NCBI GenBank assembly: GCA_017620915.1
Contig: JAFZSK010000078.1
Coordinates: forward strand, 1-41,154
Length of the DNA stretch: 41,154 nt
Reading direction: 5' to 3'
Source: Clostridia bacterium
Lineage (GTDB): Bacteria; Bacillota; Clostridia; UBA1212; UBA1255
Below the pieces are notes generated by a model, which saw only the letters and a list, made by a program, of their open reading frames with translations, was not told the DNA's origin and did no database searches. Below are positions 1-41,154 of this stretch, piece after piece (the first letter of the stretch is position 1; each line of letters starts with the position of its first letter). Both the position numbers and the translations under genes were made by a program.

Positions 1-41
1 AGAATTTCTTCCTCAGATAGTGTAAAATTGATTTGAGCCAT
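1..41 (-). CDS. IS256-family-like transposase, N-terminal fragment cut by window edge
   Basis: On the minus strand an AGGAGG site (about 51-56) precedes an ATG at 41-39 that opens MAQINFTLSEEEI and runs off the left edge. This opening resembles the start of IS256-family (mutator-type) transposases common in Clostridia, which often begin MA(K/Q)IN.TL..EEI. Only 13 codons are visible, so no catalytic residues can be checked. The neighbouring 42-135 stretch would be the non-coding end of the element. Recognition rests on N-terminal similarity recalled from family knowledge and is tentative. Confidence 0.55.
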   Translation of the reverse strand, partial: MAQINFTLSEEEI

Positions 42-135
42 TGTTCATTACCTCCTGTCTTTTGGTTGTGCAAGTTCATTATACAGGATCGAGCAGTGGC
101 TCGCATTTTAAATTTACACCATTATACGGACATAA
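1..135 (-). mobile_element. Probable end of an IS256-type insertion sequence
   Basis: The stretch holds the transposase start (41 downward), its ribosome site and an AT-rich non-coding end. Around 108-133 the plus strand reads AATTTACACCATTATACGG, which looks like the terminal inverted repeat of an IS256-type element (GTGTAAATT-type ends). The outer boundary near 133-135 is a guess because the other end lies outside the window. The element sits about 280 bp upstream of recA and points away from it. Confidence 0.42.
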
Positions 136-159
136 CCCGCGGCCGATATGCCGCTCCGC

Positions 160-204
160 AATTCCCTAATTCTGCAAAGGACAAAAGTCTAATTCCCTAA
201 TTCT
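160..204. repeat. Pair of 14-bp direct repeats AATTCCCTAATTCT upstream of recA
   Basis: AATTCCCTAATTCT occurs at 160-173 and again at 191-204, 31 bp apart (about three helical turns). Both lie in the 370-bp gene-free stretch between the IS end and recA and precede the composite palindrome at 244-300. The copies contain TTCCC, as does the larger element, so they may be a degenerate part of the same array. Function unknown. Confidence 0.5.
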
Positions 205-243
205 ACTCAGGCACTAAACCTGATTTTCCCTCGGACAAAGGTG

Positions 244-300
244 ATATTTCCCAATTTCCCGGACTCTACCGGCAGTAGAGTGGCATTTCCCGGGAAATAT
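244..300. repeat. Composite palindromic element, copy A (upstream of recA)
   Basis: Two ATTTCCC boxes (246-251 and 254-262) lead into the palindrome ACTCTACCGGCAGTAGAGT (263-281; arms ACTCTAC/GTAGAGT, 5-nt centre), followed by ATTTCCCGGGAAATAT (285-300), itself a perfect palindrome. The same layout recurs at 9531-9591 upstream of comEA and, rearranged, at 38694-38783 upstream of a DUF3846 gene. It lies 34 bp before the recA -35 box. It could be a protein-binding operator or a mobile repeat. There is no U-tract, so this copy is not a standard terminator. Confidence 0.75.
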
Positions 301-334
301 TGCGGTTTTGGGGGCGGTTTCGGGCATGTTTCAC

Positions 335-364
335 TTGACAGCATGCGCCGGGGCAAGGTAAAAT
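335..364 (+). promoter_or_regulatory. recA promoter
   Basis: TTGACA (335-340), an 18-bp spacer and TAAAAT (359-364) form a good sigma-A promoter. The -35 is preceded by GTTTC (328-337 reads GTTTCACTTG), an extension shared with the promoters at 10406 and 12301. The ribosome site AAAGGAGG follows near 397-404. Confidence 0.7.
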
Positions 365-375
365 CGATCGCGAAA

Positions 376-387
376 GGAACGCGTTCC
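376..387. promoter_or_regulatory. Perfect 12-bp palindrome GGAACGCGTTCC in the recA leader
   Basis: GGAACGCGTTCC lies 11 bp after the -10 box, where a repressor would block transcription. It holds the GAAC/GTTC half-sites of Gram-positive LexA boxes, but spaced by 2 bp instead of the usual 4, so it does not match the standard LexA box. Operator function is an inference from position and symmetry. Confidence 0.3.
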
Positions 388-411
388 GCAACATCAAAAG
401 GAGGTCGGATC

Positions 412-1560
412 ATGGCTGAGATAAGTGAAGAGAAACGAATAGCGGAGAAGAAAAAAGCGTTGGAAAACGCGATGGCGCAGATAGATAAACAGTTCGGAAA
501 AGGGGCTGTTATGAAGCTCGGGGATAACGTTCATATGAACGTTGACGCGATATCCACCGGGTCGCTGGGACTGGATATTGCCCTCGGCGTCGGGGGATTG
601 CCCAGAGGCAGGATAGTGGAGATCTTCGGGCCCGAATCGTCCGGTAAGACCACGCTGGCGCTGCATGTTATTGCCGAAGCGCAGAAGAAGGGCGGCGAGG
701 CGGCGTTTATTGACGCCGAACACGCGCTGGATCCCGTGTACGCGAAGAATCTGGGCGTAGATATCGATAACCTTATCGTATCCCAGCCGGACACGGGCGA
801 GCAGGCGCTGGAGATCACCGAAGCGCTGGTGCGGAGCGGCGCGATCGATGTTATTGTCATCGACTCCGTGGCGGCGCTGGTGCCCAAGGCGGAGATCGAC
901 GGTGAGATGGGCGATTCGCACGTGGGTCTGCAGGCGCGGCTGATGTCACAGGCGCTCAGAAAATTGTCCGGTACCATTAATAAGACCAAAACGATCGCGA
1001 TATTCATCAACCAGCTGCGCGAAAAAGTCGGCATCATGTTCGGCAACCCCGAAGTCACCACCGGCGGCCGTGCGCTGAAATTCTATTCGTCGGTCAGGCT
1101 GGACATCCGCCGTCTCGAGTCGATCAAAGCCGACGGCTCGGTGGTCGGTAACCGCACCCGTGTCAAAGTAGTTAAAAACAAAGTGGCGCCGCCGTTCCGC
1201 GAGACGGAATTTGATATCATTTACGGCGAAGGCATCTCCCGCACCGGTTCCGTGCTGGATATCGCGGTGGAGAACGAGATCGTGATCAAGAGCGGTTCCT
1301 GGTTCGCGTACAAAGGCGCGCGCATCGGTCAAGGCCGCGAGAACGCCAAACAGTATCTGAAGGACAACCCCGCGGTGCTGGACGAGATCGAACAGCAGAT
1401 CCGCGACCTGGTCAAAGAGAAGAACAAGAAAGCCACCACCTTCAACGCGTCCGAAGCGGTGCCGTCGGCAGATGCCATGGCGTCTTCGCTGATCACGGCG
1501 CCCGCGGATCCGGGCGAAATGGTGCCGCCGCCCCCGGTGCCTCCGGTAAGCCGGCGTTGA
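412..1560 (+). CDS. recA: Recombinase RecA
   Basis: RecA forms ATP-dependent filaments on single-stranded DNA, drives strand exchange in recombinational repair and activates LexA self-cleavage. The 382-residue product has the family's usual core: Walker A GPESSGKT at 73-80, the [10 protein letters not shown] segment, the Walker B region [13 protein letters not shown], and the L1/L2 DNA-binding loops with [22 protein letters not shown]. The C-terminus is a proline-rich tail in place of the acidic tail of E. coli RecA. The start at 412 is chosen because of the AAAGGAGG site 8 bp upstream. The open frame extends back to 241, but that extension merely reads through the palindromic element. recX follows, as in many bacteria. 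Assignment is certain. Confidence 0.98.
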
Positions 1561-1584
1561 CGGTTAGTTGAATAAAAGTGATCG

Positions 1585-1621
1585 GATTGCCGCGCCGGAA
1601 GTATTGACCGGAGCGGCAATC
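1585..1621 (+). promoter_or_regulatory. Strong hairpin between recA and recX
   Basis: GATTGCCGC (1585-1593) pairs with GCGGCAATC (1613-1621), continued after one mismatch by CCGG/CCGG, around a 9-nt loop. No U-tract follows, so it is not a classical intrinsic terminator. In E. coli recX is expressed by partial read-through of a recA terminator. A similar dampening role, or 3'-end protection of recA mRNA, is plausible here. The stem ends 6 bp before the recX start codon and could also mask initiation. Confidence 0.55.
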
Positions 1622-1627
1622 GCGTAA

Positions 1628-2332
1628 ATGCAAGACAGACTACAAATGAACGACAGGATATTGAGCTGCGAAAAAACGGAAAGATCATCCGACGGCGAGG
1701 AATACACCGTGGAATTCGAAACGGCCGGGCCGGTGCGGTTCGGTTTTGACGAAACTATGGAGTACGGGCTGTACGATATCGGTCGCGAGCTGGAACTCGA
1801 TACGCTGCTCAGTGCCGTGCTGGAAGCGCGCATGAAGCGGCAGATAATACCGTATTGTGCTTTTACGCGCCGTACAGAAAGCCAGATCAGTGCCCGGCTG
1901 CAGGACAAATTTTCCGCGGCGGGCGGCTACGCCGGGGTATGGGCGCCGTACGTGCTGCCCGCGGCGGAGAAAGTTGTTGACTACCTTATAGAGCGGGGCT
2001 ACGCGGGGGACAACGCGTACTGCGCCTCCTACATAAAGACCTGCGCGAATAAAAATGTCTCGGGCAATTATATTGCCGCCGAACTGATAAAGCGCGGCGT
2101 GGAGCGAAATGTTGCTGCCGCGGCCGTTGCCGACGCCGGACTCGACGAAGAAGCCGCCTGCCGGCGCGCGCTGGAGAAAAAACTGGACAGTGTGCAGGTG
2201 ATCCCGGACGAAAACGGCCGGGTGCCGCAGAAGACGCGGGCGTCGCTGATCCGCTTTCTGCTGGCGCGCGGGTTTGAGACCGGGATGGCCGTGGACATGG
2301 TGGATGATTATCTGGGAGGGGCCCGGAATTAA
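1628..2332 (+). CDS. recX: Regulatory protein RecX
   Basis: RecX binds RecA filaments and limits their growth and ATPase and coprotease activity. The 234-residue product has the three-helix-repeat composition of RecX: conserved ARxxLxxK/AxRxxT-like segments early, then VVDYLIERGYAGDNAYCASYI (roughly 120-140), YIAAELIKRGV, the A..ALEKKL repeat, and the C-terminal RFLLARGFETGMAVDMVDDY typical of RecX ends. It sits 67 bp after recA in the same direction with a hairpin in between. No clear ribosome site precedes the ATG at 1628. An in-frame ATG at 1646 is an alternative, and low translation may be intended. Sequence is divergent, as usual in RecX, but position supports the call. Confidence 0.9.
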   Translation: MQDRLQMNDRILSCEKTERSSDGEEYTVEFETAGPVRFGFDETMEYGLYDIGRELELDTLLSAVLEARMKRQIIPYCAFTRRTESQISARLQDKFSAAGGYAGVWAPYVLPAAEKVVDYLIERGYAGDNAYCASYIKTCANKNVSGNYIAAELIKRGVERNVAAAAVADAGLDEEAACRRALEKKLDSVQVIPDENGRVPQKTRASLIRFLLARGFETGMAVDMVDDYLGGARN

Positions 2333-2364
2333 CAGCGAAACCGCGGATCCGGAAGGTGAGAAAC

Positions 2365-3735
2365 ATGGACAATAAAGAGAATAAACCGGCGCTGAAAGTC
2401 GGGATCGTATCGCTGGGCTGCGCCAAAAATCAGGTGGACTCCGAGCTGATGCTGGGGAAACTGAACGAGCGGGGATTTGAGACTGTGGCGGACGCGGTCG
2501 ACGCGGACGTGATCATCGTCAACACCTGCGCGTTCATCGAACCGGCGCGGGAAGAAGCGATCAATACCATTCTGGAAATGGCGGAACTGAAAAAAGAACG
2601 CTGCAAACTGCTGATCGTGGCGGGCTGCCTGGCCCAGCGGTACGCGGCGGAGATACAGGCGGAACTGCCGGAAGTGGACGCGGTGGTCGGGATCAACAGC
2701 GTGGCGGAGATCGCGGACGTCGTTGACCGCGCGCTCGCACGCAAAACCGGAGGGCCGGTCACGGAATTGTCCGAAGTGTATTCGGCGGAGTATATCAACG
2801 GGCCGCGCGTGTTGTCCACGCCGGAAGGCAGCGCGTACCTGAAGATCGCGGAAGGCTGCGACAACCGCTGCTCATTCTGCGCCATACCGCTGATTCGCGG
2901 CCGGATGCGCTCGCGGCGGATCGAGGATATCGTATCGGAAGCGGAGAAACTGGCCGCGGAAGGTGTGCGCGAACTCAACGTGATCGCCCAGGATACGACT
3001 AAATACGGGCGCGATATTTACGGCCGGCCGATGCTGAAGGAACTGCTGGAGGCGCTGGACGGCATCTCCGGCATCAAAATGATCCGGCTGCTCTATATGT
3101 ATCCGGACGAGATCGGCGATGAACTAATAGAGACCATGGCGCGGCTGGAAAAAACAGCCCGATATATCGATCTGCCGCTGCAGCATATCAGCGACCGGCT
3201 GCTGAAAAAAATGAACCGGCGCGGCAGCAGCGCCGAGATCCGGGAAGTGATCGCCAAACTGAAAGCCGCGATGCCCGACGCGATCCTGCGCAGTTCGTTT
3301 ATAGTGGGCTTTCCCGGCGAGACCGAGGCAGATTTTGAAGAACTGATGACGTTCGTGGAGGAATTCGCGTTCGACCGCGTAGGCGTGTTTAAGTATTCGC
3401 CCGAGGAAGGGACCCGGGCGGCGGCAATGCCGGATCAGATCCCCGACGATGTCAAACAGGATCGTTACGACCGCCTCTACACGCTGGCGCAGCGCATCTC
3501 GCTGGAGCGCGGCCGATTACGCGTAGGCACGACTGTTCCGGTGCTCACGGAAGGCGTCAGCGAAGACGGTATATTCTACTTCGGGCGCTCATACGGCGAA
3601 GCGCCGGACTCGGACGGCAAGATATATTTTACCTCCGAGGAACCGCTGGCGCAGGGCGATATCGCGGAAGTGGAAATACTGATCGCGGAGGAGTACGACC
3701 TTACCGGCCGCGCAGTCGAGCCGCAGCGGATTTGA
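2365..3735 (+). CDS. rimO: Ribosomal protein uS12 methylthiotransferase RimO
   Basis: RimO is a radical SAM enzyme that adds a methylthio group to an aspartate of ribosomal protein uS12. The 456-residue protein has the N-terminal UPF0004 domain with cluster-binding cysteines at about C19, C55 and C88 (opening SLGCAKNQVDSE is diagnostic of RimO as opposed to MiaB), the radical SAM motif C165-x3-C169-x2-C172 (GCDNRCSFCAIP), and a C-terminal TRAM-type domain from about residue 385. ATG 2365 is preferred over in-frame GTG 2356 because the GGAAGG site at 2351-2356 is correctly spaced for it. It follows recX by 32 bp and is probably co-transcribed. Confidence 0.96.
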   Translation: MDNKENKPALKVGIVSLGCAKNQVDSELMLGKLNERGFETVADAVDADVIIVNTCAFIEPAREEAINTILEMAELKKERCKLLIVAGCLAQRYAAEIQAELPEVDAVVGINSVAEIADVVDRALARKTGGPVTELSEVYSAEYINGPRVLSTPEGSAYLKIAEGCDNRCSFCAIPLIRGRMRSRRIEDIVSEAEKLAAEGVRELNVIAQDTTKYGRDIYGRPMLKELLEALDGISGIKMIRLLYMYPDEIGDELIETMARLEKTARYIDLPLQHISDRLLKKMNRRGSSAEIREVIAKLKAAMPDAILRSSFIVGFPGETEADFEELMTFVEEFAFDRVGVFKYSPEEGTRAAAMPDQIPDDVKQDRYDRLYTLAQRISLERGRLRVGTTVPVLTEGVSEDGIFYFGRSYGEAPDSDGKIYFTSEEPLAQGDIAEVEILIAEEYDLTGRAVEPQRI

Positions 3736-3759
3736 CATTTTCGCCGGTCTGAGTATAAT
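3732..3759 (+). promoter_or_regulatory. pgsA promoter
   Basis: TTGACA (3732-3737), a 16-bp spacer and TATAAT (3754-3759), overlapping the end of rimO. This is a near-consensus sigma-A promoter 39 bp before the pgsA start. Confidence 0.75.
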
Positions 3760-3798
3760 TTTGCTGTATTCCGTACTCGTTTTCAGGGAGGGATCGCT

Positions 3799-4383
3799 TT
3801 GAACTTACCGAATAAGCTTACAGTTGCGCGCATGATACTGGTCTTCTGCTTCGCGGTCTTCGCGTTTCCGTTCGAGTTGTTCCGCGGCAGCGCGTGGGTT
3901 GCTCTTGCGATCTATGTGATCGCGTCTTTCACCGATTTTCTGGACGGACACCTCGCCCGTAAGAACAACCAGGTCACGGATTTCGGCAAGTTTCTGGATC
4001 CGCTGGCGGACAAACTGCTGGTCAACACCGCGCTCATTTCCCTGATCACCTTCGTATTTTATCGCGGAGACTGGACCTACCACCTGATACTTTGGGCGAC
4101 GCTCATAAACCTGGCCCGCGAATTCGCAGTCTCCGGCGTAAGAATGATCGCGGCGGGGAAGGGCAAAGTGATCGCTGCCGGCAAAATGGGTAAACTCAAG
4201 ATGGTCACACAGACCGTGGCGCTGGTAGTGCTGCTGACAGCCCGGGCACTGCCTGCGGGCAACGTTGCCGAGACAGTATACATTGCCGGACTGGTATTTC
4301 TGGGCGTCGCTACGGTATTCACGGTGTGGTCCGGACTGGAGTATATTCTGGGCAACCGCAATCTGTACAGTGACATGAAATAA
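3799..4383 (+). CDS. pgsA: CDP-diacylglycerol-glycerol-3-phosphate 3-phosphatidyltransferase
   Basis: PgsA makes phosphatidylglycerol phosphate, the committed step to phosphatidylglycerol and cardiolipin, in the cytoplasmic membrane. The 194-residue protein carries the complete CDP-alcohol phosphotransferase signature: DFLDGHLAR followed by G and DPLADK (D-x2-DG-x2-AR-x8-G-x3-D-x3-D), near residues 49-75, and several hydrophobic membrane segments. The start is TTG at 3799, supported by AGGGAGGG at 3785-3792 and by homology beginning at MNLPNKLT. It has its own promoter and overlaps the next start codon by one base (TAATG). The typing as PgsA over other CDP-alcohol transferases rests on length and the MNLPNKLTxxR opening. 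Confidence 0.94.
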   Translation: MNLPNKLTVARMILVFCFAVFAFPFELFRGSAWVALAIYVIASFTDFLDGHLARKNNQVTDFGKFLDPLADKLLVNTALISLITFVFYRGDWTYHLILWATLINLAREFAVSGVRMIAAGKGKVIAAGKMGKLKMVTQTVALVVLLTARALPAGNVAETVYIAGLVFLGVATVFTVWSGLEYILGNRNLYSDMK

Positions 4384-7265
4384 TGGACGAAGAGTATTCA
4401 ATAAGCGAAAATAACCAGCAAACTCCGGAATTTTACGAATATTCCGAGTTTAATGACGAGAGCCGTATACAGGAGCATGAGCAGTATGCGGCGGAGGACG
4501 GTTATGTCCCGAAGGAATTTGACGACTACAGTTCCGCGGCATCCGGCAGCACGCTTTCGCGGCACAGCGCGGTCATGCGAAAAAACCGGAACCGGCTCGG
4601 CCGGCTGCTCGGGCTGCTGGCGGCAATTGCCGGACCGGCCATAGTTGCGATACTTATTCTTACGACGTCGGTGTTCGTTGACGTGCGCGGATACCGCTCG
4701 GAGCCCGAATCTCTCGAGATCCGGCTCAGTCTTTATTCTTCCTCTGAAAACACCGAGTTCAAAGCGGTATTGTCCGACCGCGAGGGCAACTCCGTGGGCG
4801 CCGTTACGATCGACCGCAGTGATCCGACGCTGTCGTTTACTGGATTGACGCCGGGTGAACTGTACTACTTTGAAGTATTTGCGGACGGCGAGTCAAAACT
4901 GAAACTTAATTATATCCTGCCGGAAGCGGAAAAGAATGAGCCGGACCGCCCCGTGCCGGTGATTACTTTTGCCGGCGAAGAAAACAGCTTCGATACGGTC
5001 AGGATCAAGCTTAAAGCCGAGAATATCGAACCCGGCGAGCTGCACGCGGAGGTAGGCGGGCAGACCGCGCGGATAACGGTACTGCCGGATGACGGCATTG
5101 CGGTGGTGATCGTTGACGGACTGGAACCGGCTACAGAGTACGAGTATTCTGTCACGGACCCGGAGGGCAACGAACTGTATTCGGGCAGCGTCACGACATC
5201 GCCCCGTACTCCGGCCGAGATCACGCCGCAGGATTTCTCGTGTACGCTGACTGACGCTTCCGTCAATTTGACGATAGTGAATCCCGACGGCAACCCGATC
5301 ACTGCCAAACTGGACAATGTCGATTGTGATTATACCGCGGAGGGCGACACGCTGCGGTTCTCGTTCTCCGGACTTGAAGAGCATTCGTCGCACACGCTGG
5401 ATATTTACGACTGGGATGGGTCAAGTATATTGTCCTATCCGTTTGAGACCGCCGCGCGTCAGAGTGCGACAGTCAAACTGGACGAAGAGACGGTGACCAT
5501 TGACAGCGTTTCGTTGGACTTCTCGATCATCAACCCGGACAAAAATCCGATTAAGATCATTGTTGACGAAGAGACCGCGGAAGAAGCGTTCACCGGTTCC
5601 GTGTACAGCGCGGATTTCACCGGACTCGCTCCCGAAGAGACACATACGATCGAATTCCGCGACTGGGACGGCATGCTGCTGCTGTCGCATTCGTTCTCGC
5701 CGCGGGCCCGGACGCGCGCGACGGTCGAACTGACCGAAGAAACGATCGACGTCGAAAGCGTTTTAATGGTGTTCAGTATCGTCAACCCCGACCGGAACCC
5801 GCTCACGGTCAAATATGACGGCGTCACGCTGGAAGAGTCAATTACCGCAGACTCGTACAGTAGACTGTTCACCGACCTGTCGCCCGGCCGGATCTATACT
5901 ATAACATTCATTGACTGGGACGGCGTTGAGGTATTCTCACATCCGTTCTCGCCGCGGCTGCGGACCACCGCTACGGTGTCGTTTACCGAAGTGCAGGCCG
6001 GCTACAACAGTATTTCGCTTAAACTTTCTGTTGACAACCCGGACAACAACATACTTGAACTCCGGGTGAACGGCAACAAGGTCTCGGCGGATCTCTCTTC
6101 CGCGACGCCGTCAACGGTGCTCACCGGACTCGACCCGCGGACAACATACAGTATCTCGGTAGTTGACGTGTCCCGCAACACTGTTGCCGCCACACAGACC
6201 GCGACTACCGCGACTTCTGTCAACTGGTCGCAGGACAGAGCGGGCAACGCTACCTTTACTTTGACCGACGCATTCGTCAGCGCGTATCCGAACGCGAGAC
6301 TCACGGTCACCGACAGCCTTGGATATCAGATCCCGCTGGTGGCTTCTACTCAGCCGAACACCGTCGGTGCCCAATCGACCAATCTGGTCTACGCGGATAA
6401 TTATACGCTCACTCTGACTTCCGGCGGAAATACGATCGAGACGCTTACCGCTAATCTGACCGGCAAAGCGCGCCCGGTCTTCAGCCTGGTCCACAATACT
6501 TACGGACCAGCGACGCTGGCTGCTGCCCGGACGAATGAAGACCATTACAGTTACATTGTCTACCCCGGGTTTACTTACGATTTCAAATCGGGTCACATCG
6601 ACACGGTAAAGGAATCGCAGTATGAGCACCTGTCCGGCAAACTTCGCTGGACGGCGCTGATACTTAAAAACACCTCCGGTAAGGTGGTCAGTATCAATGT
6701 TTCCGGCGTCGAAGTAGAGGGAGAAGAGGAACTGAACGTAAAACAGGACCTTGAGATAAGGAAGCTGGACGGTTTCGACGACGATTGGGAGCTTCCGGCC
6801 GGCAGGTATACCGCGGCGCTGTATATCGCGGATGGCTATACTGCTGCCGAGATGCAGGAGCTTGTATGGTCTGATGAAAATGCCCAGCAGCTTGTGAACA
6901 TTTTCACCGTCTCCGGCCGGCAGGTGTCTTCCAATGTAAATGTTACCGTAAGGGATTCTGACCCCATTGGCGACGGCTTCTTCTACGACCGGAGCGATCC
7001 GCAGGTCATACGGGGCGAACTGGTCCTTTCACTGTCCTGCTATTATTATCCCGAGAACGGCAAAGAGGGATTCCTGACGGTCGTATCCGCGGCTGATCCG
7101 ACGACGCACCTGATAGATCCGATCTCGCTGGGGACCACCGATAATTACGGATATGATACCGGCCAGCTATTCTGCCATACAGAAGGTCCTGTATATGTCA
7201 TTATATACACAGGATCGTTCAGTCCGGAGAACTATCTGGTCGTAAGATACGTAACCGCACCATAG
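4383..7265 (+). CDS. Large single-pass membrane protein with tandem FN3-like extracellular repeats
   Basis: No named family recognised. The 960-residue protein has an acidic cytoplasmic N-terminus (about 1-64), a basic patch (KNRNRLGR), one membrane segment at about 74-99, then roughly 860 extracytoplasmic residues rich in beta strands. Two FN3-like domains (each with a TGL.PGELYYF or DGLEPATEYEY style strand end) are followed by four related repeats of about 90 residues. These repeats have a NPD.NP motif, and the first three end in DWDG..(L/V)(L/F)S(Y/H).F. The C-terminal 300 residues are unlike the repeats. The start overlaps the pgsA stop (TAATG), so translation is probably coupled. An envelope-bound scaffold or adhesin is likely from architecture only. 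Confidence 0.85.
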   Translation: MDEEYSISENNQQTPEFYEYSEFNDESRIQEHEQYAAEDGYVPKEFDDYSSAASGSTLSRHSAVMRKNRNRLGRLLGLLAAIAGPAIVAILILTTSVFVDVRGYRSEPESLEIRLSLYSSSENTEFKAVLSDREGNSVGAVTIDRSDPTLSFTGLTPGELYYFEVFADGESKLKLNYILPEAEKNEPDRPVPVITFAGEENSFDTVRIKLKAENIEPGELHAEVGGQTARITVLPDDGIAVVIVDGLEPATEYEYSVTDPEGNELYSGSVTTSPRTPAEITPQDFSCTLTDASVNLTIVNPDGNPITAKLDNVDCDYTAEGDTLRFSFSGLEEHSSHTLDIYDWDGSSILSYPFETAARQSATVKLDEETVTIDSVSLDFSIINPDKNPIKIIVDEETAEEAFTGSVYSADFTGLAPEETHTIEFRDWDGMLLLSHSFSPRARTRATVELTEETIDVESVLMVFSIVNPDRNPLTVKYDGVTLEESITADSYSRLFTDLSPGRIYTITFIDWDGVEVFSHPFSPRLRTTATVSFTEVQAGYNSISLKLSVDNPDNNILELRVNGNKVSADLSSATPSTVLTGLDPRTTYSISVVDVSRNTVAATQTATTATSVNWSQDRAGNATFTLTDAFVSAYPNARLTVTDSLGYQIPLVASTQPNTVGAQSTNLVYADNYTLTLTSGGNTIETLTANLTGKARPVFSLVHNTYGPATLAAARTNEDHYSYIVYPGFTYDFKSGHIDTVKESQYEHLSGKLRWTALILKNTSGKVVSINVSGVEVEGEEELNVKQDLEIRKLDGFDDDWELPAGRYTAALYIADGYTAAEMQELVWSDENAQQLVNIFTVSGRQVSSNVNVTVRDSDPIGDGFFYDRSDPQVIRGELVLSLSCYYYPENGKEGFLTVVSAADPTTHLIDPISLGTTDNYGYDTGQLFCHTEGPVYVIIYTGSFSPENYLVVRYVTAP

Positions 7266-7331
7266 GCCACCACGGCGCAAACTACTCAAGCACACCAAAA
7301 CACATTTTCTAAAAAGAAAGGAAAATGGAAC

Positions 7332-8369
7332 ATGATCACCTTTAAAGAAAAATCACCCAAAACGCAGAAGATCGTCAGCCGGACGATCACTGTATTGCTG
7401 CTTCTCCTGGCGGCGGCGTATTTCGTGCTGCTCATCGGCGGCCGCTGGTTTTTCGGGGAAGACAGCCGCTTCTACAGAAGCCTGAATCCGTTCAGTGGCG
7501 CGGGGGACTACATCAAATGGATCCGGATCCTCAGCTATGCCTTCTTCTTTATCACGTTAGGCTATGTGATAAGAGTATTCATCAGCTGGATATTGTCGTA
7601 CATGAAAAGAGGCAAAGCGATCCTCAACCTGCTGAGTTCGTTCATAAAGTATCTATCGGTGCTGATATTCATATTTATGACGTTGAAGGCGTTCAACGTT
7701 GACACCGGAACACTGCTGGCCGGCATCGGAATATTGTCCCTGATAGTAGGCCTTGGCGCGCAGCCGCTGATCGAAGACATAATCTCCGGATTGTTCATCG
7801 TGTTCGAGAACGTGTTTGACGTGGGAGACATTATAATCGTTGACGGCTTCCGCGGCACGGTGCGCGAGATCGGCATCCGCACGACCCGGTTCGAGGACAC
7901 CAGCGGCAACTTCAAGATCATGAACAACTCCGACCTCCGGACGGTCATCAACCTCACCGATCACTTGACGCTGGTACCGTGCGTCGTGCAGATCGAGTAC
8001 GGCGAATCGATCGAACGGGTCGAAGCGGTGGTCAAGGACCATATCCGCGAGATCGGCGCCGCGATCCCGGACATCGTGGAAGGGCCGTTCTACAAAGGCG
8101 TGTCGGAGCTGGGATCTTCCGGCGTTTCACTGAAGTTCGTTGCCCGCTGTGAAGAGGCCAACCGCTTCCAGGTAGAGCGCGACATGAACCGTCAGTTCAA
8201 GCTGCTGTTTGACGCCCACGACATCAATATTCCGTTCACGCAGGTCGTGCTTCACCAGCCTACGACATTCAGCACCGTCAACGATTCCGACCGCAAAAAA
8301 TCGCAGGAATTCGTTGACAGCCAGCGCAGTAATAAGGCCGAGGCCGCGGACAACGACTACCGCGGCTGA
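7332..8369 (+). CDS. Mechanosensitive ion channel of the MscS family
   Basis: MscS channels open under membrane tension and release solutes on hypo-osmotic shock. The 345-residue product has three predicted membrane helices (about 18-42, 62-85, 97-125), a pore-lining helix rich in small residues (TGTLLAGIGILSLIVGLGAQ), and the MscS cytoplasmic beta domain (GDIIIVDGFRGTVREIGIRTTRFEDTSGN then MNNSDLRTVINLT). The C-terminal tail is charged and low in complexity. An AAGGAAAATGG region before the ATG serves as ribosome site. It lies 66 bp after the FN3-like protein gene. A GC-rich hairpin (8378-8396) without a T-run follows the stop. Confidence 0.93.
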   Translation: MITFKEKSPKTQKIVSRTITVLLLLLAAAYFVLLIGGRWFFGEDSRFYRSLNPFSGAGDYIKWIRILSYAFFFITLGYVIRVFISWILSYMKRGKAILNLLSSFIKYLSVLIFIFMTLKAFNVDTGTLLAGIGILSLIVGLGAQPLIEDIISGLFIVFENVFDVGDIIIVDGFRGTVREIGIRTTRFEDTSGNFKIMNNSDLRTVINLTDHLTLVPCVVQIEYGESIERVEAVVKDHIREIGAAIPDIVEGPFYKGVSELGSSGVSLKFVARCEEANRFQVERDMNRQFKLLFDAHDINIPFTQVVLHQPTTFSTVNDSDRKKSQEFVDSQRSNKAEAADNDYRG

Positions 8370-8410
8370 CGGTCTTCCGGCGGACGATTACCGCCGCGCC
8401 GGACCGGTAC

Positions 8411-8439
8411 TTGCATTTCGCTGCGGTTTTTGGTATAAT
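8411..8439 (+). promoter_or_regulatory. acpP promoter
   Basis: TTGCAT (8411-8416), a 17-bp spacer and TATAAT (8434-8439) with an extended -10 TG at 8431-8432. It drives acpP and probably rnc. The leader of about 105 nt before acpP is long and contains a T7 run at 8521-8527. Confidence 0.75.
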
Positions 8440-8550
8440 ATCCTTTAGCGGGCCTGAAAAACGGGTGCCGCGGTGACAACACGGGCGCACGGACGCGGCC
8501 CGGGAACAGACAAGCGCAGCTTTTTTTCTGCAGAAAGGAAGATACGAAGA

Positions 8551-8778
8551 ATGTTTGAAAGAATCAGAAAAATAATTGTTGACCAGCTGGGCGTGGACGA
8601 AAGTCAGGTTACGATCGATTCGTCGTTTGTGGACGATCTGGGTGCCGACTCTCTCGATATAGTGGAACTTATTATGGCGCTGGAAAGTGAATTCGATATC
8701 GAAATTCCCGATGAAGACGCCGAAAAGATCACCACGGTCAATGATGCCGTGCAGTATGTGACCAACAACATCAAATAA
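8551..8778 (+). CDS. acpP: Acyl carrier protein
   Basis: ACP carries growing acyl chains on a 4'-phosphopantetheine arm during fatty acid synthesis. The 75-residue acidic four-helix protein has the carrier motif GADSLD with the modified serine at residue 34, and the usual helix II/III residues ([25 protein letters not shown]). The ATG at 8551 is chosen with the GAAAGGAAG site upstream. The open frame reaching back to 8473 is spurious. acpP-rnc is a classic neighbourhood, but plsX/fabD upstream and smc/ftsY downstream, the usual companions, are absent here. Confidence 0.97.
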
Positions 8779-8796
8779 TTTTTCAAATTTCAGAAT

Positions 8797-9504
8797 ATGA
8801 CCGACTTGCTGCGTTTTCAGGAGCTGACAGGGTACCGCTTTTTAGATGAAGCATTGTTGATGCAGGCGCTGACCCACACGTCTTTTGCGAATGAGCGCTG
8901 CATGAACGGACACGGGGACAGCAACCAACGGTTGGAATTTCTCGGAGACTCCGTGCTGAGCACGATAATCAGCAGGTATCTTTACGATGAATTTCCGTCA
9001 ATGCCCGAAGGTAAGCTGTCCCGTTTTCGTGCGCAATTAGTGTGCGAAAAGTCGCTGGCGGAGATTGCCGGATCGATCGAGCTGGGTTCGTTTATCCGCC
9101 TCGGCCGCGGCGAACGTCAGACCGGCGGAGCTCAGAAGCCGTCGCTGCTGGCGGACGGCGTCGAAGCGCTGATCGCCGCGGTCTATCTGGACGCCGGTAT
9201 TGAGAAAGCGACCGGGTTCGTACTGAAAAACCTCGGTTTTGCAGAAATCATTTCTTCTCAGGCCGCTTCGTTTGGCCATTTTGATCATAAGACCGAGCTT
9301 CAGGAATCTTTCCGAACTCCGGACGTTCAGATCGAATACGAGATCCTGAATGTATCCGGCCCCGTCCATGCTCCTGTCTTCGAGGCTGAAGTACGGCTGT
9401 TTCGCGACGGCGCACAGCTCTGCTGTGCCGCGGGCAGCGGCAGCAGCAAAAAAGCCGCCGAACAGGACGCCGCGGCGGCAGCGCTGAAGCAATTGAGATC
9501 CTGA
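8797..9504 (+). CDS. rnc: Ribonuclease III
   Basis: RNase III cuts double-stranded RNA in rRNA precursors and structured mRNAs. The 235-residue length matches the family. The catalytic domain has the signature NQRLEFLGDSVL with acidic residues E47 and D51, and the second acidic cluster in LLADGVEALIAAVYLDAG. The C-terminal dsRNA-binding domain covers about 160-235 and ends in GSSKKAAEQDAAAAAL. It starts 18 bp after acpP with only a weak ribosome site, so translation may depend on coupling. An extra short segment between the domains (ISSQAASFGHFDHKT) is normal for the family. Confidence 0.97.
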   Translation: MTDLLRFQELTGYRFLDEALLMQALTHTSFANERCMNGHGDSNQRLEFLGDSVLSTIISRYLYDEFPSMPEGKLSRFRAQLVCEKSLAEIAGSIELGSFIRLGRGERQTGGAQKPSLLADGVEALIAAVYLDAGIEKATGFVLKNLGFAEIISSQAASFGHFDHKTELQESFRTPDVQIEYEILNVSGPVHAPVFEAEVRLFRDGAQLCCAAGSGSSKKAAEQDAAAAALKQLRS

Positions 9505-9530
9505 ACTCACTCCTAATTACCGTTGAACCG

Positions 9531-9591
9531 ATATTTCCCGCTATTTCCCGGACTCTACTGCCGGTAGAGTGACAATTTCCCGGGAAATATA
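9531..9591. repeat. Composite palindromic element, copy B (upstream of comEA)
   Basis: ATATTTCCCG (9531-9540) and TATTTCCCGG (9542-9551) lead into ACTCTACTGCCGGTAGAGT (9552-9570), followed by ATTTCCCGGGAAATAT (9575-9590). The order and spacing are nearly those of copy A upstream of recA. The central palindrome is its reverse complement with identical arms. It ends one base before a possible comEA -35 box. Confidence 0.78.
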
Positions 9592-9620
9592 TTGCCGTTC
9601 GGGCGCTTCCGGCGTATCAT
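9592..9620 (+). promoter_or_regulatory. Possible comEA promoter abutting the palindromic element
   Basis: TTGCCG (9592-9597), a 17-bp spacer and TATCAT (9615-9620), 22 bp before the comEA start. The boxes are imperfect. Support comes mainly from spacing and from a similar GGGAAATAT-N-TTGC junction upstream of the DUF3846 gene. Confidence 0.4.
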
Positions 9621-9642
9621 CGCGACGAAAGGAGTGATTCGA

Positions 9643-10365
9643 ATGAGGATCCGATTGTTCGGCAAGATCATCAAGGTGCCCAAAGCGGTGCCGGTCATAG
9701 CGGTTATTCTGGTCATCGGCGGGATCGTTGCCGCCGGTTTTTTTACCGGTCGGGGCAAAAAACTGCCGAATGCGGAACAGCTCACGGCGTCACCCGGGGC
9801 GGCGGGAGAGGAACTCCGGCTGAGCGAAGGCGGCAATGCAGCCGTTGACCCCGGCGATACTGCGGACAAAACGTTCCGCACCGGCACGGATACGCCCGTA
9901 TTGCCCACGCCGGTCCGGCTGGTGATACACATAACCGGCGCGGTACGGCGCGAGGGCGTGTATTGGCTGGAACAGGGGTTTATCGTCCAGGACGCGGTGG
10001 AGGCGGCGGGCGGACTGCTGTCCGGCGCGGATACTAAAAGCATCAATCTGGCCATGCGGCTGAACGACGGCATGCATATCCATATCCCGTACGAGTATGA
10101 CGAGGACAAAAACTGGCTGCCCGACAGCGGACACGCGCTTTCGGCGGACGGCTCTTCCGGCCAGAACGGCGAAACGCGGGTCAACATCAACACCGCCACT
10201 CTCAGTGAACTGATGACCCTTAACGGTATAGGCGAGAGCACGGCCGCGGAGATCATCGCGTACCGCGAGGAGCACGGCCGCTTCGAAAAGATCGAAGATA
10301 TAATGAACGTGCCCGGAATCAAAGAGGCAAAGTTCAATCGCATCAAAAAGAATATTACAGTGTAG
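9643..10365 (+). CDS. comEA: ComEA-type competence DNA receptor (SLBB + helix-hairpin-helix)
   Basis: ComEA is a membrane-anchored double-stranded DNA-binding protein that delivers DNA to the ComEC uptake channel. The 240-residue product has a membrane anchor (about 14-35), a low-complexity linker, an SLBB domain (IHITGAVRREGVYWL to MHIHIPYE, about 87-146), and C-terminal paired HhH motifs (VNINTATLSELMTLNGIGES... to MNVPGIKEAKFNRIKKNI, about 180-240). The start at 9643 has the AAAGGAG site 7 bp upstream. The frame continuing to 9592 has no support. comEB/comEC do not follow, so it is a solitary comEA. It could alternatively serve a non-competence DNA-binding role. Confidence 0.92.
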   Translation: MRIRLFGKIIKVPKAVPVIAVILVIGGIVAAGFFTGRGKKLPNAEQLTASPGAAGEELRLSEGGNAAVDPGDTADKTFRTGTDTPVLPTPVRLVIHITGAVRREGVYWLEQGFIVQDAVEAAGGLLSGADTKSINLAMRLNDGMHIHIPYEYDEDKNWLPDSGHALSADGSSGQNGETRVNINTATLSELMTLNGIGESTAAEIIAYREEHGRFEKIEDIMNVPGIKEAKFNRIKKNITV

Positions 10366-10405
10366 CCGGCGGCCGGACCGTATGTGCTGAGCGGGCGCGT
10401 TTCAC

Positions 10406-10434
10406 TTGATTTGCCGGGCGTTTTCCCATATAAT
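10406..10434 (+). promoter_or_regulatory. Promoter of the SGNH-vWA gene
   Basis: TTGATT (10406-10411), a 17-bp spacer and TATAAT (10429-10434). The -35 is embedded in GTTTCACTTGATT, the same extension as at the recA and ftsK promoters. The leader is about 70 nt. Confidence 0.72.
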
Positions 10435-10510
10435 AACCGCGATACCGCCGCGAAAGATCCGATGCGGATACGTTCGCGCCGGCCCGACTGACATACTGGA
10501 GGAAAGACGA

Positions 10511-12256
10511 TTGAAACAAGCAAAAGGCAGAAACAGGCTGCTTTGCGTACTGGCCGGCATTGTGCTGGTTAGTCTGCTTTTTTCAATGACTCTGGCATCG
10601 GCCGGCGGTCCTTCCGGCAACGGAGACAGTACGATCATCGTGTCGCTGGGCGATTCATATTCTTCCGGCGAAGGAAATGAAGACTTTTACGGGTATGATC
10701 CGTCGTCCGTTTTAAATACTATACAAAGCGAAGACTGGCTGGCACACCGTTCCGAGAAAGCCTGGGCAGGGCTGCTCACGCTTCCGGGGGTCGACGGGAG
10801 AATGAGAACGCACCGGTATGTGCCGGGTGAAGAAAACACTAACGGAGTCAACTGGTATTTCGTTGCCGCCTCCGGCGCAACGATTGATAATATAAACACG
10901 TCCGCGGACAACGGAAAGCAGAACAGGAACTACTACAGACGCGACGGGACCGAATTGTACTTTGGAACGACCGCGCTGCCCGGGCAGCTGGATGTTTTTT
11001 ATGATACTCCCGGGCTTGACCGCGAAGAAGTAGATTATGTCACGATCACGATCGGCGGAAACGATGTGGGCTTTTTCAGTATGATGGTCGACGCCGTCAA
11101 TCCGTTGTCGGGCGAACTGTTCGACAGGATCAACACCGAACTGGACACATTTTACGATGAGGGCGGAACGCGCGATAAATTGTACAATGCGTATCACCGT
11201 ATTGAAGAGGCGGCGCCCAACGCCACGATCATTGTAGCCGGATATCCGGAACTGTTCAGTTACTCCGGCTCGACGCTGGGCTTTATTTCCCGGAACGAAG
11301 CGGATTTTATCAACGGTTCCGTCCGGGAATTCAACAGGCGGATCTGGAAGGTCGTGGTCGAATGCCGGAAAGAAGGCATGAAGATCGAATTTGTGGACGT
11401 TGAAGCCGCCTTTAAAGGCCATCAGGCGTATACCAAAGAGCCTTATATTTACAAGATCTATCTGGCGGCGCAGGAACAGGACTGCTGCAGCAATGAAGTA
11501 AGCAGGTATTCGCTGCATCCCAACAAATCGGGGCAGAAAAAATACGCGGAAGCGGTCCAGACCCGGATCAACGATCTGGAACGTAAAAAGACACAGACGC
11601 GCGATACCTCCGAGGTCAAAAATATCGTGCTCGTGCTGGATAGTTCGGCCGGAACGGAAGAGAATGTGTTGACCGAGATCCGGCAGGCGGCGGGAGCATT
11701 TATTGACAGCATGCTGGCCGAAGACGCCGCGATCGGGATCGTTTCGTACAGTACGTATGCCAATATGAAGACCGATTTCAGCCGGAACGCCGATTATCTT
11801 AAAAGCGCTGTTGACAGTATTTATGCCGACAGCAGAGCGAATATATACGCGGGGCTGGAACTGGCGGAAGAGATGCTGGACGGCACGGATACATCCGACA
11901 AGATCATTGTGCTGGCGGACATCGACCCGGCCGATGAAGGACTGCTCGGAGAGGAATTGCTCGAATACTGCGAAAGCTTGCGGGGAAAAGGCATCACGGT
12001 ATATACCCTAGGCGGTTGCGAATTGTCCGGGGAGGAACAGTTGACGCGGTTTTTTGATGATACCGCCGACCGGATCAACGGTATCTCCGACCGGCCTGAA
12101 CCGGCCGTTTCGGCAGAAACCCCTGTTCCGGCAGAGACGACCGAAAAAAAGGCGGCGGTCTGGCCCCGGATCGTTTTTCCGTCTGTCGCCGCCGTTGTGA
12201 TAGCCGCTACTCTGACGATCATACTAGTTAAAAAACGCAAAGCCGGCAAAAAATAA
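10511..12256 (+). CDS. Secreted, membrane-anchored SGNH hydrolase fused to a vWA-like domain
   Basis: The 581-residue protein has an N-terminal signal or membrane segment (about 9-31) and an SGNH/GDSL esterase domain with block I GDSYSSGEGN (about 47-56), block III GGNDVGF and a late SLHPNKSGQKKYA histidine block. A vWA-like domain of about 160 residues follows (NIVLVLDSSAGTEE through VYTLGG), then a linker, a C-terminal membrane helix and a KKRKAGKK tail. The vWA metal site is degenerate: DSSAG stands where DxSxS is usual. The start is TTG at 10511 with GGAGGAAAG upstream. The topology is a surface enzyme anchored at its C-terminus. The substrate is unknown and could be an ester of wall polymers or lipids. 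Confidence 0.85.
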   Translation: MKQAKGRNRLLCVLAGIVLVSLLFSMTLASAGGPSGNGDSTIIVSLGDSYSSGEGNEDFYGYDPSSVLNTIQSEDWLAHRSEKAWAGLLTLPGVDGRMRTHRYVPGEENTNGVNWYFVAASGATIDNINTSADNGKQNRNYYRRDGTELYFGTTALPGQLDVFYDTPGLDREEVDYVTITIGGNDVGFFSMMVDAVNPLSGELFDRINTELDTFYDEGGTRDKLYNAYHRIEEAAPNATIIVAGYPELFSYSGSTLGFISRNEADFINGSVREFNRRIWKVVVECRKEGMKIEFVDVEAAFKGHQAYTKEPYIYKIYLAAQEQDCCSNEVSRYSLHPNKSGQKKYAEAVQTRINDLERKKTQTRDTSEVKNIVLVLDSSAGTEENVLTEIRQAAGAFIDSMLAEDAAIGIVSYSTYANMKTDFSRNADYLKSAVDSIYADSRANIYAGLELAEEMLDGTDTSDKIIVLADIDPADEGLLGEELLEYCESLRGKGITVYTLGGCELSGEEQLTRFFDDTADRINGISDRPEPAVSAETPVPAETTEKKAAVWPRIVFPSVAAVVIAATLTIILVKKRKAGKK

Positions 12257-12300
12257 ATATCAGCCGCCTTCGGGCAAATACGGCGCACATGGTGTTTCAC

Positions 12301-12329
12301 TTGCATTTCCGGCGCGTGTGTTGTACAAT
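12301..12329 (+). promoter_or_regulatory. ftsK/spoIIIE promoter
   Basis: TTGCAT (12301-12306), a 17-bp spacer and TACAAT (12324-12329). It is preceded by GTTTCAC (the full string 12294-12306 is GTTTCACTTGCAT), the extension shared with two other promoters in this window. Confidence 0.7.
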
Positions 12330-12370
12330 TATACCGCGCTCATGGGAGCTTTTACAGGAGGATAAAATTC

Positions 12371-15064
12371 GTGGCGAACACAAAGAAAAAATCAAAAGAT
12401 AAAAAGAAAAAAAACGCCGGCAAGCAAAGCAACAGCGCTGTAAGGAAAGATAACGGAAAGGCTTCTTCGGGCGAGAAGGGCGTTGTCGTTAAAGAGACCA
12501 AAGGCAGCCGTGAGATCCTTGCAGTTATTCTGGCCGCAGTCGGTATTTTCCTGATATTTTCTCTTTTTAATAAAACCGGCAAACTGGGCGAACTGGTCAT
12601 CGGCTTTCTGGTGGGACTGGTGGGCAAATTCTGCATGATCCTGATGCTGATACTGCTGTTCGTGCTGGCCTGGACGGTACTGCGCGGCACCTCCGGAACG
12701 GTATTTTCCGCTAAAAACTGTATATTATTTACGCTGATGCTGCTGCTCCTGGCGGCACTGGTACATACGTTCTCGTTCGGCGTGGAGAAGTATGCCGGAC
12801 TGAAATTTTTCGACATAATGAAACAGATGTGGAATCAGGGCAAGGGCGGCGGCCTGATCGGCGGTCTGATCAGTTACGGGCTGCAGCTGCTGGTGGCCAA
12901 ACCCGGTACGCTGATAATCCTGATCCCGGCCACGCTGGTGCTGGCAATGGTACTGTTTTCGTTGTCCATCGTGCGCGCAGGCAAGAAAGTCGCCCACGCG
13001 GGAGGCAAGGTGAAAGGCTGGTTTGCCGGCGTTGTCAGCCGTTTCCGTGAATCTGACTCTAAAAATAAAGAAAAACGTAAGAAGACCGCGGAAGAGCGCG
13101 CCCGGAAGAAGGAGCTTCAGAAAGAAGATGATGAACGCGGCGCCGGAGAGTCAAAAGACAGTGAAAATGAAAACGGACAAAACGGTGACGATGAAGAGTA
13201 CCTGGGACCGGACGGCGACGCGATCATACCGGATTATTACGACGGAGACGCAGACGCGGCACGCGGCGTTTCTGATGAACATATAGAATTTGTTACTGCC
13301 CGCGGACGCAAGAAGGAACTGTTCCAGGAAGACCTCCGCAAGCAGAAAGAACTGCACAAGGCCGAAGAACGCAAGATCATGTCGCAGGAAGACGACGACG
13401 AGGCGATCATCGGTCCGGGCGCGGACGGCTATAGCGGCGGCGCGTATGTTGTCGACGGCGAGGATTACGGTAACGAAGGACGCCGGATCGACGGCAGTTT
13501 TGACGATTCTATCACCGAGATCGAAAGCAAAGAGCCGCTGCCGGATGTTGACGGCTCCATTCCCACCAAGATCCCGGACAAAGAAGAGATCCGCGTTGTG
13601 ACCTGCAACGAGGAGATCGACTACAGCCTGCCGCCGCGCCGGATCCTCAAGAGCGTCGAGACCGACGATTCGGATCTGCAGGAGCAGGAGCGCAACGCCA
13701 AACTCACGGCGCGCAAACTGGAGGAAGTCATGCGGAGCTTCGGTATCGAAGCGCGCGTGATCCGCATTTCCATAGGCTCCACGGTGACAATGTTCGAACT
13801 GCAGCCCCAGTCCGGCGTCAAAGTCAGCCGGATCAAAAATCTGTCCGATGATATTGCCCTCAATCTGGCCGCGTCCGGCGTACGCATATTGGCCCCGATC
13901 CCCGGCAAGGCCGCGATAGGTATCGAAGTGCCCAACGAAGACCGGCGCACCGTGTACCTTAAAGACCTGGTGGAGTCGGAGGCGTTCCAGAGCCACCGCT
14001 CCAAACTGGCGTTCTGCCTCGGCGAAGATATTTCCGGAGACCCGATAATCGCGGATATCTCCAAAATGCCGCACGTGCTCATCGCCGGCACTACCGGATC
14101 CGGCAAGAGCGTCTGCATCAACTGCATCGTGATGAGCCTGCTGTACCGCTGCACGCCCAACGACGTGCGTCTGATCATGATCGATCCCAAAGTGGTGGAG
14201 CTGCAGGTGTACAACAGCATTCCGCACCTGCTGGTGCCCGTTGTCACCGAACCCAAAAAAGCGGCGGCGGCGCTGTCCTGGACGGTGCAGGAAATGGAGA
14301 ACCGGTACAAATTGTTCGCAAAATACAATCTGCGCGACATCACCGCGTACAATCAGTACGCGCCGGAGCACGGGCTGCCGCGGATGCCGCGCATCGTGAT
14401 CATTATTGACGAGCTGGCGGATCTGATGATGGTGGTGCGGGATTCCGTGGAGGAAGCGATCAACCGCATCGCTCAGAAAGCGCGCGCCGCGGGCATGCAC
14501 CTGATCGTGGCTACGCAGCGGCCGTCGGTGGACGTCATCACCGGCCTGATCAAGGCCAATATTCCGTCGCGCATCGCGTTCACCGTGTCTTCGGTGGTGG
14601 ATTCCAAGACGATCCTGGACTACGGCGGCGCGGAAAAACTGCTGGGCCGCGGCGACATGCTCTACCATCCGGTGGACTTCATGAAGCCGCTCCGGGTGCA
14701 GGGCGGTTTCGTGTCCGACGCGGAGATCGAGGAAACAGTGGAGTTCCTGAAAGTCCAGAAAGCGGAAAACGAGCAGGATGAGCAGATCTCCAGCGATATT
14801 GACAATACGCGCATGATGGAAAAGCCGGGCCGCGCCGGGCACGGGGACAATCTCCTCGGCGACGGCGATCCGATGCTGGCGGACGCGGTGGATATTGCCA
14901 TCGAGACTAAACAGATCTCGGCCTCGTTCCTGCAGCGGAAACTCGGGCTGGGATACAGCCGGGCGTCGCGCCTGATCGACCAGATGGAAGAGAAGGGCTT
15001 CATAAGCGCCCGCGACGGCAACAACCCGCGCCAGGTCCTGATCAGCCGCAATCCGCTGAGGTGA
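12371..15064 (+). CDS. ftsK: DNA translocase FtsK/SpoIIIE
   Basis: This family pumps chromosomal DNA through the division or sporulation septum. The 897-residue protein has a basic N-terminus, about four membrane helices (roughly 48-200), a highly charged, acidic linker (about 220-430), the alpha/beta motor with Walker A AGTTGSGKSVCIN (near 575) and Walker B IVIIIDELADLMM, and a C-terminal gamma winged-helix domain (about 830-890; ISASFLQRKLGLGYSRASRLIDQMEEKG) that reads KOPS/SRS sequences. The start is GTG 12371 with AGGAGG at 12356-12361. The sequence does not separate FtsK from SpoIIIE; the latter name would imply sporulation. Its own promoter precedes it and the dipeptidase gene follows 7 bp later. 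Confidence 0.96.
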   Translation: MANTKKKSKDKKKKNAGKQSNSAVRKDNGKASSGEKGVVVKETKGSREILAVILAAVGIFLIFSLFNKTGKLGELVIGFLVGLVGKFCMILMLILLFVLAWTVLRGTSGTVFSAKNCILFTLMLLLLAALVHTFSFGVEKYAGLKFFDIMKQMWNQGKGGGLIGGLISYGLQLLVAKPGTLIILIPATLVLAMVLFSLSIVRAGKKVAHAGGKVKGWFAGVVSRFRESDSKNKEKRKKTAEERARKKELQKEDDERGAGESKDSENENGQNGDDEEYLGPDGDAIIPDYYDGDADAARGVSDEHIEFVTARGRKKELFQEDLRKQKELHKAEERKIMSQEDDDEAIIGPGADGYSGGAYVVDGEDYGNEGRRIDGSFDDSITEIESKEPLPDVDGSIPTKIPDKEEIRVVTCNEEIDYSLPPRRILKSVETDDSDLQEQERNAKLTARKLEEVMRSFGIEARVIRISIGSTVTMFELQPQSGVKVSRIKNLSDDIALNLAASGVRILAPIPGKAAIGIEVPNEDRRTVYLKDLVESEAFQSHRSKLAFCLGEDISGDPIIADISKMPHVLIAGTTGSGKSVCINCIVMSLLYRCTPNDVRLIMIDPKVVELQVYNSIPHLLVPVVTEPKKAAAALSWTVQEMENRYKLFAKYNLRDITAYNQYAPEHGLPRMPRIVIIIDELADLMMVVRDSVEEAINRIAQKARAAGMHLIVATQRPSVDVITGLIKANIPSRIAFTVSSVVDSKTILDYGGAEKLLGRGDMLYHPVDFMKPLRVQGGFVSDAEIEETVEFLKVQKAENEQDEQISSDIDNTRMMEKPGRAGHGDNLLGDGDPMLADAVDIAIETKQISASFLQRKLGLGYSRASRLIDQMEEKGFISARDGNNPRQVLISRNPLR

Positions 15065-15071
15065 ACATAAT

Positions 15072-16160
15072 ATGGATACAGTAAAACCGGCGGTGTCGCC
15101 GAAGAATATGTGCATATTTGATGCGCACTGCGACACGCTCACCGAATTAAAAGCGGGGGAGCGTTCGCTGCTGGATGCGCCTGCGCATTTCAACGTTTCC
15201 AAACAGTTATCGTACCGGCGTTATCTGCAGGTAACGGATATATGGGTGGACAGCGGCCGGCACGATGTAGACGCCCGGGTAAATAAGAATATCGATGAAT
15301 TTTACCGGCAGCTGAAGCTGCTGAACACAGTCGGCGCGCAGGCCGCGGAACCGTTCGAAGTCGCGCAGATCACCGACCGGTGCGGGCTGGACGCGTATTT
15401 TGACGTTGACGGCGGCAGGGGCAAAAAGCGGCAGGCTGCATTGTTGCTGGCAATAGAAGGCGGCGAGTGTATTGACGCCGATTCCCGCGGTCCCGGTGCG
15501 GACGAAGGGCAATACCGGTTCGACCGGCTGCACGAACTCTTTGACCGCGGCGTGCGGCTGCTCACCATGACCTGGAACACGCCCAACGCCATGTGCGACA
15601 CGCATCTGAACGCGCGCGAACCGGCCGGGCTCACGCCGTTCGGCCGCGCCGCGGTAGCGGAACTGAACCGGCTTGGGATAATGATCGACCTGTCTCACAT
15701 ATCCGATCAGGGCTTCTGGGACGTGCTGGAGCTTACCCGCAGGCCGGTGGTGGCGTCTCACTCCGACGCGCGGGCGGTATGTGCGGTCAGCCGCAACCTG
15801 ACCGACGATATGTTCCGGGCGCTCATAAAAAACGGAGGTGTGACCGGCATAAACTTCTGCACGAGCTTTCTGGGCGGCAGCAAAGATATTGACCGGATCA
15901 TCGAACATATCGAGCATTTCGCGGGACTGGGCGGCGTTGACCACATCGGCCTCGGCTCCGATTTTGACGGAATAGAAGAGCTGCCGGGCGGCATTGACGG
16001 CGCGGAAAGTATGTATAAAATAATTGACCGGCTGCTCAGAATGGGTTATACTGAGGGGCAGGCGAGGGGGATCGCGGCGGACAACTTCCGGCGCGTGTTC
16101 CGCGAGGTACTGCCGGCCGGCAGCGAGCCCGGCACAGCAGAAAAAGGTGTAACGAAATGA
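15072..16160 (+). CDS. Membrane dipeptidase (peptidase family M19)
   Basis: M19 enzymes are zinc dipeptidases of the renal dipeptidase type, often acting on L-D or D-amino-acid dipeptides. The 362-residue product has the expected metal ligands in order: DAHCD near residue 16-20, IEGGE (bridging glutamate), IDLSHISD, VASHSDARAV and GSDFDG. No signal peptide is seen, so it is likely cytoplasmic. The start codon is 7 bp after the ftsK stop, with GAGGTGAA at 15058-15065 as ribosome site. The stop overlaps the next gene (ATGA at 16157-16160). A role in recycling peptidoglycan-derived dipeptides is inferred. Confidence 0.94.
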   Translation: MDTVKPAVSPKNMCIFDAHCDTLTELKAGERSLLDAPAHFNVSKQLSYRRYLQVTDIWVDSGRHDVDARVNKNIDEFYRQLKLLNTVGAQAAEPFEVAQITDRCGLDAYFDVDGGRGKKRQAALLLAIEGGECIDADSRGPGADEGQYRFDRLHELFDRGVRLLTMTWNTPNAMCDTHLNAREPAGLTPFGRAAVAELNRLGIMIDLSHISDQGFWDVLELTRRPVVASHSDARAVCAVSRNLTDDMFRALIKNGGVTGINFCTSFLGGSKDIDRIIEHIEHFAGLGGVDHIGLGSDFDGIEELPGGIDGAESMYKIIDRLLRMGYTEGQARGIAADNFRRVFREVLPAGSEPGTAEKGVTK

Positions 16161-17308
16161 AAAAGCAGAATAAAAAGAAAAGCCGCGGCAATACAGTATT
16201 GAAAGTATTCGGCAGGATCGGCATAAGCCTCCTGACGCTGATACTGGTGCTGGTCATCGGCATAATCGGAATGCTCTTAGTGTTATATTACGGCCCGTCG
16301 CCCTCCGCGCGCGACCGTTTCGTTCTCACCGTTAAAGAGACCAGCGCCGGCGGGTTTCTGGCCGACTGGTTCCTGCCTAAGAGCACCATTGACGCCATCC
16401 TTGCGGCCAACACCGTAGAGGAGACCGATGAAGTAACCAATACGTCGCTGATCAACATCCCCGGCAGCCACACCGAAAAAGGCAATGACGATCCGTCAGA
16501 TCCTGCCGCGACGCACGATCCGAACGGACCGGATACGCCCGTTGACCCCGATTACGACATCAACAAGATCGAACTCATCGACCTGCACGGCAAGACCTAC
16601 CGCGGCAAACTGCTGATCGTGTACAATCCCAAACGCGTGTACATCGGCACCCCCGACGCGTACGGCGAGGATAAAAAAGGCGTCAGCACCATCGATATGG
16701 TCCGGAACAACAACGCGCTGTACGGCGTCAACGGCGGCGGCTTCTTCGACACCGGCAGCGGCAACGGCGGCGTGCCCACCGGCCGCGACAATTCGGACGG
16801 CATCGTTATTTCCAAAGGAAAAATGATGTGGGGCAATAAAAATCAGACGTATGAGATCATCGGCATCAACCGGGACGGCATCCTGGTGCTGGGCAAGATG
16901 ACCGGCAAGCAGGCGCTGGACAGCGGCATCGTGGAAGCGTTCAATTTCGGGCCGTATCTTATTGTCAACGGCGAGCCCTGCGCGGTGAACGGCTACACCG
17001 AAAGCAGTCTGAACCCCCGCACCGCCATCGGACAGCGTGCCGACGGAGCGATTCTGATCGTGACCATTGACGGCCGCCAGCCCACCAGCGTAGGCGCGTC
17101 GTACGAAGACCTGATCGAGATAATGATGAATTACGGCGCGGTCAACGCCGCCAACCTCGACGGCGGTTCGTCCACCTACATGGTTCAGAACGAAGAAAAC
17201 GCCAACAATCCGAAGATAATCACGCAGACCGCGTCGCTTTACGGACCGCGGCGGATGGCAACGTCCGTGCTGGTCGCCCGCGTGGAAGACGTAGACAGGG
17301 AGGGCTGA
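16157..17308 (+). CDS. Membrane-anchored NAGPA-domain protein (phosphodiester glycosidase family)
   Basis: The 383-residue protein starts with a basic stretch and one membrane helix (about 20-48), then a Pro/Asp-rich linker (105-135) and an extracytoplasmic NAGPA domain (about 140-378). The conserved core motifs are GVNGGGFFDTG, the NPRTAIGQRADG segment and NLDGGSSTYM near the end. The family includes the human uncovering enzyme, which cleaves N-acetylglucosamine from phosphodiesters. Bacterial members are linked to polysaccharide or teichoic-type phosphodiester turnover. The start overlaps the dipeptidase stop by 4 bp, and the next gene begins 1 bp after this stop, so the three are one operon. 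The substrate is inferred, not shown. Confidence 0.9.
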   Translation: MKKQNKKKSRGNTVLKVFGRIGISLLTLILVLVIGIIGMLLVLYYGPSPSARDRFVLTVKETSAGGFLADWFLPKSTIDAILAANTVEETDEVTNTSLINIPGSHTEKGNDDPSDPAATHDPNGPDTPVDPDYDINKIELIDLHGKTYRGKLLIVYNPKRVYIGTPDAYGEDKKGVSTIDMVRNNNALYGVNGGGFFDTGSGNGGVPTGRDNSDGIVISKGKMMWGNKNQTYEIIGINRDGILVLGKMTGKQALDSGIVEAFNFGPYLIVNGEPCAVNGYTESSLNPRTAIGQRADGAILIVTIDGRQPTSVGASYEDLIEIMMNYGAVNAANLDGGSSTYMVQNEENANNPKIITQTASLYGPRRMATSVLVARVEDVDREG

Positions 17309-17309
17309 T

Positions 17310-18974
17310 ATGGCCGCACGCAGCAATACAAAGCAGACGGCGCGGAATACGCCCAAAAAGAAGAAGCGCAGCAAGTTTCGCACCGGGCTGCTGGTAGCGG
17401 TGCTGGTGGCGTTCATTGCCATCCTGATCGGGCTGATCTGGTTTTTTAACTGGTTGTCCGACTACGAAGCCAGCGAACGGCACCACGTAGCCGAACAGAC
17501 GCTGGCAATGTGCGCGGCGGGCGATTTCGAGACGATCGCGTCCAAGACCGACGTGGTAATGTCCGGCCTCGAGTCGCAGGCGGTATATGCCGAGGAGATC
17601 GGCAACCGCATGCGCGGCAAACAGCTTACCTACACCAAAGCGTTTTCATACGACCGCTTCGAGCATCCCGCATACAACATCTACGCCGACGGCGAATACG
17701 TGTGCAAGCTGTTCCTCAAAAAGGCGGGCAAGTCCAAATACAAGTTCGATACCTACGCGCTGGATTATTTCACGGCGTTCGATTTCGGCGTGGGCAAAGT
17801 AGCTTTCCTGCTGCCGAACTATTACGAAGTATACTGCAACGGCAAACTGCTCGATGATATTTACGCGGTCAAGACCGGTCTGAACCCCGGCCTGATGAAA
17901 TACGCGTTCACGGACAGCGAGGCACCGTCGCTGACGCGTTACGAGATCACCGGATTGACCTCACGCTGCGATATCGTGGCGAAGGATCCGTACGGCGGCA
18001 GCGTGACGCTGGTCGAGCACGAGGGCGTGTATGAAGCGGAATTCGAATCGCTGCGGTTCAGTGTGCCGGAGGGCGTCATTGTCAGCGTCGGCGGCATCCG
18101 GCTGGGGGACAAGTACGTGGTCGCCGCGGAAGAAAACGGCGGCTCCGAAACGGCCGACATGGCATCTTACGCGCCGCTGCTGTATACGAATGAGCGGGTC
18201 AACGGGTTCGTGAACTACCGTGTGGACTATATCAGCCCCGGCACAGACTTTATAGCAGTGGACAACAGCGGCCGCGAAGTCAAACTCACCCTGGGCTCCG
18301 ACGGCGTGTACCGCGCCGGGATCAACGAGTATACAGTCGTTGTCCCCGACGGCCTCGAGGTCAAAGTCGGCGACACCGTGATCTCCGGTGCCTCGGTCTG
18401 GCGCACGAAAACGGGCGGCGAGGTCGAGGAGCTGAAGACTATATTGACCCAGTACCTGCCTGAACGGCCCACGATGGCCGAATACCGTTTCTCGGTGCTG
18501 GGCGGCGAAGAGGTGCCCGCGGTGGTCGTCAAAAATGTGATCGGCGACTTGCTGACGCTCACACCGGACGAGGGCGGCGTGTATACGTTCAGTTTCGTCG
18601 TTGACCACGATGTGCCCGAATACACGGAAAAAGCGGTCAGTTTCACCAAAAAGTACGCGGAATACATCACCAACGACATGGATCACGATTCATTCATGAA
18701 ACTGATCCTGTACGATCAGCCCATGTATGCCGAACTGGATCCCAACCCGTTCTATTTCTACACCGGCCACAAAAAGCACTGGTTCGAGAACGAGACCTGG
18801 CAGGATCTGCGGGTATATTCCGACAAATGCTTCTCGTGCGAGGTCAAATTCGATTACTACATCGGCCAGATCAAGACGGACAAGGACTTCGTAAAAATGC
18901 TGCCGCTGGACATAAGGTTTTGGATCGTGGAGTACAACGGCAAATGGTACCTGGCGGACTGGCAGCTGATGTAA
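17310..18974 (+). CDS. Single-pass membrane protein with repeated extracytoplasmic domains
   Basis: No firm family assignment. The 554-residue protein has a basic N-terminus (about 1-26, many Lys/Arg), one membrane helix (about 27-50), and a large extracytoplasmic part. The 50-150 region resembles an NTF2/DUF4878-like fold, and similar beta-rich units follow (for example VPEGVIVSVGGIRLGD near 255 and VPDGLEVKVGDTVISG near 350, each after a YRAGI/YEAEF-type strand). The end (about 440-554) is again an NTF2-like segment with many Tyr/Phe/Trp and the closing WYLADWQLM. The overall plan (TM helix, NTF2-like ends, repeated beta modules) recalls TcaA/YvbJ envelope proteins. AGGGAGG precedes the ATG. 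It is the last gene of the ftsK-M19-NAGPA run. Confidence 0.82.
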   Translation: MAARSNTKQTARNTPKKKKRSKFRTGLLVAVLVAFIAILIGLIWFFNWLSDYEASERHHVAEQTLAMCAAGDFETIASKTDVVMSGLESQAVYAEEIGNRMRGKQLTYTKAFSYDRFEHPAYNIYADGEYVCKLFLKKAGKSKYKFDTYALDYFTAFDFGVGKVAFLLPNYYEVYCNGKLLDDIYAVKTGLNPGLMKYAFTDSEAPSLTRYEITGLTSRCDIVAKDPYGGSVTLVEHEGVYEAEFESLRFSVPEGVIVSVGGIRLGDKYVVAAEENGGSETADMASYAPLLYTNERVNGFVNYRVDYISPGTDFIAVDNSGREVKLTLGSDGVYRAGINEYTVVVPDGLEVKVGDTVISGASVWRTKTGGEVEELKTILTQYLPERPTMAEYRFSVLGGEEVPAVVVKNVIGDLLTLTPDEGGVYTFSFVVDHDVPEYTEKAVSFTKKYAEYITNDMDHDSFMKLILYDQPMYAELDPNPFYFYTGHKKHWFENETWQDLRVYSDKCFSCEVKFDYYIGQIKTDKDFVKMLPLDIRFWIVEYNGKWYLADWQLM

Positions 18975-18986
18975 ACATATTTCAAC

Positions 18987-19015
18987 TGGCAAAGGGCAAA
19001 TGGCAAGGGGTAAAT
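18987..19015. repeat. 29-bp dispersed repeat, copy 1
   Basis: This stretch starts TGGCAAAGGG and contains GCAAGGGG. It matches 33313-33341 at 25 of 29 positions. Here it lies between the stop of the preceding membrane protein gene and the promoter of the NYN gene. The stretch is built of short GGCAAA-type subrepeats. Confidence 0.55.
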
Positions 19016-19028
19016 CGGAAATGGCCTC

Positions 19029-19057
19029 TTGCCTTTGTGTTTTGTTGGTGCTACAAT
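19029..19057 (+). promoter_or_regulatory. Promoter of the NYN-domain gene
   Basis: TTGCCT (19029-19034), a 17-bp spacer and TACAAT (19052-19057) with an extended -10 TG at 19049-19050. A leader of about 60 nt leads to the AAAGGAGG ribosome site at about 19108-19115. Confidence 0.65.
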
Positions 19058-19125
19058 ATGTAGCGTGGTTTGCAAATCGACCACAACATACAGTTTTATT
19101 CTATCGGAAAGGAGGAAATGAGTTA

Positions 19126-20733
19126 ATGGAGAAACGCAATAATTTTGCAGTGCTGATCGACGCCGACAATGTCTCGCCGGAGCGTTTTGAACGCATCTTC
19201 GGCGAGCTTTCTTTATGGGGCAACGCCACGTACCGGCGGATCTACGGCAACTGGGCCGACTACAACCGCAGCGCTCTGAAAGAAAAACTGGTGGAGTATG
19301 CGCTCACACCGGTACAACAGTTCAACTACATCAAAGGCAAGAACGCTACGGACATCGCGCTGGTGGTAGACGCGATGGACATCTTGTATACCGGGACCGT
19401 TGACGGCTTCTGCATCGTGACCAACGACAGCGATTTCACCCGCCTGGCGCTGCGCCTCAGAGAGAGCGGGATGATCGTGATCGGGATGGGCGATGATGTT
19501 GCCGCCTCATCTTTCCGCGCCGCGTGCAACGATTTCGTGGTGCTGAGAGAATCGCGCCGGATCGCCGAAGAGATCACCGAGCAGAAGCGGATCCGATTGA
19601 CCGCGCGCCGTTCCGCCGCGACCCGTTCGGGCAGCGAGATGCGGTATCCTGCGGACAAAGGCGGCAAGCCGGCCGGGGATAAGAGCGACGTTGACAACGC
19701 CGCACGTGCCGACGCGGACAATACCGCTGCCGCTGATGTTGCCGCCGCGCCTGCCGGAGAACCCGAGAAAGCGCCCGAGCCGCGCAAAGTCCTGAGCGAC
19801 CGCGACCTCCGCACCAGCATCAAGGAATTCCTGTTCGAGAACACGGAAGATGACGGCTGGTATTCGGCGAGCACGCTGCTGAACCGGCTGAAGGACAAGT
19901 ATCCGGATCTGGACATCAAAGACTATGCGGACCTGCCGCTGTTTGCGGGCAAGCGCAAGATCTGGACCACGTACTTCCTGTCGCTGGGCTTCTGCGAGAA
20001 TATGCAGAAGGGGCCGAGCAACTACCTGCTGCGCCTGAAGGCGGACGAACGCCGGAAGCTAGCAGAGGAGAAGGCTGCTGCGCCCGCACCCGAGAAGCCC
20101 GCCGCAAAAGCGCCGGAAAAGGCCGCTGTGCCCGCGCCGGAGAAGGCTGCCGAGAAGCTTGCAGAACCGGAGAAAGCTGCCGAAAAAGCTGCCGAGCCGG
20201 AAAAGCCGGCGGCAACCGATAAGCCCGCCACCTCCGGCCGCAGACGCGGACACCGGGGCGGTGCGGCGCACAAAAGCGCCGCGGCGAAAGCTGAGGCTGC
20301 AGTAAAAGCTGAGGCTGCGTCGAAAGCTGATACTTCTGCGAAAGCCGAAGCAGTTGCGCCCGCAAAAACAGAGGCAGTTGCTCCCGCGAAAGCGGAGACG
20401 CCTGCCCCGGCAAAAGCAGCAACGGCAGCCCCTGTGAAAGCAGAGACGCCGAAGCCGGCAAAAGCAGCAACGTCCAAGAAGGCGAAAACGCCGGAAAAGG
20501 CTGCTGTGCCTGAAAAAGCCGCTGAAAAAGCGGCGGAAAGTGCCACGGATAAACCTGCTAAGAAACGAGTCGGAAGACCTCCTAAAAAGCAGACCGAAAA
20601 GCAGGCTGAAAAACCTGCAGAAAAAACGGCAGAGCCCAAGCCGGAGACGGTATCGGACAAACCTGCCGAAAAAAAGACTTCGCGCCGCGGGAGACCGCGT
20701 AAAAATGCCAGCGAAAAAGCTTCGGCGGATTGA
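19126..20733 (+). CDS. LabA/DUF88-type NYN nuclease-like protein with Ala/Lys/Pro tail and AT-hook-like motifs
   Basis: The NYN domain (about 6-150) is a PIN-like RNase fold. Acidic residues are visible in VLIDADN (D12, D14), KNATDIALVVDAMD (about D75) and TNDSDF (about 101-104). A second domain (about 225-310; DRDLRTSIKEFLFENTEDDGWYS to the NYLLRLK end) fits an OST-HTH/LOTUS-type winged helix, an RNA-binding partner often fused to NYN; this is a tentative match. From about 315 the protein is low-complexity Ala/Lys/Pro/Glu, like histone H1 tails, with AT-hook-like KKRVGRPPKK and SRRGRPRK near the end and SGRRRGHRGG in the middle. The start at 19126 has AAAGGAGG upstream. A nucleic-acid-bound ribonuclease is the likely role. 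Confidence 0.88.
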   Translation: MEKRNNFAVLIDADNVSPERFERIFGELSLWGNATYRRIYGNWADYNRSALKEKLVEYALTPVQQFNYIKGKNATDIALVVDAMDILYTGTVDGFCIVTNDSDFTRLALRLRESGMIVIGMGDDVAASSFRAACNDFVVLRESRRIAEEITEQKRIRLTARRSAATRSGSEMRYPADKGGKPAGDKSDVDNAARADADNTAAADVAAAPAGEPEKAPEPRKVLSDRDLRTSIKEFLFENTEDDGWYSASTLLNRLKDKYPDLDIKDYADLPLFAGKRKIWTTYFLSLGFCENMQKGPSNYLLRLKADERRKLAEEKAAAPAPEKPAAKAPEKAAVPAPEKAAEKLAEPEKAAEKAAEPEKPAATDKPATSGRRRGHRGGAAHKSAAAKAEAAVKAEAASKADTSAKAEAVAPAKTEAVAPAKAETPAPAKAATAAPVKAETPKPAKAATSKKAKTPEKAAVPEKAAEKAAESATDKPAKKRVGRPPKKQTEKQAEKPAEKTAEPKPETVSDKPAEKKTSRRGRPRKNASEKASAD

Positions 20734-20750
20734 CATCCCCGAAGCCTGAA

Positions 20751-20795
20751 CGGGCGGCAGCAGGGCTTATGCGCTTGCTGCCGTCTGCTTTTTAT
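20751..20795 (+). terminator. Intrinsic terminator of the NYN gene
   Basis: A 12-bp stem (CGGGCGGCAGCA at 20751-20762 with TGCTGCCGTCTG at 20776-20787, two G-U pairs) and a 13-nt loop, followed by CTTTTTATT. It also marks the boundary to the AT-rich island. Confidence 0.85.
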
Positions 20796-20803
20796 TAATT
20801 AAT

Positions 20804-22384
20804 CTATTTATGTCCTTTACCCCATATACAACTATTATATAAATTGCAAGAATAATTGCACCCCGTATTTCGAGAATGACTTAAATTACAACCGGCTGTG
20901 CCTTTATAATCTCCATACTTGTTATTGTCTCTTTTTTTATTAGCTGCTTTATTTCCTAAATAAGTACCGGCTAACGACCCAAGAAATGATGAATTAAAGC
21001 TTCCGGTATTCTCTCGTATGACGACACTATTTGATTCTTCTTCTATTTGAGATAATTTAGCTTCAACTTCGGCTTCTACCATAGCCCTGTATTCCGATAC
21101 TATGTCAGAAATAGATCGATCACGGTTATTGTTTAATGCAGTTATAATATAAGTAAGACCTTCGTTACTGCACATATTGCAGTTATGACTGGAATAGCCA
21201 AAGTACTTAACTCCAATATTATCAGGAATATTGTATGTCTGACATATCTTTTCTTTTATTAAATGATAAGATGATATGATCTCATGAATTCGATTTTTTA
21301 AAATATTAGCAGGTGTTTTCCTGTAAATATCATTTATGAGATCATGATAAATAAAAGAGATCTTAGGAAAAGCTTTCTCGACGAGTTCAATATTATAATT
21401 ATGACTTCCGGAAGTAATGAGATCCTTCAGTTGCGTATAATCATTAGATTGGACAGGTCCAAAGGCATTTTTCAAAAAACCGACTTGATAAAACAAACGA
21501 TCATAAAGGATCATCTCTTGGTTGATGTCAGGCATCCAGGTACAAATAAGACTATACACCTGCGCAATTTGAATCATTCTAAACATACTCTTAGACGCAT
21601 TATTGATTGAATGCTCATCAATTTCGATACTTGTCGGCCAAATTGTTGTTTTACCGGCAATAATTGATTCGTAAAAAACGCGATCACTATAATTAGAAAT
21701 GTGATCGTATATTATAAAGTTATCTTCCGTTGAACAGCTAAAACAAACGTTTTCTTTGTTTGAATAACACGGTGCATTCATTAACACGTGGTTTGCGTAT
21801 TCTCTTACTATTCGTGTGCTTAACTCTTCAACTTGTTTTTTATTATTAGAAAAAACAGAGAAAACAGGTATATATCTACCGGGCAGCTGCTTGTCGTCAT
21901 AATATCTAACAGCGATCGATCCATCATTATTTAGTATTTGATATTTTGTGTATACCCCCACATCAAATGTTAAATTAGCGTGTACAACAATATAAGGGTA
22001 TTCAAATTTGTCCTGTCCCATGTTATTAATGCATGTATCTAAATTATCATTTGTTACTAATGTTACAGAGTGATCTCCCCCTATTTTATTTTTTAAATCG
22101 TCGGATATGGCTTTGTTTACGCCCATTAGATCACGCCAATCGTTAATATAATATGAAAAAATATCACGTAACGCCTTCATTTCATATTCAAAGGGCTCGG
22201 CTTTTGTTACTTTTATTCCGGCTTTTTTAAAAATGCTAAATAGTTCATCACCCGGATTTTTGTTTTCGTTATTTATTCTTTCCTCTGAACTCTCAAAAAA
22301 CTGAGCAGGGCAGCCACAATTTGGACAATTTACCGCTCTTCTTGATATTTCTTTTCCACAATCCGGACATTTGATTAACTCCAT
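20804..22384 (-). CDS. Unknown zinc-ribbon protein in AT-rich island
   Basis: The 526-residue protein begins with a zinc ribbon (MELIKCPDCGKE...VNCPNCGCP, four cysteines in CxxC pairs at about 6-27). The main body (about 60-430) resembles nothing I recognise. Near 430 another CxxC (HNCNMCSN) occurs, followed by a helical segment rich in Glu, a glycine-spaced hydrophobic stretch (SFLGSLAGTYLGNKAANKK) that could be a membrane or oligomerisation segment, and a Cys/Asn-rich end. The start at 22384 has AGGT upstream; the frame continues to 22438 without support. It follows the 190-residue gene by 22 bp. Base composition is visibly AT-rich compared with both flanks, which points to transfer. Confidence 0.75.
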   Translation of the reverse strand: MELIKCPDCGKEISRRAVNCPNCGCPAQFFESSEERINNENKNPGDELFSIFKKAGIKVTKAEPFEYEMKALRDIFSYYINDWRDLMGVNKAISDDLKNKIGGDHSVTLVTNDNLDTCINNMGQDKFEYPYIVVHANLTFDVGVYTKYQILNNDGSIAVRYYDDKQLPGRYIPVFSVFSNNKKQVEELSTRIVREYANHVLMNAPCYSNKENVCFSCSTEDNFIIYDHISNYSDRVFYESIIAGKTTIWPTSIEIDEHSINNASKSMFRMIQIAQVYSLICTWMPDINQEMILYDRLFYQVGFLKNAFGPVQSNDYTQLKDLITSGSHNYNIELVEKAFPKISFIYHDLINDIYRKTPANILKNRIHEIISSYHLIKEKICQTYNIPDNIGVKYFGYSSHNCNMCSNEGLTYIITALNNNRDRSISDIVSEYRAMVEAEVEAKLSQIEEESNSVVIRENTGSFNSSFLGSLAGTYLGNKAANKKRDNNKYGDYKGTAGCNLSHSRNTGCNYSCNLYNSCIWGKGHK

Positions 22385-22406
22385 AATAATACCTCGCTGC
22401 TTCAGA

Positions 22407-22979
22407 TTAACTGGTAGTAAACCAATTATAAAAATCAAATTCTAAGTTGGATGTTTTTACATATTGTGATATATCTCCTTGAATCGATAAATATTCATCT
22501 AATGTGTCTATTTTAGTCCATGACGTATATCTTTTACCGTTTAATGCAGATAGTCGTTTTATTATAATACTATCTAAGGGACAATCACATTCCGATAAAT
22601 TAATGTGTATCGTAAAATCACCGTCTTTAATTAATGAGATCACATATAAATACTTGATAGACATATTAACTAATTTTTGGATCGAACCAATCTTAGCACA
22701 ATGAATATTTAATTTGATCATCTCATCAATTAAGATCTTACTGGAAAGACTGCTAAAATGATTATCAATTAAACAATTAAGTGTGTTCTTATAATAGTCA
22801 ACATTACCTGAGTAATTACTATCCCAAAAACGAGACCCGGTTAAAACATCTCGGTTTGCTCTGCTTGTTACAGTCTTGATAACATCGTATCTGTTATTAC
22901 TTAAGATTGCTTTGTGAATCCCCGGAATTGTGCTTTCTAAGCAGAAGTCAATAGATTCTTTTAGCAGCGGTTTGTTCAT
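22407..22979 (-). CDS. Unknown 190-residue protein in AT-rich island
   Basis: No recognisable domain. The product is mixed alpha/beta in character with a central hydrophobic segment (LVNMSIKYLYVISLI, about 103-117), but this is not clearly a membrane helix. No signal peptide. The start ATG at 22979 has GGAG 9 bp upstream and a good promoter at 23027-23055. It is the first gene of a two-gene AT-rich operon with the zinc-ribbon gene. An immunity, toxin-antitoxin or defence pair is conceivable from the two-gene AT-rich layout, but nothing in the sequence shows this. Confidence 0.7.
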   Translation of the reverse strand: MNKPLLKESIDFCLESTIPGIHKAILSNNRYDVIKTVTSRANRDVLTGSRFWDSNYSGNVDYYKNTLNCLIDNHFSSLSSKILIDEMIKLNIHCAKIGSIQKLVNMSIKYLYVISLIKDGDFTIHINLSECDCPLDSIIIKRLSALNGKRYTSWTKIDTLDEYLSIQGDISQYVKTSNLEFDFYNWFTTS

Positions 22980-23026
22980 TGTTGATCTCCAATTGTAAGA
23001 TAGAGCAAGCCCTTTTAATAAGTAGT

Positions 23027-23055
23027 ATTATACATAATATTAAATTTATCTTCAA
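23027..23055 (-). promoter_or_regulatory. Promoter of the AT-rich two-gene operon
   Basis: On the minus strand TTGAAG (23055-23050), a 17-bp spacer and TATAAT (23032-23027). It reads into the 190-residue gene after about 48 bp. Confidence 0.68.
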
Positions 23056-23108
23056 GCAAAGCCAGAAGGGGGATATAGAAACAAGTGCGATTCCGATATT
23101 CTTACCGT

Positions 23109-23144
23109 GCCGGCAAAGTGTGAAGCACCCGTTTTTTTGCCGGC
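23109..23144 (-). terminator. Hairpin downstream of the ligase gene, possible terminator
   Basis: A perfect 9-bp inverted repeat GCCGGCAAA/TTTGCCGGC encloses an 18-nt loop containing an A7 run (minus-strand view). It begins 4 bp after the ligase stop. No T-run follows the stem on the minus strand, so it is at best an atypical terminator or a 3'-end stabiliser of the six-gene array. Confidence 0.35.
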
Positions 23145-23148
23145 TTCG

Positions 23149-25179
23149 TTACATCGCGAGCATCTGCGCGAATTCCTCTCCCGTTAGAACTTTTATATTT
23201 TTCAGCAACGCCTGCGAAAGCACTTTAGTATCGGGCTCTTTGCCCACGACAAGGCAGTACGTATCGGTTTCGACCGTTTTTGACACGACCGCGCCGATTA
23301 GTTCCAGTATGCTGGCCATCGTGCTCGCGGACATGCCGTTGACGATCCCGGTGAAGGCCACCTTTTTGCCGGTGAAACAGTTGGCCGTAGAGGGAGAAGA
23401 CGCTTCTGTCTTGTTTTCTTCCGCTTCAACAACAACTTCTTCTTTCACTTCTTCTTTTGCTTCTTCTTTCGGCTTCTTATCATTGAAAGAGAGTTCCTTC
23501 AGGAGATCAGTAAACGCCGCGGTCCTGACGACTTCTTTGTACCAGGCGTAGATATTGTCGTTCAGCGCTTTTGAGATCCCCTCGATGCTGTGGAAGTCAA
23601 ACCCGTCATTGACCGCCTGTGTGAATCTGTCCCAGGATCCGTAGAAGTACTCGTCGATCGACCGTGCCGGACCTGCGCTCATCCGCTCAATTCCCATACC
23701 GTAGAGCAGCCTTCCGAGGGTGGTCTTGCGGGCGTCCTCGACACCGTGGATGATCTTTCCGCAGGTGCCTTCGCCGAAGCCGGAGATCGTCAGCATGCGC
23801 TCTTTTTTCTCGCGGAGGTGAAAGATATCCGCATAGCTGCGGATGAGATCGTAGGCCATCAGATCCTCGATTCGTGCCGCGGTGAGCGCTTCGATGTTCA
23901 GACCGTCTTTTTCGCAGAGCCGGGCTATTTTTTGAGAGTTTCTGGCGATGCACTCGAGGTTCGGGCAATACAGATTTCTTGTACCCGCGGCCGATTTTCT
24001 TACCTCGAGGCGCCTTCCGCAGCAGGAGCACCGGTCCGGCAGCATATACGTTCCGCTCTGGGTAAGGTTTTCCGCGACCTGCGGGATGATCATATTGGCT
24101 TTGTAGACCTTTATCTTGTCGCCAATGCCGAACTTGAACTTCTCGAAATTGCCCAGCGAGTGCATATCGGCCCGCTGCACGGTGCCGCCGTCAATGATCA
24201 CCGGATCGAATTCGGCGATGATCGCGACCAGGCCGGTACGGGTCGTTGCCAGCGTTGCCCCGCGGAAAACGGTCTCGTAAAGATTGTCGGTCCATTTGAG
24301 CGCAAGCATGCGGTTTTCGTGGTGGGACGTGGCACCCAGGCTTTTCCCGAAGGCAACGTCGTTATACTCGGCAATGATCCCGTCGACGGGATAGACATAC
24401 GTTTCGGGGTCAAAGGCATTAATTGCCGAAAGCAGTTTCTTTCCGTCCCAGGTCGCCTTAGTTTGTTCAAACTGGACAACATTGAAGCCCTGGCGAATGA
24501 GGAATTCCAGCTGCTGGACTTTTGTTTTTCGGTTGTCGTCGGGCATGATCAATTCAAACGCGATAAAGTCGATGCGTTGAAGCGTATTCACATCGGGCTC
24601 CAGCGCTCTGACTGCGCCCGCGGCAATATTTCTCGGATGACCTCTGTCTGCGCCGGGGGAGACCGCGTTGAAATCCGCCCAGGACATGACGCCCTCGCCG
24701 CGCACTTCGAAAGGCTGCCGGCATTCAACGGTCTGGGGAACGTTTCTCAGATGGGCAACGGTGCGGGTGACGTCCTCGCCGATAATACCGTTGTCGCCGC
24801 GGGTGATGGCTTTCTCAAATTTGCCCTCATTATAGCGCAGAACAAGGGTAAGACCGTCCAGCTTCCAGGAAAGCAGCGTATCCGATATCTGAGCGAAGGC
24901 GACAACGTCTTCAGGGTCTTTCGTTTTTTTGGCGGAAAGCATCGGCTTTGTATGTTTGACTTTCTCCAGTCCGTTTTTTACCGAGCCTCCGGTCCGGGAT
25001 GTAGGGGAAGTGGAGAAAACGATGCCCGTCAGCTTTTCAAGTTCGCTGAGTTCGGCAAAGAGCTCATCGTACTCGCGGTCGGACAACGTCGGGGCGTCAT
25101 CGCCGAAATACTCTTCATTCGCCTTGTTGATGAGTGTTATCAGTTCCTTCATTCTTTGAACGTTGTTTTTTCCTTCCAT
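23149..25179 (-). CDS. ligA: Divergent NAD-dependent DNA ligase (LigA type)
   Basis: NAD-dependent ligases seal nicks through a lysyl-AMP intermediate. The 676-residue protein has the full layout: Ia domain (1-60), adenylation domain with KLDG at 106-109 (K106 nucleophile) and TRGDN, an OB fold (about 305-375), a Cys4 zinc finger (C384, C387, C405, C410), a HhH region and a C-terminal BRCT domain (about 595-676). Unusual points: in the NAD-binding Ia motif the His that follows the conserved Tyr (H23 in E. coli) is Phe25, while Y24, D34, Y37 and D38 remain. The canonical PMLSL is PMLSA, and an acidic EEVKEEVVVEAEEN-type linker precedes the BRCT. It is the last gene of a six-gene array, 39 bp after its neighbour with an AAAGGAG site. 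It is probably an accessory ligase. Confidence 0.9.
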   Translation of the reverse strand: MEGKNNVQRMKELITLINKANEEYFGDDAPTLSDREYDELFAELSELEKLTGIVFSTSPTSRTGGSVKNGLEKVKHTKPMLSAKKTKDPEDVVAFAQISDTLLSWKLDGLTLVLRYNEGKFEKAITRGDNGIIGEDVTRTVAHLRNVPQTVECRQPFEVRGEGVMSWADFNAVSPGADRGHPRNIAAGAVRALEPDVNTLQRIDFIAFELIMPDDNRKTKVQQLEFLIRQGFNVVQFEQTKATWDGKKLLSAINAFDPETYVYPVDGIIAEYNDVAFGKSLGATSHHENRMLALKWTDNLYETVFRGATLATTRTGLVAIIAEFDPVIIDGGTVQRADMHSLGNFEKFKFGIGDKIKVYKANMIIPQVAENLTQSGTYMLPDRCSCCGRRLEVRKSAAGTRNLYCPNLECIARNSQKIARLCEKDGLNIEALTAARIEDLMAYDLIRSYADIFHLREKKERMLTISGFGEGTCGKIIHGVEDARKTTLGRLLYGMGIERMSAGPARSIDEYFYGSWDRFTQAVNDGFDFHSIEGISKALNDNIYAWYKEVVRTAAFTDLLKELSFNDKKPKEEAKEEVKEEVVVEAEENKTEASSPSTANCFTGKKVAFTGIVNGMSASTMASILELIGAVVSKTVETDTYCLVVGKEPDTKVLSQALLKNIKVLTGEEFAQMLAM

Positions 25180-25218
25180 TGCCGCGCTCCTTTCTTTGTT
25201 AGTGCCGCTGCCGGATCA

Positions 25219-25836
25219 TCAGTTTGCCAGTTCCCTCAGATCGTGTTTGGCGACAAACTGTTTGAACCAATCGTCCACGATTTTTTTAACGTTCGACCGA
25301 CTGTAATCGACCCTTCCGTTGACCGACCAGACACACAGTTTGCCCAGTTCCCTGGTCTTGTGGGCCGTATTGTCCGCGTGCATCTTAAATATTTCACCGC
25401 ATATTTTGATCTTATCTTCACCCATGAGATGGGCCTCAGCCGCGTTGTCTATCACCAGCAGCGGCACAACATCTTTTTTCTTCGATTTGAAATGTTCGTC
25501 AGTGTACATATTTCGGAACATCGGATCGTAATAATCGGCTCTGGTCCAGTTGGAATATGTTGAATTCACACTGTGAAACGGAATAGTGACACCGATGACA
25601 TGGATCGTGCCTTCCCGGAACGGATCGGTCGGCCGTGTCAACCGGGTAAAATTCAGATACACCGAGATCAGGTCCGTATCCGCCAGAATGCCGGCGTACT
25701 GTTGTTTCCGGAGCGTTTCGGATTCGAAACGCTCCAGCTTCATCTGTTCGATCATCCGGGTCATTTTCTCCAGGTCATTTTCGTCAAGATCCCTGATAAG
25801 TGTATTCATTTTTTTCTCGAAATCTGCTTTTTTCAT
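25219..25836 (-). CDS. Unknown 205-residue protein between vWA-peptidase and ligase genes
   Basis: I recognise no family. The N-terminal 45 residues are strongly charged and helical (KKMNTLIRDLDENDLEKMTRMIEQMKLE), probably a coiled coil. The rest looks alpha/beta, with TIHVIGVTIPFHS, VVPLLVIDNAAEAHLMGE and a late VWSVNGRVDYSRSNVKKIVDDWF. There is no signal peptide or membrane helix. The start has AGGAGA 6 bp upstream and lies 12 bp after the peptidase gene, so it belongs to the array. It may be an adaptor or substrate of the MoxR/vWA pair, which is inference from position only. Confidence 0.78.
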   Translation of the reverse strand: MKKADFEKKMNTLIRDLDENDLEKMTRMIEQMKLERFESETLRKQQYAGILADTDLISVYLNFTRLTRPTDPFREGTIHVIGVTIPFHSVNSTYSNWTRADYYDPMFRNMYTDEHFKSKKKDVVPLLVIDNAAEAHLMGEDKIKICGEIFKMHADNTAHKTRELGKLCVWSVNGRVDYSRSNVKKIVDDWFKQFVAKHDLRELAN

Positions 25837-25848
25837 TTAGATCTCCTG

Positions 25849-27096
25849 TCAGCTATTGTCTGCAAATCTTGCAACTTTTCCCCAGGGCGGCTCCGCATCG
25901 CTGCTGCTGAGCAGCCAGAGGACCGGAGTGCCGAGCGCCGCGGCCTCTTCCGGAAAAATACTGTATCCGTCGGTGATTATCACGATGCTGGCGATCTCCA
26001 TCTCGTCCTGCAGTTCTTCCAGCATCCGGAAAATGATCTTAAAGGACGTTCCGCCGCCGCCGACGGGCTTTATTGCCAATACGTCATCAATGCTTTCAAA
26101 GCGCTCCGGCTTTGTGATTTGGTTGTCGAAAAAGCTCAGCCAGCCGGTCAGATGGCCTTCAAACTGTTCGATCGCCCCGCAGAGCTCGCTGAACGCCGCC
26201 GTTACCTGCGTATCGTTTAACGAGCCGGAGGTGTCAATGCAGAACCAGATGTTCTTCGGATCCTCGTCCTTTTCGTTAAAATCGGGTAGCAGGAAGGCGC
26301 TGTCCTGCATTCTCCGGTCGGGCGGCTCGAATGAATAATCCGTAATTTCTTCCTGAACGAAATTCTGCAGCACTTCTCTCCAGTCGGTTTTCGGCTTCGT
26401 GAGCTCCGTGAGCAGTCTTTCCGCAAAAAGCGGGATGTTTCCGCGGCCGGCGTTTCCTTTTCTGGCCGCGATATGAGCGGCGATCTCGGTTGCGTCTATT
26501 ATTCTTTGGAGCCGGACCTGTTCCGCTTCGTTTTCCGAGTCATTGCCGGAGTCAACGCCGCCGGATGAATAATCCCAGTAAGTATGGTCGTCAAAGCCGG
26601 CCCCGCCGTTCTGATCCGCATTTGCTTCAGCCTTACTTTCCGATTCGTCGAGGAGCATTTTATATACTTCTTCGGCGGAATAGAGATAACCTTCCTCTCC
26701 CGTTGGCGTCGTGTGGATACCGGGGCCGTATTTTTGCAGGGTGATCGCATCCGGATCGAAGTTTGACGAATAAAGAATGTTGGAGTTTACGACAATATCG
26801 CACGCTTTGTTGAACCGGTCAAAATCATAGTCCGCTTTTGTCCGGGAGCAATGGTTGAGGGCAATGTGCAGTACCTCATGCATCAGTACGAATTCCAGTT
26901 CCTTGTCTGACAGTTCTTCCAAAAAATCCGGACATATCACGATCCTCTCGCCGTCGGTGTAGGCGGTCTCGCACATCGGGTCAACAGAGAACCGCACGTG
27001 GAAAAGCAATACGGCGTAGAAGGACCGGTCCTTCATGAGCGAAAGCCGCGCCTTTTGAAGTCTTTTTATTATCCTTACGGTTTCTTCACTGTACAT
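25849..27096 (-). CDS. Metallopeptidase-like (DUF2201-type) protein with C-terminal vWA domain
   Basis: The 415-residue protein joins an N-terminal putative zinc metallopeptidase domain (HEVLHIALNH: HExxH at 73-77 and a third His at 82) to a C-terminal vWA-like domain (about 280-415) with an intact MIDAS: DTSGS at 288-292, T350 in GGGGTS and D376 in ITDG. An acidic Asp/Asn/Gly linker (about 150-190) separates them. Proteins with this plan are usually encoded beside MoxR AAA+ ATPases and occur in phages, plasmids and conflict systems. Here the gene overlaps the MoxR gene by 11 bp (start ATG at 27096). The pair probably acts as a metal-dependent, ATP-driven remodelling or cleavage unit. The target is unknown. 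Confidence 0.88.
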   Translation of the reverse strand: MYSEETVRIIKRLQKARLSLMKDRSFYAVLLFHVRFSVDPMCETAYTDGERIVICPDFLEELSDKELEFVLMHEVLHIALNHCSRTKADYDFDRFNKACDIVVNSNILYSSNFDPDAITLQKYGPGIHTTPTGEEGYLYSAEEVYKMLLDESESKAEANADQNGGAGFDDHTYWDYSSGGVDSGNDSENEAEQVRLQRIIDATEIAAHIAARKGNAGRGNIPLFAERLLTELTKPKTDWREVLQNFVQEEITDYSFEPPDRRMQDSAFLLPDFNEKDEDPKNIWFCIDTSGSLNDTQVTAAFSELCGAIEQFEGHLTGWLSFFDNQITKPERFESIDDVLAIKPVGGGGTSFKIIFRMLEELQDEMEIASIVIITDGYSIFPEEAAALGTPVLWLLSSSDAEPPWGKVARFADNS

Positions 27097-28207
27097 TGCC
27101 GTTCCTCAGAGTGGCCCTGTTCATCGAAAACTCGGCGTATTCCGGCACCGTTCTTAAGAAGGATACGTAGTTTTTGGCTATATCAGAGTAATTTTGGATG
27201 AGGAGCTCGCCAAAATCCGCCGGCAGGCGTTTGGCGTAGGAAAGGGAATTTCCGATAGCGACCGCATCGTATTTGTGCTCCGACGCGTATGTCGTCATGG
27301 ATGAGACCACCGCGTACAGCACATCCGGGTCTTTGGGCACTTCTGTCTCTCTTCCGTCGAAGATCTTATCGATATCGGGCATTTCGCCAAAAGACCGGCA
27401 CCAGAATTTAAACTCCGTCGCGTAGCCGACGCCGATCAGGCCCGAGATCAAAGGGCATACCTTTTCAACGTCCTCGCTGACCGTGTTCAGAATATTGCTC
27501 ACCATTTCCCAGGAACGCGGTGTGGGGAAGGCCAGGTCATCGCGGGTGGCGTCGAAACCGAACAATCTGTCGCGCCGGAATGAGAGATAGCCGAGTACCT
27601 TCCGGTTTATTCCGGCGCCGATCGCCCACTTTTTCCAGGACTCGAAACTGCCGTTGACTTCAATATGCAGGAGACGGTTGGCGAGCGCCTTCGGCATCTT
27701 TACGGAGACGGACTTGTCGGTTATTCGGTTGCCTGCCGCGATGACGATGCAGTTGTCCGGGAGCTTGTGCTCGCCGACGACCCGGTCCAGAGTGATCTGG
27801 TAGGCCGCCGCCTGTACCGACTGGGGCGCCGCGGAGATCTCGTCCAGGAACAGTATGTTGACAACGTCATCGCTCTCGTCCATCTGAAAGATCTTCGGCT
27901 TCAGCCAGACCGCGAGGGTCTTGTCGTCGTTGGCCACCGGGATGCCCCGCAGATCGATGGGATTGAAAAGGAGCAGTCTTACATCGGTCACGTTAACTTT
28001 TTTGCCGGTCGCGATCTCTATTTCCCGCGCGATCTGCCTTACGCCCTGGGACTTTCCCACGCCGGGAGCGCCCCACAGCATGACGGAAGGGAGGACCTTG
28101 GGCGAGAGCCCGTTTTCGATCACGCGGATGTAGGATCCGGCAAGCAGATCAACAAATTCATTAACAGACATTACGGGCATATTCGCGAGTGTTTCAATTT
28201 GTTCCAT
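27086..28207 (-). CDS. MoxR-family AAA+ ATPase
   Basis: MoxR ATPases are chaperone-like AAA+ proteins that work with vWA partners. The product (373 residues from the ATG at 28207) has Walker A GAPGVGKS at about 46-53, Walker B ILFLDEIS at about 118-125, sensor 1 IAAGN near 157-160, and an arginine-finger region ALANRLLHIEV near 174-184. It follows the helicase gene with a one-base stop/start overlap (TGATG); an in-frame TTG one codon earlier is possible. The next gene overlaps by 11 bp. Such tight coupling suggests stoichiometric production with the peptidase-vWA protein. CobS-like ATPases of large phages are another related group. Confidence 0.92.
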   Translation of the reverse strand: MEQIETLANMPVMSVNEFVDLLAGSYIRVIENGLSPKVLPSVMLWGAPGVGKSQGVRQIAREIEIATGKKVNVTDVRLLLFNPIDLRGIPVANDDKTLAVWLKPKIFQMDESDDVVNILFLDEISAAPQSVQAAAYQITLDRVVGEHKLPDNCIVIAAGNRITDKSVSVKMPKALANRLLHIEVNGSFESWKKWAIGAGINRKVLGYLSFRRDRLFGFDATRDDLAFPTPRSWEMVSNILNTVSEDVEKVCPLISGLIGVGYATEFKFWCRSFGEMPDIDKIFDGRETEVPKDPDVLYAVVSSMTTYASEHKYDAVAIGNSLSYAKRLPADFGELLIQNYSDIAKNYVSFLRTVPEYAEFSMNRATLRNGNVQ

Positions 28208-31200
28208 CAAACTACCCCCAGTTCTTCATTAAGGCTGTCCAGCTCGCTGCTGAGGCTGGATATTTCTTTCATATACCCGCCCTCTTCGTTGGCGAGTTCC
28301 TTTTCGAGGAAGACCAGACGGGATTCCAAAGTTGAAAGTCTGTCTTCGTACTCCGCCCGGAGTTCGCAGAGCCGGTCAAGGAAATTGTTCAGTCTCTTGG
28401 TGATACCCGCGGAGGATTCGATCTCGAGATAGTAGGTATTGTTCCCGGCGATCTGAACGTAGTGCTTTTCTTTCAGCCTTTTAACGGTCTCATCCGGCTC
28501 TGAGGCCAGGGCCGGTTTGATCTCCGCGGCCAGCATATTCGGGGGGACAAAGATATCAAAGCCCAGATAGTTGAGAATGAATACCTTGACCGAGCTGTAC
28601 CGGTTGTCGATGACCGCGGTATAGATTCGGTCTCGGATCTCTTTCTGCTGTATGTAGGTCAGTGCTTCATATCCGCCGCGGTTCGCTTCGTATACCGCGA
28701 TATCCTTTTTACAGTTTTTGATCCGGGTCTTCCAGTCGGAGATTTTTGCGGGGATAGAAAGCATTTCAAGCCGTTTTTTCTCCCTTTCCGCGCAATAGTC
28801 GTTGTGCAGGATTCGGAACTTGTTGAGTTCGTTGCTGACTTCCACGCGGCGCTTGATCTTGGGATTGCCCACCGCCAGCGCTTTAACTTCGGCATAGTTG
28901 AGGACCGCGTCGTCAATATCCGTACCGTCTCGCATTGTCGCCTGACCGGACATTATCTGGCTGATAAAGCGCTGCTTCATCTCGAGCAGCTGCCAGGAAT
29001 AGGCGTCAAAGCTGGCTTTTGTGATGTAGCGGAATATCCGGACTTTCTCGTTTTCGTTGCCCTGACGGAGTATCCGGCCTTCTCTCTGGATCATGTCCGA
29101 CGGCCTCCAGGGTACGTCGAGGTGGTGGATGGCGATCAATTTGTTTTGAACGTTCATTCCGTGACCCATCTTGGCGGTGGAGCCCACGAGTACTGCCAGT
29201 TCGCCCCGGTTCATTGCGTCAAACATGGCTTTGCGCTCGCTGTCGGTCGAGTAATCGTGTACGAACGCGACCTCATTTGACGGCATGCCCATGGCGACCA
29301 GCAGCTTTTTCAGTTCGTCGTACAGATTAAAACCGGCCTTGGGCGTGGAAATGTCGCAGAACACGAGCTGAGTGCTCTTCCGGCCGCGGGTCTCGTTGTA
29401 GACCTCTACGACTTTTTCCGCGCAGCGGACCACTTTTGATTCCGGGTCCATTCCGAAAGCCATATCGATGAGCCGCATGTCCAGCGCCGCTTTTCTGCCG
29501 TCGGAAGTGACTTTAAGCATGTTGTCTTCCTTGATCGTCACCCGCTTCTGGCGGATATCGTCGGCGCGGCCGGATATCTCCCGGAGGTAGTCCCGGAACG
29601 CTTCGGTACCGGGGATCATTTCGTCGGTGTAGCCCTCGATCTCCGGAATGCCGATGCCTTTGTCCACCCGGTGAAAATCGATTATTGACGACAATGTCGC
29701 GGTAAGCTCGGGTATGTTGCAGAACCGTCCGAACCGTGTGACGAGATTGTAACTGTTGGTGTCAATATCGATTTCAAAATCGGACACTTTTTCGGCATAC
29801 ATGCCCGCCCAGGCGTCAAAGGTGGTGATTCCCTGGAATTCCAGTTCGCCTTCCTGAAGGTATTTCTGCATTGCGAAAATATCAGAAAGCGAGTTGGTCA
29901 CCGGCGTGCCCGTGGCGAATACCACGCGGCCGCCGTCGTTCATTCTCTGCACGCAGTGGACCTTGTCCATCATGCTGGTTCCGTGTTTTGCCGCGGAATT
30001 GGCGATGCCTCTTACGCGGCTGATCCGGGTATCGAGTTCAATGTTTTTGTAGTTGTGCGCCTCGTCCAGGAACAGCGTATTTATGCCGAGGTCGTCAAAT
30101 GAGATATCCTTGGGTTTTACTTTCTTGTAATCCTTCTGTATCTTGTCGATGGAATCCTGAATTTCCACGATCCGCTTTTCGAGCCGGCCTTTGCTGACGT
30201 ATGAATTCATCGCTTTTGTAAGCGTGTCGATTCTTTCCTTGTACAGTTTCTCGTAGAATTTATCGGAGAGCGCGAGCATGTCGAAGCAGCTGTAAGTCAT
30301 GAGGATGGCGTCATGATCTTCGTTCATGATCTTAAATAAAGTCTCGCTTCTGTTCTTCGGATCGAAATTCTTGTTCGTGACGACAAGCAGCTCCGCCTGC
30401 GGGTACATATGCCGGAATATCCGCTCCCACTGGGCAATTATATTGTTAGGAATTACATAGAGATTCTTTTTCGACTTTCCGAGCCGCCGCAGTTCCATGC
30501 CCGCGGCGATCATCGTATAGGTCTTGCCCGCGCCGACATCATGGGCAAGGAGCGTATTCGGCGACATGATTATACGTTCGACGGCGTTTTTCTGGTAGTC
30601 GTAAAGCTGAATATCCGGGCTGAGCCCCGGCAGTTTAAGGAATGAACCGTCAAAAACCCGGACCCGGTTGTTCCCGTACCGGCGGCAATACTGCGACTGC
30701 AGCCTCTTTTTGCGCGTTTCATCCGACCAGACCCACTTTTGAAAAGTCTCGATCATGTATTTCTGCTTTTCGAGCAGCTTCAGTGTTTCGTCCTGGTCAA
30801 GGATCCGGACTTTGCATTCTATGTCGTGCGGGTCTTTCGGTTTGGTGGCGGTCAGCGTCTTCATATTGAGGGTGTTCTCAAGGATATGAAGCATGTTCAT
30901 ATAGTCGGTACCGTAAGTGCGGGTATTGACTTCTTTGAACATATCGCGGTATGAACTTTTCTGAAGCCTTGCCTTTTCGGGCACCTCCCAGGTGCCGGTG
31001 AATTCGTTGTGCCTTACCGCGTACTTCGGGTCGCTGCAGTGGCCGTAGTATTCTTTGGCTTCGCGGGTGTTGATATTGCCGCCGAACGCCATATACGCGA
31101 TGAAATCGTCAATGACATCCGTCGGCACCCACGGCGAACCCAGCGTGATATATATGTCCTCCACCGGAATGTCCGGCTGGACAATGCTCTCCAGTGCGTC

Positions 31201-32133
31201 CACGTTCGCCTGAAAATAGCCGTTGTATTTTTTGTTCTCTTCCTTTGCGACCTTCAGTTTGTGGTTGAGGTTGCCGGAAAGGTATTCATTGGCGGTTTCC
31301 CAGCCTTTGTAAAAAACTTCGTTCCAGTGGAGGGGGTTCTGATAGATCGAACCGCGAAGCTCCGAGATGACGGCTTCCATTGTGTTTCCGGAGACCTGGG
31401 AGATGAACTCGATGTCGACCATGCCCAGCATTTCGAGAGACATGATGAGGCCGTCGCCGATGGATTCGCACTTTATTTCGACCCGCTCGTCGCCTTCAAA
31501 GCTGTTGACGAAATCGACGGGCAGGTCCATTCGGGTGACGCTTTCGATGTGTTCAAGGCGCCGCTTTTCTCTGCGGGCCTCGGCTCTTCTGGCCGCAGCT
31601 TCCCGTCTTTTTATCTCTTTTTCGAGGGCAATACGCCGCTTTTCAGCCTCTTCCTCCAGTTTCTTGCGCTTCGCTCTTTCGCGCATATCCTGACCGGCCA
31701 CGCGCAGCGTCTCCAGCGCGACGTCAAGATCTTCTACCGTCAGTGAGTCGCTGATCTCCTTGACGCTTTCGAAGAACCGGTCGATCTTATCGTTCCGCAT
31801 TTTGGCGGCGGCGACTACATCTATGAACTTGCACTGCGAAAACTGAGTCGTTGTGCGCTCGTTGTCGTATCCTTTTTTCGCCAGGACCTTATAATAGTAC
31901 GAAGTGCCTTCGGTCAGATAAAAGTCAATGAGCGGCGCGGTGCTCTCCCTAAAGAGAGAATACCCGTCGGTTTTGTTTTCGGAGCGGTAGATCTCATACC
32001 CTTCCGCGGCTTCAACGGGAGTGATCCTGAACGTGGCCAGGCTGCCGCTGACGCTGTATTGAAAGTCCGGTATTATTGCCTCGAAACTCAGAACTTCGTT
32101 TTCGGTATTCGATTCTGCCGTTGGTTTTTTCAT
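28207..32133 (-). CDS. SNF2-type DEAD/DEAH helicase with N-terminal FN3-like and coiled-coil regions
   Basis: The 1308-residue protein has an FN3-like module (about 25-107; GYEIYRSENKTDGYSLF is characteristic), an EK/R-rich coiled coil (about 150-197), a linker related to the large methylase-helicase proteins of integrative conjugative elements (about 260-500), and a superfamily-2 helicase: Walker A HDVGAGKT (about 531-538), DEAH (690-693), ATGTPVTNS (740-748), GSTAKMGHGMNVQ (984-996), and motif VI QREGRILRQGN (1016-1026). A C-terminal coiled coil (about 1230-1308) closes it. The methylase half usual in the conjugative-element relatives is missing. It starts 17 bp after the radical SAM gene and overlaps the MoxR gene. 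Predicted role: ATP-driven DNA remodelling; no nuclease motif is seen. Confidence 0.9.
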   Translation of the reverse strand: MKKPTAESNTENEVLSFEAIIPDFQYSVSGSLATFRITPVEAAEGYEIYRSENKTDGYSLFRESTAPLIDFYLTEGTSYYYKVLAKKGYDNERTTTQFSQCKFIDVVAAAKMRNDKIDRFFESVKEISDSLTVEDLDVALETLRVAGQDMRERAKRKKLEEEAEKRRIALEKEIKRREAAARRAEARREKRRLEHIESVTRMDLPVDFVNSFEGDERVEIKCESIGDGLIMSLEMLGMVDIEFISQVSGNTMEAVISELRGSIYQNPLHWNEVFYKGWETANEYLSGNLNHKLKVAKEENKKYNGYFQANVDALESIVQPDIPVEDIYITLGSPWVPTDVIDDFIAYMAFGGNINTREAKEYYGHCSDPKYAVRHNEFTGTWEVPEKARLQKSSYRDMFKEVNTRTYGTDYMNMLHILENTLNMKTLTATKPKDPHDIECKVRILDQDETLKLLEKQKYMIETFQKWVWSDETRKKRLQSQYCRRYGNNRVRVFDGSFLKLPGLSPDIQLYDYQKNAVERIIMSPNTLLAHDVGAGKTYTMIAAGMELRRLGKSKKNLYVIPNNIIAQWERIFRHMYPQAELLVVTNKNFDPKNRSETLFKIMNEDHDAILMTYSCFDMLALSDKFYEKLYKERIDTLTKAMNSYVSKGRLEKRIVEIQDSIDKIQKDYKKVKPKDISFDDLGINTLFLDEAHNYKNIELDTRISRVRGIANSAAKHGTSMMDKVHCVQRMNDGGRVVFATGTPVTNSLSDIFAMQKYLQEGELEFQGITTFDAWAGMYAEKVSDFEIDIDTNSYNLVTRFGRFCNIPELTATLSSIIDFHRVDKGIGIPEIEGYTDEMIPGTEAFRDYLREISGRADDIRQKRVTIKEDNMLKVTSDGRKAALDMRLIDMAFGMDPESKVVRCAEKVVEVYNETRGRKSTQLVFCDISTPKAGFNLYDELKKLLVAMGMPSNEVAFVHDYSTDSERKAMFDAMNRGELAVLVGSTAKMGHGMNVQNKLIAIHHLDVPWRPSDMIQREGRILRQGNENEKVRIFRYITKASFDAYSWQLLEMKQRFISQIMSGQATMRDGTDIDDAVLNYAEVKALAVGNPKIKRRVEVSNELNKFRILHNDYCAEREKKRLEMLSIPAKISDWKTRIKNCKKDIAVYEANRGGYEALTYIQQKEIRDRIYTAVIDNRYSSVKVFILNYLGFDIFVPPNMLAAEIKPALASEPDETVKRLKEKHYVQIAGNNTYYLEIESSAGITKRLNNFLDRLCELRAEYEDRLSTLESRLVFLEKELANEEGGYMKEISSLSSELDSLNEELGVV

Positions 32134-32150
32134 GATGGTGCCTTTTTGTT

Positions 32151-33143
32151 CTATTTTGTCAATTGTAACATATTTTCTTTGATAAAAAAAGCGGAGTTGA
32201 TCCGGTTCAGGATCCGCTTTTTGTCGGTGCTCCAGAGCGGGGCAACGAGCAGTTTGCGCGGCGCGTCGCCCGTGACGCGGTGGACGGCAACGCCGGGGGG
32301 CAGCAATGCTATTGCCTTCCGCACGATATAGATGTATTCGTCCATTTCCAGCGTGCGGAACGCGCCGTTTTCATACAGATCTGCCAGGTCCGTGCCGCGG
32401 AGGACGTGGAGGAGCTGAAATTTGACGCCGTTGACGCCGCGCTCCGCTACATATTTTACCGATTCCAGCATCATTTCGGGGGTTTCGAGGGAGAGGCGCG
32501 GAGCGTTGTCCCCGGCGGTCTCCGCAGCGGTCTGAACAGGGGTCTGTTCCCCGTATGGGAGGCCGAAAATCAGGTGCGTGATCACGCGGAGGCCGCGGGC
32601 GCGCAGCTGCCGGACCGCCTCGTCATACTCGCCGAGGTCAAAGCCGCGCCGGATGAACGCCGCGGTGGCGGGATGGATCGTCTGCAGGCCGAGTTCAACG
32701 TATACCGGCGCTTTTTGAGCCAGCCGGCTGAGCATGCCCAGGATGTCGGGGCCGAGGCAGTCGGGGCGGGTGGCAATCGACAGCGCCACCACCGACGGAT
32801 CCCTCAGCGCGGCGATGAACAACGGCTCCAGATACGAGACCGGCGCGTATGTATTGGTATAATTTTGGAAATAGGCAATAAACCCGGCATTTTCGATATT
32901 GATCTTCTGCGCAAGGCGCGCTTTGGCGCGGTCCAGCTCTTCCTGTCTGCCGGTGAACCGCTCGGAAAACTCGCCGCTGCCTGCCTGGGAACAGAAGATG
33001 CAGCCGCGCGTGCCTTTGGTGCCGTCCCGGGTGGGGCAGGTGCAGCCGATGTCCAGCGCGAGCTTGTATATTTTGCGGCCGAATTCCGCGCGCAGCGCTG
33101 CGCCGGCGGTGAGAAACGGTACGGTTTGCGGCGTGTTGTCCAC
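32151..33143 (-). CDS. TIGR01212-type (YhcC/YtqA-like) radical SAM protein
   Basis: The product (330 residues from GTG 33143) has the family signature KLALDIGCTCPTRDGTKGTRGCIFC with the three cluster cysteines (CTCPTRDGTKGTRGCIFC layout), then a radical SAM core including SIATRPDCL and the ELGLQTIHP segment and a C-terminal GVAVHRVTGDAPR motif. The function of this family is unknown; an RNA-modification or anaerobic sulfur role has been suggested. The GTG start is chosen for its CCGGAGGC site 8 bp upstream; the frame extends to 33173 through a promoter-like region. It lies 17 bp upstream of the helicase gene, so the whole six-gene run could share its promoter. It could also be an unrelated neighbour. 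Confidence 0.88.
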   Translation of the reverse strand: MDNTPQTVPFLTAGAALRAEFGRKIYKLALDIGCTCPTRDGTKGTRGCIFCSQAGSGEFSERFTGRQEELDRAKARLAQKINIENAGFIAYFQNYTNTYAPVSYLEPLFIAALRDPSVVALSIATRPDCLGPDILGMLSRLAQKAPVYVELGLQTIHPATAAFIRRGFDLGEYDEAVRQLRARGLRVITHLIFGLPYGEQTPVQTAAETAGDNAPRLSLETPEMMLESVKYVAERGVNGVKFQLLHVLRGTDLADLYENGAFRTLEMDEYIYIVRKAIALLPPGVAVHRVTGDAPRKLLVAPLWSTDKKRILNRINSAFFIKENMLQLTK

Positions 33144-33164
33144 TTTTATCTGCCTCCGGCGGCG

Positions 33165-33193
33165 ATTATACACTAATATCTATGAATATGCTA
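33165..33193 (-). promoter_or_regulatory. Promoter of the radical SAM/helicase array
   Basis: On the minus strand the -10 TATAAT is at 33170-33165 with TGTG upstream, and a weak -35 (TAGCAT, 33193-33188) is 17 bp away. Transcription would begin close to the ribosome site, giving a very short leader. It overlaps a divergent promoter reading the other way. Confidence 0.45.
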
Positions 33194-33197
33194 TAAT
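33192..33197 (+). promoter_or_regulatory. Extended -10 promoter for the IMPase-like gene
   Basis: TGCTATAAT (TG at 33189-33190, TATAAT at 33192-33197) faces away from the minus-strand promoter above. No good -35 is visible. Transcription from here would give a leader of about 145 nt containing the hairpin at 33225-33293. Confidence 0.45.
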
Positions 33198-33224
33198 TGA
33201 CGGCGCCGGTTCAAATGTCAAATG

Positions 33225-33293
33225 CTGCGAACCGAGTGATGGCGCCGCATTTCTGGGGGAACGAAATGCTTTGCCATTCACTCGGCTTCGCAG
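33225..33293 (+). other. 69-nt imperfect hairpin in the leader of the IMPase-like gene
   Basis: CTGCGAACCGAGTGATGGC (33225-33243) pairs with the stretch 33273-33293 with two single-base bulges. Inside it GCATTTC (33247-33253) pairs with GAAATGC (33263-33269), leaving a loop that contains TGGGGGAAC. It could be a structured mRNA leader or a miniature inverted-repeat insertion. It matches no riboswitch I know. Confidence 0.55.
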
Positions 33294-33312
33294 GGCAGGA
33301 AAAGGTGGAAAA

Positions 33313-33341
33313 TGGCAAAGGGAGAATTGCAAGGGGAAAAT
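33313..33341. repeat. 29-bp dispersed repeat, copy 2
   Basis: Matches 18987-19015 at 25 of 29 positions. It overlaps the ribosome-binding region of the IMPase-like gene: the GCAAGGGGA part serves as its Shine-Dalgarno site. Confidence 0.55.
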
Positions 33342-33346
33342 GGCAA

Positions 33347-34258
33347 ATGAAGGTAGATAATATATTGACCGCGGACATGCGGGAAGCGTTCAAAGAAGTG
33401 ATGGTGCGGGCGGGGGAGCTGGTATTGTCCGCGCGCCGGGGCGGCAACGCGCTCGACGTGGAGACCAAAAGCGGCAGCGCCAACTACGTGACGGAGTACG
33501 ACAAGGCGGTGCAGGAGCTGCTGGAGCGGGAGCTTTACGCGCTGTTGCCCGGGGCATCGTTCCTGGCGGAAGAGGAAACCGATTTTAAGCCGGGGGACAG
33601 ACCCGCGTTTGAACAGGGGGACAGACCCGTGTTTAAAACGGGGGACGGGTTTACGTTCGTGATCGACCCCATCGACGGCACCACGAATTTCATCACCGAC
33701 TACCGCGTGTCGGTGATCTCGGTGGGGCTGATGTACCGCGGCGAGGCAGTGTGGGGCGGCGTGCTGCAGCCGTACACGGGCGAGTTCTTTTCGGCGCTGA
33801 AGGGCGGCGGGGCGTACTCGGAATGCGGGTTGTGCGGACGCGGGGGCGACCGGGCGCTCGTTCGGCTTAATACGGGGGACAGACCACTGAAAAAGGCGGT
33901 AATTATATTCGGCACGGCGCCGTACTACAGGGAGACGCTGGGCCGGTACAGCATGGCGGCGGCGACCGAACTTCTGATGCGCGCCGGCGACCTGCGGCGG
34001 AGCGGATCGGCGGCGCTGGATCTGTGCATGTTGGCCGCGGGCCGGGCGGACGGGTTTTTCGAGTTGAGATTGTCCCCGTGGGACTACGCGGCGGGGGGCC
34101 TGATCCTGGAGGAGGCGGGCGGCGTTGTCACCGATATCAACGGAAAGAAACTGCCCGTCAGCAGGGGAGCGGTGAGCTCCGTCGTGGCGGGCAATCCGGA
34201 TATTTATTCGCAAATTTTGCCGGTCGTAAGGGGCGCGGTGCCGGAGGGTGTGATCTGA
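33347..34258 (+). CDS. Inositol monophosphatase family protein with inserted octapeptide repeats
   Basis: This Mg-dependent phosphatase family includes inositol-1-phosphatase and related sugar or nucleotide phosphatases. The 303-residue protein has the metal-binding residues: E75-E76-E77, D107-P-I-D110-G-T112 and late WDYAAGGLILEEAGG. Between the first glutamates and DPIDGT sit three tandem octapeptides, GDRPAFEQ, GDRPVFKT and GDGFTFVI (about 83-106), encoded by a 24-bp DNA repeat. Another unit (GDRPLKK) lies near residue 178. Relatives have a shorter spacer here, so these are insertions that kept the frame. The start at 33347 uses AGGGGA upstream; the frame back to 33197 crosses the leader hairpin. 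Activity may survive because the inserts fall in loops. Confidence 0.9.
   Translation: MKVDNILTADMREAFKEVMVRAGELVLSARRGGNALDVETKSGSANYVTEYDKAVQELLERELYALLPGASFLAEEETDFKPGDRPAFEQGDRPVFKTGDGFTFVIDPIDGTTNFITDYRVSVISVGLMYRGEAVWGGVLQPYTGEFFSALKGGGAYSECGLCGRGGDRALVRLNTGDRPLKKAVIIFGTAPYYRETLGRYSMAAATELLMRAGDLRRSGSAALDLCMLAAGRADGFFELRLSPWDYAAGGLILEEAGGVVTDINGKKLPVSRGAVSSVVAGNPDIYSQILPVVRGAVPEGVI
33592..33650. repeat. GGGGGACAGACCC repeat, three tandem 24-bp units inside a CDS
   Basis: Units start at 33592, 33616 and 33640. The first two read GGGGGACAGACCCG(C/T)GTTT; the third is diverged (GGGGGACGGGTTT). All lie in frame in the IMPase-like gene and encode octapeptides. The same sequence recurs at 33874, 34792-34849, 36742 and 37062. 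Confidence 0.85.
33874..33889. repeat. GGGGGACAGACC repeat, single unit inside the same CDS
   Basis: GGGGGACAGACCACTG encodes TGDRPL in the same reading frame as the upstream tandem units, about 70 codons further into the IMPase-like gene. Confidence 0.7.
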
Positions 34259-34271
34259 GCGAGCGGGCGGT

Positions 34272-34790
34272 TTAGCGCGGCCGGCGGGCGGCGGCAATGG
34301 CTTTTACGGCGGCTGCGACGCCTGTGGCAATGAGTGCTCCCGCAACGAATCCGGCTATATCCAGCAGCACGTCGGCAACTTCCGGCGAACGTCCCGGCAC
34401 CAGATACTGAAGCGTTTCGTCAACGACCGCGACCAGAATTCCCGCTGCCAGCACCCAGCCGGCCGACAGAAGCCGGCCCGCTGAGGATACGTGAGGCGTC
34501 TGATCGGAAATAACGGTGCTCTGAGGGCCGCTGCGGCGCTTTCGCACCGCGATGCAGGTCAACATTCCCAGCACGCCCAAAATGCCGAATTCGCCAAAAT
34601 GCGCGGCTTTTCTGAGACCGCGTTCCGAAACGCGCGGGAGCGAGCTCTGCACCGTGTTCAGCAGTTGGCCGCTTTGCGCTTCGGATGTTGCCGCCGGCGT
34701 CAATGAGTTCGAAAAAATGAACGCGATCCACAGCGCCGTCAACACGCAGAAGATTACCGGCACAGCGATCGCTCTGCGATTATTAAGCAT
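34272..34790 (-). CDS. VanZ-like membrane protein
   Basis: VanZ-family proteins are small membrane proteins first known from a teicoplanin-resistance cluster; the biochemical role is unclear. The product has the hallmarks: FIFSNSLTP after the first membrane helix, RKAAHFGEFGILGVLGM, and DETLQYLVPGRSPEVADVLLDIAGF, with a final helix. The chosen start (34790) puts three residues before the RR of the first helix and uses AAGGGG 9 bp upstream. The frame reaches 34874, 6 bp after the rhamnosidase stop, and then would add GTDPELNM GTDPTEKG octapeptides encoded by the repeat array. Either start makes the repeat part of the gene or its ribosome site. The gene converges with the IMPase-like gene, 13 bp apart. 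Confidence 0.85.
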   Translation of the reverse strand: MLNNRRAIAVPVIFCVLTALWIAFIFSNSLTPAATSEAQSGQLLNTVQSSLPRVSERGLRKAAHFGEFGILGVLGMLTCIAVRKRRSGPQSTVISDQTPHVSSAGRLLSAGWVLAAGILVAVVDETLQYLVPGRSPEVADVLLDIAGFVAGALIATGVAAAVKAIAAARRPR

Positions 34791-34791
34791 T

Positions 34792-34849
34792 GGGACAGAC
34801 CCCTTCTCAGTGGGGTCTGTCCCCATGTTCAATTCGGGGTCTGTCCCCC
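34792..34849. repeat. GGGGACAGACCCC repeat cluster, one inverted and two direct units
   Basis: GGGACAGACCCC (34792-34803) faces GGGGTCTGTCCCC (34812-34824) as an inverted pair with an 8-bp spacer, followed by GGGGTCTGTCCCCC (34836-34849) 24 bp after the second. It sits in the extended N-terminal frame of the VanZ-like gene, where it encodes GTDPxxxx octapeptides on the minus strand. Confidence 0.85.
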
Positions 34850-34879
34850 GTTCAAAAGCGTTGTGCGCTTGCATCGGTA

Positions 34880-36604
34880 TCAGCTGATTATGCGGACCTC
34901 GGCGGGCGCCTCGATCTTGGAGACGACTTCGCCTTTGGTGTTGCGCTTATGGATCACATGGATGATGCCGTAGGGCGTGGGATAGGTGCCTTCTACGAAA
35001 CGCAGGTTGCCCAGCTTCGGCGCGATACGCACGGTCTTGCAGCCCGGTTCCACCGGCGTGATGCCCAGCACGTAGCGGGAGAGGAACGCCGCGGGGCCGG
35101 ATGCCCAGCCGTGGCAGAGGCTGTGGCGGAAACCGATGTAGCAGTAGGCGCCGTAATCGCCGTGCAGGTCTTTGACGCCCTCGGGCACGAGTTCGTCAAT
35201 GCGCCCGGAGCCCTCGAGCCAGTCGAGATTGAAGTCTTCCCAGAAAGTGGTGGCGCCGCGGTCGAGCATTGCCCCCCAGAAATCCCGGACCATATCCAGC
35301 GCCGCGCCGGTCTCGTCCAGTTCGGCCAGCGCCTGCAGCACGTAGAAACCGAAGAATGTGGAGATGCGGTGCGCGCCGTCCTTTTTGATCATTTCGCAGA
35401 GGTCGCGCGCCGCGTTGTCCTTCGCGATGCCCGCGAGGATCAGCATTGCCGCCGCCTGCTTGCTGCCGTTCGGATCGGGCAGGTGAGTGCGGAGCTTCGC
35501 CGCGCATTCACGGCACATTGCCGCCGTATCCGTCTCGCCCAGCTCGTCGCACAGAAACGCGCCGGCGTCGAAGCACATTGCCAGCATGCCCTGGTAGCCC
35601 GCGTGGATGCCGGCGGGATTGCTGTCGGTGGGCCAGTCGAGCAGCCGCCGGTCGGGCAGGATCTCGCTGCCGTCTTCCGCGATGCAGCCTTTGAAGAATT
35701 CCAGCAGTTTGACGAGATAGTCGCGCTGCTCCGCTAAATATTCCTTGTTCCCGTTCTGCATGTACCAGCCGTAATGCACCAGCACCCACCACACCGAATA
35801 GCCGGAGATGCCGCACATCATGCGGGGCAGGGGCGATTCGTCACGCGCCAGATCGAGGCTCTTTTCGACGCTGATATCGTGGCCGAACACGGCCTGGATC
35901 GTGGAGGTCTCGGGGTGGATGTCGCCGATCCACACGAGGCGGTCGCGCTTGATGCCGTCCCAGACGTACTCCTGCATGTTGAGGTGCACGGTGTACGCGG
36001 CGGTGTCCCAGATCTTGTCCAGGCGCGGGTCGCTGGAATGGAACGAGCCTTTATATTCGAGTTCGCGGTAGATGAAGATGCCGGATACGGCCATCAGCGT
36101 GAGCGTGGCGCCGGGGTCGAGGAGGTCAATGCGCACGAACCGGAAGCCGGACGGCCCGATCTCGGGCATGCTGTAGAAGCCCACATCCAGGATCTGGTCG
36201 CGGTCAATATGGTCGTTGGTGGCGTTCTTGCGGCCGCCCAGTTCGGCCATAGCTTCCTCGGCGGACTCGCCGAACCGTACGCGGATCTTAACGCGTGCGG
36301 GATTGACGCCGACGATGAACAGCTTTACGTAGCCGTGATATTCCACACCGAAATCGATCAGCACCGCCGCGGGTTTGAAACCGTCGCCCGCCGGGCCGTT
36401 TTTCATTACCATCTGTTCGGGCACGTTGAAGTGGGTCTGTTTTTCGTGAGGTTTCAGCAGGCAGGCTTCGCCGCTGACGCCTTCGGTCTTCCACAGAATG
36501 CGCTGCGGAGTGAGAAAACGGCGCACGCGCACGTCCGGCTCGGAGTCTTTGTAAATAGCGGTGTTGCGGATTCCCGCCGGCACGTAATTTTTGTTCTGAT
36601 CCAT
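34880..36604 (-). CDS. Alpha-L-rhamnosidase-like glycoside hydrolase (GH78-type six-hairpin domain)
   Basis: The 574-residue protein has an N-terminal beta region (about 1-190, including FGVEYHGYVKLFI and FRFVRIDL), then an (alpha/alpha)6 barrel with DGIKRDRLVWIGDIHPE (about 240-257, the region of the catalytic acid in GH78), WWVLVHYGWYMQNG, DWPTDSNP, and TTFWEDFNLDWLEGSGRIDE, and a C-terminal beta domain beginning near GITPVEPGCKTVRIAP. It is shorter than typical GH78 enzymes and lacks extra carbohydrate-binding modules. No signal peptide is seen, so it probably acts on imported rhamnosides. The start has GGGAGGT upstream and a good promoter. The VanZ-like gene follows. Confidence 0.88.
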   Translation of the reverse strand: MDQNKNYVPAGIRNTAIYKDSEPDVRVRRFLTPQRILWKTEGVSGEACLLKPHEKQTHFNVPEQMVMKNGPAGDGFKPAAVLIDFGVEYHGYVKLFIVGVNPARVKIRVRFGESAEEAMAELGGRKNATNDHIDRDQILDVGFYSMPEIGPSGFRFVRIDLLDPGATLTLMAVSGIFIYRELEYKGSFHSSDPRLDKIWDTAAYTVHLNMQEYVWDGIKRDRLVWIGDIHPETSTIQAVFGHDISVEKSLDLARDESPLPRMMCGISGYSVWWVLVHYGWYMQNGNKEYLAEQRDYLVKLLEFFKGCIAEDGSEILPDRRLLDWPTDSNPAGIHAGYQGMLAMCFDAGAFLCDELGETDTAAMCRECAAKLRTHLPDPNGSKQAAAMLILAGIAKDNAARDLCEMIKKDGAHRISTFFGFYVLQALAELDETGAALDMVRDFWGAMLDRGATTFWEDFNLDWLEGSGRIDELVPEGVKDLHGDYGAYCYIGFRHSLCHGWASGPAAFLSRYVLGITPVEPGCKTVRIAPKLGNLRFVEGTYPTPYGIIHVIHKRNTKGEVVSKIEAPAEVRIIS

Positions 36605-36656
36605 ACGAGTATACCTCCCGGTAGTGTGATCTGGCGATCAGTTTTTGCTGAGGTCA

Positions 36657-36685
36657 ATGCTATCATTTTTTCGCTGTTTTGTCAA
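36657..36685 (-). promoter_or_regulatory. Rhamnosidase promoter
   Basis: Minus-strand TTGACA (36685-36680), a 17-bp spacer and TAGCAT (36662-36657). The leader is about 45 nt. Confidence 0.65.
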
Positions 36686-36741
36686 CGTTGTGACCGCGCG
36701 CCGGCCGTTTATTTCCGCGGCTCCCCGCCGTTTTTGAAACC

Positions 36742-36755
36742 GGGGTCTGTCCCCC
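36742..36755. repeat. GGGGTCTGTCCCCC repeat, intergenic unit
   Basis: A single unit flanked by CC and GG, so the CCGGGGTCTGTCCCCCGG string has self-complementary ends. It lies 9 bp upstream of the -35 box of the PHP gene. Confidence 0.8.
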
Positions 36756-36764
36756 GGCAAGTAG

Positions 36765-36793
36765 TTGACGGCGGAGCGGAAAGATAGTAGAAT
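36765..36793 (+). promoter_or_regulatory. Promoter upstream of the PHP gene
   Basis: TTGACG (36765-36770), a 17-bp spacer and TAGAAT (36788-36793). The leader would be about 245 nt long. Confidence 0.55.
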
Positions 36794-37041
36794 GAGCGGG
36801 AGGTCGAGTCAACGCCGCGGTGCGTTATTTTACGGAAAAAGCTGCGGAAAACTCGGGCAAACTGTGGAAAACTCTGTGGAAAACGCGGCGAACAATGTGA
36901 AAAACCCCGTTTTGACTGCGGAAAGAGACTGCGCCGGGTCAATATTCCTGCACGGCGGTTTGCCCCGGCGACGCACCGGTTTCCGCCCCTCGAAAAATCC
37001 ATCGATTTGCGCCGCAAAACGCGGCAGGAGGAACATCTGAA
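36794..37041 (+). other. Long leader with four TG(T/C)GGAAAAC-type boxes
   Basis: No convincing gene is present. TGCGGAAAAC (36843), TGTGGAAAAC (36863 and 36875) and TGTGAAAAAC (36896) cluster in about 60 bp. The reverse complement of TGTGGAAAA is TTTTCCACA, which fits the DnaA-box consensus TTWTNCACA. The rest of the stretch (36910-37030) is GC-rich without clear features except the AGGAGG ribosome site at 37027-37032. Function unknown. Confidence 0.4.
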
Positions 37042-37971
37042 ATGAAGAGATTTTTGTTACCGGGGGACAGACCCGCGTTTAAAGCGAATCTGCACTGTCA
37101 CAGCACATTCTCGGACGGCCGGAACACCGTCGAGCAGCTCAAGCAATTATATATGGAGCGCGGGTACAGCGTCGTGGCGTTCAGCGACCACAACTGCCTG
37201 GTGCCGCATCCGGAACTCGCCGAGCCCGGATTCGTGCCGCTCACTGCGACGGAGATCAATATTGACGACGGCCGCGGCCACACGTACCACCTCAATTTTT
37301 TCTCGCCCGAGCTTATGCGCGACCGGTTTCCGGATATTGACCGCGTGTACAGCGTCGAAGGCGTGAACCGGGTGATCGAGACCGGCAACGCTGCCGGATA
37401 CCTCTGCCAGTACAACCATCCCCGCTGGTCGTTCCAAAACGCATCGGATTTCACCGGGCTGCGCGGCCTGTGGGGCTTCGAAGTGTTCAACACCGGCTGC
37501 GAGGTGGAAATGAACGACGGCTGGGGCGATTACGAGTATGAGACGATGTGCCGGGACAGCGACGAACTTCCGGCGGCCACCGCCACCGACGACAACCACA
37601 ACTGGGCTCAGGACCCCGGCGGCCCGTACGACGATTCGTTCAAGGGGTGGACAACATTTTTCGCGCCCGAACTGACGTACGCCGCCGTGTTCGAAGCGCT
37701 GAAGAACAAGGACTGCTACGCCACCACCGGCCCCGAGATCACCGCGCTGTACGCGGAGGACGGGAAGCTGTATGTTGACCACACGCCCGCGTGCTCCGTG
37801 ATCCTGCGCTTTGACACCCGCCGCACCGGAAGAGTGCTCAGCCTGCACGACGATATCACCCACTCGGAGTTCGACATCGGCGGCGATTACCGGCACTTCC
37901 GGCTCGAGGTCAAGGATATTCACGGCAACAAAGCCCTGACCCGCGCCTACACCAAAGACGATATTGAATAA
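37042..37971 (+). CDS. PHP-domain phosphoesterase
   Basis: PHP proteins are metal-dependent phosphoesterases related to the polymerase-associated and histidinol-phosphatase types. The 309-residue protein has HCHSTFSDG (about residues 18-26), AFSDHN, the TATEIN glutamate motif, and the later YNHPRW and DDNHNWAQD metal ligands. The C-terminal third is a beta region. The first residues MKRFLLPGDRPAFKA are encoded by the GGGGGACAGACCCGCGTTT repeat, so the repeat supplies the protein's N-terminus. The AGGAGG site 8 bp upstream of ATG 37042 confirms this start. The HAD phosphatase gene follows at once. Its substrate is unknown. Confidence 0.9.
   Translation: MKRFLLPGDRPAFKANLHCHSTFSDGRNTVEQLKQLYMERGYSVVAFSDHNCLVPHPELAEPGFVPLTATEINIDDGRGHTYHLNFFSPELMRDRFPDIDRVYSVEGVNRVIETGNAAGYLCQYNHPRWSFQNASDFTGLRGLWGFEVFNTGCEVEMNDGWGDYEYETMCRDSDELPAATATDDNHNWAQDPGGPYDDSFKGWTTFFAPELTYAAVFEALKNKDCYATTGPEITALYAEDGKLYVDHTPACSVILRFDTRRTGRVLSLHDDITHSEFDIGGDYRHFRLEVKDIHGNKALTRAYTKDDIE
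37062..37080. repeat. GGGGGACAGACCC repeat at the 5' end of the PHP gene
   Basis: GGGGGACAGACCCGCGTTT is identical to the 33592 unit over 19 bp. It is translated as GDRPAF starting at codon 8. Confidence 0.85.
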
Positions 37972-37972
37972 T

Positions 37973-38617
37973 ATGTATAAGTTCATCCTTTTTGATTTTG
38001 ACGGAACGATCTACAACACCGTGGAGGGCATCACCAGATGCGTGGCGTACGCGGCGCGGAAGCAGGGGTTCGAGGTCGATCCCGCGGAGCTGCGCAGTTT
38101 CGCCGGACCGCCGCTGATCCCGAAATACATGAGTTATTTCGGCATGTCCGAGGCGCAGGCCTGGCAGGCGCTGGCGGATTTCCGGGAGCGGTACGTGCCG
38201 GTCGGGGCTTACGAAAGCGAACCGTTTCCGGGCGTGGGCAATATGCTGGACACGCTCATCGCCGCGGGCAAAACGCTGGCAATTTCCACCTCCAAACCCG
38301 AGTTCCAAACACGCCGTCTGCTGGAATGCGCGGGGCTCACGGACAAATTCAAGGCGGTTGCCGGCGGACCGCCCGACGGTGCGGATATCGCCAAACCGGA
38401 CGCGGTGCGGCTGGCAATGGAGCAGATCGGTGCCGGTGTCGACGATACGCTGCTGGTGGGCGACACGGTCTACGATGTCGAAGGCGCCCACGCGGTGGGG
38501 ATACCCTGCCTGGCGGTGGGGTACGGTTACGGCGTCCCGGAGGAGCTGCGCGCCGCCGGAGCGGACTGGTTCGCGGCGAAGGTGGAGGACATTGCCGACG
38601 TGATACTGGGGCTGTGA
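37973..38617 (+). CDS. HAD-family phosphatase (Gph-like)
   Basis: The 214-residue protein has motif I FDFDGTIYN (about 6-14), a helical cap region (GITRCVAYAARK...), motif II AISTSKPE near 103-110, motif III lysine in AKPDAV near 141-146, and motif IV VGDTVYDVEGA near 159-169. This is the layout of phosphoglycolate or sugar-phosphate phosphatases. The start at 37973 lies one base after the PHP stop with no separate ribosome site, so translation is probably coupled. A TTG 9 bp upstream is less likely. The substrate cannot be deduced. Confidence 0.9.
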   Translation: MYKFILFDFDGTIYNTVEGITRCVAYAARKQGFEVDPAELRSFAGPPLIPKYMSYFGMSEAQAWQALADFRERYVPVGAYESEPFPGVGNMLDTLIAAGKTLAISTSKPEFQTRRLLECAGLTDKFKAVAGGPPDGADIAKPDAVRLAMEQIGAGVDDTLLVGDTVYDVEGAHAVGIPCLAVGYGYGVPEELRAAGADWFAAKVEDIADVILGL

Positions 38618-38693
38618 CGCTCCGGAACGCCGCCGGCCTCCGGAGGCGGTGAAAATGGCGCAAACGCTGTTGCCGCCTGACTTTGCGGGGCGG

Positions 38694-38783
38694 GCTCTAC
38701 TGCCGGTAGACCTCGGGAAATATCGGGAAATAATTTCAGGAAACTCTACTGCCGGTAGAGTTTTTGTTTTTTTCGGGAAATAT
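38694..38783. repeat. Composite palindromic element, copy C (two palindromes, upstream of DUF3846 gene)
   Basis: A partial palindrome CTCTACTGCCGGTAGA (38695-38710), then CGGGAAATAT and CGGGAAATAA (38714-38733), a full palindrome ACTCTACTGCCGGTAGAGT (38743-38761) flanked by A/T runs, and CGGGAAATAT (38774-38783). Compared with copies A and B the palindrome is duplicated and the boxes are GGGAAATAT in direct orientation. The second palindrome is followed by TTTTTGTTTTTTT, so in this copy it could also terminate the HAD transcript. Confidence 0.75.
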
Positions 38784-38784
38784 T

Positions 38785-38812
38785 TTGCGCAGGCCGCCGG
38801 AAGGTGTATGAT
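38785..38812 (+). promoter_or_regulatory. Possible promoter of the DUF3846 gene abutting the palindromic element
   Basis: TTGCGC (38785-38790), a 16-bp spacer and TATGAT (38807-38812). It begins two bases after the last GGGAAATAT box, as in the comEA case. Confidence 0.4.
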
Positions 38813-38888
38813 GAAGCTGCTGAAGCATGCGAAACAGCGAATAAATCGAAAGGCGGCGCTCCGCTGAAAAGGCGGGAGCATTACTGAA

Positions 38889-39557
38889 ATGTACGTTAAA
38901 ATATATATATCGGAGATCGAGGACGAAGGCAGGCGGATCCCTAAAAAGCAGGTGTTCGACGGCTGGTTCCGGGGGAGTATCGACAGTGTGGAAGTAAAGG
39001 CAGTGCTGGAACTGCTGAAAAAAGATCCGCCCGGCGTTGTTCTGGACCGAATGCGGGAAAACTGGGAGAAACTGCAGCGGGAAGGGGCGCTGACGGTGGA
39101 ATTGGCAGATGGGAGCGAGTTGTATAAATATGTTGACCTCGACGGCGAACGGCAGGAAGATATCGACATACGCGCCGCGTCAAAACTGCGTTTGGTCGGG
39201 TGCGCGATGCTGGTGCTCCTGCCCGGAGAGCGGCCGTACCGGGCGGTGATACCGGATAAATTGTCCGAGCTGCAGCGGTCCGTGGGCGGGTATATCGAGA
39301 TCACTTATCCGTTCACGGACAATTGCCTCGTAATCGGCAACGACGAAGCCAAACTGATCGGCATGGCGGGCAACCGGAGGATCAACGGCGAGGTCTACGC
39401 CGGCCCGCTGCTGCTGGCGGGCGACGACTACCTGGGCGGCTTCTGTGACCTGACGCCCGTACAGATACAGAAATATGAAACACAGTTCCGCGTGCCGGAG
39501 CAGATCACAGAAGGGGAGGTGGAGAAAAGCATCCGGATCGAGGTGTTCGCGGTCTGA
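38889..39557 (+). CDS. DUF3846-domain protein
   Basis: The N-terminal half (1-115) is unrecognised. The C-terminal half matches the DUF3846 pattern: LQRSVGGYIEITYPF, NCLVIGNDEAKLIGMAGNRRI, and the closing AGPLLLAGDD...DLTPVQIQKYETQF. DUF3846 proteins of unknown function are common in phages and integrative elements of Firmicutes. The 222-residue length is longer than single-domain members. It is preceded by palindromic element C and has no co-directional neighbour close by. The ribosome site is weak (GGCGGGA). It may be a residue of a past mobile element, which is inferred from family distribution. Confidence 0.78.
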   Translation: MYVKIYISEIEDEGRRIPKKQVFDGWFRGSIDSVEVKAVLELLKKDPPGVVLDRMRENWEKLQREGALTVELADGSELYKYVDLDGERQEDIDIRAASKLRLVGCAMLVLLPGERPYRAVIPDKLSELQRSVGGYIEITYPFTDNCLVIGNDEAKLIGMAGNRRINGEVYAGPLLLAGDDYLGGFCDLTPVQIQKYETQFRVPEQITEGEVEKSIRIEVFAV

Positions 39558-39562
39558 AATCA

Positions 39563-39603
39563 GCGTATAATTGAAAAATCGCAAAAAAGACGGCGTATAA
39601 TTG
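39563..39603. repeat. Direct repeat of GCGTATAATTG 30 bp apart upstream of GH78 gene
   Basis: GCGTATAATTG at 39563-39573 and 39593-39603. The spacing is about three helical turns, as for operators bound by a dimer on one face. Each copy holds a TATAAT, so they could also be alternative -10 boxes. Confidence 0.45.
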
Positions 39604-39635
39604 CGTGAAAAACTGCAGCAATACCGGCGCCGTTA

Positions 39636-39644
39636 TGGTATAAT
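39636..39644 (+). promoter_or_regulatory. Extended -10 promoter of the GH78 gene
   Basis: TGGTATAAT (39636-39644) has the extended -10 form with no clear -35, and the start codon is about 57 bp downstream. Confidence 0.5.
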
Positions 39645-39701
39645 ACCCTTGTATTGCTTCCGTCGCTTATACGGGCGGAAGCAGGAAGGGAATTATACGG
39701 T

Positions 39702-41154
39702 ATGAATAAAGCAATACCGATCTTCTTGAAGGACTACGACGGCGCCGGAAACTGTCAGGCCGGATTTGTGCGTGCGCTGGAATTGCAGGCGCTGAGACCG
39801 GGAGAGGCGATCCGCGTCAACGTGACGGCGAGCACCGCCTACCGGCTTTATGTGAACGGCAGCTTTGCGGCGCACGGCCCGGCGCGGACCACGGAAAACT
39901 ATCTCCGTGTGGACTCACTTGACGTCAGCGCGCTTATTAAAGAGGGCCGCAACATTTTCGCGTTTGAAGTGTTTCACTGCGGCGAACCGTACGGGGCGTA
40001 TTCCAACGACATCACCCGTGCGAAAGCGCTGCTGGCCGCGGAGATCGTGCGTGCAAGCGAAGATGACAGAGATAAAACTGAGGTAATTGACGCCACGTCG
40101 CCCGATTGGGCCGCCATCCACCTTACGCAGCGGGTGCGGCGCGCCGAGCGGATCTCGCATTGCCGCCAGAGCGCGGAAAATTACCGCCTCAACGCGGAGT
40201 TTTTTGCCTGGCGTACTGAGCCGGAGCTGTGCCGGGACGCGGCGGCTGCGGTTGAGTGCGATTATAAATATCTGCCCAGACATATGGCAATGCCGTCGTT
40301 TGAGCACTCCGGCACCGGCCGGATCGTGGAGTTCGGCGGCGCGGTCCTCAACGCGTCAAAAGATGTCCCCGAAGACTGGTTCTGCCGTAATTCGCCGGAC
40401 TATTTTAAAGTGCCGATGGAACGCCCCGTGCTGGACTACCGGCGCACGGAGGAGGTGCCCGCTCCGGCGGAAACACGCTTCCGGGCAGACGGCAACGGCG
40501 GCATGACCGTTACGGGCATCCGCAGCGACGCGACAGTGTTCGTACATTACGACCTGGGCAAACTGTACCTGGGCTTTATCCACGTGCGCGTCAAAACCGC
40601 CGCGCCCTGCGTACTGGATATCGTGCACCTGGAGAGCTACAACTATTACGACCATAAAGACGAGATCGCGGGCGGCGCCAATCCGGTCACTCGGCTGCAC
40701 CTGCCGGCGGGCAATACCGATTTTACCTGCTTCGAACCCGCGCTGGTGCGGTATATAAAACTATATGTGCGGCCGGAAGCGACGATTGCCGCAGGCGACG
40801 GGCAGGTCGCGGAAACCGGGACCGGAACCGGCGGAAACACGCCGGAGATCCGTATTGACCGTCCGGAAGTCGTGGATTATTCCACCCCGGACACGGAGAT
40901 CGGCACATTCCAGTGCAGCGACGACAACATTAACCGGCTGTACGAAGCCGCGCGGCGCACGCTAAAGTTGAACACGCTGGATATATTTATGGATTGTCCG
41001 GAGCGGGAGCGGGGCGGCTGGCTCTGCGACTCGCTGTGGACGGCCCGCGCGTGCAGCATGCTGATGGGCAACACCGACGTGGCGCGCGCGCTTATAGAGA
41101 ACTGTTTATTGACGCCGAAGGAGTCCAGGTGGCACGCGTTCTTCCCGGAATGCT
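39702..41154 (+). CDS. GH78-type alpha-L-rhamnosidase, 3' end outside the window
   Basis: An open frame of 484 codons runs from ATG 39702 (AGGAAGGG site upstream) to the window edge without a stop. The start MNKAIPIFLKDYDG leads into a beta-sandwich with YRLYVNGSFAAHGPAR and GRNIFAFEVFHCGEPYG, like the N-terminal carbohydrate-binding domain of GH78 enzymes. Later come a second beta domain (HYDLGKLYLGFIHVRV) and the start of the six-hairpin barrel with LDIFMDCPERERGGWLCDSLW, which contains the catalytic-acid region of GH78. No signal peptide. It is larger than the other rhamnosidase and not a copy of it. Family call is good; enzyme activity is inferred. Confidence 0.87.
   Translation, partial: MNKAIPIFLKDYDGAGNCQAGFVRALELQALRPGEAIRVNVTASTAYRLYVNGSFAAHGPARTTENYLRVDSLDVSALIKEGRNIFAFEVFHCGEPYGAYSNDITRAKALLAAEIVRASEDDRDKTEVIDATSPDWAAIHLTQRVRRAERISHCRQSAENYRLNAEFFAWRTEPELCRDAAAAVECDYKYLPRHMAMPSFEHSGTGRIVEFGGAVLNASKDVPEDWFCRNSPDYFKVPMERPVLDYRRTEEVPAPAETRFRADGNGGMTVTGIRSDATVFVHYDLGKLYLGFIHVRVKTAAPCVLDIVHLESYNYYDHKDEIAGGANPVTRLHLPAGNTDFTCFEPALVRYIKLYVRPEATIAAGDGQVAETGTGTGGNTPEIRIDRPEVVDYSTPDTEIGTFQCSDDNINRLYEAARRTLKLNTLDIFMDCPERERGGWLCDSLWTARACSMLMGNTDVARALIENCLLTPKESRWHAFFPEC

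What the first reader, a model, noticed from the sequence alone, without database searches (positions are those of the whole stretch)
23149..33143. Six-gene array: radical SAM, ICE-type helicase, MoxR, peptidase-vWA, unknown protein, divergent LigA
Seen: six minus-strand genes with overlaps or gaps of 11-bp overlap, 1-bp overlap, 12, 17 and 39 bp, likely one transcript. Known: MoxR plus vWA pairs with a metallopeptidase head occur in phages and in proposed bacterial conflict systems (the MoxR-vWA 'ternary systems' of Aravind and colleagues), and the helicase belongs to the type carried by conjugative elements. Inference: a DNA-processing or defence module, or a domesticated element core, in which the ATPase and vWA-peptidase regulate a helicase and ligase. 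I know of no described system with this combination. No relaxase, integrase or secretion genes are in the window.
Basis: partly seen in the sequence, partly recalled or inferred. Interest (0 to 1): 0.75.

Follow-up and report, generated by a model that had tools for sequence, protein, structure and literature searches.

The report
Helicase–AAA+–protease operon with ligase
Three of the six genes form a compact, repeatedly transferred bacterial operon that joins a DNA-tracking motor to a protein-pulling ring and a protease, with a spare DNA ligase in one branch; I found no description of this combination, and its job (perhaps defence against mobile DNA) is untested.

Summary
The six genes, strands and overlaps are as described. 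They are not one system. The radical SAM gene is the tRNA-modification enzyme YtqA/MnmL, which sister genomes carry without the rest. The real unit is three genes: a SNF2 helicase of the DarB type without a methylase, a MoxR AAA+ ATPase, and a DUF2201 metallopeptidase–VWA protein. In 80 relatives from genome contigs the order is helicase–MoxR–peptidase; all three ORFs were called in 70, all on one strand, usually overlapping by 4 and 14–17 bp. Flanking genes vary. Helicase and MoxR trees each group the triads; the MoxR tree puts them beside jumbo-phage MoxRs. Distribution is patchy (1 of 7 genomes in the genus, 8 of 391 in the class) and mixed across families and phyla, so it spreads horizontally. 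LigA is a true accessory: triad-linked ligases form one clade (100/100) apart from the host's own LigA and sit in one helicase/MoxR subclade. The 205-aa gene has no detectable relative. It is none of the four published MoxR–vWA ternary classes and no PADLOC system. Best explanation (about 0.5): a mobile conflict module in which the helicase tracks DNA and the MoxR/MIDAS-peptidase pulls and cleaves proteins on it.

The parts
28207..32133 (-). Core gene 1: 1308-aa SNF2-family helicase/translocase of the DarB-like type, no methylase domain; long charged N-terminus
   Evidence: Pfam SNF2-rel_dom and Helicase_C, PHROG 10089 DarB-like (1.1e-234); AF2 core pLDDT 80 matches Snf2/Mot1/RapA/ZorD motors; motif II DE[AS]H, TGTP and motif VI present in 69 of 69 relatives
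27086..28210 (-). Core gene 2: MoxR AAA+ ATPase, 374 aa (start TTG 28210 or ATG 28207)
   Evidence: Pfam AAA_3, PHROG 1297; Walker A, sensor-1 and ANR/SNR motif in 77 of 77, Walker B in 74 of 77 relatives
25849..27096 (-). Core gene 3: DUF2201 protein, zincin metallopeptidase head plus VWA (MIDAS) domain, 415 aa
   Evidence: Pfam DUF2201_N and DUF2201; HExxH in 67 of 71 and MIDAS in 65 of 71; AF2 pLDDT 85.6, Foldseek top MDN1 MIDAS-UBL, selecase also matched
25219..25836 (-). 205-aa protein without known relatives, only in this copy
   Evidence: No hit in Pfam, PHROGs, NCBIfam, PADLOC, phages, PDB sequences, or the 80 triad loci; codon score supports a real gene
23149..25179 (-). Accessory gene: triad-linked NAD+-dependent DNA ligase (LigA2), 676 aa
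   Evidence: Adenylation, OB and BRCT domains; KLDG motif and four-Cys Zn motif; own genome has a separate housekeeping LigA at 35%; triad-linked ligase clade 100/100
32151..33143 (-). Neighbour, not part of the module: radical SAM tRNA-modification enzyme YtqA/MnmL (longest ORF to 33173)
   Evidence: TIGR01212 278 bits against cut-off 180; present in sister genomes without the cassette, head to head with the phosphatase gene in two
33193..33221 (-). Promoter-like site upstream of ytqA that could transcribe the whole array
   Evidence: Consensus match 10 of 12 only
20804..22979 (-). AT-rich foreign gene pair downstream (544-aa zinc-ribbon protein; 190-aa protein), relation to the module uncertain
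   Evidence: GC about 32% against about 55% around it; a 190-aa relative (34%) lies by a triad in L135, a weak one (29%) in L111

Best explanation
A horizontally spreading three-gene conflict module with an optional ligase. Shown: the helicase, MoxR and metallopeptidase-VWA genes form a fixed, overlapping operon that moves between genomes; the LigA of one subclade is inherited with it; the motor, AAA+, protease, MIDAS and ligase motifs are intact in the window copy. Inferred: the SNF2 translocase loads on and tracks along double-stranded DNA, most likely invading or abnormally replicating DNA. The MIDAS domain, held by the MoxR ring, grips a protein on that DNA (or the helicase itself). MoxR ATP hydrolysis pulls it, and the zincin head cuts it, clearing or destroying essential protein-DNA complexes of a phage or plasmid. 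In the LigA branch the dedicated ligase seals nicks left behind. The 205-aa gene is a local add-on of unknown role.
For: Order, strand and overlaps conserved while flanking genes are not. Helicase, MoxR and LigA trees agree on the ligase-bearing branch. Patchy distribution, with Lachnospiraceae, Oscillospiraceae, Erysipelotrichaceae and Eggerthellaceae mixed in the MoxR tree. Insertion at unrelated chromosomal sites, e.g. beside pdxS/pdxT-like genes in L173. Catalytic motifs conserved. Helicase model resembles SNF2 DNA translocases including ZorD. Peptidase-VWA model matches the Midasin MIDAS-UBL pulling domain, NorQD and selecase. WYL regulators, common in defence loci, recur within 10 kb in 21 of 80 loci.
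Against: No experiment. Known defence genes are few among neighbours, and I had no background rate for WYL genes. No variable effector domain. A few copies lack HExxH or MIDAS. Two MoxR-peptidase loci nested in the clade, L171 and L172, have no adjacent helicase. Nothing shows that the three proteins bind each other.
Confidence: 0.5

Rival explanations
1. A mobile but non-immune repair module: the helicase finds protein-blocked or crosslinked DNA, MoxR-MIDAS pulls the blocking protein, the zincin degrades it (as SPRTN/Wss1 do), and the ligase reseals.
For: Combination of dsDNA motor, AAA+ pull, zincin and ligase; peptidase domain also scores weakly to SprT and to the minimal peptidase selecase; neighbours in two loci include TROVE-VWA, one also with the repair ligase RtcB.
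Against: Patchy presence (1 of 7 in the genus, 8 of 391 in the class) is unusual for repair; the SprT score is below Pfam's cut-off; no damage regulator seen.
Confidence: 0.2
2. Cargo or relic of a mobile element: the triad serves element transfer or establishment, protecting incoming DNA as DarB does, and chromosomal copies are remnants.
For: The helicase family is typical of phages and ICEs; L005 carries serine integrases and an FtsK-like protein beside the triad; MoxR sister group is jumbo phages.
Against: 30 of 32 viral contigs with the helicase family lack MoxR-peptidase; chromosomal triads lack a conserved set of mobile genes and sit between ordinary genes.
Confidence: 0.15
3. A chaperone system: MoxR plus peptidase-VWA only assembles or processes the helicase or a phage-like protein complex, as proposed for jumbo-phage virion assembly.
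For: The homologous pair in jumbo phages was proposed to assist virion assembly and processing (PMC7824862); MoxR-VWA pairs such as NorQD and RavA-ViaA are chaperones.
Against: No virion genes near the chromosomal triads examined; fixed coupling is to a DNA motor.
Confidence: 0.1
4. Chance adjacency: the six genes have unrelated functions.
For: True for the radical SAM gene and possible for the 205-aa gene.
Against: Triad order and overlaps kept across the loci; ligase congruent with helicase and MoxR trees.
Confidence: 0.03

Closest known systems
MoxR-metallopeptidase-vWA pair of jumbo and N4-like phages (PMC7824862; PHROG 1297/1314)
   Same: Same two protein families, adjacent, with the metallopeptidase N-terminal to the vWA; MoxR trees place jumbo-phage copies as sister to the triads
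   Different: No SNF2 helicase partner at the phage loci examined; proposed role there is virion assembly
MoxR-vWA ternary conflict systems: VMAP, iSTAND, FtsH, beta-propeller classes (PMC7159879)
   Same: MoxR AAA+ plus vWA co-chaperone plus a third conserved component
   Different: Third component is a DarB-type SNF2 helicase; peptidase is N-terminal, not a variable C-terminal effector; found mainly in gut and rumen Clostridia
DarB-like SNF2 helicases of polyvalent proteins and ICEs (PMC5512222)
   Same: Helicase core about 35-40% identical and alignable over about 900 residues
   Different: Stand-alone 1050-1360 aa, no methylase, separate clade (SH-aLRT 100), partnered by MoxR-peptidase
Zorya ZorD, DISARM DrmD and other SNF2 defence helicases
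   Same: SNF2 motor fold
   Different: Only generic motor-level scores; none of their partner genes present
Housekeeping LigA
   Same: Full NAD+-ligase domain set and catalytic KLDG
   Different: Separate, divergent clade; the host keeps its own LigA elsewhere

Membership tests
MoxR-vWA ternary conflict systems (Kaur et al. 2020) | MoxR AAA+ with intact ring motifs | tested here: met
   Walker A, sensor-1 and ANR/SNR motif in 77 of 77, Walker B in 74 of 77
MoxR-vWA ternary conflict systems (Kaur et al. 2020) | vWA partner with MIDAS, encoded next to MoxR | tested here: met
MoxR-vWA ternary conflict systems (Kaur et al. 2020) | Third component is VMAP, inactive STAND, FtsH, or a beta-propeller fused to the vWA | tested here: not met
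   Third component is an SNF2 helicase by Pfam, PHROGs and structure; class definitions read; no beta-propeller in the vWA protein
Jumbo-phage MoxR / metallopeptidase-vWA pair | Metallopeptidase N-terminal to vWA, adjacent MoxR | tested here: met
Jumbo-phage MoxR / metallopeptidase-vWA pair | Located in a phage genome | tested here: not met
   Window carries recA, ftsK and other housekeeping genes; no virion genes found
DarB-like polyvalent protein | SNF2 helicase of the DarB family | tested here: met
   PHROG 10089 1.1e-234; full-length phage structural matches
DarB-like polyvalent protein | Fused adenine methylase or other polyvalent domains | tested here: not met
   Only helicase domains in the 1308 aa
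Known anti-phage systems in PADLOC 2.0.0 | Specific match of core components | tested here: not met
   No hit for the peptidase, only weak partial hits for MoxR, generic SNF2 hits for the helicase; 2023 library
Anti-phage defence system | Protection against phage or plasmid | not testable with these tools
   Needs an experiment
Integrative conjugative element core | Relaxase, T4SS and integrase nearby | tested here: not met
   None in window proteins scanned
NAD+-dependent DNA ligase (LigA) | Adenylation domain with KxDG, OB fold, Zn finger, BRCT | tested here: met
YtqA/MnmL (radical SAM gene) | NCBIfam TIGR01212 above cut-off | tested here: met
   278 against 180 bits

The most novel reading that the evidence does not exclude
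An undescribed fifth class of MoxR-vWA ternary system in which a DarB-type dsDNA translocase is the sensor and a MIDAS-linked metalloprotease the effector: DNA-guided proteolysis used as immunity against mobile DNA, with a ligase branch that repairs the host.
Probability: 0.35. Interest if true: 0.82.

Novelty: new variant of a known kind. Interest (0 to 1): 0.62.

Why it matters
It is a sharply bounded three-gene system seen in many gut and rumen Clostridia, with a clear evolutionary link between a phage protein-remodelling pair and a phage or ICE DNA motor. If it is DNA-guided proteolysis it would be a new way to attack or rescue DNA, and a compact one to test. It also gives a functional context to a MoxR–peptidase pair found in hundreds of phage records whose role is only conjectured, and whose PHROG label 'HNH endonuclease' appears to be wrong.

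Tried and rejected
Radical SAM as part of the module: rejected. Six-gene unit: rejected; LigA directly follows the peptidase in only 3 of the 80 loci (L082, L084, L091), plus the window, and the 205-aa gene occurs nowhere else. LigA as a duplicate of the host ligase: rejected by tree. ICE or prophage core: rejected for this window; two viral contigs carry triads (L005/L214, L240). Membership in published ternary classes: rejected on the third component. tRNA-site insertion: no consistent site; only a few of 42 loci have a tRNA near the triad. Exact empty site: not found, because neither flank is syntenic in the sister genomes held. Relatives of the 205-aa protein: none in relatives (L002 hit lies in a threonyl-tRNA synthetase-like gene), viral contigs, phages or PDB. 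A Pfam call failed on wrong coordinates and was rerun. VIA-align on the peptidase-VWA model mainly returned integrin-type VWA domains and said little of the peptidase half.
Full report
Observation. The six minus-strand ORFs are present at the stated coordinates with the stated gaps. Family searches confirm five identities: YtqA/MnmL-type radical SAM, DarB-like SNF2 helicase, MoxR AAA+, DUF2201 metallopeptidase-VWA and LigA. The 205-aa gene matches nothing, but its codon statistics are those of a real gene. The surrounding 41 kb is ordinary chromosome (recA, recX, miaB-like, rnc, ftsK). The only compositional oddity next to the array is an AT-rich two-gene island at 20.8–23.0 kb.

What belongs together. 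I asked which of the six genes travel together. (i) Radical SAM: in two sister-genus genomes ytqA sits head to head with the same inositol-phosphatase-type gene without the array, and what follows ytqA differs between sister genomes. It is a host gene 17 bp upstream of the cassette. The helicase family was called in 78, MoxR in 76 and peptidase-VWA in 76. All three were called in 70. The other loci are contig ends or ones where a longer antisense ORF displaced the true gene in my ORF picker. In those 70 the genes are always co-directional, and in all but one (L131) the order is helicase–MoxR–peptidase. The helicase–MoxR junction is exactly −4 bp in 42, and the MoxR–peptidase junction is −14 or −17 bp in 52. 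The genes on either side differ in family, strand and distance. So the unit has sharp edges: three genes. The query came from triad members, so the sample leans towards that clade. However, the helicase and peptidase were not used for selection, and a separate helicase-profile scan of viral contigs found MoxR–peptidase beside only the two triad-type helicases and none of the other 30.

(iii) LigA follows the peptidase directly in L082, L084 and L091, and G022 carries a close relative on a contig edge. These and the window ligase form one clade with 100/100 support, far from the housekeeping LigA that the same genome also has. MoxR of the ligase-bearing triads is one clade (100/99), and their helicases too (SH-aLRT 100). 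L085, in the same clade, is cut off before a ligase could be seen, and G022's ligase is on another contig from its helicase. LigA was therefore gained once and co-inherited. (iv) The 205-aa gene is found only here.

Distribution. One of 7 genomes of the genus has this MoxR clade, 3 of 31 of the order, 8 of 391 of the class (two of the eight without an adjacent helicase), and only the window's own genome in a 398-genome sample of the phylum. In the MoxR tree Lachnospiraceae, Oscillospiraceae, Erysipelotrichaceae and one Actinomycetota (Eggerthellaceae) are intermixed, and the sister group is MoxR of large phages (the bootstrap had not fully settled). The 17 non-window genomes with helicase-family hits in the phylum sample carry mainly very long ICE-type proteins, and none has this MoxR.

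Anatomy and mechanism. The helicase keeps motif II (DE[AS]H), TGTP and motif VI in all 69 near-complete copies, and MoxR its ring motifs. The peptidase keeps HExxH in 67 of 71 and the MIDAS in 65 of 71. The predicted helicase core (pLDDT 80) matches SNF2 dsDNA translocases, among them Mot1, which strips protein from DNA, RapA and ZorD, and phage methylase-helicases over nearly its full length. The predicted peptidase-VWA (pLDDT 86) matches the Midasin MIDAS–UBL complex first, then NorQD and, for the head, selecase. From the established biology of these families (MIDAS gripping and AAA+ pulling in Mdn1/Rea1; MoxR–VWA remodelling in NorQD, PMC13036017 and PMC8837202, abstracts seen), the most likely mechanism is: the translocase tracks dsDNA, the MIDAS-peptidase grips a DNA-bound protein or the helicase, MoxR pulls, and the zincin cleaves; in one branch LigA reseals. 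Mobility, conflict-type distribution and frequent WYL regulators (21 of 80 loci, within 10 kb, not background-corrected) favour anti-mobile-element function over plain repair, but this step is inference.

Comparison with the known. Kaur et al. define four MoxR–vWA ternary classes by the third component (VMAP, iSTAND, FtsH, beta-propeller; PMC7159879). This module has the core pair but an SNF2 third component, so it works like a ternary system without being a member of any of the four. The pair alone is described in jumbo phages and proposed to assist virion assembly (PMC7824862). The helicase family is described in polyvalent proteins (PMC5512222), there coupled to a methylase. PADLOC holds no specific match. 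Full-text searches of the open library found no paper joining these parts; subscription papers and newer defence catalogues were not searched.

Verdict. The finding is best restated as a new, well-bounded, horizontally moving helicase–MoxR–metallopeptidase-VWA operon with a clade-specific ligase.

Noticed in passing
window 20804-22979: AT-rich (about 32% GC) pair of genes, a 544-aa zinc-ribbon protein and a 190-aa protein; relatives of the 190-aa protein lie on the triad loci L135 (34%) and L111 (29%).
   Followed up: partly
window 33212-33350 and 18984-19026: Short dispersed repeat, rich in AAATGGCAAA-like units, with dozens of partial matches across the own and sister genomes.
   Followed up: no
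L004 (G000:C49) and sister genomes L186-L191: The genus's housekeeping LigA groups with LigAs of contigs labelled phage and not with LigA of other genera of its own family, suggesting replacement of an essential gene by transfer; the phage-labelled contigs are unverified scaffolds.
   Followed up: partly
PHROG 1314; Erwinia phage vB_EamP-S6 gp036 (L176): This phage family is labelled 'HNH endonuclease' but matches the DUF2201 metallopeptidase-VWA protein over its full length; the label is probably wrong for many phage genes.
   Followed up: partly
L018/L019 (G023) and L005: Triads flanked by a TROVE/DUF2828-VWA protein, in G023 also by RtcB and an FtsH-like protease: a possible RNA-repair neighbourhood.
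   Followed up: partly
L082, L091, L104: DUF262 (GmrSD-like) looking genes, judged by eye only, on the same contigs as the triad, with WYL regulators in L082 and L091.
   Followed up: no
L091, L129, L137, L154 (HExxH) and L094, L125, L128, L129, L140, L161 (MIDAS): Peptidase-VWA copies lacking the HExxH or MIDAS signature, so one activity may be dispensable in some branches.
   Followed up: no
L013-L015 (same genus): A second, distant MoxR-DUF2201 pair (about 33% identity, no helicase) in sister genomes.
   Followed up: partly
L020 1580-2110: In G022 a separate 176-aa ORF upstream repeats the N-terminal domain of the helicase (fibronectin-III-like by eye).
   Followed up: no
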